Shown in pieces: positions 1 through 64,000 of a stretch of DNA of 64,000 nt (position 1 is its first letter; every line of letters begins with the position of its first letter). The position numbers and the translations under genes are program-made. The notes beneath the pieces are model-generated. The model had not been told where the DNA came from. It did not search any database and worked only from the letters and a program-made list of their open reading frames with translations. Origin of the DNA: an uncultured Lachnospiraceae bacterium. Its GTDB lineage: Bacteria; Bacillota; Clostridia; Lachnospirales; Lachnospiraceae. The DNA is taken from NCBI GenBank assembly GCA_949878435.1, contig CATLAK010000014.1:1-64000 (forward strand), written 5' to 3'.

Positions 1-72
1 ACAGAGACTTTTACGTTATTAAAAAAATTTTCATTGCTTCAAAAAAGATCCCATTACGCTATACAGAGAAAT

Positions 73-110
73 CGGCGCAGCCCAGTGTTTATAAGGGTTA
101 CGCCGTTTTT
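73..110. terminator. Possible terminator at left edge
   Basis: An imperfect inverted repeat (CGGCGCAGCCC at 73-83 against GGGTTACGCCG at 95-105) is followed on the plus strand by TTTTT. It lies just past the ftsQ stop codon in the minus direction, where the T-run is poor, so its direction is unclear. The rest of positions 1-171 is AT-rich and I see no gene in it. Confidence 0.35.
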
Positions 111-171
111 GCTTCAAAACTTGAGATATAATCTTTTTCTTCAATTATCAACCATAAATTTTAGTTTTTTT

Positions 172-1017
172 TTAAGTTCCAGGTGTTTCATCCATTCTTT
201 TATCCGGTTCAAAGGATGTTTTTTTGGTTTCTTCGGTATAATTTTCCATATGAAGGGTTCCCTTCTCCCCCACAAGGCTTGGGAGCATGTACTGAAGCTT
301 CATGATTTTCTCGTCCAGATTGTCCCCTGCTCCAAGCGCCGCCTTCACCTCATCAAAATACAGCGTCAGCGATCCGTCGCTTCCAAAATAAATCCTGTCC
401 ACCGAAAGGTTGTACTTATTTACCAGCTGGGTGATGTTCAAGATAGAAGCAAAAATCGTCTCGTCTTCCACCGGCAAAGGCTCATGCACCACCACATGAT
501 CAAACTTAAGTCCCGCCACCATAGGCACCCCTTCCGTCCTTTCAAAGGAGCTTTCCACCACGATGCCGTCTTTGTCAAAGTACATATATCTCTCCAGATA
601 TTCTACATATCCCGCCAGCGCCTTCTCATAAACTTCTATTTTAATGGTATTTGGATCCATGACCGACACGTCCATTTTTTCGATAAAAGGAACATCCACG
701 ATACTCTTGTCCTTATATTTTAAGGATAAAAGAAGGGAATTATTCCCATAATGCCCTTCCATTACCATGTCTATGATCTCTTCATTGGTGTAATGGATAT
801 TGCCCTCTACGTATACCGTTGTAACCGTATAGTTTTGAATAATGTAGACAAAGACCGCCACTACCACCGCCAAAAAGGCTGTGAGCATTCCGCCGATGAT
901 AAAAAGACTCTTATGCCCTCTAAAGTACTCCCCCGGGCTTATCTTTTCCTTCCTTTTTACCGGCTCTGTATTTACTTTTTTATTCTGATTGTTCTTTTTC
1001 AGCTTCTTTTTTGCCAT
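172..1017 (-). CDS. ftsQ: Cell division protein FtsQ/DivIB
   Basis: 281 aa bitopic division protein; the family bridges the cytoplasmic ring and the septal peptidoglycan synthase by binding FtsL and FtsB/DivIC. The sequence shows a Lys/Arg-rich cytoplasmic N-terminus (about residues 1-35), one membrane segment (about 37-62), then a POTRA-like stretch beginning near VTTVYVEGNIHYT and a beta-rich extracytoplasmic domain. The C-terminus is polar and ends in a TPGT tail. The ATG has an AAGG Shine-Dalgarno about 6 nt upstream. It is the last dcw gene in the window, after murA; ftsZ commonly follows and may lie beyond the left edge. Family assignment is from architecture and position, since sequence conservation in this family is low. 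Confidence 0.88.
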   Translation of the reverse strand: MAKKKLKKNNQNKKVNTEPVKRKEKISPGEYFRGHKSLFIIGGMLTAFLAVVVAVFVYIIQNYTVTTVYVEGNIHYTNEEIIDMVMEGHYGNNSLLLSLKYKDKSIVDVPFIEKMDVSVMDPNTIKIEVYEKALAGYVEYLERYMYFDKDGIVVESSFERTEGVPMVAGLKFDHVVVHEPLPVEDETIFASILNITQLVNKYNLSVDRIYFGSDGSLTLYFDEVKAALGAGDNLDEKIMKLQYMLPSLVGEKGTLHMENYTEETKKTSFEPDKRMDETPGT

Positions 1018-1066
1018 GTAAGCCTTCCATTCCTGTTAGAGCGCAGATTGATCTTCAAACCATTTT

Positions 1067-2320
1067 CTATCCCGTGCAGATACTTACGCCCAAGTTCTGA
1101 TAGTCCCTGCAAATGTCTTCATACCCCCGCTCGATGAAATGGCGGTTGTGTACCACCGTTTCTCCAAGCGCCATAACGCCGGCAATCACAAGCGCCGCTC
1201 CTCCACGCAGTTCCTGTGCCGTCACTTCGCAGCCTAGGAGGCTATCCACGCCCACGATCACTGCCTTGCGTTTTCCTTTCATCTCTATGCATGCTCCCAT
1301 CTTTTTGAGCTGCTCCACAATATGGAAGCGGTTCTCAAAAATCGTCTCCTCAATGACACTGACGCCTTTTGCCGTGGATAACGCCGTCATTAAAGGCGAC
1401 TGCATATCGGTAGGAAATCCCGGATAGATTTCTGTCTTAAGATAAGGGATGGCTCTTTTGTTCTCATCTGCGATCACATTCAGTCCTTCCCTGAAGATGT
1501 GGATCTGCGCCCCCATCTCCTCCGCCGCTCTTAACATGCTGCGCATCTGTGCTACAGGGGCATCCTCTAAGAAAATATGTCCTCCTGCGCCAAGCACGCT
1601 CATCAGATAGGTTCCCGCTACAATCCGGTCTGCGGGAATGCGGAAACGGATCCCATGCAGCTTATGTCCCCCCTGGATGATCAAAACCGAACCGCCGATT
1701 CCCTCAATGACAGCCCCCGCTTCCCGCAGGAACTCACACAAGGTGACGATTTCCGGTTCCATAGCAGCATTCTGGAGCACCGTCACGCCCTTTGCCATGA
1801 CAGATGCAAGGAGCACATTTTCCGTGGCGCCCACGCTGGAGATGGGAAGCCTGATTACCGTGCCCTCAAGCTCCTTCACCCTTGCCGTGAAGCATCCTTC
1901 CTTTTCATATATGGAAACTCCCATCCTGCGCAGTGCGTTAAGATGCAGATCGATGGGTCTTTCCCCAATCACACATCCTCCGGGGTATGCCATCGTCACT
2001 TCCCCCATCCTGGCAAGCATTGCGCTAAGCAGCGTGATGGAGGAACGCATGCCGGTGACGTTTTCGCCTGACATGGTATCCTCCGATAGATTCCGCGCAT
2101 CGATCATGAGCGTCTGATCCGTCCGGCTCACCTTGCAGCCCACCCCTATGAGCAGCTGCTGCATATGGTGCACATCCGAAATGCAGGGACAATTTTCTAT
2201 GATACAGACGTCCTCTATCAAAAGAGCGGCTGCCATTACCGGCAGCACAGCGTTTTTAGAACCTTGTATCTTTGTTTCTCCAAAAAGAGCGTTTCCTCCT
2301 CTAATATGAATAGCATCCAA
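1067..2320 (-). CDS. murA: UDP-N-acetylglucosamine 1-carboxyvinyltransferase
   Basis: 417 aa, the usual MurA length. It transfers enolpyruvate from PEP to UDP-GlcNAc, the first committed step of peptidoglycan synthesis, in the cytoplasm. Visible landmarks are the substrate-binding Lys22-Asn23 in GSKNAVLP and the catalytic-loop cysteine Cys116 in PGGCVIGERP; having Cys rather than Asp at this position predicts fosfomycin sensitivity at this enzyme. Shine-Dalgarno AAGGTGAG precedes the ATG. It sits between ftsW and ftsQ, a slot where Bacillus has murG and murB; no murG, murC or murF is seen in this window. Confidence 0.96.
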   Translation of the reverse strand: MDAIHIRGGNALFGETKIQGSKNAVLPVMAAALLIEDVCIIENCPCISDVHHMQQLLIGVGCKVSRTDQTLMIDARNLSEDTMSGENVTGMRSSITLLSAMLARMGEVTMAYPGGCVIGERPIDLHLNALRRMGVSIYEKEGCFTARVKELEGTVIRLPISSVGATENVLLASVMAKGVTVLQNAAMEPEIVTLCEFLREAGAVIEGIGGSVLIIQGGHKLHGIRFRIPADRIVAGTYLMSVLGAGGHIFLEDAPVAQMRSMLRAAEEMGAQIHIFREGLNVIADENKRAIPYLKTEIYPGFPTDMQSPLMTALSTAKGVSVIEETIFENRFHIVEQLKKMGACIEMKGKRKAVIVGVDSLLGCEVTAQELRGGAALVIAGVMALGETVVHNRHFIERGYEDICRDYQNLGVSICTG

Positions 2321-2397
2321 ATTCTCACCTTCTGCCTTCCGGTTTAAAAGTTAGACCTATTCTACTATATGTAAGCGCTCTTAGAATGCATCTTGTA

Positions 2398-3567
2398 CTA
2401 TAGATCTTTCAGCCGTATGCCTCTTCCCACGCTCAGCACGATGCCGATTTCTACCAAAAGGAAGAGCACCGACGAGCCTCCATAGCTGATAAAGGGAAGG
2501 GAGATACCGGTATTGGGAATCGTGTTGGTCACAACCGCCACATTCAAAATCACCTGTATCGCAATATGCCCCATGACACCCACCACCAACAGCGCGCCGA
2601 ACAGATCCTGTGCATTGTTGGCAATCACCATGAACCGCCAGATCAAAAGGATGAACAAAAGCAAAATAGAAATCGCTCCGAACAATCCCAATTCCTCACA
2701 GATGATAGAAAAAATCATATCATTCTGCGCCTCCGGCAAAAAGCCCAGCTTTTGCATACTCTGTCCAAGCCCTTTTCCCAAAATGCCGCCGGAGCCTATG
2801 GCATATAGCGCCTGCAGGGTCTGAAACCCCTTGCCGCTGGCATATGCCTCCGGATCCAGCCATGCAAGGATACGCGTACCCCGCACGCCCAAGCTTCCGG
2901 AATCTGCCAGATTCACAATCACGAACACGGCAAGCACGCATACCGCCACCCCCGCCAGCCCCAGCAGGATGAATCGTTTATAATCGGGACTGGATACAAA
3001 CAACATCAATACCGCAATGCCAAAGATGATGATGGCGGAACTCATATTTTCCGTAACCTGCCACACTAACAGACAAATCGGCATAGGAATCATCAAAACG
3101 ATCATAAATCCCTTTCCGGTCCGGATATTCCTTCCCATCCGGCAGATCAGACTTGCAAGGAACAAGATCATGCCAAGTTTTGCCACCTCCGCCGGCTGGA
3201 TGGACAGACCTGCCACCCTGATCCACCGCTTAGCGCCGTTTGCCTCATAACCAAAAGGGATGATCAGAAGAATCAGGACAATAGATGCCACATACCCCAG
3301 CATGGCAAAATGTTCCCAGAAATGATAGGGGATGTTGGCGACCACCATCATGGCTGCCAGACCGATGATGGTGGAAGTAAGCTGCCTTTTTAAGAAAAAT
3401 GCCGGGTCCCCCTGCTGGCTCCCGTCGTAGGAGCTGGTAGAATAGAGCATCACCAGACCAAAGGCAAGCAAAAACAGCACAATGAACAGCAGTGTATAGT
3501 CAAAAAACGACTCCTGCTGTCCTTTGTTCCTCCTTCTTAGATTGTTTCCATATCTTCTTTCTGCCAA
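2398..3567 (-). CDS. ftsW: SEDS peptidoglycan glycosyltransferase FtsW/SpoVE
   Basis: 389 aa polytopic protein of the SEDS family, the septal (or cortex) glycan polymerase that works with a class B PBP. A basic N-terminus is followed by about ten hydrophobic segments. Conserved SEDS signatures are visible: LPEAQNDMIFSIICEELG in the large loop and GISLPFISYGGSS near the C-terminus. It lies 5 bp downstream of murD. Position in the cluster (murD-ftsW) matches spoVE of Bacillus, so either a divisional or sporulation role is possible; a single SEDS gene here next to both PBPs may serve both. The family call is firm and the FtsW versus SpoVE choice is not. Confidence 0.93.
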   Translation of the reverse strand: MAERRYGNNLRRRNKGQQESFFDYTLLFIVLFLLAFGLVMLYSTSSYDGSQQGDPAFFLKRQLTSTIIGLAAMMVVANIPYHFWEHFAMLGYVASIVLILLIIPFGYEANGAKRWIRVAGLSIQPAEVAKLGMILFLASLICRMGRNIRTGKGFMIVLMIPMPICLLVWQVTENMSSAIIIFGIAVLMLFVSSPDYKRFILLGLAGVAVCVLAVFVIVNLADSGSLGVRGTRILAWLDPEAYASGKGFQTLQALYAIGSGGILGKGLGQSMQKLGFLPEAQNDMIFSIICEELGLFGAISILLLFILLIWRFMVIANNAQDLFGALLVVGVMGHIAIQVILNVAVVTNTIPNTGISLPFISYGGSSVLFLLVEIGIVLSVGRGIRLKDL

Positions 3568-3572
3568 AACTG

Positions 3573-4946
3573 CTAAACTCCAATCTTTTCAACCAACTCT
3601 TTAAACATCTGCCCCCGCACCTCATAATTGGGAAACATTCCCCAGCTTGCACACGCCGGAGACAATAGCACCGCGTCGCCGGGCTCAGCCTGCTTTACGC
3701 AAAGATCAAAAGCCTCCTCAAACGTATCCGCCATAAGAATATTCCCAACCCCATGCGCCCTTGCACAGGCGGCAATCTTTTCCTTCGTCTGACCGATCAG
3801 CACGAACGCCTTGACCTTGCCGTCAAAAGCCTCTATCCACTCATCATACTCGCTCTGCTTATCATAGCCGCCCCCGATCAGCACGGTGGGACGGTCCATT
3901 GCGCGGATTCCCTGAATCGCCGCATCGGGATTGGTTCCCTTAGAATCATTGTAATAGTCCACCCCGTTTTTGGTTGCAACAAATTCAATCCGGTGCTCCA
4001 CCGCCTTAAACGCACGTACCGTCTTAAGGATAATCTCCATGGGCACCTGCATCCCGCGGCAGATGGCAATGGCTGCCATCACATTTTCCACATTACACAT
4101 CCCCACCAGCTTCATATCGTGTATATTCATCAGCCTCTTTGCCGTCCGCTCCCCGCCGGGAAGCTTCTGTGCCAGATAAATGTCCTCACCGGCAAGATAA
4201 ACGCCCTCTTCCAGTTCTCTTTTGGAAGAAAAGAAGACCACATTTGCGGGGCATCTTTCTCCAAATTCCCTGGTGTAGGGATCTTCATAATTAAGGACAC
4301 AGATGTCCTCTTTCGTCTGATTCCTTGCAATCTCTTCCTTGGTCCTTACATAACATTCCATGGTATGGTGGCGGTTCAAATGATCTGGCGTGATGTTCAA
4401 GATTGCGGACACTGCCGGTTTAAAGGTATGAATCGTCTCTAACTGAAAGCTGCTGATCTCTGCAACCGTAACCGTTTCCTCTTTGGTCTTAAGCGCAGCC
4501 TCTGTATAAGGATTTCCAATGTTCCCCACCACATAGACAGAATCATAATACGCTTCCATGATCTGCCCCACCAAAGTGGTGGTGGTGGTCTTTCCGTTGG
4601 TTCCAGTAATGGCGGCTACCTTTCCCTTGGCAAAGGCATACGCCAGTTCGATTTCTCCCCAGATGGGAATCTGTGCTTTCTTATATTCGTCAAGCATAGG
4701 CGCGTCAATGGGAACACCGGGGCTTATGACCACAAGGGCGATTTCCTTCCTAATCTCCTCCGGCACGCTTCCCAGCCAGACCACCAGTTCCGGCAGCTGC
4801 GCTTTCTCCATGATCTCTGCCCTATCCAGCTTATCATTGCCGTCAAACAAAACCGGCTGTGCGCCTACATCCGTAAGCAGCCGGGCAGCGCCGATTCCGC
4901 TTTTGCCGCTCCCCACTACCAGAACCTTTTTTCCCTTTATCTCCAT
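3573..4946 (-). CDS. murD: UDP-N-acetylmuramoyl-L-alanine:D-glutamate ligase
   Basis: 457 aa Mur ligase that adds D-Glu to UDP-MurNAc-L-Ala with ATP in the cytoplasm. The N-terminal Rossmann-like domain starts with a Gly-rich VVGSGKSGIGAA loop (about 10-21). The central ATPase P-loop is TGTNGKTTTTT (about 114-124), followed by NITPDHLNRH typical of Mur ligases. The C-terminal domain carries NDSKGTNPDA and ends with LSPACASWGMFPNYEVRG, a MurD signature. It follows mraY with an 18-bp gap and precedes ftsW, so the three are almost surely cotranscribed. Confidence 0.97.
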   Translation of the reverse strand: MEIKGKKVLVVGSGKSGIGAARLLTDVGAQPVLFDGNDKLDRAEIMEKAQLPELVVWLGSVPEEIRKEIALVVISPGVPIDAPMLDEYKKAQIPIWGEIELAYAFAKGKVAAITGTNGKTTTTTLVGQIMEAYYDSVYVVGNIGNPYTEAALKTKEETVTVAEISSFQLETIHTFKPAVSAILNITPDHLNRHHTMECYVRTKEEIARNQTKEDICVLNYEDPYTREFGERCPANVVFFSSKRELEEGVYLAGEDIYLAQKLPGGERTAKRLMNIHDMKLVGMCNVENVMAAIAICRGMQVPMEIILKTVRAFKAVEHRIEFVATKNGVDYYNDSKGTNPDAAIQGIRAMDRPTVLIGGGYDKQSEYDEWIEAFDGKVKAFVLIGQTKEKIAACARAHGVGNILMADTFEEAFDLCVKQAEPGDAVLLSPACASWGMFPNYEVRGQMFKELVEKIGV

Positions 4947-4964
4947 AAAAGCCTCCTTGTATCT

Positions 4965-5924
4965 CTATAATCCTAACACGGCAAGAAGGCAGAGCATGGC
5001 AGTAACAATTGAAAAGACTGCCACCACCTTCGTTTCCTTCCACCCGCACAGTTCAAAGTGATGATGCAGGGGCGCCATTTTAAATATTCTTTTTCCTCCG
5101 CTTACTCTATAGTAAACTACCTGTATGATCACGGACAGAACTTCCACCATGTAAATCAAACCCACGATTGGCAGAAACAAGGGCATCTGCATCATATAAG
5201 CACAGCCCGCCACGAATCCTCCAAGCGCCAGCGACCCCGTATCCCCCATGAACACGCTTGCCGGATGCACATTAAATAAGAGAAACCCTAAAAGCGCGCC
5301 CGTCACTGCACAGGTAATCGGCGCAATCCCCGCCCCGGTTCCAACCGCAGCCACCGTAAAAAAGGTTGCCACCATCACCGTCACGCTGCTTGCAAGACCA
5401 TCCAGCCCGTCTGTGAAATTGGTACCGTTCACAGTGCCGATCACTACGATGAACAAAAAGGGGATTTCAAGCCAGCCTAAATCCACAAAATATCCCTTCA
5501 AAAAGGGAATGCGCATGGAAAGGGATACTTCCGCCGCATTTCGGAGATAATATGCAAACAGACCTGTCACCAGAATCTGCAAAAGCATCTTTTGCCATGC
5601 CCTAAGCCCCATGGAGCGCTGCAGTACCACCTTGATATAATCGTCCAGAAATCCGATCAGCCCAAAGCCCAGCGTCAGAAATAAGACTGGCGCGATTTTG
5701 GGATAATCTTTTACATATAGTACGGATGTGACTGCCACACTGACCATGATCAGGATTCCTCCCATGGTGGGCGTACCTGACTTTTTCAGATGGGTGCTCG
5801 GTCCGTCCTCCCTGACGGTCTGCCCTGCCTTCATCCTCTTAAGCAGCGGGATGATCAAGGGTCCGAGCGCTGCGCTCAGCGCAAATGAAATCAGTATGGG
5901 CACAATAATAAAACTGCCTGCCAT
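4965..5924 (-). CDS. mraY: Phospho-N-acetylmuramoyl-pentapeptide-transferase
   Basis: About 319 aa polytopic enzyme that moves phospho-MurNAc-pentapeptide to undecaprenyl phosphate, making lipid I. Visible signatures are the DDYIK aspartate pair, the NFTDGLDGLASS motif, and the late HHHFEL histidine cluster. An in-frame GTG lies at 5933, but an ATG at 5924 is preceded by GAGAGGTG at normal spacing and is the better start. The gene begins only 12 bp after the stop of the interrupted spoVD reading frame, so it must be read from transcripts crossing the 3' half of that gene. Confidence 0.95.
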   Translation of the reverse strand: MAGSFIIVPILISFALSAALGPLIIPLLKRMKAGQTVREDGPSTHLKKSGTPTMGGILIMVSVAVTSVLYVKDYPKIAPVLFLTLGFGLIGFLDDYIKVVLQRSMGLRAWQKMLLQILVTGLFAYYLRNAAEVSLSMRIPFLKGYFVDLGWLEIPFLFIVVIGTVNGTNFTDGLDGLASSVTVMVATFFTVAAVGTGAGIAPITCAVTGALLGFLLFNVHPASVFMGDTGSLALGGFVAGCAYMMQMPLFLPIVGLIYMVEVLSVIIQVVYYRVSGGKRIFKMAPLHHHFELCGWKETKVVAVFSIVTAMLCLLAVLGL

Positions 5925-5936
5925 TGCCTGCACCTC

Positions 5937-6575
5937 TCAATTATAATCCATTTTTCCCAAATAAGGAAGAATATTTTCAAAAAGCTGCCTTACCACCGGC
6001 GCCGCCACCTGTCCCCCATAGTAAACGCCCTGCGGGTTATGGATGATGACCAGCGCGATCACCTGCGGATCATCCGCCGGCGCAAAGCCCACAAAGGAAG
6101 CGATATACCTTCCGCTTCCCCTTGGAAGGGTCTGACTGGTCGCCGTCTTTCCCCCTACCCTTGCGCCCTCTACATAGCCATTCTTCCCCGATCCGTTTTC
6201 CACCACCTGCTCTAAGATCATCCGCATGGTGGCAGAGGTTTCCTCTGATACAATACGCTCTTTTACCGGATAAGAGAACCTTTCGATCTGCGTTCCCTCC
6301 CGATTCGAGGTCATAACGGCAAAATGGGGCGTGATTCTCCTTCCCCCATTTACAATCGAGGACGCCGTGGTGATCAGCTGGATAGGGGTGATCTGAAAGG
6401 ACTGCCCGAAGGACACGGTTGCCAGTTCCACCGCCTTCATATCCTCCATCTTATGCATGATCGTCCCCGCCTCCCCCGGCAGATCCACTCCGGTTTTGTT
6501 CAAAAGCCCGAACTGGGTAAAGTACCGGTAATAATTCTCCACTCCCAGCCGCAGCCCCACCGTAATAAACACCGG
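5937..6575 (-). pseudogene. spoVD: 3' half of split SpoVD-like PBP gene
   Basis: Codes the last 212 residues of a class B penicillin-binding protein whose first 364 residues are at 12368-13459. It starts inside the transpeptidase domain directly after the SxN motif (PVFITVGLRLG) and contains the third motif as KTAT in GGKTATSQTLPRG, in place of the common KTGT. It runs intact to a TGA at 5937. There is no convincing ribosome binding site in front of the nearest GTG (6572), so this half is probably not translated alone. Removing the element between the two 8-bp cores fuses both halves exactly in frame into a 576-aa protein. It is therefore an interrupted gene rather than a decayed one: no frameshift or stop is seen in either half. 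Confidence 0.93.
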
Positions 6576-6590
6576 GTTACAGGTGTTTAT
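6565..6590. other. Element attachment junction, left (attL-like)
   Basis: The core GGTTACAG at 6575-6582 repeats at 12367-12374. Around it is a perfect 9-bp inverted repeat, ATAAACACC at 6565-6573 and GGTGTTTAT at 6582-6590, with the host half-site inside the PBP coding sequence and the other half inside the element. Such dyads around a short core are what large serine recombinases bind. The recombinase stop codon is only 15 bp away. Confidence 0.85.
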
Positions 6591-6596
6591 GTAACT

Positions 6597-8147
6597 TTAA
6601 TTCTTTCCTTTATAGGAAACCTTCTCCACGCATCTTCCCTCTTTATCAAAGGCGATCAGCAGTTCCCCATCCTTATGTACCTTTATCTGATGAACCTGCC
6701 TTAAATATTCTTTGATTTTTGCCTTTCTGATTAGTCTCTCTTTTTGGATGACCGCCTCTATCTGTTCAAGACGCGCCTCATAATTATTATATTGCAGACA
6801 GTTCTTTCTTATGCCGTCTATTTTCTCTTCCAGCATCCTCAACCTGCCGTCCATATCCCCACGGCAGTTCTCATAATCCCCGTCGCTGATCACACCGCTT
6901 AACAGTTTTTCCAGCAGCAATTCCTTTCTGGCAAGAAGCCTCCCGCGCTCCTTTTCCAGCTTTTTCATCTCCCCCTCCCCGTTCCCTGCTTCAAACACCC
7001 TCTTAAGCACACGCCTGCTTCCGGCAAGAATCTCCGCTTCCGCTTCTTTACTCCCTTCACAGTGCTGCAGGACTGCCGTCTCCACACAGGTCAAAAGCAC
7101 CTCTTCTGAAAGATGGATATTGTCACATCCATGGGGAGATCTTCCGCCTTCTAAAAAAGCAGCACATTTCCACACCACCTTCTTTTTCCCGCCCGAAGCA
7201 TAACAAGTTCTGTAATAATACCGCCCGCACTCCGTGCACTTAAGCTTCCTGGTCAGTTCGTACTTTCCGTCCCTTTGCGCATTACAATTGCTTCCTCCCA
7301 CCTTTCGCTGCGCCGCCCTTTTTTGCAGGATGGCAGTGACTTCCTCCTGATATTCCTTAGAAACAATGGGCGGAAGCGCACCGTCCATCACGACCCACTC
7401 CTCCCGGGGCACCTCTTCGTACCGTTTGGCATCAAAGTTATAGGTTCTCGTATTCAGGATCATCGTCCCGTGCGCCCTGGGCGTATACAGCATCTTCCTC
7501 CACTGCACCTCCGATATCCGCTGCCCCTTCTTCCCCCTTGCGCCAAGCTCATACAGAATCCGGCTGATGGTGTAAAACCCCTTTCCCTCCTTTGCCAGCG
7601 CAAATGCCATCCTATAATACTCCGCCTCCTCCTCATTGATCTCATACCTGTCCTTCTCCACCTTGTTCCACCCAAACATCTCACAGGTAATGTTGCACCC
7701 GCTCTTCTTCTCCTGCCTCCTTCTGTGGGCATTCTTGATCTTCTTGGAAAGCTCCCTGCTAAAGTCCTCCGCCAAAATTGCTTTGATGCCGGAAATCAGA
7801 TTATCATCGGGGGTATAAAATTTTCCTTCTATATATATATACAATCTCAGCTGATTTTCCGTAAGCCTGCTCAAAAAAAAGTACCAGTCCTTTGCCGAGC
7901 GGGTAAGCCTGTCTATAGACTTAATCATAACAATCTCAAACCTGCCCCTTTCCATATCCTCCAAAAGCCTCTGATACTCGCTGCGCTTATATGCCACCGT
8001 CCCCGTCTGGGATTCCACATACTGCTCTGCAATCTCCCATCCCTTCTTTTCCGCAATCTCCCGGCTCTCAAATACCTGGGTGGCAAGGGCATTTTTCTGA
8101 CTTTCCTCCTCCGTACTGCACCTGTTATAAATCCCCACTCTCACCAT
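6597..8147 (-). CDS. Large serine recombinase of the spoVD element
   Basis: About 516 aa. The N-terminal resolvase domain has the nucleophile Ser11 in VGIYNRCSTEEES and the conserved KSIDRLTRSAKDW helix region. A recombinase domain follows, then a zinc-ribbon with CTECGRYYY and a later Cys pair, and a long charged coiled-coil segment (about residues 380-470). That order is typical of large serine integrases and skin-type excisases. An upstream in-frame ATG at 8216 exists, but the ATG at 8147 starts the resolvase fold and has GGGAG about 6 nt ahead. The gene ends 15 bp from the attachment core and is codirectional with the host operon, with no terminator between its stop and the spoVD 3' half. 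It very likely catalyses insertion and excision of the element. Confidence 0.93.
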   Translation of the reverse strand: MVRVGIYNRCSTEEESQKNALATQVFESREIAEKKGWEIAEQYVESQTGTVAYKRSEYQRLLEDMERGRFEIVMIKSIDRLTRSAKDWYFFLSRLTENQLRLYIYIEGKFYTPDDNLISGIKAILAEDFSRELSKKIKNAHRRRQEKKSGCNITCEMFGWNKVEKDRYEINEEEAEYYRMAFALAKEGKGFYTISRILYELGARGKKGQRISEVQWRKMLYTPRAHGTMILNTRTYNFDAKRYEEVPREEWVVMDGALPPIVSKEYQEEVTAILQKRAAQRKVGGSNCNAQRDGKYELTRKLKCTECGRYYYRTCYASGGKKKVVWKCAAFLEGGRSPHGCDNIHLSEEVLLTCVETAVLQHCEGSKEAEAEILAGSRRVLKRVFEAGNGEGEMKKLEKERGRLLARKELLLEKLLSGVISDGDYENCRGDMDGRLRMLEEKIDGIRKNCLQYNNYEARLEQIEAVIQKERLIRKAKIKEYLRQVHQIKVHKDGELLIAFDKEGRCVEKVSYKGKN

Positions 8148-8319
8148 GCTCCGCTCCCTTCCGCAAAGGGGTACCAGGCTGCAAAGCTCCCGCATCAACA
8201 AGTGACTTTGCCGCATGTAACTCCGCAGGGCTTAGCAAAGCCCGCTCTGCCAAAAGGTCCAGAAGGTGGAGCTGGATGCGCCTTTGCATTTCATTTGTTT
8301 CCATTGTGTTTGATTTCAT
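8125..8319 (-). CDS. Small protein upstream of recombinase
   Basis: 64 aa ORF (MKSNTMETNEMQRR...) with an AGGTG Shine-Dalgarno about 9 nt before the ATG. It overlaps the recombinase start by 23 bp in another frame, suggesting translational coupling. The C-terminal helix pattern LLAERALLSPAELHAAKSLV resembles the short C-terminal (SHOCT-like) helical domains of small proteins found next to serine recombinases. I do not recognise a firm family. Within the element it is the only candidate for a recombination directionality factor. It could also be a chance ORF. Confidence 0.45.
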   Translation of the reverse strand: MKSNTMETNEMQRRIQLHLLDLLAERALLSPAELHAAKSLVDAGALQPGTPLRKGAEHGESGDL

Positions 8320-8343
8320 GGTGAATTTCACCTGTTAGGTTTT

Positions 8344-8371
8344 ATTTTAGTATATTCGGAGAGTGTGTAAA
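8344..8371 (-). promoter_or_regulatory. Candidate promoter of the recombinase
   Basis: On the minus strand a -35-like TTTACA (8366-8371) and -10-like TAAAAT (8344-8349) are 16 bp apart, just ahead of the small ORF and recombinase and beside the arm of hairpin A. Read-through would also serve the spoVD 3' half and mraY onward. Confidence 0.4.
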
Positions 8372-8378
8372 TAGACCG

Positions 8379-8682
8379 CAAGGGTGTTGAGGGAGGGGTG
8401 TATGGGCATAGGGAGGGGCTTTGGGGCACACCATCTCCTTTCCAGTCTCTTCTCAAAATCGGATTTCACTAACAGAATGTGGATAGGTGTTTCAAGGCGG
8501 TCGGGTCGGCTCCAGGCGGCATCCGTGCCGCTTGGAGCCTAAAATCGCCATCCATGGCGATTTTGCCCTACGGTCTCTACATTCTGTAAGTGAAATTACC
8601 GATTTTTCGCAAAGACTGGAAAGGAGATGGTGTGCCCCAAAGCCCCTCCCTATGCCCATACACCCCTCCCTCAACACCCTTG
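8379..8682. repeat. Compound hairpin A
   Basis: 304-bp structure. Outer arms 8379-8448 and 8613-8682 are a perfect 70-bp inverted repeat. Inside lies a nested imperfect repeat (TTTCACTaACAGAATGT type), then two central hairpins: GGCTCC...GGAGCC enclosing GCGGCATCCGTGCCGC, and a 24-bp palindrome AAAATCGCCAT/ATGGCGATTTT. The core is closely related to the reverse complement of hairpin B's core, but the arms are unrelated. ORFs called across it are artefacts of the repeat. It lies between the divergent recombinase and ABC importer, so it is not an ordinary terminator. Confidence 0.9.
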
Positions 8683-8837
8683 CTCCCTCATTCATTTTCT
8701 CTACTTTTAAGAATATCCATTAAAGATGGTACAACTATATTTACCGGACGGAACACCTTATAAATGGAGAGCGACTTTACTCTTAGCATCTCGAGGTGGA
8801 TGAGAAGATGGCTGATATTGGCAGGGATAGCGCAGCC

Positions 8838-9231
8838 TTGGGGTAAGGGGAACTGGTGGGTGGGAGGATGGCAGCGCGGCGGGGCGGCAGTTTGGCGGGT
8901 GCAGAGGGCGGACCGGGTACAGGGGAGGGCACATAATATCGTTTCAAGTCTCTGTGAAAAATCGACAATTTCACTTACAGAATGTAGAAAAACCCAGGGT
9001 AAAATCGCCATGGATGGCGATTTTAGGAGCCAAACGGCACGGATGCCGTCTTGGCTCCGACCCGACCGTCTTGAAACACCTAAATACATTCTGTTAGTGA
9101 AATCCGATTTTGAGAAAAGACTTGAAACGATACTATGTGCCCTCCCCTGTACCCGGTCCGCCCTCTGCACCTGCCAAACTACCGCCCCGCCGCGCTGCCA
9201 TCCTCCCGCCCACCAGCTCCCCTTACCCCAA
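8838..9231. repeat. Compound hairpin B, inverted relative to A
   Basis: 394-bp structure with 114-bp arms (8838-8951 and 9118-9231) that differ at five positions, all transitions. The arms are GC-rich and share no sequence with those of A. The 166-bp core, read as reverse complement, matches the core of A at roughly 87% by hand alignment. The main stem is GGAGCC...GGCTCC where A has GGCTCC...GGAGCC, and a G-C pair in A is an A-T pair here. These paired changes keep the fold. It ends about 50 bp before the importer promoter. Confidence 0.9.
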
Positions 9232-9279
9232 TGCGGACTCCCTCCATAATCCCCCATAATTCCTCCCCCAAAAATAACA

Positions 9280-9308
9280 TTGACTTTAGCACTTTAAAGC
9301 TGTATAAT
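9280..9308 (+). promoter_or_regulatory. Sigma-A-type promoter of the ABC importer
   Basis: TTGACT at 9280-9285 and a perfect TATAAT at 9303-9308 are separated by 17 bp. It stands about 50 bp before the substrate-binding protein start, giving the cargo its own constitutive-looking promoter. I see no T-box or riboswitch in the leader. Confidence 0.85.
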
Positions 9309-9360
9309 TTGATACGCAGTGATTTATCATCATTGTAATATCTTTTTGGGAGGAAACATT

Positions 9361-10407
9361 ATGAAAAAAGCACTTGTATTACTTTTAACCGCAGCCATGG
9401 TAAGCGGTCTTGTTGCATGCGGCAGCCCTGCTGCTGACACGCAGGAAGCATCCACTTCCGAAAGCAGCACAGAAACCACCGAAACAGAATCTGCCGAAAA
9501 CACCGCAGAAGGCTCTGCCGCAGACGGCGGAACTTACAAGGTAGGCATCTGCCAGCTCGTACAGCACGAAGCATTAGATGCTGCTACAGAGGGATTTATG
9601 GATGCACTGAAGGAAGAACTTGGCGATCAGGTCACCTTCGACATCCAGAATGCGCAGGGTGATTCCAATACCTGTTCTACCATCATCAACAGCTTTATTT
9701 CCAGCGATACCGACTTAATTCTTGCCAATGCGACTCCTGCCCTGCAGGCTGCAGCAGCAGGAACCAACGAAATTCCCATTCTCGGAACTTCCGTTACAGA
9801 ATACGGCGTGGCGCTCGATATCGATAACTTCACTGGAACCGTAGGCGGAAATATTTCCGGTACATCCGATCTTGCTCCCCTTGACGGTCAGGCTGATATG
9901 CTGGCAGAATTATTCCCTGATGCAAAGACGGTAGGTCTGATCTACTGTTCCGCTGAAGCAAATTCACAGTATCAGGTGGATACCATCAAAACATCCTTAG
10001 AAGCAAAAGGCTACACCTGTGAATACTATTCTTTCTCAGATTCCAACGATATTTCCGCCGTTGTGACAAATGCCGCTTCTTCCGTTGATGTAATCTACGT
10101 TCCTACAGACAACACAGCGGCTTCCAACGCAGAACTGATCAACAACATCTGTCTTCCTGCCGGCGTACCGGTAGTTGCAGGCGAAGAAGGAATCTGTGCG
10201 GGATGCGGCGTGGCTACTTTATCGATCAGCTACTATGATATCGGTGTGGCAACCGGCAAAATGGCTGCAAAAATCCTTGCCGAGGGCGCTGATATCTCCA
10301 CTATGCCCATCGAATATGCACCTACCTTTACCAAGAAATATAATGCAGCAAACTGTGAAGCATTGAATATCACCGTTCCCGATGATTACGTGGCAATCGG
10401 CGAATAA
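9361..10407 (+). CDS. ABC importer substrate-binding lipoprotein
   Basis: 348 aa secreted lipoprotein. The signal peptide ends in the lipobox LVAC with lipidated Cys20, followed by a Ser/Thr/Glu-rich linker and a type I periplasmic-binding fold beginning YKVGICQLVQHEALD. It belongs to the ABC_sub_bind group (COG2984-like), some of whose members (TrpX) serve aromatic amino acid uptake; the substrate here is not readable from sequence. The ATG is chosen for the GGGAGGAA Shine-Dalgarno 5 nt upstream and the Lys-rich signal start; an earlier in-frame ATG at 9319 lies only 10 bp past the -10 box. It is the first gene of the element's cargo operon. Confidence 0.93.
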   Translation: MKKALVLLLTAAMVSGLVACGSPAADTQEASTSESSTETTETESAENTAEGSAADGGTYKVGICQLVQHEALDAATEGFMDALKEELGDQVTFDIQNAQGDSNTCSTIINSFISSDTDLILANATPALQAAAAGTNEIPILGTSVTEYGVALDIDNFTGTVGGNISGTSDLAPLDGQADMLAELFPDAKTVGLIYCSAEANSQYQVDTIKTSLEAKGYTCEYYSFSDSNDISAVVTNAASSVDVIYVPTDNTAASNAELINNICLPAGVPVVAGEEGICAGCGVATLSISYYDIGVATGKMAAKILAEGADISTMPIEYAPTFTKKYNAANCEALNITVPDDYVAIGE

Positions 10408-10440
10408 TCGCCGGCAAAGCGGTTTATTGTTTCATAACCT

Positions 10441-10476
10441 ACAGCGGGAGAATTTATTCTCTCGCTGCTTTTGTTA
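10441..10476 (+). terminator. Attenuating hairpin after the binding protein
   Basis: AGCGGGAGAA pairs with TTCTCTCGCT (one bulge or mismatch) and is followed by a T-rich run. Standing between binding-protein and permease genes, it probably lowers expression of the membrane components relative to the lipoprotein. Confidence 0.6.
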
Positions 10477-10533
10477 AATTTAAAACAAGTGCACATCTAT
10501 CAGTTTACAAATTTTGGATAAACGGAGGTAATC

Positions 10534-11466
10534 ATGAATATCTTACACTTACTAAATTCCATGCCGGGGACCCTTGCCCAAGGGCTTATATGGGGCATCA
10601 CGGCAATTGGTATCTACATTACATACCGGATTCTGGACGTTGCCGATCTGACCGTTGACGGATCTCTTTGTACCGGCGGCGCTGTCTGCATCATGATGAT
10701 GGTTTCCGGACAGAATGTTTTTATTTCCATGCTTGCAGCCACTTTGGCAGGTATGGTCACCGGACTGGTAACCGGGCTATTTCACACCTTTATGGGAATC
10801 CCCGCTATTTTAGCAGGTATTCTTACCCAATTAGGTCTTTACTCCGTAAACCTAAAGATCATGGGAAAAGCCAATCAGGCAATCAATGTCGATAAATACA
10901 ATCTTTTAGTTTGTTCCAGATATATTAAGGGCGTACCCTTCTACCAAAATACGATTTTTGTGGTTGCCGTCTGCACCCTGATACTGGTAGCGCTTCTTTA
11001 CTGGTTCTTCGGCACAGAGCTTGGATGTGCCCTGCGGGCAACGGGATGCAACGGCAATATGTCCCGCGCCCAGGGAATCAACACGAACTTCTCCAAGGTG
11101 CTGGGACTGATGATCTCCAACGGTCTCGTGGGACTCTCCGGCGCACTGCTTGCCCAGTATCAGGGATTTGCCGATATCAACATGGGACGCGGCGCCATCG
11201 TCATAGGACTTGCCGCGGTCATTATCGGCGAAGCTGTTTTTAGCCGGATTTTCCACAATTTTGCCCTTAAACTGATCAGTGTCGCCTTAGGCTCCATTCT
11301 CTACTACATCGTGCTTCAGACGGTGGTATGGATGGGAATCGTAGACACCGACAATCTGAAATTGCTGACCGCTTTGATCGTTGCCGTCTTCCTTGCCATT
11401 CCCTACTGGAAGAGCAAATATTTTAGCAAAGCCATCGTAAAGAAAGGAGGCAGAACCAATGCTTGA
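10534..11466 (+). CDS. ABC importer permease
   Basis: 310 aa with about eight hydrophobic segments, of the branched-chain-type (BPD_transp_2) permease family paired with ABC_sub_bind proteins (COG4120-like). Recognisable stretches include YRILDVADLTVDGSL near the N-terminus and GCALRATGCNGNMSRAQGIN, the cytoplasmic loop that contacts the ATPase. Shine-Dalgarno CGGAGGTAATC precedes the ATG. It follows the lipoprotein gene after a 126-bp gap containing a hairpin and overlaps the ATPase gene by 8 bp. Confidence 0.92.
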   Translation: MNILHLLNSMPGTLAQGLIWGITAIGIYITYRILDVADLTVDGSLCTGGAVCIMMMVSGQNVFISMLAATLAGMVTGLVTGLFHTFMGIPAILAGILTQLGLYSVNLKIMGKANQAINVDKYNLLVCSRYIKGVPFYQNTIFVVAVCTLILVALLYWFFGTELGCALRATGCNGNMSRAQGINTNFSKVLGLMISNGLVGLSGALLAQYQGFADINMGRGAIVIGLAAVIIGEAVFSRIFHNFALKLISVALGSILYYIVLQTVVWMGIVDTDNLKLLTALIVAVFLAIPYWKSKYFSKAIVKKGGRTNA

Positions 11467-12253
11467 AATTAAAAATGTCACCAAAGTTTTTAACCCTGGA
11501 ACCGTAAATGAAAAACTTGCTTTAGACAATTTCTCCTTAACCCTTGAAGATGGCGATTTTGTCACCGTCATCGGCGGAAACGGCGCCGGGAAATCAACCA
11601 TGATGAATGCCATTGCCGGCGCATGGACGGTGGATGCCGGTCAGATTTTGATCGACGGCATCGATGTCACCAAACTTCCTGAGCACAAGCGTGCCAAATT
11701 CTTAGGACGTGTCTTCCAAGATCCCATGACCGGCACCGCCGCAACCATGGGAATCGAAGAAAATCTTGCACTGGCAAAACGTCGGGGCAACACCCGTTTC
11801 CTGACACCGGGCATCACCAAAAAAGAACGGGAAGAATACAAAGAACTCCTAAAAATACTGGATTTAGGACTAGAAACCCGTCTCACCTCCAAGGTAGGCC
11901 TTCTATCCGGCGGACAGCGCCAGGCGCTGACGCTGCTGATGGCAACTCTCAAGAAGCCTAAACTCCTCCTTTTGGACGAGCACACCGCTGCCCTTGACCC
12001 CAAGACCGCGGCAAAAGTCTTAGAAACCACGGAATACATCGTCCAAAAAGATCACCTGACCACCCTTATGATCACCCACAACATGAAAGACGCCATCGTC
12101 CACGGAAACCGCCTGATCATGCTGATGGACGGAAAAATCATCCTGGATATCAAGGGAGAAGAAAAGAAACGCCTTACAGTCAAAGACCTCCTACAGAAAT
12201 TTGAAGCCGCCAGCGGCGAAGAATTTACCAACGACCAGGCCATCTTAGGATAA
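11459..12253 (+). CDS. ABC importer ATP-binding protein
   Basis: 264 aa nucleotide-binding subunit. Walker A GGNGAGKST, signature LSGGQRQAL, Walker B LLLLDEHTAALD and the switch histidine in MITHNM are all present, so it should hydrolyse ATP. AAAGGAGG lies upstream of the ATG, and the start overlaps the permease stop. This completes a binding protein-permease-ATPase set of the TrpXYZ-like type. It is the last gene before the right attachment site; a weak ACCAGCC/GGCTGGT hairpin (about 12259-12279) without a T-run follows it. Confidence 0.93.
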   Translation: MLEIKNVTKVFNPGTVNEKLALDNFSLTLEDGDFVTVIGGNGAGKSTMMNAIAGAWTVDAGQILIDGIDVTKLPEHKRAKFLGRVFQDPMTGTAATMGIEENLALAKRRGNTRFLTPGITKKEREEYKELLKILDLGLETRLTSKVGLLSGGQRQALTLLMATLKKPKLLLLDEHTAALDPKTAAKVLETTEYIVQKDHLTTLMITHNMKDAIVHGNRLIMLMDGKIILDIKGEEKKRLTVKDLLQKFEAASGEEFTNDQAILG

Positions 12254-12354
12254 GGAGTGACCAGCCTCGGAGGGCTGGTAAGGCGGCTGCGACACAGCAC
12301 AGGAAGCAGGCTAATACAGGCGACAGCGTATTATGTCGTTTCGGTTTTGCAGTT

Positions 12355-12380
12355 CCGTAAATACTAGGTTACAGCTGTTC
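12355..12380. other. Element attachment junction, right (attR-like)
   Basis: Second copy of the core GGTTACAG at 12367-12374. The element side reads CGTAAATACTA, an imperfect match to the half-site ATAAACACC found at the other junction; the host side reads CTGTTCAT. The reconstructed element circle would carry CGTAAATACTA-core-GTGTTTATG, a dyad with 9 of 12 outer positions matching. Confidence 0.82.
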
Positions 12381-13459
12381 ATAGTCGCCTGTACAAAGTC
12401 CTCCGCCCCATGCCCCGCGATCTTATGGCATCGTATCCTCCGATCCTCCACCATAATGAACCCGGGGCAGCTGAATTGATCCTCCGTGGTGACCACGCCG
12501 CCCTCCAAACCTGCAGCTGCCGTCACGATCTTAAATGTGGATCCCGGCTCATAAGTGTCACTGATGCACCCATTCCGCCACATTCCATTTAATAACTCCT
12601 GTTTCTTTTCTTCTGTAAGCCCTGCGGTATCCGTCTCTTCCGGCAGGGTATAGGGCTGATTTAAATCAAACTCAGGCACATCCACCATTGCCATCAGCTC
12701 TCCATTCTGGGGATTCATGACAATGATAGACACCCGGTCCGCCTGTTTGGTCTCCATCACCTGCTTTGCAAGCTGGGTGGCATAACTTTGAATATTCATA
12801 TCCAGGCTCAGATAAAGATCATTTCCGGCAATCGGTTCCACCCTTTCCTCTCCCGCCGCGTCAAGCTCCACCCCTTTTGCATCGGTAATGGTAAGGATCA
12901 TGCCGTCTTCCCCTTTTAAGTATTCTTCATATTTTACCTCCAGACCGATGATTCCCTGGTTATCGCCTCCCGTAAATCCCAGCACTTTCGATGCGAGAGA
13001 ATCATAGGGATAATAACGCTTGTAATCTTCATCCACCTTGACGCCCTCCAGATTATAAGCCCTGATGGCGTCCCCGATTTCTTTCTCCACATTGCTTTTA
13101 ATTCTTTCTATAGAGGAATACTTTTCCACCCTCCTGCGCACATAATCCTCCGAAAGATCAAGTTCCTTACAAAGGACTTCCACGATCCTGTCTGGATCCT
13201 TGATCTGGTTGTGTATGACAGAAATCGTACAGACGGTCTTATTATCTGCAATGACGGTTCCGTTCACATCCAGTATCCTTCCTCTTGCCGCTTTAATGCT
13301 CCTCTCCCTTTCGTGAAGTTCCTTTGCCTTTTCTGTATAGTGGTCTGACTGAAAAATCATCAGATAGACCAGCCTTCCTGCAAGAATGGTGAATATGACC
13401 AGGCAGGCAAAAAAAATCGTGACGATCTTTTTTCTGTTATAGGTTTTGTTCTTGACCAT
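12368..13459 (-). pseudogene. spoVD: 5' half of split SpoVD-like PBP gene
   Basis: First 364 residues of a class B PBP: basic N-terminus, one membrane segment (about 11-35), a non-catalytic dimerization domain, and the start of the transpeptidase domain with the active-site STFK at 307-310 (EPGSTFKIVTA) and SCN at 362-364. As it stands the frame runs past the junction into the element for 19 more codons and stops at 12311, a product lacking the KTG-type motif and surely inactive. An ATG at 13471 also exists, but the ATG at 13459 has TGAGG 6 nt ahead. Its place between a divisional-type PBP and mraY matches spoVD, the spore-cortex PBP of Bacillus; the name rests on that position. Confidence 0.92.
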
Positions 13460-13460
13460 A

Positions 13461-13512
13461 AAAAACCTCATAGAAAAGGTATTATTATAATCTATTACCG
13501 ATTCTATGAGGT
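13461..13512 (-). promoter_or_regulatory. Hairpin covering the spoVD ribosome binding site
   Basis: On the minus strand AACCTCATAGAA pairs over 12 bp with TTCTATGAGGTT across a 26-nt AT-rich loop, and TTTT follows. The TGAGG Shine-Dalgarno of the spoVD start is in the right arm. It may act as a terminator after the upstream PBP gene, as a block on translation of spoVD, or both. Confidence 0.65.
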
Positions 13513-13540
13513 TATTCTATCAAGATGATTCTTTATGCGC

Positions 13541-15781
13541 TTACTGTTCCGGCGCCTGCGAAGGAGATGGCGACGCCTCTGCTGTGCTTCCGCTTCGTCC
13601 CAGGTCATAACTTCCGCCAAATACATGCCCCGTTTCCGGGTCCACATAGTCTCCTGTGTTGGGATCTACCGCATAGCCGGTAGCCGGGTCAATAGGGAAG
13701 GTCCGCCATACTTCTGCCGGAGCCTGGGGTTCGCCTTCTCCTTCCCCTTCTGTCGTTTCAGGGTTCTCCTCACTTGCTGTCCCATCCGGCGAATCGCCTT
13801 CCTGCCCCTCTTCTCCTTCCGGTTCTTCCGAAACAGGAGGAGTCATGATTTCAATCTGCAGGGCTTCAAGCTCTTCTATTTCTTTATCCGAGAGCGGTTC
13901 CGTCATGAAAATACCTTCATAGGGAAGTACTTCCGTAAGAATGCTTCTCACGATTCTGGTGGCAAACTTTGCATCGTCCATAATAGCCCCCGGAACATTG
14001 GGTCTGTCCACTACCACATAAATCGCTATCTGGGGATCATCAATAGGCGCATATCCCATAAAAGATACCACATATTCATGATTTCCGCGAGGCAGGGTCT
14101 CCGCTGTTCCCGTTTTGCCGCCGATTAAGTATCCGGCTGGTCTCGCCGTCTTTCCGGTTCCCTTTTCCCCTGACACCACCAGGTTGCACATCTCCCGCAC
14201 TTTGGCTGAAGTGCTTTCAGAAATCGTCTGCTTTAAGATTCTGGGCTCAATATTCTGTACCGTGGCGCCTGACGGACTGATAATCTTGCTTACCAGATGC
14301 GGTTCATAATAATATCCCCCGTTGATCAGGGAACAGAATCCGCTTATCATCTGGATCATGGTAGCATTATATCCCTGTCCAAAGCTGTTGGTGGCAAGAT
14401 CGGTGGGTCCCATCGTGTCTTTATTAAAGACCACGCTTGCCGTTCTCGCCTCACCCGCCAGATCGATGTTAGTCTTAAGCCCTATGTTAAAAATATGCTG
14501 AAACTGCGTAAAAATATTTACTCCTGTTGCCGAGGCGATGTACATCATATTGACGTTGCATGATCGTTCCACGCCTTCCGCTACAGATAATTCCCCATCC
14601 CCCCATGTGTTATGGCATTTGATGTCATAATCGCCTACATGGAGCTTTCCGTCACAGTAATATCGCTCTTCGCCGGTGATGCTTCCGCTTTCTATTCCTG
14701 CCGCTACGGTAAACGGCTTTGAGACAGAGCCAGGTTCATAGGTATCGCTGATACAGAAATTTTTCCACAATGCATTCAGCTGTCTGTAAAACGCCTCATT
14801 GTCTTCCTCTATCATCCTCACATTGTCTGCATTGATATATTCCCCTGTTCTTTTCCCTTCCTCATCCAGAATGGGCATGCCTATAAGCGCCTGTGTGTTT
14901 CTGGTATCATTCAAATCATAGGCAGGATAGCTTGCCATCGCCAGGATTTTTCCGGTATTCACTTCCATGATGATGCATCCCATATTCAATGCACCATAGC
15001 CTTCATGCGCATTGTCATGATACTCTTCATCAAATTTCTTTAAGTATTTTTCCACAATCCTCTGAATATTATTGTCGATGGTGGTGACAATACTGTTTCC
15101 GTCTTCGGCGGGAATTGTTGTCCTTTGCAGGTTAGAGTCATCATTGAGATAGCCATATTCCCTGCCCGGTGTCCCTGACAGGACATCATTGTAATACTCT
15201 TCCAATCCATAGGATCCCACGTTATCGCTGGTGGTAAAGCCGATTACATCGCAGGCGAGACTGTTTCCCGGATAAGTTCTTTTATACTCCTCTTCAAACC
15301 ATATTCCTTTGACCTTCGAGTCCTCCGCATTCTGCAATTCGATAAATCCCTGTATCTGTTCATAGTCCAGGCGCCTTGCAAGCACACGGTAGCGGGATGT
15401 ATCCTTATTCGCCGCAATGTAGGCGCGCACGTCAGTGATATCGATTCCCAGCTGGCTGCGCAGCGCTTCAAGGGTAGGTTCTAAGTACTCTTCCTTCTCC
15501 GACACTGCCACCGCATCTAAAATCACATTATAGACCTTTTCGCTGGTTGCAAGAATACTTCCGTTTACATCATAAATCGTGCCTCTTTTCGCAGGGAGTG
15601 TGACGCTGTCATATCTCTGCTGGGAGAGAACCTGTTTTTTGTACTGCTCGCCGTTATCCCTGATGATAGCGAACAGCCTGTAGGATAACCCCACAAAAGC
15701 CAGCAGCACGCACATAAACAGTACTACCAGCTTTTTTTGCATCTTAATTGTGAATTTACTGTACTTCCTTTTACTATCCAA
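13541..15781 (-). CDS. Class B PBP, FtsI/PBP2B-like division transpeptidase
   Basis: 746 aa, longer than the usual 580-720. Single N-terminal membrane segment (about 17-40), dimerization domain, then a complete transpeptidase with SVSK (352-355), SCN (407-409) and KTGT (556-559). After the catalytic domain comes an unusual tail of over 100 residues rich in Glu, Pro, Gly and Ser, including DPATGYAVDPNTGDYVDPET, a TGYxVDP/TGDYVDP-type repeat. No PASTA domain is obvious. It follows ftsL and should cross-link septal wall with FtsW. With spoVD interrupted, it is the only intact class B PBP in the cluster. Confidence 0.92.
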   Translation of the reverse strand: MDSKRKYSKFTIKMQKKLVVLFMCVLLAFVGLSYRLFAIIRDNGEQYKKQVLSQQRYDSVTLPAKRGTIYDVNGSILATSEKVYNVILDAVAVSEKEEYLEPTLEALRSQLGIDITDVRAYIAANKDTSRYRVLARRLDYEQIQGFIELQNAEDSKVKGIWFEEEYKRTYPGNSLACDVIGFTTSDNVGSYGLEEYYNDVLSGTPGREYGYLNDDSNLQRTTIPAEDGNSIVTTIDNNIQRIVEKYLKKFDEEYHDNAHEGYGALNMGCIIMEVNTGKILAMASYPAYDLNDTRNTQALIGMPILDEEGKRTGEYINADNVRMIEEDNEAFYRQLNALWKNFCISDTYEPGSVSKPFTVAAGIESGSITGEERYYCDGKLHVGDYDIKCHNTWGDGELSVAEGVERSCNVNMMYIASATGVNIFTQFQHIFNIGLKTNIDLAGEARTASVVFNKDTMGPTDLATNSFGQGYNATMIQMISGFCSLINGGYYYEPHLVSKIISPSGATVQNIEPRILKQTISESTSAKVREMCNLVVSGEKGTGKTARPAGYLIGGKTGTAETLPRGNHEYVVSFMGYAPIDDPQIAIYVVVDRPNVPGAIMDDAKFATRIVRSILTEVLPYEGIFMTEPLSDKEIEELEALQIEIMTPPVSEEPEGEEGQEGDSPDGTASEENPETTEGEGEGEPQAPAEVWRTFPIDPATGYAVDPNTGDYVDPETGHVFGGSYDLGRSGSTAEASPSPSQAPEQ

Positions 15782-15793
15782 AATTACACCTGC

Positions 15794-16267
15794 CTAATCC
15801 GGAATATCCCCTGTCTGCCTTACATAATCGCTCCCTTCACCGTTAAAGGTCACGATCTGTCCTTCCCTGGCATAGGTCATGCCAAGTTCCTGAATGGCAA
15901 CTCTCTTTACTTCCTCCAAGTCAACGTCACTTGTGATCCTGCTGTAATTTTCGTCATTATCGCGCCTTAACTGATTCAGCTCGCTCTCTAAAGCCGCAAT
16001 ATGCTTAATGCTGTTGGTAATATCCGACTGCAGCGTCAGATACCACGTGAGGATAAAGCCTGCAGCCACCATGGCAACTGCCATAGAGAGCACAGAACCA
16101 ATGTTCATATGCTTTGCGCGTTCCCGGTTCTTGCGCGTCCTTGCGCTAATCTTTTTAACCGGTTCGTTTCTATCAGGCACTGCCTGAATTCTTCTGGCAG
16201 TATTTCCCTGCACATAGACGCCGTTTCTATATGCAGCTCTTCTTCTGGCTCTTTCATCTACTGCCAT
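15794..16267 (-). CDS. ftsL: FtsL-like septum protein
   Basis: 157 aa bitopic protein. A basic N-terminus rich in Arg and Ala (about 1-48) leads to one membrane segment (about 55-75) and an extracytoplasmic coiled coil (IAALESELNQLRRDNDENYSR) with a conserved-looking ELGMTYAREGQIV end. This small architecture between rsmH and the PBP gene is the FtsL signature; the protein links DivIC/FtsB and FtsQ in the divisome. Sequence is poorly conserved in this family, so the call rests on architecture and position. Confidence 0.85.
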   Translation of the reverse strand: MAVDERARRRAAYRNGVYVQGNTARRIQAVPDRNEPVKKISARTRKNRERAKHMNIGSVLSMAVAMVAAGFILTWYLTLQSDITNSIKHIAALESELNQLRRDNDENYSRITSDVDLEEVKRVAIQELGMTYAREGQIVTFNGEGSDYVRQTGDIPD

Positions 16268-16281
16268 CTTTTTGATCTCCT

Positions 16282-17223
16282 TTATACTGATACTTTCTCA
16301 AATATTCTTAACTTAGCGCTCTTAGATCTGGGATTGCTTTCCTGCTCTTTCCTTCCCGGCAGGATTGGCTTTCCTGTTATCACTTTTCCCCTGCTTTTCA
16401 GCCCGCACACACATACCGGAAATGAGGGTGGGCAGGTACAAGGATTTGCCGCCTGTCTGAATGCGCTCTTCACGATTCGGTCTTCTAAGGAATGAAAAGT
16501 GATGATGCAGAGCCTTCCCCCAGGATTTAGCAGATCGATCAGCTCATCCAAAGACTCTTTTAGCACTTCCAGCTCCTTGTTACACTCGATCCGAATCGCC
16601 TGAAAGGTGCGTTTGGAAGGATGTCCGCCCTCTGCCCGCATCTTTGCCGGAATAGAAGCTTTGATGATCTCATTCAGCTCCCCCGTGGTCTCTATGGGCT
16701 TCTTCTGTCTTTCCATAACAATATGCTTCGCTATATTCTTTGCAAATTTTTCTTCTCCGTAGTCCCGAATCACGCGGAACAGTTCCATTTCCTTATAATG
16801 ATTGACGATTTCCTTTGCTGTAAGGCTCTGGCGCATGTCCATTCTCATATCAAGGGGAGTATCGAACCGATAGGAAAATCCCCTCTCCCGGGTGTCCAGC
16901 TGATAAGAGGAAACGCCCAGATCCAGCATCATTCCATCCATCTCTGTAATCCCCAGGGAAGAAAGAACTGCCTTGGTATTCCGATAATTGCTTCTTACAA
17001 TGGATACTTTATCTCCAAACACGGAAAGCCTTTCACCGGCTGCCGAAATCGCCGCTTCGTCCTGATCGATTCCGATCAGCCTTCCGCCCTTTTCCAGTCT
17101 TCCGGCAATCTCCCATGCATGCCCGCCGCCGCCTAAGGTTCCGTCTACATAGATTCCCTCCGGCTTTATATTCAGTCCTTCGATTGTTTCCTCAAGCAGT
17201 ACGGATGTGTGCTTAAAATCCAT
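16282..17223 (-). CDS. rsmH: 16S rRNA (cytosine1402-N4)-methyltransferase
   Basis: 313 aa SAM-dependent methyltransferase (MraW) acting on C1402 of 16S rRNA in the P site. Visible motifs are the SAM-binding [13 protein letters not shown], the family stretch [13 protein letters not shown] and [15 protein letters not shown], and ALKIE-like [11 protein letters not shown]. The ATG at 17223 ([13 protein letters not shown]) has AAAGGAG about 6 nt upstream and is the standard family start; a further in-frame ATG at 17253 would overlap mraZ. It lies 13 bp after mraZ. Confidence 0.96.
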
Positions 17224-17236
17224 GGATGCTCCTTTA

Positions 17237-17668
17237 TCAAATACCGATTCCAAGTTCTATCATATGCTTGGAGATTTCCTCCATATCCTGGTAGGTTACG
17301 GTGCCTTCCCATCTGTCTTTGCTCCAGATTTCTACCCTGCTTCCTACACCCACGAGCACGGTATCTTTGGTGATTCCTGCAAATTCCCGAAGCACTGCCG
17401 GCAAAAGTATCCTTCCCTGCTTGTCCACTTCCACACTGGCTGCACCGGCAAGGAAAAAACGGGTAAACTGCCGCGCTTCTTTATCTATCATTGGTAATCC
17501 ACGTAATTTTTCTTCAAAAGCCTGCCATTCGGGCTGGTCAAACACAAACAGACAGCCATCCATTCCCTTTGTCACCACAAATTCATCGCCCAATACATCG
17601 CGGAACTTGGAAGGAATGATCAGTCTGCCCTTAGCATCTATTGTATGGTTGTATTCTCCCATAAACAT
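17237..17668 (-). CDS. mraZ: Transcriptional regulator MraZ
   Basis: 143 aa, the standard length, with two SpoVT/AbrB-like halves seen in [20 protein letters not shown] and [18 protein letters not shown], the DAKGR and DKQGR pair being diagnostic. MraZ binds repeats upstream of its own gene and controls the dcw operon. Of two close ATGs, the one at 17668 gives the usual MFMGEY start with GGGTGA at workable spacing. It is the first gene of the cluster, and matching repeat boxes lie about 115 bp upstream. Confidence 0.96.
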
Positions 17669-17781
17669 ATGCATTCACCCGTTCCAGGCATCCGCTTATC
17701 CCTCTCGGCACATCACGGATTGCTGCTCCTGCCTTTTCTCTGCAAAAATGGTCTGCCACGGAAAGAACGGGATCATTTTTA

Positions 17782-17829
17782 CCACTTTCACCCACTTAAT
17801 ATACACTATCTACCACTTTCCACCACTTT
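17782..17829 (-). promoter_or_regulatory. MraZ boxes upstream of mraZ
   Basis: On the minus strand AAAGTGG occurs at 17823-17829 and 17813-17819, then ATAGTGT at 17803-17809, each exactly 10 bp apart, with two further related copies AAGTGGG (17791-17797) and AAAGTGG (17782-17788). Phased AAAGTG repeats are the known MraZ operator pattern in Mollicutes. They sit just downstream of the candidate promoter. Confidence 0.85.
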
Positions 17830-17836
17830 TAGATAC

Positions 17837-17865
17837 ATTCTACCTCAATTTTGAGCCAAGCGCAA
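17837..17865 (-). promoter_or_regulatory. Candidate dcw promoter
   Basis: Minus-strand TTGCGC (17860-17865) and TAGAAT (17837-17842) with a 17-bp spacer, immediately upstream of the MraZ boxes, so bound MraZ would cover the transcription start. Confidence 0.55.
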
Positions 17866-17900
17866 GAAAAAAATACGCTCTGCATGACCTTGCAGAGCGC
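17866..17900 (-). terminator. Terminator upstream of mraZ
   Basis: ACGCTCTGCA/TGCAGAGCGC-type hairpin (arms near 17875-17884 and 17891-17900) followed on the minus strand by TATTTTTTTC. It is the second of two tandem terminators isolating lgt from the dcw promoter. Confidence 0.75.
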
Positions 17901-17930
17901 ATAAACACTGGATTTTTCGTTTATTTTAGC

Positions 17931-17981
17931 AAAAATCCCCATATCTAGTGCAGACAAAATCCAAGAGCACTAGATATGGGG
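17931..17981 (-). terminator. Terminator of ychF-lgt
   Basis: A perfect 14-bp stem (CCCCATATCTAGTG at 17937-17950 with its complement at 17968-17981) followed on the minus strand by ATTTTTGC, 22 bp past the lgt stop codon. Confidence 0.85.
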
Positions 17982-18002
17982 AATTATTCTATAAAAAAAT
18001 TT

Positions 18003-18875
18003 TTATTTTTCCAAATTTTGTTCTTTCTTTTTGAGCCGCATCCGAATGACCACATCGCAGATTACAGCGCCTATGAACAATACGATTGCAAGCACCTGGG
18101 ATACCGGCACTGTGGTGTGAGGAATAAAGAGCTGATCCGTCCGGATTCCCTCGATCCACGCCCGCCCGAGACCGTAACCGCCCAGATACAGCAGTGCGAT
18201 CTCGCCTTCAAATCTTTTATGCTTCCAATAAAGCAGCAGAAGGATCAGAATCATCAGGTTCCACAAGCTTTCATACAAAAAGGTGGGATGCACCTGGATA
18301 TAATTCACGCCCTCCGTGATATGCGCCGCAATAGACTGGGAAATATCACTGCTCCTGACCGCCGCAACGGGAAGACGCATCGCCAATAGATTGTCCGTAT
18401 ATTCCCCAAACACTTCCCTGTTGGTAAAATTCCCCCATCTTCCAATCGCCTGTCCTAAAATCAGTCCCACCACGCCGGTATCTGCCATCCGGAAGGCATT
18501 CTGTTTTTTGATCTTCGCATAAATGAACAACGTTGTAAACGCCGCGATCACACCGCCGTAAATGGCAAGCCCGCCCTGCCGGATGTTGAAAATACTGAGC
18601 AAATTGTTCTTGTACTGATCCCACGCGAACACCACATAATAAATCCGCGCCCCGATAATGGAAAAAATCACTGCATAAATGGCAAAATCCCAATATAAGT
18701 CCGGATCCTGTCCTGTCTTCTTCGCCACCTGTGCCGCAATCAGTATGCCAAGCAATACGCCAATTCCAATAATCACCCCGTAAAGGGCAATCTCAAAGCC
18801 AAATATGCTGAAACTTTTCGGCACATTCTTCAGATAGATTCCCAGATTGGGAAAATCAATATCCATAATATCCAT
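18003..18875 (-). CDS. lgt: Prolipoprotein diacylglyceryl transferase
   Basis: 290 aa, seven-helix membrane enzyme that attaches diacylglycerol to the lipobox Cys of prolipoproteins such as the two lipoproteins in this window. The Lgt signature region reads GQAIGRWGNFTNREVFG, with the conserved Arg and Asn; VHPTFLYESLWN is also typical. An ATG at 18896 lies inside ychF, but the ATG at 18875 is preceded by AAAGGTG at good spacing. It follows ychF directly and is probably cotranscribed. Confidence 0.95.
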   Translation of the reverse strand: MDIMDIDFPNLGIYLKNVPKSFSIFGFEIALYGVIIGIGVLLGILIAAQVAKKTGQDPDLYWDFAIYAVIFSIIGARIYYVVFAWDQYKNNLLSIFNIRQGGLAIYGGVIAAFTTLFIYAKIKKQNAFRMADTGVVGLILGQAIGRWGNFTNREVFGEYTDNLLAMRLPVAAVRSSDISQSIAAHITEGVNYIQVHPTFLYESLWNLMILILLLLYWKHKRFEGEIALLYLGGYGLGRAWIEGIRTDQLFIPHTTVPVSQVLAIVLFIGAVICDVVIRMRLKKKEQNLEK

Positions 18876-18888
18876 TTCGTTCACCTTT

Positions 18889-19986
18889 TCATACATTAAA
18901 ACGGAACAAAATCACGTCCCCGTCTTTTACAACATAATCCTTTCCTTCCATACCCACAAGACCTTTTTCCCTTGCCGCCGCCAGAGATCCCTGCTCCAGC
19001 AGATCCTTATAATTTACCACCTCAGCCTTGATAAAGCCTCGTTCAAAGTCGGTATGTATCTTCCCTGCCGCCTGAGGCGCCTTAGTGCCGATCTTGATGG
19101 TCCATGCCCTGGTCTCATCCTCCCCTGCCGTCAGGAAACTGTGCAGTCCAAGCAGATGATAACTTGCCTTGATCAGCTTTTCAAGTCCGGATTCTGTAAG
19201 CCCTAAATCCTCTAAGAACATCGCCTTTTCTTCCTCGTCAAGCTCTGAAATCTCCTGCTCGATCTGGGCACAGATAACAAATACCTCACTGCCGTTTTCC
19301 GCGGCAAATTCCCGCACAGCCTTAACCCCCGCATTTTCCGCCCCGTCATCGGCTAAATCATCCTCGCCCACATTGGCGGCAAAGATAACCGGTTTGTAGG
19401 TCAAAAGATTATAGGAATTTAAAAGCGCCAGTTCGTCCTCATCCTCCGTCACAAAGCTCCTTGCCAGCTTCCCATCCTCCAGATGGGCTTTCAGTGCCTC
19501 CAAAAGCGCCGCTTCCTTGGCAAGAGACTTGTCCATTCTTGCCGCCTTGCCTGTCTTGGCGATTCTTCTCTCCAGTATCTCTATATCAGAAAAAATCAAT
19601 TCCAGATTGATGGTCTCAATGTCCCTTAAAGGGTCCACGCATCCGTCCACATGCACCACATTGGCATCCTCGAAACAGCGCACCACATGCACCACCGCAT
19701 CCACTTCCCGGATGTTGCTTAAAAACTGGTTTCCCAGCCCCTCCCCCTTGGAGGCGCCCTTTACAAGCCCTGCAATGTCCACAAATTCAATGACCGCCGG
19801 CGTGACCTTTTTAGACTGATACATATCCCCGAGAAGCTTCAGCCTCTCGTCGGGAACCGCTACCACCCCCACATTGGGGTCTATGGTACAGAAGGGGTAA
19901 TTTGCCGATTCTGCGCCTGCTTTTGTCAGCGAATTGAACAGCGTGCTCTTTCCAACATTGGGTAAACCTAAAATTCCTAACTTCAT
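18889..19986 (-). CDS. ychF: Ribosome-associated ATPase/GTPase YchF
   Basis: 365 aa Obg-family P-loop NTPase of the YchF/OLA1 branch, which prefers ATP and binds ribosomes. Visible are the P-loop GLPNVGKST, switch region [27 protein letters not shown], the altered G4 region, and a C-terminal TGS domain ending in [11 protein letters not shown]. Length matches the family. A promoter (20072-20100) lies ahead of it. Confidence 0.97.
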
Positions 19987-20361
19987 TTCTATTTACAGCC
20001 TCCACTTTCACTCAACTTAAATCTTTTTTTCCACCATCATATCTCTTAAAAAATGCCTCGACAGCTATGATAGTATAGCATATTGAGGCATAAAAGTAAA
20101 TCTTGGAATTTTTTCTTCTGGCATCTACAATATTTGCCAATACCCTGCCTTTTTTGAACCAATTCGTTCAATATAGTGCCCGCTTGCTGCACCTGCAACT
20201 ACGATTTTCCTGACCTCAGGAAAATCGTCAGATACATTGTGTCCGCTGTTCTCGCAGGCAATCATAGCACGCCCGATTACTTTTGAAAAATTTTCAAATA
20301 AAAATGCAAAAACACTTGATTTTTGCTATAATCGAACCACCACAAAACAACAAAACTTCCA
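19987..20361. other. Intergenic region ychF to serine hydrolase
   Basis: 375 bp without a gene. It contains the ychF promoter (20072-20100), a TGCCTC/GAGGCA inverted repeat around that -10 box (20053-20091), and a 28-bp near-perfect palindrome ACGATTTTCCTGA-CC-TCAGGAAAATCGT (20201-20228) that could end the serine hydrolase transcript although it lacks a T-run. The rest is AT-rich and unremarkable. Confidence 0.6.
20072..20100 (-). promoter_or_regulatory. Promoter of ychF-lgt
   Basis: Minus-strand TTTACT (20095-20100) and TATACT (20072-20077), spacer 17 bp. A 7-bp inverted repeat flanks the -10 box and ends in TTTTTT, so start and an overlapping hairpin coincide. Confidence 0.65.
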
Positions 20362-22341
20362 TTACTTGAATATTTTCACTCTATCACCAGTTTCACCTAT
20401 AAAAGCGATATAGCCGTCCGGAGGAAGGTCGATGGTGTTACTTGCATCCTTGATGTGGGTGCTATACAGCAGCTCACGGAACTTGTTGTAGACGAATACA
20501 GCGGAGGTATCAGGTCGTTCGACAGCAATACTTTTTCCACCCATATCTTCCCCGATACGATACCATGCGGCATCACTGCCGTGAAGAGGAATTTCAGTGA
20601 TGTCAGCGGTAAACACCGGAAGGCTGTCCACACTGCGGCAGCGCGTCCCGTCGCTCAGATCAAAGGAGACTGACGATGTTCCGTCCGCATAGGTTTGCTC
20701 GGTGATCTCTACATCATACAAATCTCTGTTTGCGCTGCTCGGTATGGAGGTGAAGAAGCCGGCATGATCTTCATCGGTCAACTTTTCCGCTCTTACCCCT
20801 GCGCTGTTTTTTACCATAATATAGCCGGGGAATTCCTCATCTGTCACGATACGGTAAAACGGACTTTCATACTGCTGGGAGGTCCATTTTTCGTTATATG
20901 TGACAAATACTGTCTGCGAAAGTTCGTCCCATCTTTGCTGTACACTTGGGGAGACGGGATTTTCTTCCATTTTTTCTCCTGTGTACATACTGTCTAACGT
21001 ATTTCCAAGTCCCGGGTATACGGCGGACAGCTCCGTTCTGATGAATATTTTTCCGTCCTTTTCCTCAAAATAAAGAATCTCCCTGTCTGCAGTCATCTTG
21101 CCGCTGTCATTTACCCTGACAAATCCTCCGTCCTCGGTAATCTTATATCTTTCAGGTGATGCGTTGTCAGTGCCCAGGTTCTCCTTGTACATGGCGGTAT
21201 CATCAAATGTAATCCTGCATATTCCTGTGCTGTATATATAGCTGATGTAGTATAAACCCTCATATTTTTTATAATAATCGGGGACAATGTCCGTTATTTT
21301 CGGCTCCGTAGGAGTCAGATCGCTTACCGCCTTTCCTTGTTCTTCAAGCGCCACGTCCATCAGAGCAGACGCCATAAGTCCCGCATATTGGCTGCTGCCA
21401 TTTCCGGCAGTCAGTACCGCAACGCTGATCTGTTCATCAGGGGCGACAAGGAGGCATGAGTTCATATACGGTAAATCTCCGCCCTTGCCCATAACTTTTA
21501 TGTTTTCTTTTTCGTACCTGACTTGTTCCACAAAGTCCCAGCCCAGACCGTAGCCCTCGTACTTTTCGTCATCATTCCAGCGGGCGGACATCTGTGTTTT
21601 GGCATCATCGGAAATCAGAACATCATTTCCCGTAAAGAAAGCACTGCCGAAATTTGCCACGTCAGGAGCGGTGGCATAGATGCCGCCGGAACCTGCCGTC
21701 ATTTCATAGGGGTATTCCATTGGCAGAAAGCCTCGATAGAGCGATACCTGTGTGTCGCCCAAATCGCCCGAATACAGGCTCCATGCCGTTCCCGTATGAT
21801 CTGCGCCTATCTTTGAGGCTATGTTATTTCTTACATAATCCGTAAAGCTCATACCGCTGACATTTTCCACAATATGCTCCATAAGACTAAAGCCCATGTT
21901 ATTATAGCAGGCATATTCCCCGGGGTCGGCTTTCAAACGCAGCCCCCGCACGATATCATATGCATTATCATGAATGAAGCTGTCAACATCTTCGTAAAGA
22001 TAATGGTTTATGCTCATCCCCAGAGGTATGCCTGATGTGTGGTTCATAAGCATACGCACGGTGATGTCCTTGTACCGCTCATCATCCATCTTGAAATCGG
22101 GAAGATACTCTGTGACAGGAGCGTCAAGTTCGACCTTTCCCTCGTCAACAAGCTGCATTACCGCCAGAGAAGAATACATTTTGCTTACAGACGCAATACA
22201 ATATATCCTATCCTGCGAAGCAGTTGTTTCGTCTGTCAGTTCCGATTGTACAGGTTCGGCATGTACCGCGTTTCCAGCAGATGCATATACAGTTCCTGCC
22301 ATACACAGGGCGGATATTGCCGCAATCATCTTTTTCTTCAT
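20362..22341 (-). CDS. Secreted serine hydrolase, beta-lactamase class C family
   Basis: About 659 aa with a signal peptide (MKKKMIAAISALCMAGTVYA). The SxxK nucleophile is in IASVSKMYSSLAVMQLV, the YxN-type motif in ACYNNMGFS and the third motif region in GKGGDLPYMNS. A beta-rich C-terminal half of about 280 residues follows the catalytic domain. Only about 30 residues separate the signal peptide from SVSK, where relatives normally carry a further 40-50 residues of N-terminal beta strands; a deletion is likely. Start chosen for GGAGG. It ends an operon with an ABC exporter, so it may modify wall or peptide substrates in antibiotic response; substrate unknown. Confidence 0.82.
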   Translation of the reverse strand: MKKKMIAAISALCMAGTVYASAGNAVHAEPVQSELTDETTASQDRIYCIASVSKMYSSLAVMQLVDEGKVELDAPVTEYLPDFKMDDERYKDITVRMLMNHTSGIPLGMSINHYLYEDVDSFIHDNAYDIVRGLRLKADPGEYACYNNMGFSLMEHIVENVSGMSFTDYVRNNIASKIGADHTGTAWSLYSGDLGDTQVSLYRGFLPMEYPYEMTAGSGGIYATAPDVANFGSAFFTGNDVLISDDAKTQMSARWNDDEKYEGYGLGWDFVEQVRYEKENIKVMGKGGDLPYMNSCLLVAPDEQISVAVLTAGNGSSQYAGLMASALMDVALEEQGKAVSDLTPTEPKITDIVPDYYKKYEGLYYISYIYSTGICRITFDDTAMYKENLGTDNASPERYKITEDGGFVRVNDSGKMTADREILYFEEKDGKIFIRTELSAVYPGLGNTLDSMYTGEKMEENPVSPSVQQRWDELSQTVFVTYNEKWTSQQYESPFYRIVTDEEFPGYIMVKNSAGVRAEKLTDEDHAGFFTSIPSSANRDLYDVEITEQTYADGTSSVSFDLSDGTRCRSVDSLPVFTADITEIPLHGSDAAWYRIGEDMGGKSIAVERPDTSAVFVYNKFRELLYSTHIKDASNTIDLPPDGYIAFIGETGDRVKIFK

Positions 22342-22360
22342 CATTTCCTCCATTCCACTC

Positions 22361-24898
22361 TCATTCCGTCATAAGCTCGGTCACGGATATTTTTCTGATA
22401 CTGCCCGCACTGATGTAGGTGACAGTCAGGCAGAATAACACAAGTGCTGCCGCCGTACCGATGATCAGCGGCGGGCTTTCGGGAATCTGTACTCCGAACG
22501 CTGCCATCCAAAATGCGCGCTGTACCCATACCGACAACACCGCAGCGATGCAGGAGGAAATAATTGTTACAGGGAGAATACGCAGGGTAAGCTGTATCAT
22601 AAGCTCCCTTGACGTATAGCCCATACTTTTCATGATCCCCAATTCCCTGCGCTGTCTTTTTACGGCGGATACTGCTATGATGCCCAAGATCACCGCTACC
22701 ACAACGGCAATGAATATCACGGCACAGAACGAGAATGTCTTTGTAACCGCGGCTATGGATTCCATTTGAGATTTCAAAAAATCCTTCATGGAGGATATCT
22801 CCTTTATCACGAAACGGCTGCTGTTTCCGCTGATGACGGTGTCGCCTATTCTGATAGCATAGTCAATGTCGGTGACGCCGTATTGAGAGATAAGCACCGC
22901 CATTTTCTCATCCGCTTCCGCCCTAATACGCTCCCCAAGACTTCCCTGTACAGTCTGTACAGACTGTGCAGACTGTTCAGTCTGTGAAGTCTGTTCATAC
23001 GCCGTGTCCTTTGCGCTCGCACCGTACAGAGCGGTGAGCTTATCCGTAAAGGCAGGGCGGTCCTCCTCGTTTTTGAGCGTGATCTCTACTATATTGGGGC
23101 GGTCGTTCGGACGAATGCGCCGGTAACCGTCCTCGGTCATGTAGACGCTCATGCCGTTGTTGTTCATAGCGGTTACAATGCCTGTTATGATATAGCTTTT
23201 TTCACCAACATCGCCCTTAATGATGATACTGTCGCCTATGTGCCGGTTTTCTGTCTCCTCTCTCCTTACGGAGATCATGATCTCGTTGTCGTACTCGGGG
23301 AAACGTCCCTCTTTAAGGCGGATATTATCCGTGAGGGAAAAATCGGCGTAAGAAAAGACAGTCGCACTCTGATTGCAGCCTTTTATTTCCACATAATTTC
23401 CCATTGCACGGGTAAGAAGAACCTTTTCCACTTCGGGGAACTCACGAATCTCATCGCAGAAATTTTCCCCGTTCACCCCGCTCATCATAATGATGCTTAT
23501 GTCAGGAGTCTCCATTCCCAAAACTCCTATAAGCCCGTTATAGCCGCTCTTGAAAAAGTCAAAGAGGTACACACTGAACATTATGGCAACTCCTGCGGCG
23601 ATCATACAGATACCCGTGCCTATATTCGAGCGGAAATCATTAAATATGCCCTTAAAGGCAAGTCGGACATTGATACTGTGTCTCATTTTTTCAAGCGGAA
23701 GTATATTTTTCCCGAAATGATGGGTCTTTATGCCTTTGCGAAATGCCACGACGGGAGGGATCTTTTTCACCCTTGCCGCCCTTGACAGCGCAAAGCAAGT
23801 GACAAGCGCTATGATCGATATTACCACGATAAGAATGCGGAGAATATTCACATCCGTATGCACGTCACGGTTCATCATATCTCTTGTGAGGGTATCCATG
23901 ACCGGAGAAAAGGCTGCCGCCGTTATGCCGCCAGTGACCGCGCCGATGCCCCCTGTAAGGATATATTCGCAGATGTAGGAAAGAGAAAGCTCACGGCTTG
24001 TATACCCCAATGCTTCCAGCACGCCGATCTGCACCATCTGCTCTTCCATGTCCTTTGAGATTTTGTGAAGAATAAGGAAGAGTGCGGATATCATGGTGAC
24101 AATGGAAAGAAATACACTCATATACAGAAAAATAGCAAGATAACTGGTTTCCACCATTCTCTCCATATCTTTATCAAGTGGTATTACTGCACTTAAAACA
24201 TTCTCATTTGTCTTTGCAGAGCATTTTTCGTAATATTCCTCATAGGAGAATTCCCTTTCCGTGTCAAATGCTATCATGCGGTATTCCTCATAGACAGCGG
24301 ACAACAGCACCATATCATCATCTGAAATGATACATTTTAACATACTGCTGGAATTATATAAACCCGTATTGTAAAAACCGGCTATGGTAAAAGGGTAATC
24401 TCTGCCGCCTGAGACAAGAGTAAATGTTTCCCCCGGAGCATAGCCGGCTGTGATCTCAAAATACTGAGGCAGCCATACAGGGTGAGACAGCTTTTCGATC
24501 TCATCATCGGGGAGGGCATTCAGTTTCTGGAAATTTTCCATCTTCCGCTCTGTGTTTTCGTCCGCAAAAATCATATTATAGGCGATACTTTCACCCTTCT
24601 TTGATAGTGCCGATGCACCAGCACCGCAAAGTACACTGCTTTCCCGGACATCGGTCACATTGCATTCCTCTTCCAGAATATCACGGTATATATCACGATA
24701 TTTGTCAGCCTGAAATAACAATACAAAATCAGCACAGCCTGCTTCCTCAAGGGCACGGTCAAATGCACTGTTTATCTGTGTAATGCTGACGGCAAAGGTC
24801 GCCATGAGAAATGATGAAACAAGGGTGAGAAAGACAATTGCTGCCGCCTCACGCTTGTTTCGTTTTAAATTGAACAATGATAATCTGCATATCTTCAT
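22361..24898 (-). CDS. ABC transporter permease, two FtsX domains
   Basis: 845 aa membrane protein of the MacB/FtsX type: one N-terminal helix (about 20-40), a large extracytoplasmic region, a first three-helix FtsX block (about 260-380), a second extracytoplasmic region after a helix near 430, and a second FtsX block (about 705-840) ending SVTELMTE. It carries a low-complexity Gln/Ser/Thr/Val stretch (EQTSQTEQSAQSVQTVQG) coded by imperfect short repeats near 22945-23000. It pairs with the ATPase 3 bp upstream. Such pairs export or sense peptides and lipids rather than import nutrients; with a two-component system next door, peptide-antibiotic resistance is the likeliest role. Confidence 0.87.
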   Translation of the reverse strand: MKICRLSLFNLKRNKREAAAIVFLTLVSSFLMATFAVSITQINSAFDRALEEAGCADFVLLFQADKYRDIYRDILEEECNVTDVRESSVLCGAGASALSKKGESIAYNMIFADENTERKMENFQKLNALPDDEIEKLSHPVWLPQYFEITAGYAPGETFTLVSGGRDYPFTIAGFYNTGLYNSSSMLKCIISDDDMVLLSAVYEEYRMIAFDTEREFSYEEYYEKCSAKTNENVLSAVIPLDKDMERMVETSYLAIFLYMSVFLSIVTMISALFLILHKISKDMEEQMVQIGVLEALGYTSRELSLSYICEYILTGGIGAVTGGITAAAFSPVMDTLTRDMMNRDVHTDVNILRILIVVISIIALVTCFALSRAARVKKIPPVVAFRKGIKTHHFGKNILPLEKMRHSINVRLAFKGIFNDFRSNIGTGICMIAAGVAIMFSVYLFDFFKSGYNGLIGVLGMETPDISIIMMSGVNGENFCDEIREFPEVEKVLLTRAMGNYVEIKGCNQSATVFSYADFSLTDNIRLKEGRFPEYDNEIMISVRREETENRHIGDSIIIKGDVGEKSYIITGIVTAMNNNGMSVYMTEDGYRRIRPNDRPNIVEITLKNEEDRPAFTDKLTALYGASAKDTAYEQTSQTEQSAQSVQTVQGSLGERIRAEADEKMAVLISQYGVTDIDYAIRIGDTVISGNSSRFVIKEISSMKDFLKSQMESIAAVTKTFSFCAVIFIAVVVAVILGIIAVSAVKRQRRELGIMKSMGYTSRELMIQLTLRILPVTIISSCIAAVLSVWVQRAFWMAAFGVQIPESPPLIIGTAAALVLFCLTVTYISAGSIRKISVTELMTE

Positions 24899-24901
24899 AA
24901 G

Positions 24902-25657
24902 TCACCAACCCATCTCATCAAGGAATGCCGTCAGCTTTTCACGGCGCTCTTTAGTCGCCCCGCCGTATTTCGCCATTCTGTGTTCGCCCACAACCTTGCC
25001 GTCTCTCAGATAGATGACCCGTGTTCCGCGCAGCGCGGTCTTGATATCATGGGTTACTATAACGATGCTCTGACCGTTCTCATGTACCCCAGTGAAAATG
25101 TCAAGAACGTCCCTGCCCGATGCAGAGTTGAGCGAACCAGTAGGCTCGTCCGCAAAAAGAATTTTCGGCTCGTTTATCACAGCGCGCACGATTCCGACGC
25201 GCTGCGCCTCACCGCCGGAAAGCTGGTTTGGATATTTCTTCTGCATCTCCTCATCAATCCCGACTTTTGCCAGCAGTTCCTTTACCCTTCTGATCAGCTC
25301 GGTGGAGTTTTTCTGCACGGTAAATGCGCCCGTCAGCACATTGTCAAGGACACTCTGATTCTCAAGCAGATAGATGCTCTGAAAAACAAATCCGCAATTT
25401 TTTCTCCGAAACACCGCAAGCTGATCGTTGGTATAGTCCGAAATCTCGGTGTCGCCGAAAAATACCTTTCCAAGCGTGGGCTTATCCATTCCCGAAAGGG
25501 CATAGAGCAGGGTGGACTTTCCCGAACCCGAAGCACCCATGATGACGGTAAAATCGCCCTCCATGATCTCTAAATCGAGGTTCTTGATAACGTGCTGCTG
25601 CGTGGCACCGTTTGAAAAAGACTTGCACAGCTTTTCTGTACGTAAAACAGAGATCAT
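24902..25657 (-). CDS. ABC transporter ATP-binding protein, MacB/BceA type
   Basis: 251 aa ATPase with Walker A GASGSGKST, Q-loop region GFVFQSIYLL, signature LSGGEAQRVGI, Walker B ILFADEPTGSLNS and switch His in VTHDI. The EPTGSL wording is typical of the LolD/MacB/BceA group that works with FtsX permeases. It begins the ATPase-permease-hydrolase operon, 74 bp downstream of a set of phased CTTGT repeats likely bound by the neighbouring response regulator. Confidence 0.93.
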   Translation of the reverse strand: MISVLRTEKLCKSFSNGATQQHVIKNLDLEIMEGDFTVIMGASGSGKSTLLYALSGMDKPTLGKVFFGDTEISDYTNDQLAVFRRKNCGFVFQSIYLLENQSVLDNVLTGAFTVQKNSTELIRRVKELLAKVGIDEEMQKKYPNQLSGGEAQRVGIVRAVINEPKILFADEPTGSLNSASGRDVLDIFTGVHENGQSIVIVTHDIKTALRGTRVIYLRDGKVVGEHRMAKYGGATKERREKLTAFLDEMGW

Positions 25658-25701
25658 ATATCACACTACCTTTCCAATACATGATTGTTGTATTCTATGA
25701 T

Positions 25702-25707
25702 AGTATA
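25702..25707 (-). promoter_or_regulatory. Candidate -10 box of the ABC exporter operon
   Basis: Minus-strand TATACT at 25702-25707. No good -35 stands 17 bp upstream (AAATTA), which fits a promoter needing an activator bound at the repeats just beyond. Confidence 0.5.
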
Positions 25708-25731
25708 ATACATGATCCCGTGCATAATTTC

Positions 25732-25762
25732 CTTGTAAAAATCTTGTCAAATTCTTGTCTTT
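25732..25762. promoter_or_regulatory. Three phased direct repeats, likely response-regulator operator
   Basis: CTTGT occurs at 25732, 25743 and 25754 in the 11-bp units CTTGTAAAAAT, CTTGTCAAATT and CTTGTCTTTTT. Direct repeats at about 11 bp are the usual binding pattern of OmpR-family regulators, and they sit at the -35 side of the exporter promoter. Confidence 0.7.
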
Positions 25763-25778
25763 TTCTTAACTGAGCAGC

Positions 25779-27062
25779 TTAACCAAGCGGAATAAGCAGC
25801 GTTACGCACAGCCCGTTTTCGCTCCTGACCGACAGCTCTCCGCCCATTTTATCCATGAGTATCCTTGCGATATACAGACCTAAGCCGCTGCCTTCTTTGT
25901 CGCCATGCTCCCTTCCGCGGTAGAATTTGTTGGTGATAAGTTCTATCTCGTCTTCGGGAACGCCCGAGCCGCTGTCACGGATCGACACCTCAAGAAAGCT
26001 CTCCTCAAGACGGAAAGAAATGTCTATGGGAGTACCTGCGTATTTGTAAGAATTGGATAGGATATTGCCGATAACCTGCGACAAACGCAGCTTGTCCGTA
26101 TGAACAATGACCTGCGGTATTTCGGACATACGCACAAGCCCTCTGTCATCGTATTCGGAGACGATCTCTTCTATCACAGCGGAATTTTCGTCCGAGCATT
26201 TTATCTTGAGCGCACCTAAGTCCTCCAAAGTGGAAGAAAACAGGTCGCCGACAAGCAACGCTATTTCATCCGCTCTTTTATAGACGTTATTCATCTTCGC
26301 GATCATATCTTCCGTGACTGTTATTTCCTGACCCTCATTCTGGGCAAATACCGCCGCCATCAGCTCAGAGGTGAGTTTAATACCCGTCACAGGCGTTCTC
26401 AGGTCGTGAGAAAGCGACGCAATAAGCTCACGCTCTTTTTTCTGCAGGGAAAGTTCTCTTGCCCTGGACGCTTTCAGCTCCTCCCGCATGATATCAAAGC
26501 TCTCCGAAAAAGCGCCGAACATATTGCCCTTATCCATTTCAAGCGGCCGGTCAAGATCGCCTGCCGCCACATAAGATGCAAAATCTTTCATTCTGGCAAA
26601 TGGGAGCAGGATCCTTTTGCGGATATACGCCCCGAAAGCCGCCGCCCCACCAATCAGAAGCAAACTGCATACACAGTAAACAACGATAATATTTGTACGC
26701 AGACGCTCGAAATGCTTCTTGCTGTCTGTGAGCACGACACTGCCCGTTATCTGATTATTTTCTGTGATATAGGTATAGGCATAACGCCTTTGCATTGCCG
26801 TCTCAACAGTTACTGCTTCCGAACGGTCGCAGCGGTTATCATAAATAACATTCCCGTCTATGTCAAGTATCACATATTCCCGTTCCGGAGCCGTGTTTTC
26901 AGGCGGCATATCCTCCAGAACCATCTTATGCGCAATCTCATTGAGCAGCACATCATAATTATTTGCAGAAAAATCATCTGTGCCGGTGATCTTCACAACA
27001 GCAAACAGCCCCACCGAAAGCGCCAGAACAAGAAGCACCATAAATCTGTAATATCCTTTCAT
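25779..27062 (-). CDS. Sensor histidine kinase with HAMP
   Basis: 427 aa membrane kinase. N-terminal membrane helix (about 7-26), an extracytoplasmic sensor of about 110 residues, a second helix (about 128-150), a HAMP region, then HisKA with SHDLRTPVTGIKL (phospho-accepting His) and HATPase with NILSNSYKYAG, RDSGSGVPE and GSGLGLYIA boxes. An upstream ATG at 27098 exists, but the ATG at 27062 overlaps the response-regulator stop as ATGA, a standard coupled start. It should signal to that regulator; the ligand is unknown. Confidence 0.93.
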   Translation of the reverse strand: MKGYYRFMVLLVLALSVGLFAVVKITGTDDFSANNYDVLLNEIAHKMVLEDMPPENTAPEREYVILDIDGNVIYDNRCDRSEAVTVETAMQRRYAYTYITENNQITGSVVLTDSKKHFERLRTNIIVVYCVCSLLLIGGAAAFGAYIRKRILLPFARMKDFASYVAAGDLDRPLEMDKGNMFGAFSESFDIMREELKASRARELSLQKKERELIASLSHDLRTPVTGIKLTSELMAAVFAQNEGQEITVTEDMIAKMNNVYKRADEIALLVGDLFSSTLEDLGALKIKCSDENSAVIEEIVSEYDDRGLVRMSEIPQVIVHTDKLRLSQVIGNILSNSYKYAGTPIDISFRLEESFLEVSIRDSGSGVPEDEIELITNKFYRGREHGDKEGSGLGLYIARILMDKMGGELSVRSENGLCVTLLIPLG

Positions 27063-27790
27063 AGCGCCGTCTCTTCCATCATGTAGCCCACACTCCATAC
27101 GGTTTTTATGAGCTGCGGTTCTTTGGGGTCGGCTTCGATCTTTTCACGCAGATGCCGGATATGTACGGCGATCGTGCCCTCGTTGATATAGGCATTCTCC
27201 CACACATCCCTTAACAGATCGTCCTTTGAAACCACCCTGCCCCTGTTTGTGTAAAGATAATACAGCAGCTTGTATTCCAGTGCTTTGAGAGGGATCTCCC
27301 TGCCGTCTGCAATGATCTTGTGCATATTTGTGTTAAGATACACTTCACCTGTCAGTTTAATAAGACCGTCCTCATTCTGCTGAAAACATCGGACAGCGTG
27401 GGTATGATTCCGTGTCCTGTCGTATCTTGAAACGGCAGCTTTCACCTTGGCAAGCAAGACGCTTAACGTATAAGGCTTTTTGATATAATCATCGCCACCT
27501 ATGTTCAGAGCGATGAGCACATCATCGTCGCTTGTCCGGGCACTTATGAAGAATATGGGCAGGTCATAGCTTTCCCGTATCTTCCTGCAAAGATCGAAGC
27601 CTGATTTTTCGCCAAGATTGATATCAAGCAGGAGCAATGAAACATCCTGTTTTTCAAGAAACGCTGCCGCATCAGCATAGCTTGTTACATAGGAAGTCTT
27701 TACGCCAAACATATTGAAATATTCGGAAGTAGTCGCGGCTATCATTTCATCATCGTCTATCATCAGGACTTTATAGCTTTCCGAATCCAT
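27059..27790 (-). CDS. OmpR-family response regulator
   Basis: 243 aa. Receiver domain with acidic pocket IDDDE, phospho-acceptor Asp in LLLLDINLGEKSGFD, and KKPYTLSVLL with the conserved Lys-Pro; winged-helix output domain (about 140-243) ending VWSVGYMMEE. Cotranscribed and coupled with the kinase. The phased CTTGT repeats at 25732-25762 are its most likely target, which would place the ABC exporter and serine hydrolase under its control. Confidence 0.94.
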   Translation of the reverse strand: MDSESYKVLMIDDDEMIAATTSEYFNMFGVKTSYVTSYADAAAFLEKQDVSLLLLDINLGEKSGFDLCRKIRESYDLPIFFISARTSDDDVLIALNIGGDDYIKKPYTLSVLLAKVKAAVSRYDRTRNHTHAVRCFQQNEDGLIKLTGEVYLNTNMHKIIADGREIPLKALEYKLLYYLYTNRGRVVSKDDLLRDVWENAYINEGTIAVHIRHLREKIEADPKEPQLIKTVWSVGYMMEETAL

Positions 27791-27851
27791 AACGCATCTC
27801 CTTCACTTATCCTATTTGTTGTTTCAATAACATTCTTTTATATACCAAACC

Positions 27852-28177
27852 ATGCTTCAAAAGTCAATTAATTATTGCATAAATAATGCCAACCTCCCTT
27901 TGTCCGTAAAAAGTGTGAGTCTTGTAGTTCATGCCAATCCAAACTACCTCTCTTCACTTTTTCATAAAGAAGTCGGCATCACTTTCAGCGATTTTATTAA
28001 GAAATTAAAGATTGAAACAGCAAAAGAAATGATCAAACGAACAAAATCTTATGAAGCCAGCTTTCTTATAAGCTCGGCTTTTGCAATCAGAGCTATTTTA
28101 TAAAGATTTTTAAAGAAGAATACGGTTTGACACCAATGCAATTTCTTAAAAGCATTAAATCTGACGAACTGAATTAG
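27852..28177 (+). pseudogene. AraC-family DNA-binding domain remnant, frameshifted
   Basis: Reading from 27852 gives an AraC-type helix-turn-helix (SVSLVVHANPNYLSSLFHKEVGITFSDF) that stops at 28103. Shifting frame near 28068-28080 continues the domain as GFCNQSYFIKIFKEEYGLTP to a stop at 28177, which is the expected second helix-turn-helix. The effector domain normally found N-terminal is absent. It is therefore an N-truncated, frameshifted relic, opposite in direction to its neighbours, and marks this block as rearranged accessory DNA. Confidence 0.8.
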
Positions 28178-28563
28178 TGCCTGCTGAACAAGCTGTTTTA
28201 CTTTCTTTCGTCCAGTATATTTTGTCCGCAAGCCGCAAGAATAAATCGCTCTTTCTACTTTCATTATGTGTAAAACATCTTATTCTATTATTATACTCTA
28301 AAAAATGCTGTCCACACAATTCATTTTTATAGGAGAACCATAATGTGATCTGCATCTCAAAATCCTGACCCTATAAAATTGTTTTTCATCATGCACAATT
28401 TTGTATAATTTTCATTTTTATGCACGATTACCTTGCACTTCTCGGGAGGATTTCCATTAAGATTTGATTATATGTCCCTTGACAAATTAGATATAAACCA
28501 AAACGGAATTATCCACATGAACATTTTAGATTTTCTTCTTCACAAAAAAGAATTGATGCTATC
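28178..28563. other. Gene-poor remnant region
   Basis: 386 bp of AT-rich DNA between the broken AraC gene and rsgA. No intact gene is supported. A 31-codon plus-strand ORF (28472-28567) starts like a small FeoA-type protein but is too short to call. It looks like degraded accessory DNA at the boundary with the housekeeping operon. Confidence 0.5.
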
Positions 28564-29439
28564 CTAATATTTTCTCCTGCCTTTCAATTCTTCATACAGC
28601 GCTTTGTAATTTTCGTAACGCACCCTGCTGATCCTGCCCGCTTCCAGCGCTTCCTTAACGCCGCACACCGGCTCGCTTATATGGGAGCACCCTCCAAACC
28701 GGCAGTTCTTTTCATATTCCGCAAATTCCGGATAATACCCCTGCAGCTCTTCCTTTTCCATCTCCCCTAAGCTAAGCGAAGTAAATCCGGGCGTATCCAT
28801 AATAAAAGTATCCTCATCGAGGGCAAACAGCTGCGCATGCCGGGTGGTATGTTTCCCCCTGTCGATCTTCCGGCTGATCTCGCCGGTCTCCATATTGGCT
28901 TCGGGGTAGAGGGCATTGATGATCGTGGACTTTCCAACCCCACTTGGACCGGCTACCACCGTAGACTTTCCTTTCAGGCAGTTTTTAATCTCATCCATCC
29001 CCTGTCTGCCTGTACCGCTCACAAATAACACCTGATATCCACATTCCCCGTACGCCTTCTCAAGCTCTTTCTGCTCTTCGGGAGATGCCAGGTCCTTTTT
29101 ATTGAAACAGATGACGGCTTTCAGCGCCTGCTGTTCTATGGTAATCAAGAATCTATCCAAAAGATTATAATTAGGATTGGGCTTTACGATGGCAAATATC
29201 ACCAGCGCCTGATCGATATTGGCGGATGCCGGTCTGATCAGTACACTTTTTCTTGGCAGGATTTTAATGATGTTGCCTGTAAGGGGCTCATCCCCCGTCC
29301 GTTCGATCTCCACATCATCCCCCACCAAGGGCTTTATCTTATCTTTCCTGAAAATCCCCTTTGCCTTGCACTCTGCCACCCCGTCGCAGGTATGCACATA
29401 GTAAAATCCGGCAATTCCTTTTATAATCTTTCCTTTCAT
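28564..29439 (-). CDS. rsgA: Ribosome small-subunit biogenesis GTPase RsgA
   Basis: 291 aa circularly permuted GTPase assisting late 30S maturation. Order is OB-fold, then G4 NKKD, G1 GPSGVGKST, G3 DTPGF, and a C-terminal zinc domain with CRFGGCSH and a later Cys (EPVCGV). The ATG at 29439 (MKGKIIKG) is the family-like start; an earlier in-frame ATG at 29466 overlaps prkC. It is the last gene of the priA-prkC operon, as in many Firmicutes. Confidence 0.95.
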   Translation of the reverse strand: MKGKIIKGIAGFYYVHTCDGVAECKAKGIFRKDKIKPLVGDDVEIERTGDEPLTGNIIKILPRKSVLIRPASANIDQALVIFAIVKPNPNYNLLDRFLITIEQQALKAVICFNKKDLASPEEQKELEKAYGECGYQVLFVSGTGRQGMDEIKNCLKGKSTVVAGPSGVGKSTIINALYPEANMETGEISRKIDRGKHTTRHAQLFALDEDTFIMDTPGFTSLSLGEMEKEELQGYYPEFAEYEKNCRFGGCSHISEPVCGVKEALEAGRISRVRYENYKALYEELKGRRKY

Positions 29440-29452
29440 AACATGTGTAATC

Positions 29453-31630
29453 CTATTCTGCCGCAAACTGGATGGGTCTTCTGACTTCTTTGTTCTCCGA
29501 AGCCCCCTCTATCGTCGTCTGGCTGCCATCCTCATTGGTGACTGTGGTAGTCTCGGTGGTATTCACATATTGAAACAGAACATATCCCGTCCCCACCTTG
29601 ATTCCCGTGATATTCTGCTGCTGGACGGGAAAGGATGCCGTCTGGGTGCTTAAAAGCTGGGTCCCGTCATCCGCCATCAGCGTCACCGTCACCATGGTGC
29701 CTGCTTTGTAGGCGGGATCTTCCTCCGGCGTAGGTCCTGCGATGCTGTCGGTAAATTTGAATGTTGCCTGGGCAGGTCCTAAGCTGATACTGATATCCAC
29801 CTTCGTTCCCTCCGCTACGGAAGAACCTGCGGAATAGCTCTGATAGCATACCAGCCCAGATAAATCAGGGTTTTCATGATTTGTTTCCGTCACAACACCC
29901 AGTTCAAGCTTTGCCTCTATCAGCATCGCCATGGCTTCCTCTTCGCTCTTTCCCATCAGATCAGGCACCGGAACCTTGTCTTTTCCCATGCTGATGCAGA
30001 TGGTGACTGCCGTTCCTGCAGGCGCCTTGGAACCTGACGAAGGCGACTGGGTAATAATATTTCCTTCCTTAATATAGGCATCGTAACCGCTGGTCTTATT
30101 GACGGTAAATCCTTCCTTGCTTAAAGTCGCTACCGCCTCTGCCTCGGACATTCCTACCACATCCGGTATCTCAATGCCTTCAGAGCCCGCGCTTACCGTG
30201 AGCACCACATTATCCCCTTCCGTAATCATCGTTCCGGCATTCACGCTTGCACTCATAACGATTCCTGCTTCATACTGGGTGCTTTCTTCATATTCAATTT
30301 CCGGCGTCAAACCTAGATTTAACAATTCAACCTTCACGTCATCTATCTTCTTCCCGATGACGTTCACCATCTCAACCTGCTCTTTTTCTTCTTCCTCCTG
30401 CTCCTCGGTCTGTTCACTGTCCTGTCCGAACAGATCAGACTCGAAAAGACCAAATGCATTTCCCACCAAGAACAAAACGATACATCCCACCAAAACCGCC
30501 GCAATGATGGCAAGGGTGGTAGTCAGCCTCTCCATCTTAGGATCGTAATCCTCGTCCTCGTCTTCCTCGTCCTCATAATATTCGTACTCGGACTCGTAAT
30601 ACTCTTCGTCCTCTTCTTCCTCATCCTCTTCTTCAATAACATATCTCTTTTTGGCAGATTTCTTCACATCCGCTTCCTTGCGCAGATGCATTGCCTCTTC
30701 CATGCTGTCTCTGTACTTGGACTGCTTCTTGATTCTTTCCATGTCATTGTCGGTAATCATCTTTGTAGAACCCTCTTCATCGGGATCGATCACTTTCACG
30801 AAATCTTCATCCGGCGTCATAAGAGACTGCTTCAAATCCACAATCAGCTCTCCCATAGACTGATATCTTCGGTCCGGGCTCTTTTGACAGCACTTGAATA
30901 CAATCTGCTCCACGCTTACCGGAATTTCGGAGATATACTCCCTGGGGGAGGGCATTTCCTCCTGAATATGCTTAATGGCAATCGCCACCGTGGTCTCCCC
31001 GTTGAAGGGCACCCTGCCGGTGAGCATTTCAAACATGGTAACGCCAAGGGAATAGATATCGCTCTTTTCATCCGAATATCCTCCCCTCGCCTGCTCGGGG
31101 GAAGTATAATGAACGGAACCCATGACATTGGATGTGATGGTATTGCTGGTGGCGGCTTTGGCAATTCCAAAGTCTGTCACCTTTACTTTTCCTTCTTTAG
31201 AAATAATAATGTTCTGGGGCTTGATGTCTCTGTGGATAATATGATTATTGTGCGCCGCTTCAATGCCCATGCTTACCTGAATGGCAATGCTGACTGCTTC
31301 CTTCACGGAAAGCCTTGCCTTCTTTTCAATATATTTTTTCAGGGTAATGCCCTCTACCAATTCCATTACAATAAAGTAGATTCCATTCTCTTCCCCTACA
31401 TCGTATACATTTACGATGTTTGGATGGGCAAGCCCTGCCGCTGCCTGGGCTTCGATCCTGAATTTTGATACAAAATTGGCATTTTCGCTGAATTCCTGCT
31501 TTAAGACCTTGACCGCCACCAGACGGTTCAGCTTATGGTCCTTTGCCTTGTAGACATCGGACATGCCGCCAGTGCCGATCTTTTCCAATATTTCGTATCT
31601 GTCTCCGATTATCATTCCTATCTTAACCAT
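29453..31630 (-). CDS. prkC: Ser/Thr protein kinase with PASTA domains
   Basis: 725 aa membrane kinase that senses muropeptides/lipid II and controls wall synthesis. The kinase domain (about 10-270) has GTGGMSDVY, AVKVLK, HRDIKPQN and DFGIAK. A juxtamembrane segment (about 325-365) is extremely acidic, with runs of Glu, Asp and Tyr. One membrane helix (about 370-392) is followed by three PASTA repeats (about 415-630) and a further beta-rich C-terminal domain of about 90 residues. Shine-Dalgarno AGAGGT. It lies next to its phosphatase gene, 17 bp downstream of it. Confidence 0.96.
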   Translation of the reverse strand: MVKIGMIIGDRYEILEKIGTGGMSDVYKAKDHKLNRLVAVKVLKQEFSENANFVSKFRIEAQAAAGLAHPNIVNVYDVGEENGIYFIVMELVEGITLKKYIEKKARLSVKEAVSIAIQVSMGIEAAHNNHIIHRDIKPQNIIISKEGKVKVTDFGIAKAATSNTITSNVMGSVHYTSPEQARGGYSDEKSDIYSLGVTMFEMLTGRVPFNGETTVAIAIKHIQEEMPSPREYISEIPVSVEQIVFKCCQKSPDRRYQSMGELIVDLKQSLMTPDEDFVKVIDPDEEGSTKMITDNDMERIKKQSKYRDSMEEAMHLRKEADVKKSAKKRYVIEEEDEEEEDEEYYESEYEYYEDEEDEDEDYDPKMERLTTTLAIIAAVLVGCIVLFLVGNAFGLFESDLFGQDSEQTEEQEEEEKEQVEMVNVIGKKIDDVKVELLNLGLTPEIEYEESTQYEAGIVMSASVNAGTMITEGDNVVLTVSAGSEGIEIPDVVGMSEAEAVATLSKEGFTVNKTSGYDAYIKEGNIITQSPSSGSKAPAGTAVTICISMGKDKVPVPDLMGKSEEEAMAMLIEAKLELGVVTETNHENPDLSGLVCYQSYSAGSSVAEGTKVDISISLGPAQATFKFTDSIAGPTPEEDPAYKAGTMVTVTLMADDGTQLLSTQTASFPVQQQNITGIKVGTGYVLFQYVNTTETTTVTNEDGSQTTIEGASENKEVRRPIQFAAE

Positions 31631-31647
31631 ATCTACCTCTTACATCA

Positions 31648-32382
31648 TCATTCTTTTGCGAATACATTGATCAGTATCACCGCAATATTATCTTTTCCGC
31701 CATTTCGATTTGCCGCTTCCACCAGTTTTTCAGCTCTTTCTTCCAGAGAGGGATATTCCCTTATGATATCTCTGATTTCTTCATCCTCCAGCATATTGGT
31801 CAGACCGTCGGAGCACATAAGCACGATGTCCCCCGGTCTTAATTCCTCATGGAAAAAGTCGATTTCCACTGTATCGAGTGCGCCGATGGCTCTTGTGATA
31901 ATATTTTTATCAGGATGATTTCTCGCCGCAGCGCGGTCAAGACCGCCCATGCGGATCATTTCTTCCACCAGGGAATGATCCCTGGTAATCTGCCTGATCT
32001 CGTCATTTATGATGTAAAGCCTGCTGTCTCCCACATTTGCCACCTGAAGATAATGTCCAAGACAAGTTGCAGCCACCACCGTGCTGCCCATCCCGTAAAG
32101 ACTATTATCTTCTTTTGCCTTGCGCCGAATCTGGTCATTGGCTGCCATGATCGCCTTGCCCAAAATTCTGATAGGATTCTTTTCAAAGCATCCTCTGATT
32201 TCTCTGACCATGGTCTCTACCGTGCATTTAGAAGCATAATCTCCTGCATTATGCCCTCCCATACCATCGGCAACAACAAAAATATTAGGAAGATTTCCGA
32301 CAGAGGTCTCCGATACATATACAAAATCTTGATTCAATTTTCGTTTTTTTCCTATATCCGTTACAGAAAAGGATCGTAACAC
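31648..32382 (-). CDS. stp: PP2C-type protein phosphatase
   Basis: 244 aa metal-dependent Ser/Thr phosphatase that reverses PrkC phosphorylation. PP2C motifs DGMGGHNAGDYAS and CSDGLTNM supply the metal-binding aspartates; SVTDIGKKRKLNQD is the typical N-terminal motif. The start is a GTG at 32382 with AGGAGG 7 nt upstream, which overlaps the end of rlmN slightly less than the longer ATG frame and gives the normal family length. Confidence 0.95.
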   Translation of the reverse strand: MLRSFSVTDIGKKRKLNQDFVYVSETSVGNLPNIFVVADGMGGHNAGDYASKCTVETMVREIRGCFEKNPIRILGKAIMAANDQIRRKAKEDNSLYGMGSTVVAATCLGHYLQVANVGDSRLYIINDEIRQITRDHSLVEEMIRMGGLDRAAARNHPDKNIITRAIGALDTVEIDFFHEELRPGDIVLMCSDGLTNMLEDEEIRDIIREYPSLEERAEKLVEAANRNGGKDNIAVILINVFAKE

Positions 32383-32393
32383 GGTTTTACCTC

Positions 32394-33425
32394 CTACTGC
32401 AATGCCTTTTGCCTTCTGCGAAGCTGCCCGCATGCACCGTCAATATCTCTTCCCATTTCCCTTCTAATAGTAACATTTATTCCATTTTTTGCAAGTTTAT
32501 TTTTAAATGCAGCAATATGCGCCGCCTCCGATTGCACGAAATCCCGCTCTTTTATGGGGTTTACCGGTATCAGGTTCACGTGGCAGTTCATCCCCTTTAC
32601 AAGGGATAAAAGTTCCCCCGCATCCTCCGGATGATCATTGACGCCGCTCACCAAGGCATATTCAAACGTAATCCGTCTGCCCGTCCTTTCAAAATAGTAA
32701 GCACATGCCTCCATAAGTTCTGCAACAGAATATCTGTTTGCAACAGGCATCAGCTTCTTTCGCTTTTCATCCGTCGCCGCGTGAAGTGACAGTGCAAGCG
32801 TAATCTGAAGCTGTTTATCCGCCAGCTGCCGCATCTTGTCCGCCAATCCGCACGTGGAGACGGTTATGCTGCGCTGGCTGATATGTAATCCATTTTCATC
32901 TGTAATAAGCGCTAAGAATTTCAGCAGATTGTCATAATTGTCAAGCGGCTCCCCAGTTCCCATGACCACCACATTGGAAACCCTCTCCCCAGTCAATAAT
33001 GTAATCGCATAGACCTGATCCAGCATTTCCGATGGCAGAAGGGACCGCTCCAGACCGTCTAACGTGGAAGCACAGAAAGCACATCCCATGCGGCACCCTA
33101 CCTGGGATGAGATGCAGACGCTGTTTCCATGCTTATACCTCATAAAGACGCTTTCCACCATCTTTCCATCCCCAAGTTCAAAAAGATATTTTCTGGTGCC
33201 GTCCAACGCCGATTCCTGCACACAGACCTGCTTTAAAGCGGTAAACGTATATCTTTTGGAAAGCTTTTCCCTTAAGGATAGGGGCAGATTGGTCATCTCA
33301 TCAAAACCGCGGACCAGCTTTTCATGCATCCACTGATAAATCTGCTTCGCCCGAAAAGGCTTTTCCCCAAGCAGCGCCATTTCACTCTTTAGTTCTTCTA
33401 AGGTAAATGATTTTATATCCTGCAT
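32394..33425 (-). CDS. rlmN: 23S rRNA/tRNA adenine-C2 methyltransferase
   Basis: 343 aa radical-SAM enzyme methylating A2503 of 23S rRNA and A37 of some tRNAs. Cluster cysteines are in CRMGCAFCAST, the GTGEPLDNYDN motif is present, and the second catalytic Cys is in DGACGQL near the C-terminus. The ATG at 33425 has AAAGGA 8 nt upstream; an earlier ATG at 33455 overlaps rsmB. It stands between rsmB and stp, the conserved Firmicute order. Confidence 0.96.
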   Translation of the reverse strand: MQDIKSFTLEELKSEMALLGEKPFRAKQIYQWMHEKLVRGFDEMTNLPLSLREKLSKRYTFTALKQVCVQESALDGTRKYLFELGDGKMVESVFMRYKHGNSVCISSQVGCRMGCAFCASTLDGLERSLLPSEMLDQVYAITLLTGERVSNVVVMGTGEPLDNYDNLLKFLALITDENGLHISQRSITVSTCGLADKMRQLADKQLQITLALSLHAATDEKRKKLMPVANRYSVAELMEACAYYFERTGRRITFEYALVSGVNDHPEDAGELLSLVKGMNCHVNLIPVNPIKERDFVQSEAAHIAAFKNKLAKNGINVTIRREMGRDIDGACGQLRRRQKALQ

Positions 33426-33456
33426 CTTTTTGTCCTTTAAATCTAAATTTAACAAA

Positions 33457-34821
33457 TCAATCTATGCGGCGCAGCCTTGCCAGAAAGAACCCATCCGTTC
33501 CATGGATTCCCGGAAAAAGCTGCAGCATCCCTTCCTTTTCTTCCCCTAAAAGCGCCTTGGGGAGAAAAGGGCTAAGACTTTCAAGTTCAAAGGGACCATG
33601 CGCTGACAGCCATTCGACCATGCGCTCATTTTCGTCAGGATTAATGGTACAGGTGCTGTAGATCAGCACTCCCCCCGGCTTTACATACTGCCATACAACC
33701 TCTAAGATCTTTCGCTGAAGTTTTACCAGTTCTTCCATTCCCTCTTTGGTGATACGGTATTTGATATCCCGCTTTTTCCCCATAATTCCCAACCCGGAAC
33801 AAGGCAGGTCTGCCAAAACCACATCCGCTTTACCAATCAGGGATTCATCCTTTCTGCAGGCATCATAAACCTGGGCTTCTATATTCTTATATCCCATTCT
33901 TTCTATATTATCTCTGATCAGCGACACCTTATACTCTGAGAGATCCCTTGCGATCACTTTTCCTTTTCCGGACAGCTTTTCTGCCATGTGCATAGATTTT
34001 CCGCCAGGGGCGGCACACACATCTACCACAAGGAAATCATTGATAACATCTGTTTTTTCTATTCCTGCCGCCTCTGCCACCAGCATACTGCTCACGTCCT
34101 GTACGGTAAACCATCCTTCCTCATAGCCATACAGATTTTTGATTCCCGCTGCATGATCGAGCAGATAAGCGTAGGGAAGATAGGGGTGCTTCGTCACTTC
34201 TATCCCTTCCTCCTTAAGCTTCCTGATCCACGCTTCCTTCACGCCATCCGCCTGCCCAGCAGAGAAACGCACCGTTACCGGATGCTCCCTTAAAAGGTCT
34301 TCCAGCATCCTTTGTGTCTTTTCCTTCCCATACGCCAGCATCCATTTTTCTATCAGCCATTCCGGCATGGAATAGGTGACGGAGAGATACCTTATCTCGT
34401 TTTTGTCCCTGTCAGGATAAGGCAGCCTGTCCTTATTTCTTGCAATATTCCTTAAAACACCGTTGACAAAGCCGGAAAGTCCCTTATATCCTCTTTTGCC
34501 TGCCAGCTTCACAGCCTCATTGCAGATTGCTGCATCAGGAACGCTGTCCATGAAAAGCAGCTGGTAGACGCTCATGCGCATCAAGTTCCTGATCAGCGGC
34601 TTCATCCGAGAAACGGGTACCTTGGAAAACTGATCCAGAATATAGTCGATCTGAATCAGCCGCTCCAAAGTACCCTCCGTCATTCTCTTTACAAATGCCT
34701 TATCCCTGGTCTTGCTATAATCATATTTATCAAGCACATCCCTGATCACCAGATGGCTGTAGGTTCCCTCTTCCAGGATTTCCATAAGCACATCCAGTAC
34801 CAGTTCTCTCGTATTATCCAC
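33457..34821 (-). CDS. rsmB: 16S rRNA cytosine-C5 methyltransferase
   Basis: 454 aa. N-terminal NusB-like helical RNA-binding domain (about 1-145), then a SAM methyltransferase with APGGKSMHMAE, catalytic cysteine in DLPCSGLG and second cysteine in YSTCTINPDENE. It modifies C967 of 16S rRNA. Its place between the zinc peptidase and rlmN matches the fmt-rsmB-rlmN order elsewhere. Confidence 0.95.
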   Translation of the reverse strand: MDNTRELVLDVLMEILEEGTYSHLVIRDVLDKYDYSKTRDKAFVKRMTEGTLERLIQIDYILDQFSKVPVSRMKPLIRNLMRMSVYQLLFMDSVPDAAICNEAVKLAGKRGYKGLSGFVNGVLRNIARNKDRLPYPDRDKNEIRYLSVTYSMPEWLIEKWMLAYGKEKTQRMLEDLLREHPVTVRFSAGQADGVKEAWIRKLKEEGIEVTKHPYLPYAYLLDHAAGIKNLYGYEEGWFTVQDVSSMLVAEAAGIEKTDVINDFLVVDVCAAPGGKSMHMAEKLSGKGKVIARDLSEYKVSLIRDNIERMGYKNIEAQVYDACRKDESLIGKADVVLADLPCSGLGIMGKKRDIKYRITKEGMEELVKLQRKILEVVWQYVKPGGVLIYSTCTINPDENERMVEWLSAHGPFELESLSPFLPKALLGEEKEGMLQLFPGIHGTDGFFLARLRRID

Positions 34822-34861
34822 CTGAAAATTTCCTTTCTGTCCTGTGCCGCTCCGGCTTTGG

Positions 34862-35584
34862 CTAATCTCTTCTCCGCCTGTTTCCTGTAAGGAGCACCAG
34901 TCTTAAAAGCTGGAGAATAGACGATGCTGCCGCCGCCACATAAGTAAGCGCCGCCGCACTGAGCACACGCCTGCAGTCGCCCACCTCATCCTGCCCCATG
35001 ATTCCATAATTTCCAAGCATCTTAAGGGCTCTTCCCGAAGCGTTAAATTCAACCGGCAGTGTAATGACCTGAAACAAAACGGCAAGGGAGAACACCCATA
35101 TGCCAATCTCTGCAAGGGAAAAATAGCCTCCTCCCGGAAGTCTAAAGCCAATTCCAAGAACAAGTCCTAAAATCACAATGGGAAGCCCCAGCCTCGAGCC
35201 GATGTTTGCAGCAGGTACAAGCGCAGAACGAATCTTTAAAGGCAGATATCCTTCCTTATGCTGCAGGGCATGTCCGCATTCATGCGCTGCCACCCCGATG
35301 GCTGCCACAGAATTAGAACCATACACCGAATCGGACAATCTAAGCACCTTATGGGCAGGATCATAATGATCCGTCAGATTCCCCGCCACATGCTGAATCT
35401 GTACGTCATGGATGCCTGACATATGCAGGATTCTCTGTGCCGCCTCTGCTCCGGTAAAGCCGCCCCTTGCACGCACCCTTGCATATTTGTTATAAGTGCT
35501 GTTCACCCGGGAACTTGCAAAGATACACAAAAGTGCTCCAATCAATACTAAAATATAAGTGGGGTCAAAATAATATCCAAACAT
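34862..35584 (-). CDS. Membrane zinc metallopeptidase, YugP type
   Basis: 240 aa neutral zinc peptidase family protein. An N-terminal membrane segment (about 6-25) is followed by the zinc motif AAHECGHALQH, then two to three further hydrophobic segments and a short polar tail. The conserved GVAAHECGH stretch and the adjacent membrane helices identify the YugP family (COG2738-like); its substrate is not known. It lies between fmt and rsmB, inserted in an otherwise standard operon as in many clostridia. Confidence 0.9.
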   Translation of the reverse strand: MFGYYFDPTYILVLIGALLCIFASSRVNSTYNKYARVRARGGFTGAEAAQRILHMSGIHDVQIQHVAGNLTDHYDPAHKVLRLSDSVYGSNSVAAIGVAAHECGHALQHKEGYLPLKIRSALVPAANIGSRLGLPIVILGLVLGIGFRLPGGGYFSLAEIGIWVFSLAVLFQVITLPVEFNASGRALKMLGNYGIMGQDEVGDCRRVLSAAALTYVAAAASSILQLLRLVLLTGNRRRRD

Positions 35585-35587
35585 TCG

Positions 35588-36544
35588 TTATTTATCTCCT
35601 TTCCTGCCAAGCAGCATCCCCGGCACCACTTCATACCCTGCCAGAAACTCTCTGACTGTCATGCGCCGTTTTCCCTCCAACTGCAGCACCCGGATGCGCA
35701 AAAGCCCTTTACCGGTACAAACGTCAAAATAATCCTTTTCCACGCCCGCCACGCATCCCGGTCTTAATTCGCCGCTTCCTTCTGCCTCTTCCTCTATCAC
35801 ATCTGCCTCCCAGATTTTCAAGGTCTTTTCGCGATAATAAGTATATGCGCTTGGCCAGGAATTTAAGCCTCTTACAAGCCGCTCGATTCCTTCTCCTTCT
35901 TTATTCCAGTCGATTTCCCCCATGGACTTGGTAAGTCTTGCTGCATAGGAGGATAAGGCGTCATCTTGCTCCTCCGGTGTCACCTCTTTCTTTTCAATCT
36001 TAGAAAGCGCCTCCACCACCAGCTTTGCCCCGGCTTCCATCAGCTTATCGTGAAGGCTTTCTCCCGTCTCCTTCGGTGTTATTGGAACCACACTCTTTAA
36101 GAGCATATCCCCCGTATCGAGCCCCTTTTCCATCTGCATGATCGTGACACCGGTTTCCTTTTCCCCATTTAAGATTGCCCACTGAATCGGCGCCGCACCG
36201 CGATAGGCGGGAAGCAAAGAAGCATGAATGTTGATACAGCCAAAGATTGGCATATTTAAAATTTCCTCTGACAGGATCTGCCCGAATGCAGCAATCACGA
36301 AAATATCCGCAGGATACTTTGAAAGCTGTTCCACAGCCTCCTTTTCTTTAATCTTCACCGGCTGAAATACCGGTATGCCATACTTGAGCGCGCATTCCTT
36401 TACCGGCGTCATCTGCACTTCCCTGCCCCTTCCCTTTTGCTTATCCGGCTGGGTAACTACGGCGCTCACTTCATGTCCCGCCGCTATAATCGCCTCCAAA
36501 GGTGCTACCGCAAAATCCGGGGTCCCCATATATACAATTTTCAT
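35588..36544 (-). CDS. fmt: Methionyl-tRNA formyltransferase
   Basis: 318 aa enzyme that formylates initiator Met-tRNA with 10-formyl-THF. N-terminal MKIVYMGTPDFAVAPLE, the catalytic stretch INIHASLLPAYRGAAPIQWA and the TGVTIMQMEKGLDTGD motif are diagnostic. ATG 36544 has GGAGGTGG just upstream; the frame is open for 18 more codons but those lack family similarity. It is adjacent to def, which removes the formyl group after translation. Confidence 0.97.
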   Translation of the reverse strand: MKIVYMGTPDFAVAPLEAIIAAGHEVSAVVTQPDKQKGRGREVQMTPVKECALKYGIPVFQPVKIKEKEAVEQLSKYPADIFVIAAFGQILSEEILNMPIFGCINIHASLLPAYRGAAPIQWAILNGEKETGVTIMQMEKGLDTGDMLLKSVVPITPKETGESLHDKLMEAGAKLVVEALSKIEKKEVTPEEQDDALSSYAARLTKSMGEIDWNKEGEGIERLVRGLNSWPSAYTYYREKTLKIWEADVIEEEAEGSGELRPGCVAGVEKDYFDVCTGKGLLRIRVLQLEGKRRMTVREFLAGYEVVPGMLLGRKGDK

Positions 36545-36606
36545 CTTCCACCTCCATAACGACTGGTATTTAATTGCATCTTGCAATTTTTCCGTCATAA
36601 ATTCGG

Positions 36607-37092
36607 CTATTCTTCTTCCTGCTCATACAAATCCGCCGTGTTCATCAGTTCTCCTTCCACTCTCTCCACATAGAGATGACCTTCCAGATGCTCCAGCTCA
36701 TGGCAGATTGCACGGGCAAGCAGTTCCGTTCCCTCTAACTCGAACGGCTCTAAATTTTCATCATAGGCTTTTACCTTCACATAATTAGGTCTCGTCACCA
36801 CACCGGTCTTCCCTGGAACGCTCAAACACCCTTCATTCCCGGTCTGCTCCCCGCTGCTTTCTAGGATTATCGGGTTAATCAAAAGGATAGGATTCTCCCC
36901 AGTCACGTCTATGGTGACGATCCTCTTCAAGATTCCCACCTGGGGAGCCGCCAGTCCCACACCGTCCGCCTCATACATGGTGTCGAACATATCCTCGATC
37001 AATTCCCTCGTCCTGTCCGTAATCTCTTTAACTTCTTTACAAGTCTTATTTAAGACCGGATCTCCTATTTCTCTTATGTTTCTGAGTGCCAT
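36607..37092 (-). CDS. def: Peptide deformylase
   Basis: 161 aa metalloenzyme removing the N-formyl group from nascent proteins. All three motifs are present: GVGLAAPQVG, EGCLSVPG (metal-binding Cys) and CHELEHLEGH (HExxH). It sits 21 bp after priA and 62 bp before fmt. Confidence 0.97.
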   Translation of the reverse strand: MALRNIREIGDPVLNKTCKEVKEITDRTRELIEDMFDTMYEADGVGLAAPQVGILKRIVTIDVTGENPILLINPIILESSGEQTGNEGCLSVPGKTGVVTRPNYVKVKAYDENLEPFELEGTELLARAICHELEHLEGHLYVERVEGELMNTADLYEQEEE

Positions 37093-37113
37093 TTTTCTCT
37101 TTCCTTTCTATAA

Positions 37114-39354
37114 TTAATATCGATCTATAGGGTCAAAATCAAACTGTATATTCTCGTCTTTCAAATCCATCAACGCGCCTTCTTGTTCTATTTTGTCCTT
37201 GATTGCCGTCAATCTTCCATAATCTGAAGATTTACAATAAATGACAAAGCGGTGGATATCATTAATCTTTCCGATAGAAGCTTTTGCAGGTCCAATCACC
37301 CTGGCTTCCATGCCGCCTTCCGCTTCCGCCCTGGCAATCGCTGCCACCCTTCCTGCCAGATCCCCGCCTCTTTCTTCATCCGGCGCCGTAATAAGCACGG
37401 CAAGCATATGGGCTGCAGGCGGATACGCCCCAAGCTCCCTATATAGGATTTCCTCCTCATAAAATGCTTCATAATCCTGTGCCGCTGCCCGGATGATGCT
37501 GTAATGCTCCGGTCGGTAGGTCTGTATCAGGGCTTCCCCCGGCTTAGCGCCTCTTCCGGCTCTTCCCGCCGCCTGGGTGAGAAGCTGGAAAGTCCGCTCC
37601 CCTGCCCGATAGTCGCTGTCATTCAAGGACAAATCCGCCGCCAGCACGCCTACCAGCGTTACATTCGGAAAGTCATGCCCCTTTACAATCATCTGGGTCC
37701 CTACCAGCACATCCGCCTCTTTCTGGGCAAATGCCGTCAGTATCTTCTCATAACTGTCCTTGGTCCGGGTGGTGTCTGCATCCATCCGCAGCACCCTTAT
37801 ATCCGGAAACTGCTTTAGCAGCTGTTGCTCGATCTGCTGGGTTCCCGCCTTAAAACCTAAGATATAGGGGGAAGCGCAGGAGGGGCATTTTTTCGGCTGG
37901 ACAGTTTCATAGCCGCAGTAGTGGCATACCATTATCCCACCCATATGCTGGGACAAGGAAACGTCACAGTGGGGACATTTCATCACAAATCCGCAGGAAC
38001 GGCAGGACACAAATCCTGCATAGCCTCTCCTATTTAAAAAAAGCATAATCTGCTCTTTTTTCCTTATTCTATCCTCCATCAATTCCTGCAGCTTCCTGCT
38101 GAAGATTGACCGGTTCCCGCTCCTTAGCTCTTTTCGCAAATCAATGACAGAAACCGGCGCCAATGCGCCTCCTGTCAGCCGCCGGTCCAAGGTAAAGAGT
38201 TCATATCTTCCCTCTTTTGCCCTGTAATAAGCTTCCAAAGAAGGGGTTGCCGATCCTAAGACCAAACTTGCATGCTTTTGTGCTGCCAGATACGCTGCCG
38301 TCTCTCTGGCATGGTAGCGGGGCATGGTCTCACTTTTGTAACTCGGCTCATGCTCCTCATCTATCACAATCATCCCCAGATTGGGAAAGGGGACGAATAA
38401 TGCCGACCGGGGACCAATGATCACATCGATCTCGCCCTTTTTTGCCCGTTCGCACTGATCGTATTTTTCTCCTGCTGACAAAGTGGAATTCATCACCGAC
38501 ACCCTGTCTCCAAATCTTTTATAAAAACGAAGCAGGGTCTGATAAGTGAGGGCAATTTCCGGAATCAGCATGATACACTGCTTCCCTCTTTGTATCATTC
38601 CCTCTATCAGGGCTAAATAGACCTCCGTCTTTCCGCTTCCTGTAATTCCATGAATCAGATAGGTCTTCCGATCTTGTTGGTCAAAGTCCGCAAGAACCTC
38701 GCTGCAGATTTTAGCCTGCTCCGGGCTTAAGGTCTTCCCACTTTCCCGATTGGTATCTACCTTCACTGGATTTCTATAATAATTCTCCCTTTCCACTGCA
38801 ATCACGCCCTGTTCCTGCAGGCTCTTTAAGGTGGCGGGAGACACATTTAGCTTTCCTGTCACCAATTCATAGGGAAGCGCTCCTTCCCTGCACAATTCTT
38901 CAAGCACCCTTGCCTTTGCCGTCTGGTGTTTCCTTATGCATTCCCCTAATAATGAACGGGTCTCTTCCTCCGTCAAACGCCGGAGGATAGTTCTTTTCTC
39001 CTTATGCTTTATGGTCTGTTTCACCGGAAGCACCGTTTTGAGCGCCGCAATCATGGTGGAACCATAGGTCTGTTTCATCCACGCGGCAAGCCTGACTAAA
39101 TCAGCCTCCACCTGCATGCTGTCATTGACGATGCCGGCAATCAGCTTTTGCTTTTCATCGGGAAACTGTGCCTGATCCGTAATCTCCACCACGTAACCTT
39201 TCCGCAGACGGTTTCCCATTCCAAAGGGAATCTGGACACACATTCCTTCCGCCAGTTTTCCCTGCAGCTTTTCAGGAATCTTATATTGAAAAGGTTTATC
39301 TACTTTTTCATGGGAAATATCCACGATGATATTTGCATATCTGCCTTTGGTCAT
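37114..39354 (-). CDS. priA: Primosomal protein N', replication restart helicase
   Basis: 746 aa helicase that reloads the replisome at stalled forks. N-terminal 3'-DNA-binding domain, Walker A GITGSGKTEVYL, DEEH box in VIDEEHEPSYK, and the zinc-binding insertion with CRSCGFVMKCPHCD, CHYCGYE and CPSC pairs, then QAAGRAGRG in motif VI. Length is standard. It follows murE after a 16-bp gap. Confidence 0.97.
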   Translation of the reverse strand: MTKGRYANIIVDISHEKVDKPFQYKIPEKLQGKLAEGMCVQIPFGMGNRLRKGYVVEITDQAQFPDEKQKLIAGIVNDSMQVEADLVRLAAWMKQTYGSTMIAALKTVLPVKQTIKHKEKRTILRRLTEEETRSLLGECIRKHQTAKARVLEELCREGALPYELVTGKLNVSPATLKSLQEQGVIAVERENYYRNPVKVDTNRESGKTLSPEQAKICSEVLADFDQQDRKTYLIHGITGSGKTEVYLALIEGMIQRGKQCIMLIPEIALTYQTLLRFYKRFGDRVSVMNSTLSAGEKYDQCERAKKGEIDVIIGPRSALFVPFPNLGMIVIDEEHEPSYKSETMPRYHARETAAYLAAQKHASLVLGSATPSLEAYYRAKEGRYELFTLDRRLTGGALAPVSVIDLRKELRSGNRSIFSRKLQELMEDRIRKKEQIMLFLNRRGYAGFVSCRSCGFVMKCPHCDVSLSQHMGGIMVCHYCGYETVQPKKCPSCASPYILGFKAGTQQIEQQLLKQFPDIRVLRMDADTTRTKDSYEKILTAFAQKEADVLVGTQMIVKGHDFPNVTLVGVLAADLSLNDSDYRAGERTFQLLTQAAGRAGRGAKPGEALIQTYRPEHYSIIRAAAQDYEAFYEEEILYRELGAYPPAAHMLAVLITAPDEERGGDLAGRVAAIARAEAEGGMEARVIGPAKASIGKINDIHRFVIYCKSSDYGRLTAIKDKIEQEGALMDLKDENIQFDFDPIDRY

Positions 39355-39370
39355 ACGAATCTGTTCTTCC

Positions 39371-40864
39371 TCATTTCAGGGCGTCCTTCATTTGGCGCCG
39401 TTCCTTTAGTATATCTGCAATCAGGACTCTCTCATCCATGGGATACTTGACTCCCTCGATCTCCTGATAGTCCTCATGCCCTTTGCCCGCCAGCACAATG
39501 ATATCCCCCGGCTGCCCATGGTCAATGGCATATGCGATGGCTTCCTTCCTGTCGCAGATTTCAATATATCTGCCGTTGGTCTTTTGCATGCCGGTCTTAA
39601 TGTCCTCGATAATATCCTGAGGTTTTTCAAATCTGGGGTTATCCGAAGTAATAATCGTTAGGTCGGCATAGTTTCCGCTGACTTCTCCCATCTCAAAACG
39701 GCGTATCTTAGACCGGTTTCCGCCACATCCGAACAAGCATACGAGCCGCTTTGGTTCATACTCCCGAAGGGTGGTCAAAAGGCTCTTTAAGCTCATGGCA
39801 TTGTGTGCATAATCGATCAGAAGCGTAAACTGATCCGATACCGGCACCATCTCTATCCTTCCTTTTACATGGGCGCCTAAAAGCGCTTTCTGTATCTGGG
39901 GAATCTCTACCTTAAAATGTCTGCATACGGCAATTGCCGTGAGGGCATTGTAAACGCTGAACCGCCCAGGCGCAGGCACCTCCACCTCAAAACTTTCCCC
40001 GTCCTTTGCTTTAACTGTAAAATCTATCCCCAGTTCTCCCGGCGTATGGATCAGTTTCAAATCTGCCGCATAAAGATCTGCCCCGGAATCAAAGCCATAC
40101 GTCTCCACCTGGCAGGTATGCCCTTCAAGGACTGCCTGCATATGGGCATCATCCTGATTTACGATTCCCAGCCTGCACTGCCTGAACAAAAGTCCCTTGC
40201 ATGCCTGATATTCTTCAAAATCTGCATGTTCGTTGGGTCCGATATGATCCGGCTCTAAATTGGTGAAAATCCCAATCTCAAAGGTAAATCCCTGGGTCCT
40301 GTGCAGTTTAAGCCCCTGGGAAGCCACTTCCATGACGACAATCTCGCATCCTGCCTCCTCCATTTGCTTAAAGTACTTTTGCAGAAGAAAGGATTCCGGC
40401 GTGGTATTGCTGGCAGGGATATGGGTATCGCCTATGATAGTCTCGATGGTTCCCACCAGTCCCACCTTATAGCCTGCCCTCTCTAAAATCGACTTAACCA
40501 GATAAGTGGTTGTGGTCTTGCCCTTCGTTCCCGTGATTCCAATCACCTTCAGCCGGTCCGCAGGGTGCCCGAAATATGCGGCAGATATAAATGCCATGGC
40601 ATATCTGGTATCTTCCACCCTGATCACCGTAATGTCACTCTCTGCCGGTAATTCCACATCCTTTGAGACTACAAGGACTGCCGCCCCCTTCTGGGCTGCT
40701 TCTTTTGCGAAGCTGTGTCCGTCCACGTTATAGCCGCAAATGCAAATAAATAAACAGCCTTCGGATATCTTTCTGGAATCGTATACCACTTCCGCAATCT
40801 CTTTTTCTATGCTTCCTCTTACGCATTCATAGGAAAGCCCCTTTAACAGTTCTTCACATCTCAT
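39371..40864 (-). CDS. murE: UDP-MurNAc-tripeptide ligase MurE
   Basis: 497 aa Mur ligase that adds the third stem-peptide residue. P-loop GTKGKTTTTYLV, LEPDHIGPNEHADFEEY, and the DNPR motif in TSDNPRFEKP, which marks meso-diaminopimelate ligases and so suggests a meso-DAP wall. The ATG at 40864 is chosen because the frame's first ATG (40915) lies upstream of the predicted transcription start. murE is unusual here in heading the priA-rsgA operon rather than sitting in the dcw cluster. Confidence 0.93.
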   Translation of the reverse strand: MRCEELLKGLSYECVRGSIEKEIAEVVYDSRKISEGCLFICICGYNVDGHSFAKEAAQKGAAVLVVSKDVELPAESDITVIRVEDTRYAMAFISAAYFGHPADRLKVIGITGTKGKTTTTYLVKSILERAGYKVGLVGTIETIIGDTHIPASNTTPESFLLQKYFKQMEEAGCEIVVMEVASQGLKLHRTQGFTFEIGIFTNLEPDHIGPNEHADFEEYQACKGLLFRQCRLGIVNQDDAHMQAVLEGHTCQVETYGFDSGADLYAADLKLIHTPGELGIDFTVKAKDGESFEVEVPAPGRFSVYNALTAIAVCRHFKVEIPQIQKALLGAHVKGRIEMVPVSDQFTLLIDYAHNAMSLKSLLTTLREYEPKRLVCLFGCGGNRSKIRRFEMGEVSGNYADLTIITSDNPRFEKPQDIIEDIKTGMQKTNGRYIEICDRKEAIAYAIDHGQPGDIIVLAGKGHEDYQEIEGVKYPMDERVLIADILKERRQMKDALK

Positions 40865-40905
40865 GAGCCGTACGCTGCCTCCGAATAATCTATTTTCCTT
40901 ATAAT

Positions 40906-40934
40906 AAGATAGCACGATTATGTGCTTTTTTCAA
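40906..40934 (-). promoter_or_regulatory. Promoter of the murE-rsgA operon
   Basis: Minus-strand TTGAAA (40929-40934) and TATCTT (40906-40911), spacer 17 bp, about 40 bp before the chosen murE start. It would drive a ten-gene operon down to rsgA. Confidence 0.6.
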
Positions 40935-41115
40935 TCTAGTAACGATCCCCTTCACTTAAGTTAGTATATGTTTCTAAATTTTTTTGATGTGCTTAATTTT
41001 TTGTTTAGAGGATTTAAGATTTTTATCATAATTCGGACACAGTTTATACACATTTACCCTTTATGATAATAATCAAGATAGTTGAACAACTCACTATCTC
41101 CCCCCTCATAAGAAT

Positions 41116-41148
41116 GCAAAGCCTCCGGCATCCCCCGGAGGCTTTTGC
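41116..41148 (-). terminator. Terminator after recJ
   Basis: GCAAAGCCTCCGG pairs with CCGGAGGCTTTTGC around a short C-rich loop, a strong GC-rich stem with an A/T border usable in both directions. It ends the scfA-scfB-secDF-recJ transcript. Confidence 0.85.
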
Positions 41149-41218
41149 GTTGCCCAAATAAGCCTGTTCACCGGTGTTTGATTCCGTCAGACACGCGCAG
41201 CAGGCTTCGGGTATTTCA

Positions 41219-43009
41219 TCAGCAATAATGCTGCATCACGATCTGCACCGTCTCTCTCCCTGCAAAGTAATTCAGATCAGGATAATATGCCATCCCAATG
41301 ACAGCCTCCCCTGCATGGATGCCGCTTTCATACAGATTTTTCACCGTCTGCGCTCCCCATCGCTCCTGCAGGAAGCCATCAAAACTTTCCAAATCACCAA
41401 AATATATCATTTCATAGCATACACCGTTTTCATCGGCAATCTTATATTTTCCTACGTTTTTGTTTTTCCCCATTTTCCTGCCGGAAAGAAGGCTGATATT
41501 TTTCCTTGCGAAAAGCGGTTTGGGATTCCCCACCCCAAAAGGCTCCAGTAATGACAATTCTTTTATAAAATTCCTGTCCGCATAAGCAAGAGGCATGGGC
41601 ACATCAATATGTACAATCTCCTCAAAATCCTCCTCGGTAAGGCGGCAATTTTCGTTCAGCGCTTTCCTGAATGATTCCACATCTTCCTCTCCCCGCAAAG
41701 ACAGCCCCGCCGCCATCTTATGTCCCCCGTAACGGGTAAATAGTTCCTTACAGGCAGTCATCTCCTCATACATGTTATAGGTCTCTATAGAACGGCCGCT
41801 TCCCTTTACCCCTTCCTCTCCTTTCGTCAGCACAAAAGCCGGCTTCCCGTACTTTTCCCTGACCTTTCCGGCAATAATGCCTGCCAGGCTCTCATGGCAG
41901 TCTGGCAGGTAGACCACCAGCACCCGGTCCCCGCTTTCTTTGGTCTCTTCTACCTGGGCAATGGCTTCCTTCACCCCCGCCTCCGTCATCTGCTTGCGGC
42001 TGTCATTCAGGCTCTTTAAATCGCCTGCAATGGTGACGGCATTTTTCCAGTCCTTTTCCTCAAAAAGGGTGAGCGCACGCTTCGCCGTATCCAGCCTTCC
42101 CGTAGCATTCATGCAGGGACCGATGATAAATCCCGCATGATATGGGGACAATTCCTTATCCTCGATCCCATTGACCATAATCAGTGCCCTAAGCCCCAGA
42201 TTTTCCGTTTTTGCCATAAGAGAAAGACCCTTTTTTACAATGATTCTGTTCTCATCCCTAAGTTCCATCACATCGCAGACGGTGGCAAGGGCTCCAAAGG
42301 TCAGCATCTCATCCATCAGCTTTCTATATCCTTCAGGGTCTGCATCCCTAAATCCCTCCATCAGAAGCATGGACTGTACCAGCTTTGCCGCCACCACCGC
42401 GCCGCAAATCTGCTTAAAGGGATAGGCACAAGCCTGCTGCTTGGGATCTACCACTGCGTCTGCCTCTGGGAGCAGATATTTCCTGCCCTCTTCGGTCTGT
42501 TCAAAAGGCACCTCATGATGATCCGTCACCACCACCGTCATCCCCATCTGTTTCGCCTTCTGAATGGGTGCCGCCGCTGCAATGCCGTTGTCACAAGTAA
42601 TAATCGTGTCGATTCCGTCCTTGCCTGCATCCTCTATCAGGCTTTCATTCAGCCCGTACCCGTCCTTGATTCTGTGCGGAATGACGGTATCCGCCCTCCC
42701 TGAAAGGGCACGGATTCCTGCGAGAAGAATGTAAGTGGCACAGATGCCGTCCACATCATAATCTCCTATAATGCGAATGGGCTTTTCCTCCCGGATTTTC
42801 CCAAGGATCAGCTCTGCCGCCCGCTCCATATCCTTCATCAAAAAGGGCGAATGAAGATCGGCCAAATCCCCGTGCAGAAACTTTTCAATTTCTTCATCCC
42901 CTACGATATCCCTGTTTCTCATGATTCTCGCCAGTACCGGCGTAATATGATATTTGTCTGCTATTGCGTCAAAATCTGCCTTCTTGGCAGCCACCATCCA
43001 CTTTGCCAT
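41219..43009 (-). CDS. recJ: Single-stranded-DNA exonuclease RecJ
   Basis: 596 aa 5'-3' exonuclease of the DHH superfamily used in recombination and repair. Metal-binding motifs GDYDVDGICA, TCDNGIAA and VVTDHHEVP are present, followed by the DHHA1 region (GSGRSIETYN...GGHKMAAG) and an OB-fold (PFGVGNPKPLF). The ATG at 43009 with GGGAGA 5 nt ahead is preferred; upstream ATGs add 22 residues without family resemblance. It follows secDF. Confidence 0.93.
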   Translation of the reverse strand: MAKWMVAAKKADFDAIADKYHITPVLARIMRNRDIVGDEEIEKFLHGDLADLHSPFLMKDMERAAELILGKIREEKPIRIIGDYDVDGICATYILLAGIRALSGRADTVIPHRIKDGYGLNESLIEDAGKDGIDTIITCDNGIAAAAPIQKAKQMGMTVVVTDHHEVPFEQTEEGRKYLLPEADAVVDPKQQACAYPFKQICGAVVAAKLVQSMLLMEGFRDADPEGYRKLMDEMLTFGALATVCDVMELRDENRIIVKKGLSLMAKTENLGLRALIMVNGIEDKELSPYHAGFIIGPCMNATGRLDTAKRALTLFEEKDWKNAVTIAGDLKSLNDSRKQMTEAGVKEAIAQVEETKESGDRVLVVYLPDCHESLAGIIAGKVREKYGKPAFVLTKGEEGVKGSGRSIETYNMYEEMTACKELFTRYGGHKMAAGLSLRGEEDVESFRKALNENCRLTEEDFEEIVHIDVPMPLAYADRNFIKELSLLEPFGVGNPKPLFARKNISLLSGRKMGKNKNVGKYKIADENGVCYEMIYFGDLESFDGFLQERWGAQTVKNLYESGIHAGEAVIGMAYYPDLNYFAGRETVQIVMQHYC

Positions 43010-43126
43010 ATCTTCTCCCATAGACCGCCTGCCGCGTGCCCTTCCTTCATCCATTTTCTGTGCAGCTTTCCCCAAGATAGAAAGAAGCGCCCCGGCTCCT
43101 GCCGGAACGCTTGCCTTTCCTTCTGT

Positions 43127-45382
43127 TTAAGCAGCCGACTTCTGGGGAAATACCTTGCGAAGCACCAGCCACAAAGCGCCTGTGATACATATAGATGAGT
43201 AAGTACCGCAAAGAATACCCGCCATCAAAGGCAGCGCAAATTCTTTTACGGAAGATACGCCGAACACATACAGCGCTGCAACCATAATAAAGGTGGTAAG
43301 GGAAGTAAAAATACTTCTGGAGAGCGTCTGGGTGATACTTGCATTTACCATATCTTCCAGTGATTCCTTCTTTCCCATGTTGTTCATATTCTCGCGAATA
43401 CGGTCAAAGATAACGATCGTGGCATTAATCGAGTAACCTACAATGGTCAGCATACATGCAATAAAGGTCGTTCCCACGGATACCCTCACAATGGCATAGA
43501 ACGCCAGCACCACCAGCACATCGTGAATCAATGCAATGACAGAGCTTGCACCAAAACGGATATCCTTAAATCTAAACCAGATATACAAAAGCATACAAAT
43601 CGCAGCCACGACGACCGCTAAAATGGCATCGGACTTCATCTCACTGCTGACGGTAGAACTGATCGTCTCCGTAGTGATCTTGTCCGCGTCCGCCGCGAAC
43701 TGTTCTACCATCACATTCTTAAAGGTCTCCCTCTCCTGTGTGGTCAACGTGCGGGTCTTGAAAATAACCTCACTAGTTCCCTCAATCTTCTGGGTCTGTA
43801 CATTTCCGTCGCCTGTGATCTCTTCAATCAGCGGAACCACCTGTGCATCAATATCCGCAAGCGCCATATCTTCATTAAAGGTCACATTGGTGGATGTTCC
43901 TCCCACAAATTCAAGACTATAATTAAGCACGCCGCTTCCATTTGCACCGTTTATTCCCATAAATACAAAACCTGCCACGATTGCCGCAATGGAAATTCCA
44001 AAGAAAATCGTCTTTTTGGAGGTAAAGTTGACCGGCTTTTTCTCTTTTGCAACGCCATAGAGCTTTACGCTCTGCAGCCCAATGGCATAAAGCGCCTTCA
44101 TCAACAGTCTTGTCACCACCATAGCCGTGAACATAGAAAGGATGATACCAAGTGCAAGTGTTGCCGCAAATCCTTTAATTGTACCGGAGCCTAAGACACC
44201 CAATACGCCTGCTGCAATCAAGGTGGTGATATTTCCATCCAGAATCGCGGAAGTTGCTTTTTTATAACCTGTGTTGATTGCTTCCTTCACGGATTTTCCT
44301 TTAGCGAGTTCCTCCCTGATACGGGCAAAGATGATTACGTTAGCATCTACCGCCATACCAATGGAAAGAATAATACCCGCAATACCGGGCAGCGTCAAAG
44401 TAATCTCAAACGCATCAAGCAGGATGATAATCAATTCTACGTAAAGCGCCAGGGCAAAGCTGGCTGCCACACCGGATAAGTAATAAACAGCAATCATAAA
44501 CACCACGATAACTGCAAATCCCACTGCTGCCGCCTTGATACTGGTGGAGATTGCCTCCTCACCAAGCTGTGCGCCTACAATCTTGGAATGAAGTTCGTCA
44601 AGCTCCAGCTTAAGACCGCCGATACGGATGGTGGACGCAAGCTGCTGCGCTTCCTCGTAGGTAAAACTTCCCGAAATCTGTGCCTGTCCATCATTGATAG
44701 ATGCATTTACGTTGGGAGCGCTTATAATCTCTCCATCATAGTAAATCGCAATGGATTCACCGTTCTGATATGCCTTGGCTGTTGCCTCGGCAAACTTGGC
44801 GGTCCCTTCATCTGTCATGGTTAAATCTACCACAAACTGACTGTTCTGCATATTATCTGTGATGGAACGCGCCTGTGCATTCTTTACGTCGGTTCCGACT
44901 AACACAATGGAGCCGTCTGCCTGTAACTCCTCGATGGTCTTGTTCATGGAATAAACCATTTTGCCAGCCTCGTCCATGCCGATTGCCTGATAGTTCAGGC
45001 TTCCTTCTGTATCATATTCTGCGATAAAATACAGGGAACCGGGCTTTCCAAGGTCCTCTAAGATGGCATTGGCATCTGAAACACCGGGAATCTCAATGTT
45101 GATCCGGTCTGTGCCTTCCTGGTATACCACAGCTTCTGTGCTGTAGCCTTCCACACGCTTCTGCAGCTTGTAGATGGTGTCCGCCATATCTTCCGCACTG
45201 GGATCTTCCTCCCCCACTGCCTGATAGGTGATGCTGACACCGCCCTCTAAGTCAAGCCCCAGATTGATGCTGGCTGCCGAACCGGATGCATCCGCCCCAA
45301 GCCCTACTGCTGCGGTATAGCCAAATCCGCCAAGAAGCAGTACAAATACCAGCAAAATAATAATTGCTTTACTCTTCTTCAT
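43127..45382 (-). CDS. secDF: Fused protein translocase SecDF
   Basis: 751 aa fusion of SecD (about 1-425) and SecF (about 440-751), which use the proton gradient to pull secreted proteins from the Sec channel. Each half has one N-terminal helix, an extracytoplasmic domain (LDLEGGVSITYQ in SecD, YSLEFVGGTSTNV in SecF) and five more helices with the GMAVDANVIIFARIREEL and GYSINATIVIFDRIREN signatures. The fused form occurs in Bacillus and clostridia. Its start overlaps the scfB stop by 14 bp. Confidence 0.96.
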   Translation of the reverse strand: MKKSKAIIILLVFVLLLGGFGYTAAVGLGADASGSAASINLGLDLEGGVSITYQAVGEEDPSAEDMADTIYKLQKRVEGYSTEAVVYQEGTDRINIEIPGVSDANAILEDLGKPGSLYFIAEYDTEGSLNYQAIGMDEAGKMVYSMNKTIEELQADGSIVLVGTDVKNAQARSITDNMQNSQFVVDLTMTDEGTAKFAEATAKAYQNGESIAIYYDGEIISAPNVNASINDGQAQISGSFTYEEAQQLASTIRIGGLKLELDELHSKIVGAQLGEEAISTSIKAAAVGFAVIVVFMIAVYYLSGVAASFALALYVELIIILLDAFEITLTLPGIAGIILSIGMAVDANVIIFARIREELAKGKSVKEAINTGYKKATSAILDGNITTLIAAGVLGVLGSGTIKGFAATLALGIILSMFTAMVVTRLLMKALYAIGLQSVKLYGVAKEKKPVNFTSKKTIFFGISIAAIVAGFVFMGINGANGSGVLNYSLEFVGGTSTNVTFNEDMALADIDAQVVPLIEEITGDGNVQTQKIEGTSEVIFKTRTLTTQERETFKNVMVEQFAADADKITTETISSTVSSEMKSDAILAVVVAAICMLLYIWFRFKDIRFGASSVIALIHDVLVVLAFYAIVRVSVGTTFIACMLTIVGYSINATIVIFDRIRENMNNMGKKESLEDMVNASITQTLSRSIFTSLTTFIMVAALYVFGVSSVKEFALPLMAGILCGTYSSICITGALWLVLRKVFPQKSAA

Positions 45383-46787
45383 CGCTTTCTTCTCCTTCTA
45401 AATCGGCAAGCGCCGCTTTTATCATAATCGCGCATTCAATGCGCTTTCTTTGCAATTCACATCCCAAGTCATAAGCATCATTGATATGTCCGTGAAAGTT
45501 ATAAGAATTTGCCGCACATCCGCCGCTGCAGTAAAACTTAGCAAAACAGTTCCTGCATTTTTCCTTCGCATAGACGTTGCAGGTCTTAAATTCATCCCTT
45601 ATATCCGTCCTTGTGATGCCTTCATCCACATTTCCCATCAAGAATTCTTCTTTGCCCACAAACTGATGGCAGGGATATAAATCCCCCCATGGGGTGACTG
45701 CCAGATACTCTGTCCCTGACCCGCAGCCCGAAAGCCTCTTTGCCACACAGGGTCCACCCTCCAAGTCTATCATAAAATGGAAGAAATTAACACCTTTTCC
45801 TTCCTTTCTTCTCTTTAAAAGCTCTACTGCAAGCCTGTCATACTCCGAAAGCAATGCCGGAAGGTCTTCCTCCCTAAGAGCGTAATCATCCGCCGGCTCC
45901 GCCACCACCGGCTCCACTGAAATCTGCTGAAAGCCAAGATCCGCCAGATGAGCGACATCCTCTGCAAAATCCAGATTGTTTCTGGTAAAGGTGCCTCGCA
46001 CATAGTAATTCATCTGTCCCCTGCTCTCTGCCACCTTCTGAAACTTAGGCACAATGGTGTCATAGCTTCCCTGACCGCCCCTATGGGGACGCATCAAATC
46101 GTTGATTTCCTTCCGTCCGTCAATGCTTAAAACAATGTTGGACATCTCTTTATTGGCAAATTCCATGATCTCATCATTTAAAAGAATGCCATTTGTGGTA
46201 AGCGTAAACCGGAATTTCTTGTGGTAAGGCTCCTCTAAACTTCTGCCATAAGCCACCAGGTCTTTCACCACCTGCCAGTTCATAAGCGGTTCCCCGCCAA
46301 AAAAGTCCACTTCCAGATTGACACGGTTCCCCGAATTTTTAACCAAAAAATCCAGCGCCTTCTTTCCCACTTCAAAACTCATAAGCGCTCTTCTGCCATG
46401 GTATTCCCCTTCTTCTGCAAAGCAATACCGGCAAGCCAGATTACAGTCATGGGCAATATGCAGGCACAGCGCCTTGACAACCGTCTCTCTCTTCTTAAAA
46501 TCTATGATATAATTCTCGTATATATCGGGTGCAAACAGCATTCCCGCCTCTTTTAATTCCAGAATCTGGGAAAATGCATCCTTCACATCACCGGATGCAT
46601 AGCTGTCTTTTAACTCCTCAAGACAAATATTCTGCACTTCCTCCTTGCTTCTGCCTTCCTCAAATGCCTTCTCCGCTAGGGGAATCAGATCATATACCAC
46701 ATCATCCACCACATGTACAGACCCGCTGTTCACATCAAGGACAATATTATAGCCGTTGTTCTTATATTGATGTACCACTTCTTTCAT
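45369..46787 (-). CDS. scfB: SCIFF peptide maturase, radical SAM/SPASM
   Basis: About 472 aa. Radical-SAM cysteines are in CNLACRYCFAEEG, and the C-terminal SPASM domain has the Cys-rich CNVYAKEKCRNCFAKFYCSGGC. This family installs thioether cross-links on the six-Cys SCIFF peptide, encoded just upstream. N-terminal HQYKNNGYNIVLDVNSG matches the peptide-recognition domain. The frame is open further upstream, but the ATG at 46787 gives the family N-terminus; its GGAAGG is unusually close. A hairpin between scfA and this gene may keep enzyme expression below peptide. Confidence 0.93.
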   Translation of the reverse strand: MKEVVHQYKNNGYNIVLDVNSGSVHVVDDVVYDLIPLAEKAFEEGRSKEEVQNICLEELKDSYASGDVKDAFSQILELKEAGMLFAPDIYENYIIDFKKRETVVKALCLHIAHDCNLACRYCFAEEGEYHGRRALMSFEVGKKALDFLVKNSGNRVNLEVDFFGGEPLMNWQVVKDLVAYGRSLEEPYHKKFRFTLTTNGILLNDEIMEFANKEMSNIVLSIDGRKEINDLMRPHRGGQGSYDTIVPKFQKVAESRGQMNYYVRGTFTRNNLDFAEDVAHLADLGFQQISVEPVVAEPADDYALREEDLPALLSEYDRLAVELLKRRKEGKGVNFFHFMIDLEGGPCVAKRLSGCGSGTEYLAVTPWGDLYPCHQFVGKEEFLMGNVDEGITRTDIRDEFKTCNVYAKEKCRNCFAKFYCSGGCAANSYNFHGHINDAYDLGCELQRKRIECAIMIKAALADLEGEESDEEE

Positions 46788-46811
46788 CCTTCCATTTCGC
46801 GCAACACACAA

Positions 46812-46837
46812 TAAGCAGCGACGCCTGCCGCTGCTTA
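46812..46837 (-). terminator. Attenuator hairpin between scfA and scfB
   Basis: TAAGCAGCG pairs perfectly with CGCTGCTTA around an 8-nt loop. The following minus-strand sequence TTGTGTG is only moderately T-rich, so partial termination is more likely than full. Confidence 0.55.
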
Positions 46838-46861
46838 CATTCACTATCCTATTTTCGGCGC

Positions 46862-47005
46862 TTATTTCACCTTTTCGCAGCTCTGATTTCCTACTGTACA
46901 GGAAGTCTTGCAAGCTGACTGGCAGGAAGTCTGGCACTCTCCGCAGCCGCCCTTCTTCATGGATTCCTTTAAGTCCCTTGTTGCTAATGTTTTAATACGC
47001 TTCAT
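46862..47005 (-). CDS. scfA: SCIFF ribosomal peptide precursor
   Basis: 47 aa peptide with leader MKRIKTLATRDLKESMKKGG and a core holding six cysteines in the pattern CxECQTSCQSACKTSC plus a final Cys. This is the six-cysteines-in-forty-five-residues family, a nearly universal clostridial RiPP of unknown role. The start at 47005 follows a GGAGAAAT Shine-Dalgarno; the frame is open upstream. It directly precedes its maturase. Confidence 0.95.
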   Translation of the reverse strand: MKRIKTLATRDLKESMKKGGCGECQTSCQSACKTSCTVGNQSCEKVK

Positions 47006-47085
47006 AATCATTTCTCCTTTTGCTGAACCTGTATTTACATAGTATAGCATAATTAAGTTATTAGGAAAAGCATTTTATAAAAAAA

Positions 47086-48423
47086 TTAATTGGTGCTTCC
47101 TGTTTCGACTCCTTCTTTGGATGTCTCTTCTTCTTTATTGGGGGAGGCACCGTTTTCATTCTCTTCTGTCTCTGTAATCTTTTCTGGAAGGGTCATCAGG
47201 ACTTTTACGATTCGGTTTTGATTGATTCCCTGTACTTCTAAGGTAATGTTCTGGGCTGTGGTGATGGTCTCGCCGTCTTCGGGGAGGCGGTCTAAGTTTT
47301 CTATGATAAGACCGCCGATAGAATCATAGTCCTCGGAGGAAAGGAGGGTGCCCAGTTCATCATTGATATCGCTCAATTTCATGCTGCCTTCCACCAGATA
47401 GACTCTTTCTTCTATCTGCTGAATCAGCTCTTCTTCATCCTCATCGTATTCGTCACGGATTTCTCCCACAATTTCTTCCAACAGGTCTTCTAATGTAATC
47501 ATCCCCACTGCCGCGCCGTATTCGTTCAGCACAAAGGATACATTGACACGTTTTTCACGCATTTCAATCAAAAGGTCGGCTGTCTTTTTAAATTCGTAGG
47601 TGTAGTACGCCTGACGCATAATATTTCTGATACTGAATTGTTCTTTGTTATCTACCAGTATAAAGTCCTTGATGTTGATAAGACCTATGATGTTATCTTT
47701 ATCTTCCTGATAAACAGGGATTCTGGTATACATACACTCTTTGAACAGTTCCATGACCTCGTCATAGCCCGCATCAACATTCACCGTTGCCATATCGATT
47801 CTTGGAATCATGATATCCTTTGCCACCGCATCGCTGAAGTCGAACACATTGTAGATCATCTCCCTCTCTTCAGACTCGATCACACCGTCTTCGTGGCTGA
47901 CCTCAACATAGGTACGAAGTTCTGTTTCTGTCATGGCAGTTCTCTTGCTTGTATCGATATGTAAGAGTTTTAAAAGTCCGCTGGACACCTTATCCACCAG
48001 AAAAATCACCGGCGTCATCACTTTCATAAGCCCTGCAATCATAGATGCGTAAAAAAGCGCCAGCTTTTCGGAATATACCATAGCTACATTTTTGGGAACG
48101 ATCTCTCCAAAAATCAAAACAAATACAGTCAGGGCGCCGGTTGCAATCCCCACTGAAAGGTGAATTCTGATTGCCAGCGTCGTCGCCAGCGAAGATGCGG
48201 AGATATTAACGATATTATTTCCTATCAGAATCGCACTGAGCATCTTGCCATATTTTTCAAGCACATCAAGCGCTGTCTGGGCGCGCTTGTTTCCATCATC
48301 TGCCAGTGTTTTGAGCCGCACCCTGTTCGCTGTGGTCAGCGCCGTCTCCGCAGATGAAAAAAATGCGGACAAACACAGTAAAATCAATAAAGCAAACAAT
48401 TGTATGACACCATCGGTATCCAA
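47086..48423 (-). CDS. CBS/CorC-domain membrane protein (HlyC/CorC family)
   Basis: 445 aa. N-terminal DUF21 (CNNM) domain with four hydrophobic segments (about 1-150), a CBS pair (about 205-330), the CorC_HlyC domain (about 345-420), and an acidic, Asn/Glu/Thr-rich tail. The CBS stretch VKDIMIPR-like AKDIMIPRIDMATV is diagnostic. The family is linked to divalent cation (magnesium/cobalt) transport or resistance; the hemolysin name is historical. The frame begins with TTG after AAGGAGTG. Confidence 0.9.
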   Translation of the reverse strand: MDTDGVIQLFALLILLCLSAFFSSAETALTTANRVRLKTLADDGNKRAQTALDVLEKYGKMLSAILIGNNIVNISASSLATTLAIRIHLSVGIATGALTVFVLIFGEIVPKNVAMVYSEKLALFYASMIAGLMKVMTPVIFLVDKVSSGLLKLLHIDTSKRTAMTETELRTYVEVSHEDGVIESEEREMIYNVFDFSDAVAKDIMIPRIDMATVNVDAGYDEVMELFKECMYTRIPVYQEDKDNIIGLINIKDFILVDNKEQFSIRNIMRQAYYTYEFKKTADLLIEMREKRVNVSFVLNEYGAAVGMITLEDLLEEIVGEIRDEYDEDEEELIQQIEERVYLVEGSMKLSDINDELGTLLSSEDYDSIGGLIIENLDRLPEDGETITTAQNITLEVQGINQNRIVKVLMTLPEKITETEENENGASPNKEEETSKEGVETGSTN

Positions 48424-48565
48424 AATAAAATCACTCCTTATTATTAAAATATTGCCCTGTCTTCCAAGGCAGCTTATGCAAATATTACAATATTCGGGTA
48501 TTCTCTGTCAAGTTCGTACATATGATTGTAGTATAAAGAATTTCTAGAAAAAGTGGGAGAATGCC

Positions 48566-48940
48566 ATGTTAAAGAAACTGAATTTAAGTTCACGTATCAC
48601 CTTCATCTTAAAATGTCTGCTCATATCCTACCTGCTCACCACCGGATTGCTGCTTTTACTTTCCCTCATGCTCTACCGGTTCGGTCTTTCGGAAAAGATC
48701 GTGTCCATTTGCATCATCGCCATCTACATAATCGTCACGTTTCTTGCCGGTTTCCTCGCCGGCAAACGGGAAGGAAGCCGAAAATTCCTCTGGGGGCTAC
48801 TTATGGGCGGACTCTACTTTACTATTCTGATCGTGGTTTCCCTGATTGTAAATCATGGCATCAAAGATATATCCGGGAATTTTTTCACCGTACTCATGCT
48901 CTGCTGCGGCAGCGGAATGCTAGGCGGAATGATCAGCTAG
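48566..48940 (+). CDS. TIGR04086-type small membrane protein
   Basis: 124 aa with four hydrophobic segments (about 14-36, 45-67, 74-95 and 105-122), the third beginning in the FLWGLLMGGLYF stretch typical of this YrzE-like family found across Firmicutes. A GGGAG Shine-Dalgarno precedes the ATG. It is divergent from the CorC-type gene. Function is not known. Confidence 0.85.
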   Translation: MLKKLNLSSRITFILKCLLISYLLTTGLLLLLSLMLYRFGLSEKIVSICIIAIYIIVTFLAGFLAGKREGSRKFLWGLLMGGLYFTILIVVSLIVNHGIKDISGNFFTVLMLCCGSGMLGGMIS

Positions 48941-48962
48941 ACAACTGCAAAAGTCAAATCTG

Positions 48963-49016
48963 TGCAGGGAATCAATATAGTACCGCCCCAGCAATACTTT
49001 CGTGGCATTCCCTGCC
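48963..49016. terminator. Hairpin between convergent genes
   Basis: TGCAGGGAAT and ATTCCCTGCC form a 9-10 bp stem with a loop of about 35 nt between two converging genes. No clear T-run follows on either strand. A similar stem (GGCAGGGAG/CTCCCTGCC) lies on the other side of the Rpn-type gene. Confidence 0.45.
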
Positions 49017-49030
49017 AGAATACGCTTTGC

Positions 49031-49927
49031 TCATAAGTTTCTCTGCGCATATAGCTGTTTTCTGTACTCCTGATCCACAATGCCCTTCTTTAACTCCGCT
49101 TCCTTTCCTTCCTCCAAAAGCATCTTCATCAATCGGGCAAGGCGATCTTCTCCTTCTGCTTTTCCTTCTGCTTTTCCTTCTGCTTTTCCTTCCTCATAAA
49201 GCGTCTTTCTCACATATTCCTCATTGTATTCATAAATCGACATGGTTATTACCTCCGCCTTCTGTTCCAGGAGAAACTCTCTTAATATATTCTTCTCAAT
49301 ACATTCATCCACCGCCCTCTCCACTGCCCGTCCTAATTCCATCACTGCAAGGTTTCGGCGTATCCGATCTACAAAATAGGCATATTCATACAAGGTCCGG
49401 CATTTGTCAAACAGTTCCTGATTATATCCAAAATTGATATTGATCACACGGACAACCATCTCCAAACATCCATCTGTATCATTTTCAAAAGCGTCAGAGA
49501 GCTTCATCGTAAACTCTTCTCTCTTGTTCCCCTGTCCATTGAAGAATACAATATAATGGGGTGTTGGAATCTTAATCAGCTTGCTTGCACTCAAATCTAC
49601 ATTCCGAACCTGCCTTTTATATAAATCGGCTAAGTATAGGAATCCTCTAAGGGGCATATTGGGACAGGCACTGGATTGGTGTTCATATAGGCACATATTA
49701 CTATCTATAATAAACGAAAGGTCATTCTTCATTTTAATAAATATGGCATTCTCAAGGGTATTGATTGTAAGTTCTTCCTCATTGCTGTAATTTGTACCAT
49801 TCAATCCATTATAGAGTTCCAAAAGCCGTTTCTTGTCCTTAAATAGTAATCGGAACACCCTGTCCTTATGCGTATAATATACTGGCACATCTTCTTCTGC
49901 CGCCTGGGATTTCATAAATCCGTCCAT
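49031..49927 (-). CDS. Rpn/YhgA-type PD-(D/E)XK nuclease family protein
   Basis: 298 aa. The nuclease-like centre reads NDLSFIIDSNMCLYEHQSS, with the Asp...ExQ spacing of PD-(D/E)XK enzymes, flanked by RVFRLLFKDKKRLLELYN and the Tyr-rich family stretches. The C-terminus holds the tandem tetrapeptide GKAE three times, coded by perfect 12-bp repeats, then an Arg/Lys-rich end. Relatives are labelled recombination-promoting nuclease or putative transposase and occur in multiple genomic copies. Shine-Dalgarno AGGAGA. Similar hairpins lie on both sides of the gene. Confidence 0.85.
   Translation of the reverse strand: MDGFMKSQAAEEDVPVYYTHKDRVFRLLFKDKKRLLELYNGLNGTNYSNEEELTINTLENAIFIKMKNDLSFIIDSNMCLYEHQSSACPNMPLRGFLYLADLYKRQVRNVDLSASKLIKIPTPHYIVFFNGQGNKREEFTMKLSDAFENDTDGCLEMVVRVININFGYNQELFDKCRTLYEYAYFVDRIRRNLAVMELGRAVERAVDECIEKNILREFLLEQKAEVITMSIYEYNEEYVRKTLYEEGKAEGKAEGKAEGEDRLARLMKMLLEEGKEAELKKGIVDQEYRKQLYAQRNL
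49152..49187 (+). repeat. 12-bp tandem repeat in the Rpn-type gene
   Basis: Three perfect copies of CCTTCTGCTTTT on the plus strand, coding the GKAE tetrapeptides. Gain or loss of one unit would stay in frame. Confidence 0.9.
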
Positions 49928-50274
49928 AATCTTCTCCTTTCGTCTGGCTGGCAGGGAGACCTGTCCCCATACGAAATAGTTCCATCTGCTCCCTGCCTTA
50001 TATGATTTAATTGGTGATAAAGCAAGGATTCTAAATCAGATGAGAGCACTCTTTTAAAGCGCTTCTTGGAAAATCAGATGTGAGAACGAATTTTCGTTAG
50101 AATTTCTATGCTTTAATTTGATTATAGCAAGACAGATACGGGACGTCAATTATCTAATTATGAAAATTTGATAAACTTATAGTTACAATTCTGATTCAAT
50201 GTCAGTTAGCTAAAAGAACTGACAGGGGCTGTCTCCTATATCGAAACAGCCCCTGTCTTATTCAATATTCTTTT
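49928..50274. other. Intergenic region Rpn gene to XRE gene
   Basis: 347 bp without a gene. It holds a GGCAGGGAG/CTCCCTGCC hairpin (49957-49999 region), a loose direct repeat AAATCAGATGAGAG / AAATCAGATGTGAG, and the terminator at 50221-50257. Confidence 0.6.
50221..50257 (-). terminator. Terminator after the XRE regulator
   Basis: A perfect 12-bp stem GACAGGGGCTGT/ACAGCCCCTGTC with a 13-nt loop, 18 bp past the XRE stop codon. T-rich sequence follows on both strands. Confidence 0.8.
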
Positions 50275-50607
50275 TTATGAATCGTTTTCCGCGCACATTT
50301 TCTGTACTACTTTCAGGATATCCTGCACGCGCCCCATCTGACCTGGGGTGAAGCATTCAAGCGTGTCCACCATCTTATCCGGGACCTTGTTTCTCTCATT
50401 GCCCGTAAGTATGTAGTCTGAGCTTACGTTTAACGCTTTTGAAAGTTTATACAGCACTTCTACCGTAAATCCTTTCTTTCCTGTTTCGATTTCATAAAGA
50501 AATTTCGCGGAAATATCCACCTTTTCTGCCAAGACATCTCTTGTATAGTTATTCGATTCTCGCAAGTGGCGTACTCTAAATCCAATATCTGTACACGAAT
50601 ATGACAT
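50275..50607 (-). CDS. XRE-family HTH regulator
   Basis: 110 aa. Lambda-repressor-like helix-turn-helix in the first 65 residues (IGFRVRHLRESNNYTRDVLA, then AKFLYEIETGKKG), followed by a short helical C-terminus. The ATG at 50607 has GGAGGT 7 nt upstream; the longer frame from 50670 is not needed. It is transcribed away from agrBD, sharing the upstream region, and could regulate that locus; this is inferred from position only. Confidence 0.88.
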   Translation of the reverse strand: MSYSCTDIGFRVRHLRESNNYTRDVLAEKVDISAKFLYEIETGKKGFTVEVLYKLSKALNVSSDYILTGNERNKVPDKMVDTLECFTPGQMGRVQDILKVVQKMCAENDS

Positions 50608-50832
50608 TTTGTACCTCCATTCTTTAATATGAATTTTCTCTTGATAGTTCCTAAGCGCTACATCCTGCACTTTTATCTTTTGCTCGTTCCTAACAAGGGT
50701 TTACATTACTATTTTATCTCTTTTTCGGAGATATTCTTATTTTTCGACTGAATTGTATCTTTTGAAGGTTTAAATGGGTCGTTTTATACTGACACTTTTA
50801 TAAGCATATTATTTAATTGATTTTTATCTTCA

Positions 50833-50869
50833 TTCAGTTCAAAAATGCCATTTTCAGAGCATTTATAGT
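50833..50869 (+). promoter_or_regulatory. Candidate AgrA-type operator and -10 box of agrBD
   Basis: Direct repeats TTCAGTTCA (50833-50841) and TTCAGAGCA (50853-50861) start 20 bp apart, close to the two-turn spacing used by LytTR regulators. They are followed by TATAGT (50864-50869), and there is no proper -35, as expected of an activated promoter. Confidence 0.45.
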
Positions 50870-50907
50870 AGACTTTAATTGTCCAAAAGAAAGAGGTGAT
50901 TGCACTT

Positions 50908-51495
50908 ATGAGTAAGTTTTTGAAGGAGCATTATCAATTCACTGACCTTCAAATTGCGCAGCTTCAGTATACTTGGAAGACATTTGCTTCTGAATTTAGT
51001 AAGCTGTTGATTATGGGTTTGCTGTTTAGGCATGATTTGGGTAAATATATTTTTTCTGTGATAATTATGCTGCTGCTAAGGACTTCCACCGGGGGACTTC
51101 ATTGTAAAAAGTATATTACGTGTTTTCTGGTCTCCTTTACTTATATGTTCTTGTCCTTGATGGTGCTTCCTATGGTGCCGGTGAATAAGGTGTTCCAGAT
51201 GATATTGCTGTTTGTGTGTATGGTGTGTAATTATTATGTGGGACCGGTTACTTCGGCAGTTCATAGACCGCTGAGCACGGGGTGTGTGAAGAGGGTTAGG
51301 GTACAGGCGTTTTTGATTATCTTTTTTTATTTGACTCTTATGTATATAGTTCCTGAGAACTCTTATTTTACTTGTGGGTTCTGGGTTATTATATTAAATA
51401 CGCTGCAGTTGGTTGCGGCGAAAGTACAAAAGATGCAGAAAATTGAGAAGAAGGAGGTTTTTGGTTATGAAAGAGAGGCTTATAAGGCTTGCTAG
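50908..51495 (+). CDS. agrB: AgrB-like autoinducer-peptide processing protease
   Basis: 195 aa membrane cysteine endopeptidase that cleaves and cyclises AgrD. The catalytic motif RTSTGGLHCKKYITC gives His65 and Cys72, the seven-residue spacing of characterised AgrB proteins. About five hydrophobic segments follow. An in-frame GTG at 50896 is part of the AGAGGTG ribosome binding site, so ATG 50908 is the start. The 3' end overlaps agrD by 29 bp. Confidence 0.94.
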   Translation: MSKFLKEHYQFTDLQIAQLQYTWKTFASEFSKLLIMGLLFRHDLGKYIFSVIIMLLLRTSTGGLHCKKYITCFLVSFTYMFLSLMVLPMVPVNKVFQMILLFVCMVCNYYVGPVTSAVHRPLSTGCVKRVRVQAFLIIFFYLTLMYIVPENSYFTCGFWVIILNTLQLVAAKVQKMQKIEKKEVFGYEREAYKAC

Positions 51496-51595
51496 ACCCC
51501 TGTTGGTAGGTTGTATGGCTTTGGGGGCTTGGATGAGTTTTGATATTACAAGTATTATTTTCTTTGGTGAATATGAATATCCTATGGAGAAATAA
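51467..51595 (+). CDS. agrD: AgrD-like cyclic autoinducer peptide precursor
   Basis: 42 aa: amphipathic basic N-terminus (MKERLIRLARPLLVGCMALG), core DITSIIFF, and an acidic tail GEYEYPMEK. The tail matches the acid-rich pattern after the ring in AgrD proteins, and the core aligns with the TSACLWFT region of clostridial AgrD so that Ser replaces the ring Cys. The likely product is a five-residue SIIFF ring closed as a lactone. AGGAGG lies upstream of the ATG. The only Cys sits in the N-terminal helix and is not ring-positioned. Confidence 0.88.
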   Translation: MKERLIRLARPLLVGCMALGAWMSFDITSIIFFGEYEYPMEK

Positions 51596-51600
51596 TTGAG

Positions 51601-51641
51601 AGCTGCATTTACGATTAACTATCGCGAATGCAGCTTTTTTA
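51601..51641 (+). terminator. Terminator of agrBD
   Basis: AGCTGCATT/AATGCAGCT stem (51601-51609 and 51627-51635) followed by TTTTTT, just past the agrD stop codon. Confidence 0.9.
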
Positions 51642-51673
51642 TTTGTGCTTTTAGGCAGGTTAATCAATGCGTA

Positions 51674-51976
51674 GATTCGGGAGATAAAAGCGCGTGGGGG
51701 AGAGGACGCCTGCCTGCGGCTACAAAAAACTTCACGGTCCTATGTCCAGAGATAAGAAATTCTAAGAATCCCTTGTTCAGGTTCTTCTCTACCGTACGCA
51801 ATCGGCGCGCTTGGTCATCCATGACCAAATTCGCGCCTAAATCGGACGTCCTGTCCGATTTTTGCTGGTATCGATGGGATTCTAAGAATTTCTAATCTCT
51901 TTCCATAAGGAACCGTGAAGTTTTTTGTAGTCGCAGGCAGGCGTCCTCTCCCCCACGCGCTTTTATCTCCCGAATC
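51674..51976. repeat. Compound hairpin C
   Basis: 303-bp structure with outer arms of about 66-71 bp (51674-51744 and 51904-51976; one mismatch in the first 65 positions, then an indel). Inside are an AGAAATTCTAAGAATCCC-type inverted repeat and two central hairpins: GGCGCG...CGCGCC enclosing TTGGTCAT/ATGACCAA, and AAATCGGAC/GTCCGATTT. The two-hairpin layout with CCTAAA-TCG between stems matches hairpins A and B although the sequences have diverged. Its right arm abuts the agrC stop codon exactly. Confidence 0.85.
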
Positions 51977-53257
51977 TTAGGTATCTGTCCCCAGCTGTCT
52001 ATTTGTAATTCTAAAGGACAGCCAGTTTTGCCCATTAATTTCTTTATTCTCAAAATAGAGTTGAAGCCCATATTCGCGGCATATATTGTTTACATTGTAT
52101 AGTCCTAAACCTCTATTCTCTCCTTTTTCACTATAACCTTTCATGAAGAAAAGACTGATATCATTGGGCTGTATATATGGGCTTTCATTTCTGACTTCAA
52201 TTTCAAATATATCATCTATCTCAATCATGAGAATAAAGATTTTATTTAAATTCGGCGTCTTTTCAATTGCCTCAACAGCATTTTTAAGTAAGTTTCCAAG
52301 TATTTCAACGATTTTGTAAATCGGAACACCGATTTCCAGGTCATTGATTGCGATATCATATGCAATATCGATTCCCTTTTTATCAATTTCTATCATCTTG
52401 CCATATAAAAAGCTGATAATAACAGGATTGCCTTTTTTCAGCATCTTGTTGAAACGGTTTTCTTCCAAAACCTGATTGCAATATTTTTTCTGCTCATTTA
52501 CTAAATCCTCATATGTGTCAAACAGATAATGCTGACTATAAATCGTGCTGATGTGATTCTCAAATTCATGTTGCCTCAACCGAATACTATCAATCAAGCT
52601 TTGAAAGGAATCTGCATACAATTTATGCATTCTAAGTTCTGTCTCAATCTCTTTGGATTTTACTTTGTATTGGTTCAATTGACCTGTCAGTGCAAAAATG
52701 AAAATCATACATACAAACAGTAATATTGTTTGATTTAATTCTACCTGTATTAATTGTTTATATGAAATTAAGCAAAAAAATGTTATTCCTAAGCATATAA
52801 CAATTGAAACAATTAATATCTTTTCCCTATTTTTCAAAAAGGCTACTACTCTATTTATTTTTAATCGTGGTATCACAAATATCATTATGAGAAAAGCAGT
52901 ACAGTTTACAAACAACAAACGGTAATTTGAAAGCAATTGTACATTAAGGAAATAATAAAATGGCAATGATACTATCATTTGAATCACACCAACAATGATA
53001 ATGCACAGCGTAACATTTATAATTATCTCTCTTAATTTAAAACCAAACTTTATACCACAATATATACCAATAATTGGGTAAATGGTCAATGAATATATCT
53101 TAGGCAGCCCATAGTAATTAATTGCTGTCATAAGAATCATATTTATTGCCAGCAAGCTTGTTGTTTCGATATCCAGTTTGAATTTTTCGTCGTATAGGTA
53201 GTGTAGGCATAGGACGATTGATAGGGCTTCTAGTAGTAGGCAGATGTTAGTAACCAT
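51977..53257 (-). CDS. agrC: AgrC-like sensor histidine kinase
   Basis: 426 aa. About six N-terminal membrane helices (1-205) for peptide sensing, then a dimerization region with the phospho-acceptor motif RQHEFENHI and a GHKL ATPase with NLLKNAVEAIE and NRGLGLYNV boxes. This is the HPK10 layout of AgrC kinases that detect cyclic AIPs. It overlaps agrA by 11 bp and converges on agrBD, an arrangement different from the collinear agrBDCA of staphylococci. Confidence 0.92.
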   Translation of the reverse strand: MVTNICLLLEALSIVLCLHYLYDEKFKLDIETTSLLAINMILMTAINYYGLPKIYSLTIYPIIGIYCGIKFGFKLREIIINVTLCIIIVGVIQMIVSLPFYYFLNVQLLSNYRLLFVNCTAFLIMIFVIPRLKINRVVAFLKNREKILIVSIVICLGITFFCLISYKQLIQVELNQTILLFVCMIFIFALTGQLNQYKVKSKEIETELRMHKLYADSFQSLIDSIRLRQHEFENHISTIYSQHYLFDTYEDLVNEQKKYCNQVLEENRFNKMLKKGNPVIISFLYGKMIEIDKKGIDIAYDIAINDLEIGVPIYKIVEILGNLLKNAVEAIEKTPNLNKIFILMIEIDDIFEIEVRNESPYIQPNDISLFFMKGYSEKGENRGLGLYNVNNICREYGLQLYFENKEINGQNWLSFRITNRQLGTDT

Positions 53258-53987
53258 TTTTGTACTCCACTTGCATTCTTCTTTTGTAGGTGATTCCGAT
53301 TTCTATTGGGGTTGGTACGCCTCTTAGGTGTAGGTATCGGTTTGGGAGGTCTATGTTTTCTATGTAGTCTTTGTTGATAATTGCGTTTCTGCTGCATTGG
53401 ATCAGGGCGCTTGCATTTATATCATCCAGGAGTTGTTTGCAAGGTCTGTAAGGAATGGTCAGGGCTCCGCCTTCGGATAGATAAATGTTTACGACGTGGT
53501 TGATGCTTTCTATGTAGATTATGTTTTTTATCTTGATGGGATATAGGATTCCCTCTTTTCTGAAGCAGTGCACTGCTTCTTTTTCTGTCTCCTTTTCTGT
53601 GGAAAAGTATAGCGCCCTTTTTATAAGCTGTTTTACACTGTCTGGGGAAAAGGGCTTTTCTACATAGCCCAGACAGTTTAGGTCGGTATAGGTGTATCTG
53701 GTGGTGTCTTCAAGTGATGTGATGAAGATTACTGGGGCGAACATGTACTGTGGTATCGTCCTGATCTTTTCCACGAGCTTGATTCCTGAGGTGTCTCCCG
53801 GTTTCGTGACATCGAGAATGATATCTACTAAAAATACGTCGATGATCTTCTCCATCATGATCTGATAGGCGGCTTTCACCTCGCTTGCGGTATAGACTAC
53901 CGCTTCCGCATTTACTTCTAGTACCAGTTTCTTGAGCATCTCCAGCTGAGTTTTGTTATCTTCGATTATTAATACTGTTTTCTTCAT
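53247..53987 (-). CDS. agrA: AgrA-like LytTR response regulator
   Basis: 246 aa. Receiver domain with IIEDNKTQ, phospho-acceptor Asp in VFLVDIILD and GYVEKPFS; LytTR DNA-binding domain (about 145-243) with IKNIIYIESINHVVNIYL and NAIINKDYIENIDL. It should be phosphorylated by the adjacent kinase and bind paired 9-bp repeats such as those in front of agrB. It is first in its operon; the region upstream (53988-54214) is gene-free with only a small GTCAGA/TCTGAC hairpin. Confidence 0.93.
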   Translation of the reverse strand: MKKTVLIIEDNKTQLEMLKKLVLEVNAEAVVYTASEVKAAYQIMMEKIIDVFLVDIILDVTKPGDTSGIKLVEKIRTIPQYMFAPVIFITSLEDTTRYTYTDLNCLGYVEKPFSPDSVKQLIKRALYFSTEKETEKEAVHCFRKEGILYPIKIKNIIYIESINHVVNIYLSEGGALTIPYRPCKQLLDDINASALIQCSRNAIINKDYIENIDLPNRYLHLRGVPTPIEIGITYKRRMQVEYKNGY

Positions 53988-54214
53988 GGCATTCCCCTAC
54001 ATTCTAATTTTGATGTTTTATCATTTGTTTACGTTTCCAAAAGTTCAATTACTTATTCTGCCTTAATATGTTCAAGCGGTTCTTTTCTTATCCCTTCCTG
54101 GCGGACATCCATCTGGTTTCGTCAGGCGGGAAAGCGTGGGGTTTCCAAGTCAGACTTATATCTGACTATGGCTCATTATGTACTGTCTGTCAATACCATT
54201 TCCGGCACCCCCTT

Positions 54215-55702
54215 TCAAGATAAGAGTTTTTGCTTTCTTTCAATCATTTCATTGATTTTTTCTATGTAAAGATTTACATCCTTTACATTATCACAGCGCT
54301 CTATCCTGCCGTCCGGAAAGACGCGTTTGGTAACGCTTCCGGCTCCCAGCGCTATGATGGTCTGTTTCTCCTCCATAATCAGGATATTGTAGACACCGAA
54401 CTTTCCCTCTCTTGCATATCCCACATTTTCAAAATTGCCGGACATGTTCTTCTGACGGTACAGGTAATAGGGAACCATGTTCAGCTCTTTTGCTCCCCTT
54501 GCCGTGATCTGCATGGTCTCATCTGTGTTGTTCAGCATGGAAATGCCGTTTTCTTCTATCCACTGGCTGAGCCGGGAAGCACGCTTGATTGCCAGAGAAT
54601 GTACGGTAAGGCTGTCTGGATCCAGCTTTTTGATCTCGTCCATGGTGTGTTGTACGTCTGCTGCACACTCGCCCGGCAGACCCAGTATCAAATCCATGTT
54701 GATATTGGCAAACCCGGCTTTTCTTGCCAGCCAAAAGGCTTCTTTTACCTGATCTACCGTATGTTTCCTCCCGATGAAATCTAGGGTTTCCTGTTTCATC
54801 GTCTGGGGATTGACGGAAATTCTGGTGACCCCGGCTTCTTTCAGCACACGAAGCTTGTCCAAGGTAATGCTGTCAGCACGTCCTGCCTCCACGGTAAACT
54901 CTTTTAAACAGGTAAGGTCGAAGCTTCTCTTTATGCTGGCAAGAAGCCTTGACAGTTCCTGCGCCTCTAAGGTTGTGGGCGTGCCTCCTCCGATATAAAT
55001 GGTATCAAGCACTTTATCCTTATAAAGCTCCGCTGTAAAAGCGATTTCTTTATCCAGCGCATCTAAGTATTCATTTATTCTCTTTTTCCATGAAACGATT
55101 GGGTAAGACGTAAAGGAGCAGTAAAGACAAGTGGTAGGACAGAATGGAATCCCTATGTACAGACTGTAGCCCTCTTCATAGTGCAGGTTTTTGAGTAATT
55201 CCCTTTCCCGCTTTGCAATCTGTATTGCCAGATCTCTCTTTTCATCGCTGAGCAGGTAGGTGTCCTTCATATACGCCATGATTTCTTCATCCGCCCTGCC
55301 TTCCTCCAGCATGGTCATAGGAATTTTGGTAGGGCGAATCCCGGTAAGCGTTCCCCACGGAAGATTTTTTCCCGTATGCTCGGAAAGGGTCTGGTATAAA
55401 AGCTGTTTCAGCCGGTTCTTGACCTCGGCTCTTGGCATGTTCTCGGCTATGTCCACTTTTTTTCCACCAAAAGAAGCCGTTGCGCCCTCCCCTGCAATCA
55501 GAGTGAGCAAAACAGCTTCCTTTGTGAAATGGATATGTAGGTCCGGCAGACCCGGACTTGAACTTTCTTCTTGTTCATTTTCTGTGAATACCTTCACATC
55601 CTGTGCAGGATAGAACGCTTTTACCAGAGAGTGGATATCGTATTCAAATCCTGCCTGATTGACGGTGATTACAATTAAATTTTCTTCTTTCATCTTTGCC
55701 AT
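54215..55702 (-). CDS. hemZ: Coproporphyrinogen dehydrogenase-like radical SAM protein HemZ
   Basis: 495 aa. The radical-SAM cysteines are in IPFCPTTCLYCSF, followed by YIGGGTPTTLEA and FTVEAGRADSIT, the HemN/HemZ signatures. HemZ-type proteins have a longer N-terminal region before the cluster, as here (about 160 residues). HemN performs oxygen-independent porphyrin oxidation, but many HemZ-like proteins in anaerobes have no proven activity. It begins 14 bp after glmS and is likely cotranscribed under the same ribozyme-controlled leader. Confidence 0.9.
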   Translation of the reverse strand: MAKMKEENLIVITVNQAGFEYDIHSLVKAFYPAQDVKVFTENEQEESSSPGLPDLHIHFTKEAVLLTLIAGEGATASFGGKKVDIAENMPRAEVKNRLKQLLYQTLSEHTGKNLPWGTLTGIRPTKIPMTMLEEGRADEEIMAYMKDTYLLSDEKRDLAIQIAKRERELLKNLHYEEGYSLYIGIPFCPTTCLYCSFTSYPIVSWKKRINEYLDALDKEIAFTAELYKDKVLDTIYIGGGTPTTLEAQELSRLLASIKRSFDLTCLKEFTVEAGRADSITLDKLRVLKEAGVTRISVNPQTMKQETLDFIGRKHTVDQVKEAFWLARKAGFANINMDLILGLPGECAADVQHTMDEIKKLDPDSLTVHSLAIKRASRLSQWIEENGISMLNNTDETMQITARGAKELNMVPYYLYRQKNMSGNFENVGYAREGKFGVYNILIMEEKQTIIALGAGSVTKRVFPDGRIERCDNVKDVNLYIEKINEMIERKQKLLS

Positions 55703-55716
55703 TGTTTCCCTATTCT

Positions 55717-57534
55717 TTATTCTACAGTAACTACTTTTGCAAGGTTTCTCGGTTTATCCACATCCAGTCCCTTGTCAAGCGAAACATAGTAAGCGATCAG
55801 CTGCAAGACCACGGATGCCGGCATCACCATGAAAGGATCCTCCATCACCGGAAGTCTGTAAACACAGCTCCACTGCTCTCCCTCATCCAAAGTCTCGCTT
55901 GCTTTGATTAAAAGTACCACTCTTGCTCCCCTTGACTGCACCTCTCTGATATTGGATAATTCCTTGCTCTTTAACTTCTCCTGAGTCACCACGGCAACTA
56001 CCGGCGTATCTTCGGTGATCAGCGCTATGGTGCCATGCTTTAGCTCACCGGATGCGTATGCCTCCGAATGAATATAGGAAATCTCCTTCAGCTTAAGCGA
56101 GCCTTCCAGCAGGATAGAATAATCTAAGCCCCTGCCGATCATAAAAACGTCCCGCGCATTTAAGATGGTGCCTGAAAGGCGGTGAATCTCTTCTCTCGTG
56201 TCTAGAACGGCTTCCATTACCTCGGGAACCCTCTGCAGTTCACGCATAAACCCTAACAGCTCTTCGTCGCTCCAAAGTCCCCTTGCCATCGCCATTCTTG
56301 CCGTAATCAGATAAAGGACTGCCAGCTGGGTAGTATACGCTTTGGTGCTCGCCACTGCGATTTCCGGTCCCGCATTGGTATAGACCACGTACTCGCTTGC
56401 CCTTGCAATGGACGCTCCCTTCACGTTCACGATAGAGATGCTGGGAGAGCCGCATTTTCTTGCAAATTTAAGTGCTTCCAGAGTGTCGATGGTTTCCCCG
56501 GACTGCGAGATTGCAATCACAAGCGTCTCCTTATCCACTACCGGATCATTGTACATAAATTCAGATGCCATGACCACGTCCACATGAATGCCGATGATTG
56601 CCTGAATCAGACTCTTTCCCACCAGCCCGGCATGCATGGCTGTTCCGCAGGCGATTACACAGATCCGCTTGCAGTCTGCAAGCATTGCATCCGGTATGCC
56701 TTCCTCCGTAAAATCAGGTCTTCCATCCTTGATTCTGGGCAGAATCGTCTCCCTTATCACTTCCGGCTGCTCCATGATCTCTTTTTCCATGTAAAAAGGA
56801 TAACCGCCCTTGCCGCTGCGGCTCACATCCCAGTCAACTTTTAACCATTCTATCTCCGCCCTGTCCCCCGAGAGGTCGAACATGTCGATTCCGTCAGGCG
56901 CCATGCAGATTACATGAAATTCAGGCACAACAAAATAGTCTGTGGTAAAAGGCACGATTGCCGCCACATCGGAGGAGAGCATTGCCCCGTCCTTGGTGAC
57001 TGCCGCCACGATGGGACTTACATTGCGGACCGCATAGATTTTATCCGGCTGATCGTCAAACAGAATCGCCAGCGCAAAAGTTCCCTTCAATTTCAGCACT
57101 GTCCTGCGGATTGCCGAATATGGATCCCCTGAATAAAAGTGTTCCAACACTGCCGCCACCACTTCGCTGTCCGTCTGGGATGCAAGTTTTCCCTCAAGAT
57201 GATACTTTTCCATCAGTTCCCTGTAGTTTTCAATGATACCGTTATGTATTAAAGTGACTCTGCCAAAGCGATGGGGATGCGCATTTTCGTCGCATACGCC
57301 TCCGTGAGTAGCCCATCTGGTATGACCGATTCCGCACTGCCCTTCCGGCTCCTTCTGTGCACACAGATTCCTTAAATCTTTCACTCTTCCCGCACGTTTT
57401 ACAATCTGTGTGCCTTCCTCGCCCAAAAGCGCAATTCCGGCGCTGTCATATCCTCTGTACTCCAAAAGCTCCAGTGCATCCAGCATGATCTCCCTGGCGT
57501 TTCCTTTTCCTGTATATCCAATAATTCCACACAT
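55717..57534 (-). CDS. glmS: Glutamine-fructose-6-phosphate aminotransferase
   Basis: 605 aa enzyme making glucosamine-6-phosphate, the entry to amino-sugar wall precursors. The mature N-terminal Cys is in MCGIIGYTG; the glutaminase domain spans about 1-240 and two SIS sugar-isomerase domains follow (ISQSGETIDTLEA, then a second). The C-terminus NLAKVVTVE is the standard end. Translation should start at 57534 because catalysis needs the Cys next to the initiator Met; GAGGG lies upstream. It is preceded by a glmS ribozyme, so product feedback is expected. Confidence 0.97.
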   Translation of the reverse strand: MCGIIGYTGKGNAREIMLDALELLEYRGYDSAGIALLGEEGTQIVKRAGRVKDLRNLCAQKEPEGQCGIGHTRWATHGGVCDENAHPHRFGRVTLIHNGIIENYRELMEKYHLEGKLASQTDSEVVAAVLEHFYSGDPYSAIRRTVLKLKGTFALAILFDDQPDKIYAVRNVSPIVAAVTKDGAMLSSDVAAIVPFTTDYFVVPEFHVICMAPDGIDMFDLSGDRAEIEWLKVDWDVSRSGKGGYPFYMEKEIMEQPEVIRETILPRIKDGRPDFTEEGIPDAMLADCKRICVIACGTAMHAGLVGKSLIQAIIGIHVDVVMASEFMYNDPVVDKETLVIAISQSGETIDTLEALKFARKCGSPSISIVNVKGASIARASEYVVYTNAGPEIAVASTKAYTTQLAVLYLITARMAMARGLWSDEELLGFMRELQRVPEVMEAVLDTREEIHRLSGTILNARDVFMIGRGLDYSILLEGSLKLKEISYIHSEAYASGELKHGTIALITEDTPVVAVVTQEKLKSKELSNIREVQSRGARVVLLIKASETLDEGEQWSCVYRLPVMEDPFMVMPASVVLQLIAYYVSLDKGLDVDKPRNLAKVVTVE

Positions 57535-57664
57535 TTTCGTTTCCCTCATCTTTCTATGTTTTATTCTATGCTGCACCTGCGCATAATGCGCTTTTTGTGC
57601 CTCATTTTCATCCTTCCTTGTACCACAGGAATCGTCTGCTTTTACACATCCCATTCTTTATGGC

Positions 57665-57835
57665 ATTCCTCCGCTATACCGTATTTGTTTTGCAGTCACC
57701 CGCATATTTGCCGGTATATCTCGCACCGGAGGCGGTACGAAAGAGCACCCGCCGAATTTTCGATCACTCTTTTCCTCGTCAACCTTCCGCCTGCTCTCTT
57801 ACATAAGCCGCTCAAGAAGGTCATGGCGCTAGATT
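57665..57835 (-). ncRNA. glmS ribozyme (GlcN6P-responsive)
   Basis: On the minus strand AGCGCC (57830-57825) starts the ribozyme, with cleavage expected between A57830 and G57829. TTGACGAGGA (57782-57773), then AAAATTCGGCGGGTGCTC, and later ATGCGGGTGACTGCAAA complete the conserved core. Glucosamine-6-phosphate acts as the cofactor for self-cleavage and lowers glmS expression. The leader between the ribozyme and glmS is about 130 nt. Confidence 0.96.
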
Positions 57836-57838
57836 AGG

Positions 57839-57863
57839 GAAACAATGACAGTTTCATTGTTTC
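57839..57863 (-). repeat. Perfect hairpin just upstream of the ribozyme
   Basis: GAAACAATGA and TCATTGTTTC (57839-57848, 57854-57863) pair perfectly around 5 nt, directly before the ribozyme cleavage site and downstream of the promoter. No T-run follows, so it looks like a stabilising or insulating hairpin of the leader or a protein-binding site. Confidence 0.8.
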
Positions 57864-57896
57864 TATTCACTTTTCAATGTTCCATATCCAAAAATT

Positions 57897-57925
57897 ATTA
57901 TACACAAAACGCCTGCGGTTGTAAA
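57897..57925 (-). promoter_or_regulatory. Promoter of glmS
   Basis: Minus-strand TTTACA (57920-57925) and TATAAT (57897-57902) with a 17-bp spacer; transcription would start near 57890, about 60 nt before the ribozyme. Confidence 0.8.
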
Positions 57926-57948
57926 CCACAGGTTACTTTCTGATAACA

Positions 57949-58057
57949 GATTCAGCCTGCAAAGGCAGTGCAGCAGCATAGAGGGCAGATGGCTCGGCGC
58001 CGCCGGTGCCTAACCATCCGCCCTCTATGCTGCTATACTGCCCTTGCAGGCTGAACC
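57949..58057. terminator. Long hairpin after the DUF3048 gene
   Basis: 44-bp arms (57949-57992 and 58014-58057) pair with five mismatches, all transitions, around a GGCGCCGCC-rich loop. It begins 10 bp past the DUF3048 stop codon. No T-run follows in the minus direction, so it may protect the mRNA 3' end or be a REP-like repeat rather than a classical terminator. Confidence 0.6.
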
Positions 58058-58067
58058 TGCCGTCCGT

Positions 58068-59243
58068 TTATTTATATTCTACATACTCGCCATATTCCTG
58101 CCAGATGCAGCATACCCAGGTCTTGCCCTGATTAAAGATAATTTCTTTTCCGTTCTCGTCGTAGAATTTGGCGGGAGTGGCGTCACCGTTATAGCGTTTC
58201 CAGGTTCCCTTTATTACTTTTCCTCCAGTAAATACGATTGCATTGCCCTCTCCGTGAACGCCAAAGGCAAGATAATCATGGGAATCTCTTACCTCGCCGT
58301 GGCAGTACTGAAATACCACATTGGACACTGCCAGCTGGGCGCCGTTCATTTCATCTGTCTGTGCCTTTCCGTTCTGGAAACGATAGTACAGACCATCCTG
58401 GGCATTGTACGCAAAATAGGGGTTGTACGCGCCATAACCGCCTTTATTTCCGGTCTGACCGCCCGGATAGCATACAGTTGCACTCTGTTTATCCTGATAA
58501 TGCTCCTCTGCCCTTACTCCGTCGGCAGAAAAGGTAAAAGGAGGCACATACGCCTTATCATAATTCCAATTGTAACCAAGCCTGTCCACGGCTTTCTTCA
58601 TGCCGTCTATAAACAGATACCCTGTAAATTCCGTAGCATACCCCGGACGGCGGACTCTGTCATAAGCCTCGTTGGCAGGGTTCTTGATTCCCTCCACCGC
58701 TGCACTGATATTCTGAACCGTGCTGCGGTTGATCAGTTCCTCCACATAGGGCCTTGCAAGTCCCCAGTTACAGTAGATTGCCTCATAACCCATGGCAACA
58801 TACAAAAAGTAATCCCGGCTGCTGCGCACAGGACCGATCTTGTCAAGATCGTCGAAATCTTCAAACACTGCCATCAGCCTGGTAATTCTCCCCTCCACCG
58901 GCGCCTCATAAATAATGCTTGCCCTGGAAATTCCATACTGGGGCATTGCCGCTGAGTTATTGGGAATCATTACCGCGATGGGACGTCTGTTCACTACTTC
59001 CTTGCTCTTCCACTCTCCCGTAAGATAACTCTGCATCCTGCCGTCGATCTCCTTCCGCTGGGAAATGAAGGAGGTGTTCTGGGCAGAAGCCGTAGGCGCT
59101 TCCACTACGTCCGGCGTCGCCTCTTCTATCTGCTCCTCCTGCACTGGTTCCGGTATTACCTCTTCCTTTTTGCCGCATCCGGCAAGCGCCATGCATGCTG
59201 CAAAACCAACTGTTATCGATAATAATCTTATCCTGACGGTCAT
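58068..59243 (-). CDS. DUF3048-domain lipoprotein (YerB-like)
   Basis: 391 aa secreted lipoprotein with lipobox LAGC after a hydrophobic signal, a Glu/Pro-rich linker, then an N-terminal DUF3048 domain (RRPIAVMIPNNSAAMPQYG, GPVRSSRDYF) and a C-terminal one (FGVHGEGNAIVFTGG and KGTWKRYN). YerB-type proteins are common in Firmicutes; their biochemical role is unknown. It lies 67 bp past the MBL-fold gene in the same direction. Confidence 0.92.
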   Translation of the reverse strand: MTVRIRLLSITVGFAACMALAGCGKKEEVIPEPVQEEQIEEATPDVVEAPTASAQNTSFISQRKEIDGRMQSYLTGEWKSKEVVNRRPIAVMIPNNSAAMPQYGISRASIIYEAPVEGRITRLMAVFEDFDDLDKIGPVRSSRDYFLYVAMGYEAIYCNWGLARPYVEELINRSTVQNISAAVEGIKNPANEAYDRVRRPGYATEFTGYLFIDGMKKAVDRLGYNWNYDKAYVPPFTFSADGVRAEEHYQDKQSATVCYPGGQTGNKGGYGAYNPYFAYNAQDGLYYRFQNGKAQTDEMNGAQLAVSNVVFQYCHGEVRDSHDYLAFGVHGEGNAIVFTGGKVIKGTWKRYNGDATPAKFYDENGKEIIFNQGKTWVCCIWQEYGEYVEYK

Positions 59244-59310
59244 CTTGTTTTCCTTTCCGCTTACGCTGTTTACCTATAAAACGATACAGATCTGTTTTTT
59301 GTGACATCTT

Positions 59311-59940
59311 TTACAAAAAAGGGTTATATTTTTTTTCATGCCCGATGGAAGTTGCTTCCCCATGTCCTGGAAAAACTTTTACCTCCTCCGGAAGCGGCAG
59401 CAGTTTTTCCCTCACGGAACGCACCAGAGCGCTCATACTGCCTGTGGGAAGATCCGTCCTGCCTACCGATTCCTGAAATAGAGTATCTCCACTTAACAGT
59501 ATTTTATCATTTTCAAAATAATAACAGCAGCTTCCCTTGGTATGCCCCGGCGTTGCGATAAGACGGCAGGTCATTCCCGAAACGGAGATTTCCTCTCCGT
59601 CCTTTACATAGACATCCGCCTTGATCTCACATGGTCTGCCGGTATTTTCAGAATAATTGACCGCCGCCTGCTCGCAGACTTCCCTTTCCTCTTCATAGGC
59701 ATATACCTTGGCGCCGGAGCGTTCCCTCAGTTCTTCCACGCCCCAGATATGATCAAAATGACCATGTGTCAGAAGAATTGCCTCCACTGTGAAGCCTTTC
59801 TCCTGCAGCTTATCATAAAGATAGCCGCCCCTGTCTGCCGGGTCAAACACGATTGCCCTGTTCTTCCCTTCTTCATACACAAAATAACAGTTTGTCTGAC
59901 ACACCCCCAGCACGATTCTCCCAATCTTCAAATCTGCCAC
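59311..59940 (-). CDS. MBL-fold metallo-hydrolase (glyoxalase II-like)
   Basis: 209 aa metallo-beta-lactamase fold protein with the metal motif LLTHGHFDHIWG, later His in TPGHTKGS, and Asp in LLSGDTLF, followed by FPGHGEAT. This set is typical of hydroxyacylglutathione hydrolase-like proteins. It follows relA by 14 bp, a frequent neighbour pair in clostridia, but the true substrate cannot be read from sequence. Confidence 0.9.
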   Translation of the reverse strand: MADLKIGRIVLGVCQTNCYFVYEEGKNRAIVFDPADRGGYLYDKLQEKGFTVEAILLTHGHFDHIWGVEELRERSGAKVYAYEEEREVCEQAAVNYSENTGRPCEIKADVYVKDGEEISVSGMTCRLIATPGHTKGSCCYYFENDKILLSGDTLFQESVGRTDLPTGSMSALVRSVREKLLPLPEEVKVFPGHGEATSIGHEKKYNPFL

Positions 59941-59954
59941 TTGCTTACACCTCC

Positions 59955-62279
59955 TTATCCCGTTGTCCTTTCTATATCTACCACGCTTTCTATGGATCTG
60001 ATCTTGTCAATAATGCGGTTCAGTTCTTCCCTGTTGCTGATTTCAAAGGAAGTCGCCATGGTTGCAAGCCCCTGCTTGTTGACTCTCGTGTTCATGGCAA
60101 GAATATCAATGTTTTTCTCCGTCAGCGCACGGGACACATCCGCCAAAAGTCCGTTTCTGTTCGTGGCATAGATGTTGATTTCCGCCAGATACTTCTCATT
60201 GGACACTTCGTCCGGCATTCCCTCCCAATCCGCATCGATCAGTCTTTCTCTTTCTAGCTCAGGCAGGTTGATCACGTTGATGCAGTCCGTCCTGTGGATG
60301 GAAACACCTCTCCCTCTGGTCACGAATCCAATAATCTCATCCCCCGGCACAGGAGAACAGCATTTAGAAAACCGGACCGCCACATCATGGATGCCCTTTA
60401 CGACGATGCCTCCCTTTGCCTTCATCTGGGCATATCGCTGGGGCGAATCATTTTCCGCAATGGAAGAGAGGACTTCTTCATTGGTGAGCTTCTTTTTGTG
60501 CTCCTTCATGTAGAGTTCCATCATCTTATTGATGATCTGCCCCTCTTTTAATCCTCCATGCCCCACCGCCGCTAACACAGAGTCCCAGTCGCGGAAACCG
60601 TACTTGCGCATAATGCCTTCCATATATTCAGGCTTCATAATATCGGGCATATTGATTGCCTTTGCTTTGCAGTAAGCATTCAAAAGTTCTTTGCCCTTAA
60701 TGATATTTTCTTCTTTAAACTCATTTTTAAACCATTGATTGATCTTATTGTGGGCCTGGGTGCTCTTTACCACATTCAGCCAGTCCCGGCTGGGTCCCTT
60801 TGAATTTTGGGACGTTAAAATCTCAATCCGGTCGCCGTTTCTGATTTCATAGTCAATGGTCACCAGCTTGCCGTTCACTCTTGCCCCGATCATCTTGTTT
60901 CCCACTGCGCTGTGGATGCTGTAGGCAAAATCAATGGGGGTAGACCCTGCCGGCAGGTTCTTCACCTCGCCTGTAGGCGTAAAGCAGTAGACACTGTCGG
61001 AAAACAAATCCAAATCGCTCTTCAGCAGGTTCATAAATTCCTTGTTGTCAGACATATCTCTCTGCCATTCCAGAATCTGCCGAAGCCAGGAAAGCTTTTC
61101 TTCCTCCGAATCTTCTATCTTTTTGCCGTCTGAGGCAACCTTATACTTCCAATGGGCTGCAATACCGTACTCCGCCGCCTTATGCATTTCGTAGGTGCGG
61201 ATCTGTATCTCAAAAGGCTGACCGCTGTTGCCGATCAGTGTCGTGTGAAGAGACTGATACATATTTGCCTTGGGCATGGCAATATAGTCCTTAAAGCGCC
61301 CCGGTATAGGCTTATACATTTCATGAATGACGCCAAGGGCGGCATAGCAGTCCTTCACTGTATCTACAATAATGCGGACCGCAAACAGATCGTAGATCTG
61401 GTCGATGGTCTTGCTTTGGTTCTTCATTTTCTTGTAGATGCTGAAAAAGTGCTTTACACGACCGTCGATCTGGGCTTTGATGCCTGCATGTTTGATATGC
61501 TCGCTGACTTCATCTACAATATTCTGAATATATTTTTCCCGGACGCTCTTGCGCACGGCAATCTTATCCACAAGGTCATAATAGGCTTCCGGCTCCAGAT
61601 ATTTTAAGGACAGATCATCCAGCTCCACCTTAATCTTAGAGATTCCCAGCCTCTGGGCAATGGGCGCATAAATCTCCATGGTCTCACGGGCAATCCGCTG
61701 CTGGCTTTCCACGCTTTTATATTTAAGGGTGCGCATATTGTGCAGCCGGTCTGCCAGTTTAATGATGATCACTCTGATGTCCTTTGCCATGGCAAGGAAC
61801 ATCTTGCGGAGATTTTCTGCCTGCATCTCAAACCGGTCCAGCGTCTTATTGCCGTTTTCATTCATGAAGTTAAGCTGTTCTAACTTCGTCACCCCGTCTA
61901 CCAGAAGGGCAACGTCGCTTCCGAACTGTTCGCTTATCTCCTCCTCCGTCATGATGGTATCTTCGATCACATCATGCAAAAGCCCTGCGGCTATGGTTTC
62001 TTTGTCCATTTCCAGATCTGCAAGTATGATCGCCACACACAAAGGATGGATTATATAAGGTTCCCCGGATTTTCTCACCTGATTCTCATGGGCTTTCGCC
62101 GCCAGATGGTATGCCTTTTCTATTAAAGTCGTATCATCCGAAGGATGATATTTCTGAACACGCAAAATAAGGTCCCTGTATAATTGTTCGGGACTTTGAA
62201 ATTCCTGAATGGCTTCAATTCTGCCATCGTCAAAAACAATTTCTTTTTTGGTTGGTTTCGTATCTTTTTCTTCTGTCAT
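59955..62279 (-). CDS. relA: Bifunctional (p)ppGpp synthetase/hydrolase
   Basis: 774 aa Rel enzyme controlling the stringent response. The HD hydrolase domain (HDVIEDT, about 102-108) is intact, followed by the synthetase domain (DLFAVRIIVD, FKDYIAMPKANMYQSLHT), a TGS domain (FTPTGEVKNLPAGSTPIDFA), a zinc/helical region with KCCSPVPGDEIIG, and a C-terminal ACT domain (NRNGLLADVSRAL). Both activities are expected. A strong promoter lies about 55 bp upstream. Confidence 0.96.
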   Translation of the reverse strand: MTEEKDTKPTKKEIVFDDGRIEAIQEFQSPEQLYRDLILRVQKYHPSDDTTLIEKAYHLAAKAHENQVRKSGEPYIIHPLCVAIILADLEMDKETIAAGLLHDVIEDTIMTEEEISEQFGSDVALLVDGVTKLEQLNFMNENGNKTLDRFEMQAENLRKMFLAMAKDIRVIIIKLADRLHNMRTLKYKSVESQQRIARETMEIYAPIAQRLGISKIKVELDDLSLKYLEPEAYYDLVDKIAVRKSVREKYIQNIVDEVSEHIKHAGIKAQIDGRVKHFFSIYKKMKNQSKTIDQIYDLFAVRIIVDTVKDCYAALGVIHEMYKPIPGRFKDYIAMPKANMYQSLHTTLIGNSGQPFEIQIRTYEMHKAAEYGIAAHWKYKVASDGKKIEDSEEEKLSWLRQILEWQRDMSDNKEFMNLLKSDLDLFSDSVYCFTPTGEVKNLPAGSTPIDFAYSIHSAVGNKMIGARVNGKLVTIDYEIRNGDRIEILTSQNSKGPSRDWLNVVKSTQAHNKINQWFKNEFKEENIIKGKELLNAYCKAKAINMPDIMKPEYMEGIMRKYGFRDWDSVLAAVGHGGLKEGQIINKMMELYMKEHKKKLTNEEVLSSIAENDSPQRYAQMKAKGGIVVKGIHDVAVRFSKCCSPVPGDEIIGFVTRGRGVSIHRTDCINVINLPELERERLIDADWEGMPDEVSNEKYLAEINIYATNRNGLLADVSRALTEKNIDILAMNTRVNKQGLATMATSFEISNREELNRIIDKIRSIESVVDIERTTG

Positions 62280-62332
62280 ACACTCACATCCTCAGATACA
62301 TACAATATATGCTATTATGCACAGTATAAGAT

Positions 62333-62361
62333 ATTATATATGCTTTTATAAATTTCGTCAA
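62333..62361 (-). promoter_or_regulatory. Promoter of relA
   Basis: Minus-strand TTGACG (62356-62361) and perfect TATAAT (62333-62338), spacer 17 bp. Confidence 0.8.
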
Positions 62362-62405
62362 TGAAAGCACTTTTCCATCACTGAACTGTTACAAATACTT
62401 ATGTC

Positions 62406-62439
62406 AAAAACAGGTATGCCATATATTATAGCATACCTG
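62406..62439 (-). terminator. Terminator of groEL
   Basis: CAGGTATGC/GCATACCTG perfect 9-bp stem (62411-62419, 62431-62439) followed on the minus strand by TTTTTG, 36 bp past the groEL stop. Confidence 0.92.
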
Positions 62440-62474
62440 TCTGCAAATACGAATTATTTTTTTCTTGTGCTGTC

Positions 62475-64000
62475 TTACATCATGCCGCCCATTCCTGCGC
62501 CGCCTGCGGGCATTGCAGGTGCATCTTCTTTGATGTTTGCCACAACAGATTCTGTTGTGAGCAGAGTGGATGCAACACTTGTAGCATTCTGGAGCGCGCT
62601 TCTTGTAACTTTTGCAGGATCAAGGATACCTGCTGTCACCATATCCACATATTCTTCCTTCAAAGCGTCAAATCCAACGCCGACTTCGGACTCGCTGACC
62701 TTGTTGATGATCACGCTGCCTTCCAGACCTGCATTTGCCACGATATGGTACAAAGGAGCTTCCAGCGCTTTCAAAACGATCTGAGCGCCCGTCTTCTCGT
62801 CGCCTTCCATGGTCTCTGCCAGCTTTGCAACATCCTTTGCTGCATGGATATAAGCTGCGCCGCCGCCGCAGATAATGCCTTCATCCACTGCTGCCCTGGT
62901 AGCTGCAAGAGCATCTTCAAGACGAAGTTTTGCTTCTTTCATTTCGGTTTCAGTAGCAGCGCCTACACGGATGACAGCTACGCCGCCTGCCAGTTTTGCA
63001 AGTCTTTCCTGCAATTTTTCTCTATCGAAATCTGAAGTAGTCTCCTCAATCTGTCCCTTGATCTGATTGATTCTTGCCGCAATTGCTGCCTTATCGCCTT
63101 CACCGTCAACGATGACTGTGTTTTCCTTCTGAACCTTAACGGATTTTGCACGTCCTAACTGATCCATTGTGGTCTCTTTCAAGTCAAGACCAAGTTCTTC
63201 GCTGATGACCTGACCGCCTGTAAGGATGGCAATGTCTTCCAGCATGGCTTTTCTTCTGTCGCCGTAACCGGGTGCCTTAACTGCTACTACATTGAAGGTT
63301 CCGCGCAGTTTGTTTACGATCAGTGTGGTGAGTGCTTCCCCTTCCACATCCTCTGCGATGATGAGAAGCTTTGCGCCTGATTGTACGATCTGCTCTAACA
63401 AAGGCAGGATTTCCTGAATGTTGGAAATCTTCTTATCTGTAATCAAAATATAAGGATTTTCAAGAACTGCTTCCATCTTATCCATATCTGTAGCCATGTA
63501 CGCGGAAATATAGCCTCTGTCAAACTGCATACCTTCTACCAGATCAAGTTCTGTCTGCATTGTCTTGCTCTCTTCAATGGTAATGACGCCGTCGCCGGAA
63601 ACCTTTTCCATAGCGTCTGCAACCAGCTGTCCTACTTCGTCATCGCCTGCGGAGATTGCTGCAACTCTTGCAATGTGTTCTTTGCCTTTCACTTTAGAGC
63701 TCATCTTTGCGATTGCTTCAACAGCTGTATCGGTAGCTTTTTTCATGCCCTTTCTTAAGATGATCGGGTTAGCGCCTGCTGCCAGGTTCTTCATTCCTGC
63801 ATTTACCATTGCCTGTGCAAGTACGGTTGCCGTTGTGGTACCGTCACCGGCCACATCGTTTGTCTTGGTTGCAACTTCTTTGACTAACTGTGCGCCCATG
63901 TTTTCAAAAGCGTCTTCCAGTTCGATTTCCTTTGCAATGGTAACACCATCATTGGTAATAAGAGGTGCGCCGAAGGACTTATCAAGTACTACGTTTCTTC
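62475..64000 (-). CDS. groEL: Chaperonin GroEL (partial, 5' end outside window)
   Basis: The last about 508 residues of the 60-kDa chaperonin; the gene runs off the right edge. The first visible residues [18 protein letters not shown] lie in the N-terminal equatorial domain, followed by the ATP-binding [12 protein letters not shown], apical and intermediate domains, and the Gly/Met-rich C-terminal tail GGAGMGGMM. It folds cytoplasmic proteins with GroES, whose gene normally lies upstream, beyond the window. Confidence 0.98.

Follow-up and report, generated by a model that had tools for sequence, protein, structure and literature searches.

The DNA rearrangements of sporulation that we found described in the literature affect sigK, spsM, spoVFB, spoVR, gerE and yabG. 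In the skin element of C. difficile sigK (recombinase CD1231, recombination directionality factor CD1234), according to PMC5025042, a large serine recombinase is encoded directly upstream of the 3' part of the sporulation gene, a small partner protein takes part, the gene is rejoined in frame and excision is under sigma-E. The element in spoVD analysed here shares the first of these features, has a candidate for the second, is predicted to share the third, and has a sigma-E-like promoter in part of its carriers. It differs from the C. difficile skin in that the host gene encodes a transpeptidase rather than a sigma factor, in its size of 5.8 kb in the window (the whole 64-kb stretch of DNA analysed) as against 19 genes, in the position of its small open reading frame (ORF) directly before the recombinase, and in having a transporter as cargo. 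In gerE of Bacillus cereus ATCC10987, the gin element (PMC5595907) is likewise a non-phage element with a serine recombinase and a short shared core whose removal rebuilds a sporulation gene, but it spans 28.6 kb with 31 genes, three of them for recombinases, whereas the spoVD elements measure 4.8–8.0 kb over the loci compared and have a single spoVD-linked recombinase. The elements vfbin (spoVFB), vrin (spoVR) and SP-beta (spsM) (PMC4191935) and yin (yabG) (PMC10747680) also split sporulation genes and encode recombinases. Unlike the spoVD element, they are prophages or prophage-like and reside in other host genes, and yin is described as unique to one strain, whereas the spoVD element occurs across a genus and in two genomes elsewhere. 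Insertion within spoVD itself is known from spoVD::ICEBs1 of B. subtilis, a secondary site at which a conjugative element integrated in the laboratory (PMC3715440). Its excision from there was undetectable, and it is not a conserved intervening element. The original prediction knew of no excisable element in spoVD, and within the open-access literature, as a part of the whole, we likewise found none described; within that scope, the view that the host gene is new for skin-like elements is supported.

A split spoVD gene and its intervening element

The host gene is most probably spoVD, the sporulation class B penicillin-binding protein (PBP) gene of the dcw cluster. The features of the locus are the following:

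5937..6576, minus strand: C-terminal (3') part of split spoVD, with KTAT; mraY lies directly downstream
6575..6582, plus strand: GGTTACAG, recombinase-side junction, attR in gene sense; putative crossover TT at 6577-6578
6577..12368, no strand: intervening element, 5,792 bp, delimited by the shared att interval and the uninterrupted genes of relatives
6597..8147, minus strand: large serine recombinase, 516 aa, with Resolvase, Recombinase and zinc-ribbon domains and an NRCSTEE motif
8125..8331, minus strand: small ORF overlapping the recombinase start, candidate recombination directionality factor
8349..8374, minus strand: counterpart of the sigma-E-like promoter that precedes the operon of small ORF and recombinase in relatives, fitting the relaxed post hoc pattern only
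9361..10407, plus strand: cargo, ABC-transporter lipoprotein that binds substrate, TrpX-like (scoring under the cut-off of the TrpX model)
10534..11466, plus strand: cargo, ABC permease (BPD_transp_2)
11459..12253, plus strand: cargo, ABC ATPase
12367..12374, plus strand: GGTTACAG, N-half junction, attL in gene sense; putative crossover TT at 12369-12370
12369..13459, minus strand: N-terminal (5') part of split spoVD, with STFK
13489..13516, minus strand: sigma-E-like spoVD promoter candidate, AATAAC-14-AATAGATT, suggestive only

The original prediction had described the halves of a class B PBP about 5.8 kb apart, the same 8-mer at each junction, a recombinase gene abutting one of them and a joined frame of 576 uninterrupted codons. 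Each of these points stands: the halves are separated by the 5,792 bp of the element, 14 bp separate the 8-mer from the end of the recombinase gene at 6597, and the joined frame is open throughout, with STFK at 307, SCN at 362 and KTAT at 507. On both strands of the 64-kb window GGTTACAG occurs only twice, at 6575 and 12367, in the plus orientation each time. The host gene had been proposed to encode a cell-wall transpeptidase. Its N half contains the PBP dimerisation domain and the beginning of the transpeptidase domain, and its C half contains the remainder of the latter. The NCBIfam model TIGR02214 (spoVD_pbp) is the best match of both halves and of the neighbouring 746-aa PBP, with bit scores of 321.8 and 235.3 for the halves, scored separately, and 400.1 for the neighbour, all below the curated cut-off of 688. 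In the unexcised state the N-half frame continues into the element up to a stop at 12311.

Distribution and attachment sites

Among the 37 genomes of the window's genus, 17 have spoVD split at the same codon, each with a related recombinase-transporter element, 18 have an uninterrupted gene and 2 lack a match. These 18 relatives present the empty site that the original prediction had called for: 17 of them read MNSCNPVFITVG at the junction, as the joined gene does, and the remaining one (G025) reads KNSCNPVFITVG. In a recombinase search of other genomes (E<=1e-100), two genomes of other genera were found, among the matches listed, to have this codon interrupted by a related element with different cargo, and others may exist. 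Seven more recombinase matches of lower similarity do not adjoin PBP halves. G432, the sole genus mate of G158, lacks a recombinase match. A short frame in G039, considered as a further split, was set aside given that the SCN motif there is uninterrupted.

Joining restores SCNPVF in all 19 split loci (17 of the genus and 2 of other genera), and the interval shared by attL and attR, when intersected over these loci, is exactly AA, from which we infer a 2-bp AA crossover core. In 18 of the 19 loci the deduced attP has more inverted-repeat symmetry than attB (7–14 of 15 matches in attP, 6–9 of 15 in attB), the exception being G034, whose attB is the more symmetric. Within the genus the presence of the element is patchy and scarless. 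The tree fits losses, perhaps with regains: the shortest history includes a regain in G034, a loss-only history is one step longer, and the tree cannot separate loss from gain. Distances between host genes are tracked by those of the recombinase (Mantel r 0.89) and the transporter (r 0.91) in 13 of the 17 carriers, the test omitting G022 and G034, both of which lack mraY, and also G026 and G029.

A predicted excision during sporulation

By these comparisons, the spoVD element is quite probably a developmental, skin-like element that is excised by its own recombinase in sporulation, most likely in the mother cell. During growth the element would sit within the active-site motif SxN, at its Asn codon, and no whole enzyme would be made. 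In sporulation the large serine recombinase would join attL with attR at the AA core, probably assisted by the product of the small ORF just upstream; the element, of roughly 5–8 kb, would leave as a circle and spoVD would be rejoined in frame. The mother cell would die and the integrated form would pass on via the forespore, the transporter genes being, on this proposal, passengers kept by the germ line. That excision takes place in living cells, when and in which cell it does so, and what the small ORF contributes are points that we infer from sequence. The sigK-skin-like design had been put forward in the original prediction, and it is supported by the empty site in relatives, the 19 restored frames, the patchy scarless distribution and, as given below, selection on the halves and co-occurrence with spoIVA.

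The domain combination of the window's recombinase is also found in the recombinases of the two other genera. NRCSTEE, whose serine we take to be the catalytic serine of large serine recombinases, is present in 16 of the 17 carriers, the recombinase of the remaining one (G026) being a fragment at a contig end. A small ORF precedes the recombinase in 18 of 18 loci examined, where it was chosen by us from several ORFs; its similarity between loci is weak (mean column identity 27%), and it has no match in Pfam or PHROGs. A PHROGs scan of the seven ORFs of the window element assigns the recombinase to the integrase family phrog_95 and the ATPase to ABC-transporter families; as there is no structural or replication family among these matches, a prophage identity was rejected for this element. 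Long inverted repeats within the element were traced to two TwoAYGGAY RNAs.

Strict sigma-E patterns match 2 of 16 recombinase operons and sigma-K patterns none of the 16. Alignment of the operon upstream sequences brought out a (C/A)ATATATT box, and a relaxed sigma-E pattern, chosen after the sequences had been seen, matches 10 of 16 operons versus a shuffled mean of 0.20. Of the 16 recombinase operons, 8 reach p<0.05 under a model trained on spoIVA alone, as do 0 of 15 control regions; in six of these eight the promoter lies between -54 and -56 relative to the small ORF. The window genome (p 0.54) and its nearest relative (p 0.59) are unsupported by this model, and in G003 its best site lies elsewhere. 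Applied to spoVD upstream regions, the model supports 5 of 32, and the spoVD promoter candidate recurs in the majority of relatives, split and intact alike. The sigma-E-like promoters, those of the recombinase operon in several relatives and the candidate one of spoVD, suggest that excision belongs to the mother cell and takes place before cortex synthesis or while it is under way. According to PMC517825, the spoVD gene of B. subtilis is under sigma-E and required for the cortex. For C. difficile, PMC10693644 and PMC12713402 suggest that PBPs, some of them dcw-encoded, function in sporulation-specific or asymmetric division; if SpoVD acted as early as asymmetric division here, a late excision would not fit.

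Across 397 genomes, SpoVD-C and SpoIVA are found together in 246, one only in 5 and 11, and neither in 135, in a test that ignores phylogeny. SpoIVA is found in all 37 genus genomes, in 36 of them above the cut-off, and the best match to the sigK model in the window genome is an uninterrupted ORF. A search of the 37 assemblies for the circle junction with up to two mismatches, which a more divergent junction would escape, found none: it returned attL only, once per carrier (17), together with one unrelated two-mismatch site in G034, and its reversed control pattern gave one match each in G019 and G030. The circle junction was also absent from viral contigs, as was a second, joined spoVD copy from the 17 carrier assemblies.

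Alternative readings and implications

The alternative that survives best, although we consider it unlikely, is an ordinary site-specific mobile element with its att site in spoVD, excising rarely and at any time, free of developmental control, with cortex made only in cells that have lost it. The patchy occurrence, marked by losses and possibly regains, the different cargo in two other genera and the match of the recombinase to a phage-integrase family are in keeping with such an element. However, 17 genomes of different species retain the split form, recombinase and host have diverged in step in the 13 carriers tested, and the recombinase is preceded by the small ORF in 18 loci, part of which have the sigma-E-like promoter. 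Furthermore, if only element-free cells sporulated, the spores would lack the element, and the split form would thus be selected out in each cycle.

A fixed insertion, with spoVD broken and dispensable in carriers, is very improbable. All 17 carrier assemblies do show the integrated form with no joined copy, but neither half has decayed, as the original prediction had held: stops and frameshifts are absent from the C half of the 17 carriers and the N half of 15, and the N halves of the other two are full-length matches. The median dN/dS of the N half is 0.025 in split versus 0.032 in intact genomes (G026 and G029 left out), and that of the C half 0.042 versus 0.060. Most pairs are saturated at synonymous sites, and the ratios come from pairs with dS < 1.5; these number 9 of 105 and 7 of 153 for the N half, 83 of 136 and 66 of 153 for the C half, and 8 of 136 for the recombinase. 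On these estimates, at near-saturated synonymous sites, purifying selection on both halves is as strong as in intact genes; this and the presence of spoIVA throughout the genus argue against a dispensable gene.

Still more improbable is a two-piece enzyme, the halves of which would be translated separately and then assemble. In its favour are the conservation of both halves, the added tail at the end of the N half and, in 4 of 17 C halves (G026, G032, G033 and G034), a start codon in frame and accompanied by a ribosome-binding-site-like sequence. Against this, in 9 of 19 loci the N half in its unexcised state has SCK and lacks the Asn of SxN, the sequence of its tail varies among genomes, and near the junction such a start is missing from 13 of the 17 C halves, among which those of G005 and G009 have no in-frame start at all before the 11th codon; relatives thus do not present the halves as independent genes. 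An assembly artefact has negligible probability, for although the window derives from a draft of 51 contigs, the same structure is found in 17 genus assemblies, in 15 of which a single contig spans the element and both halves; it also recurs in ten named contig records, some of them from the same genomes.

If developmental excision of the spoVD element is true, construction of the spore wall itself can be gated by a DNA excision event. The genus offers natural carriers alongside element-free relatives, permitting direct comparison of function, loss and cargo exchange. The system further yields a recombinase that is compact, has an AA core defined by sequence and comes with a candidate directionality factor. 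More tentatively, and with rather less confidence than in excision as such, the spoVD elements might be a domesticated, mostly vertically kept family serving as a DNA-level timer of spore-wall synthesis. The split at SxN would tie cortex cross-linking to sigma-E-driven recombination in the mother cell, in bacteria with an apparently unsplit sigK, and the element would persist by storing exchangeable metabolic cargo for the germ line while being discarded by the dying mother cell. The TrpX-like ABC transporter in the window element had not figured in the original prediction. Across the elements, the cargo comprises a tryptophan-type transporter, a glycerol-type kinase with oxidoreductases, or a chaperone with a chemoreceptor.

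The split spoVD gene and its intervening element

In the window, whose genome is a draft of 51 contigs, the dcw cluster on the minus strand comprises mraZ, mraW, ftsL, a gene for a 746-aa class B PBP, the split spoVD-type PBP gene, mraY, murD, an ftsW/spoVE-type gene, murA and divIB (ORFs, with names mostly assigned here). ORF reading places the two parts of the split gene as follows:

12369-13459, minus strand: N part of the split PBP gene
5937-6576, minus strand: C part of the split PBP gene

The sequence GGTTACAG occurs at 6575 and 12367 and nowhere else in the 64-kb window. The joined frame has 576 codons with STFK at 307, SCN at 362 and KTAT at 507, and the window sequence and joined translation bear out the original prediction of two PBP halves with this sequence at both junctions and such a frame. 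The element encodes a large serine recombinase, whose start is overlapped by a small ORF (8125..8331, minus strand), along with an ABC transporter of three genes, one of them for a TrpX-like binding protein. A PHROGs scan of its 7 ORFs named no phage structural or replication family, and matched the recombinase to a phage-integrase family. Two TwoAYGGAY RNA motifs, both within long inverted repeats and scoring well above the Rfam gathering score, lie inside the element at 8952-9117 (plus strand) and 8449-8612 (minus strand). Directly before the spoVD start codon, an inverted repeat at 13460-13516 (AACCTCATAGAA ... TTCTATGAGGTT), kept in most of the split and intact genomes read, is a possible RNA control element.

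A skin-like developmental element in spoVD is in our judgment the probable reading of this locus, with confidence slightly lowered because the shortest history on the genus tree includes a regain. At the level of sequence, the skin-like design originally proposed holds, given the intact relatives, the restored frames in all 19 split loci and the undecayed halves. As a skin-like element it is new, as is its host gene; it is small, its copy in the window lacks phage structural genes, its cargo differs by genus, and roughly half of the window's genus retains it. The interrupted sporulation genes named in the open-access literature searched are sigK, spsM, spoVFB, spoVR, gerE and yabG. Neither a natural intervening element in spoVD nor its interruption by a serine recombinase was found in that literature, within which the earlier claim of novelty stands. 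ICEBs1 in B. subtilis spoVD is a laboratory insertion (PMC3715440). The 17 carrier assemblies contain no second, joined spoVD copy and no circle junction with up to 2 mismatches to the search pattern, which fits vegetative DNA without proving it.

Crossover site and selection on the halves

When the N-half-side (attL) and recombinase-side (attR) junctions of 19 split loci (17 from the genus and two from other genera) were lined up, the pairs had 2 to 17 bp in common, and the only positions common to all 19 were AA, which fall within AAC, the codon for the SxN Asn. Because serine recombinases leave a 2-bp stagger when they cut, the mechanism predicts a core of this size. Around that centre, the inverted repeat is better in the deduced circle junction (attP, 7-14 matches per 15 positions) than in the rejoined gene site (attB, 6-9) in 18/19 loci, the exception being genome G034. 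Joining at AA yields SCNPVF in 19/19 split loci; before excision the N half retains SCN at 10 of these loci and reads SCK at the other 9. Uninterrupted genes carry MNSCNPVFITVG in 17 of 18 genomes and KNSCNPVFITVG in G025.

No stop or frameshift was found in the C half of 17 carriers or the N half of 15, and the other two N halves matched over their full length, in agreement with the prediction that neither half had decayed. Median Nei-Gojobori dN/dS, with synonymous sites near saturation, is 0.025 in carriers versus 0.032 in intact genomes for the N half, 0.042 versus 0.060 for the C half, and 0.114 for the recombinase; this near saturation indicates that the split is old.

Sporulation and candidate control signals

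SpoIVA is present in 37/37 genus genomes, above cut-off in 36. Among 397 family genomes, 246 have both the SpoVD C half and SpoIVA, 5 and 11 have one alone, and 135 neither (Fisher p 2.6e-85, a statistic that ignores phylogeny). In B. subtilis, spoVD is a sigma-E gene required for cortex (PMC517825); spores without SpoVD are reported to have no cortex (PMC3906833). In the window's genome the two best sigK-model matches, which score under the model cut-off as in all 37 genomes, are frames without interruption, 216 and 265 aa long, taken as sigK and sigE. In the 20 genomes read (loci L215-L234), conservation is high in the region that precedes the sigK-model ORF (around GTCATAGAATA..TAAAAATGACTTTGGGGGCGC).

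The pattern ATA-N15/16-CATA[CT]ATT is present in 19/20 upstream regions of the genus spoIVA. A promoter model built from these sites was applied to the 110 bp that precede the small ORF, with regions before the transporter as controls; at p<0.05 it supported 8/16 carriers versus 0/15 control regions, six sites lying at -54 to -56, that of G021 at -69 and that of G003 elsewhere. The model gave no support for this region in the window's genome (p 0.54) or its nearest relative (p 0.59). Upstream of spoVD, AATAAC-14-AATA[AG]ATT, found in most split and intact genomes (model p<0.05 in 5/32), is suggestive of a candidate promoter.

The small ORF, picked among several and with its start set by us, precedes the recombinase in 18/18 loci examined (16 carriers, omitting G026 with its broken contig, and genomes G100 and G158 of other genera). 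Its conservation is weak, with a mean column identity of 27% and two invariant columns, and it matches no Pfam family. By analogy with CD1234 of the C. difficile skin element (PMC5025042), we propose it as a candidate directionality factor; it could instead be a regulator.

Distribution and history

By sequence search the spoVD C half is present in 35/37 genus genomes, and locus reading gave 17 split and 18 uninterrupted genes, the latter being the intact relatives for which the original prediction had called. The two genomes without a match (G012, G013) have spoIVA yet lack any hit to the SpoVD C half at E<=1e-60. Contig ends cut the gene start in G025, counted as uninterrupted, and spread the element over two contigs in G026 and G029, the G026 recombinase being seen as a fragment. 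In 17/17 carriers the transporter ATPase lies on the side of the element that faces the N half. A recombinase search of GTDB contigs returned 11 loci, of which 10 (titled Lachnospiraceae, Parablautia muri or uncultured bacterium) have the anatomy seen in the window and one is a distant recombinase from another phylum. At E<=1e-100, 4/397 family genomes match, two from the window's genus and a single genome from each of two others. In G100 and G158 (loci L155 and L156), spoVD is split at the same codon by a related recombinase with different cargo: an FGGY kinase, FAD oxidoreductases and a VanW-like protein at one locus, Hsp70 and a chemoreceptor at the other.

Recombinase and transporter distances track host distances in 13 carriers (Mantel r 0.89 and 0.91; 0/5,000 permutations as high). 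The split/intact label changes five times on the genus tree (3-5 times in bootstrap trees, with a mean of 12 after shuffling), which we read as one gain at the base of a clade of 28 genomes together with three losses and, in G034, a regain; a losses-only history is one step longer. Under either history the uninterrupted genes bear no scar.

Nine intact genomes have a near relative of the element's transporter elsewhere on the chromosome. Eight such places (L146-L151, L153, L154) represent about three different sites: G008, G015, G016 and G025 have neighbours partly in common, G018 and G024 have another place, and G020 and G031 a third. The transporter therefore also exists as an ordinary chromosomal operon, and its presence in the element seems to be an acquisition.
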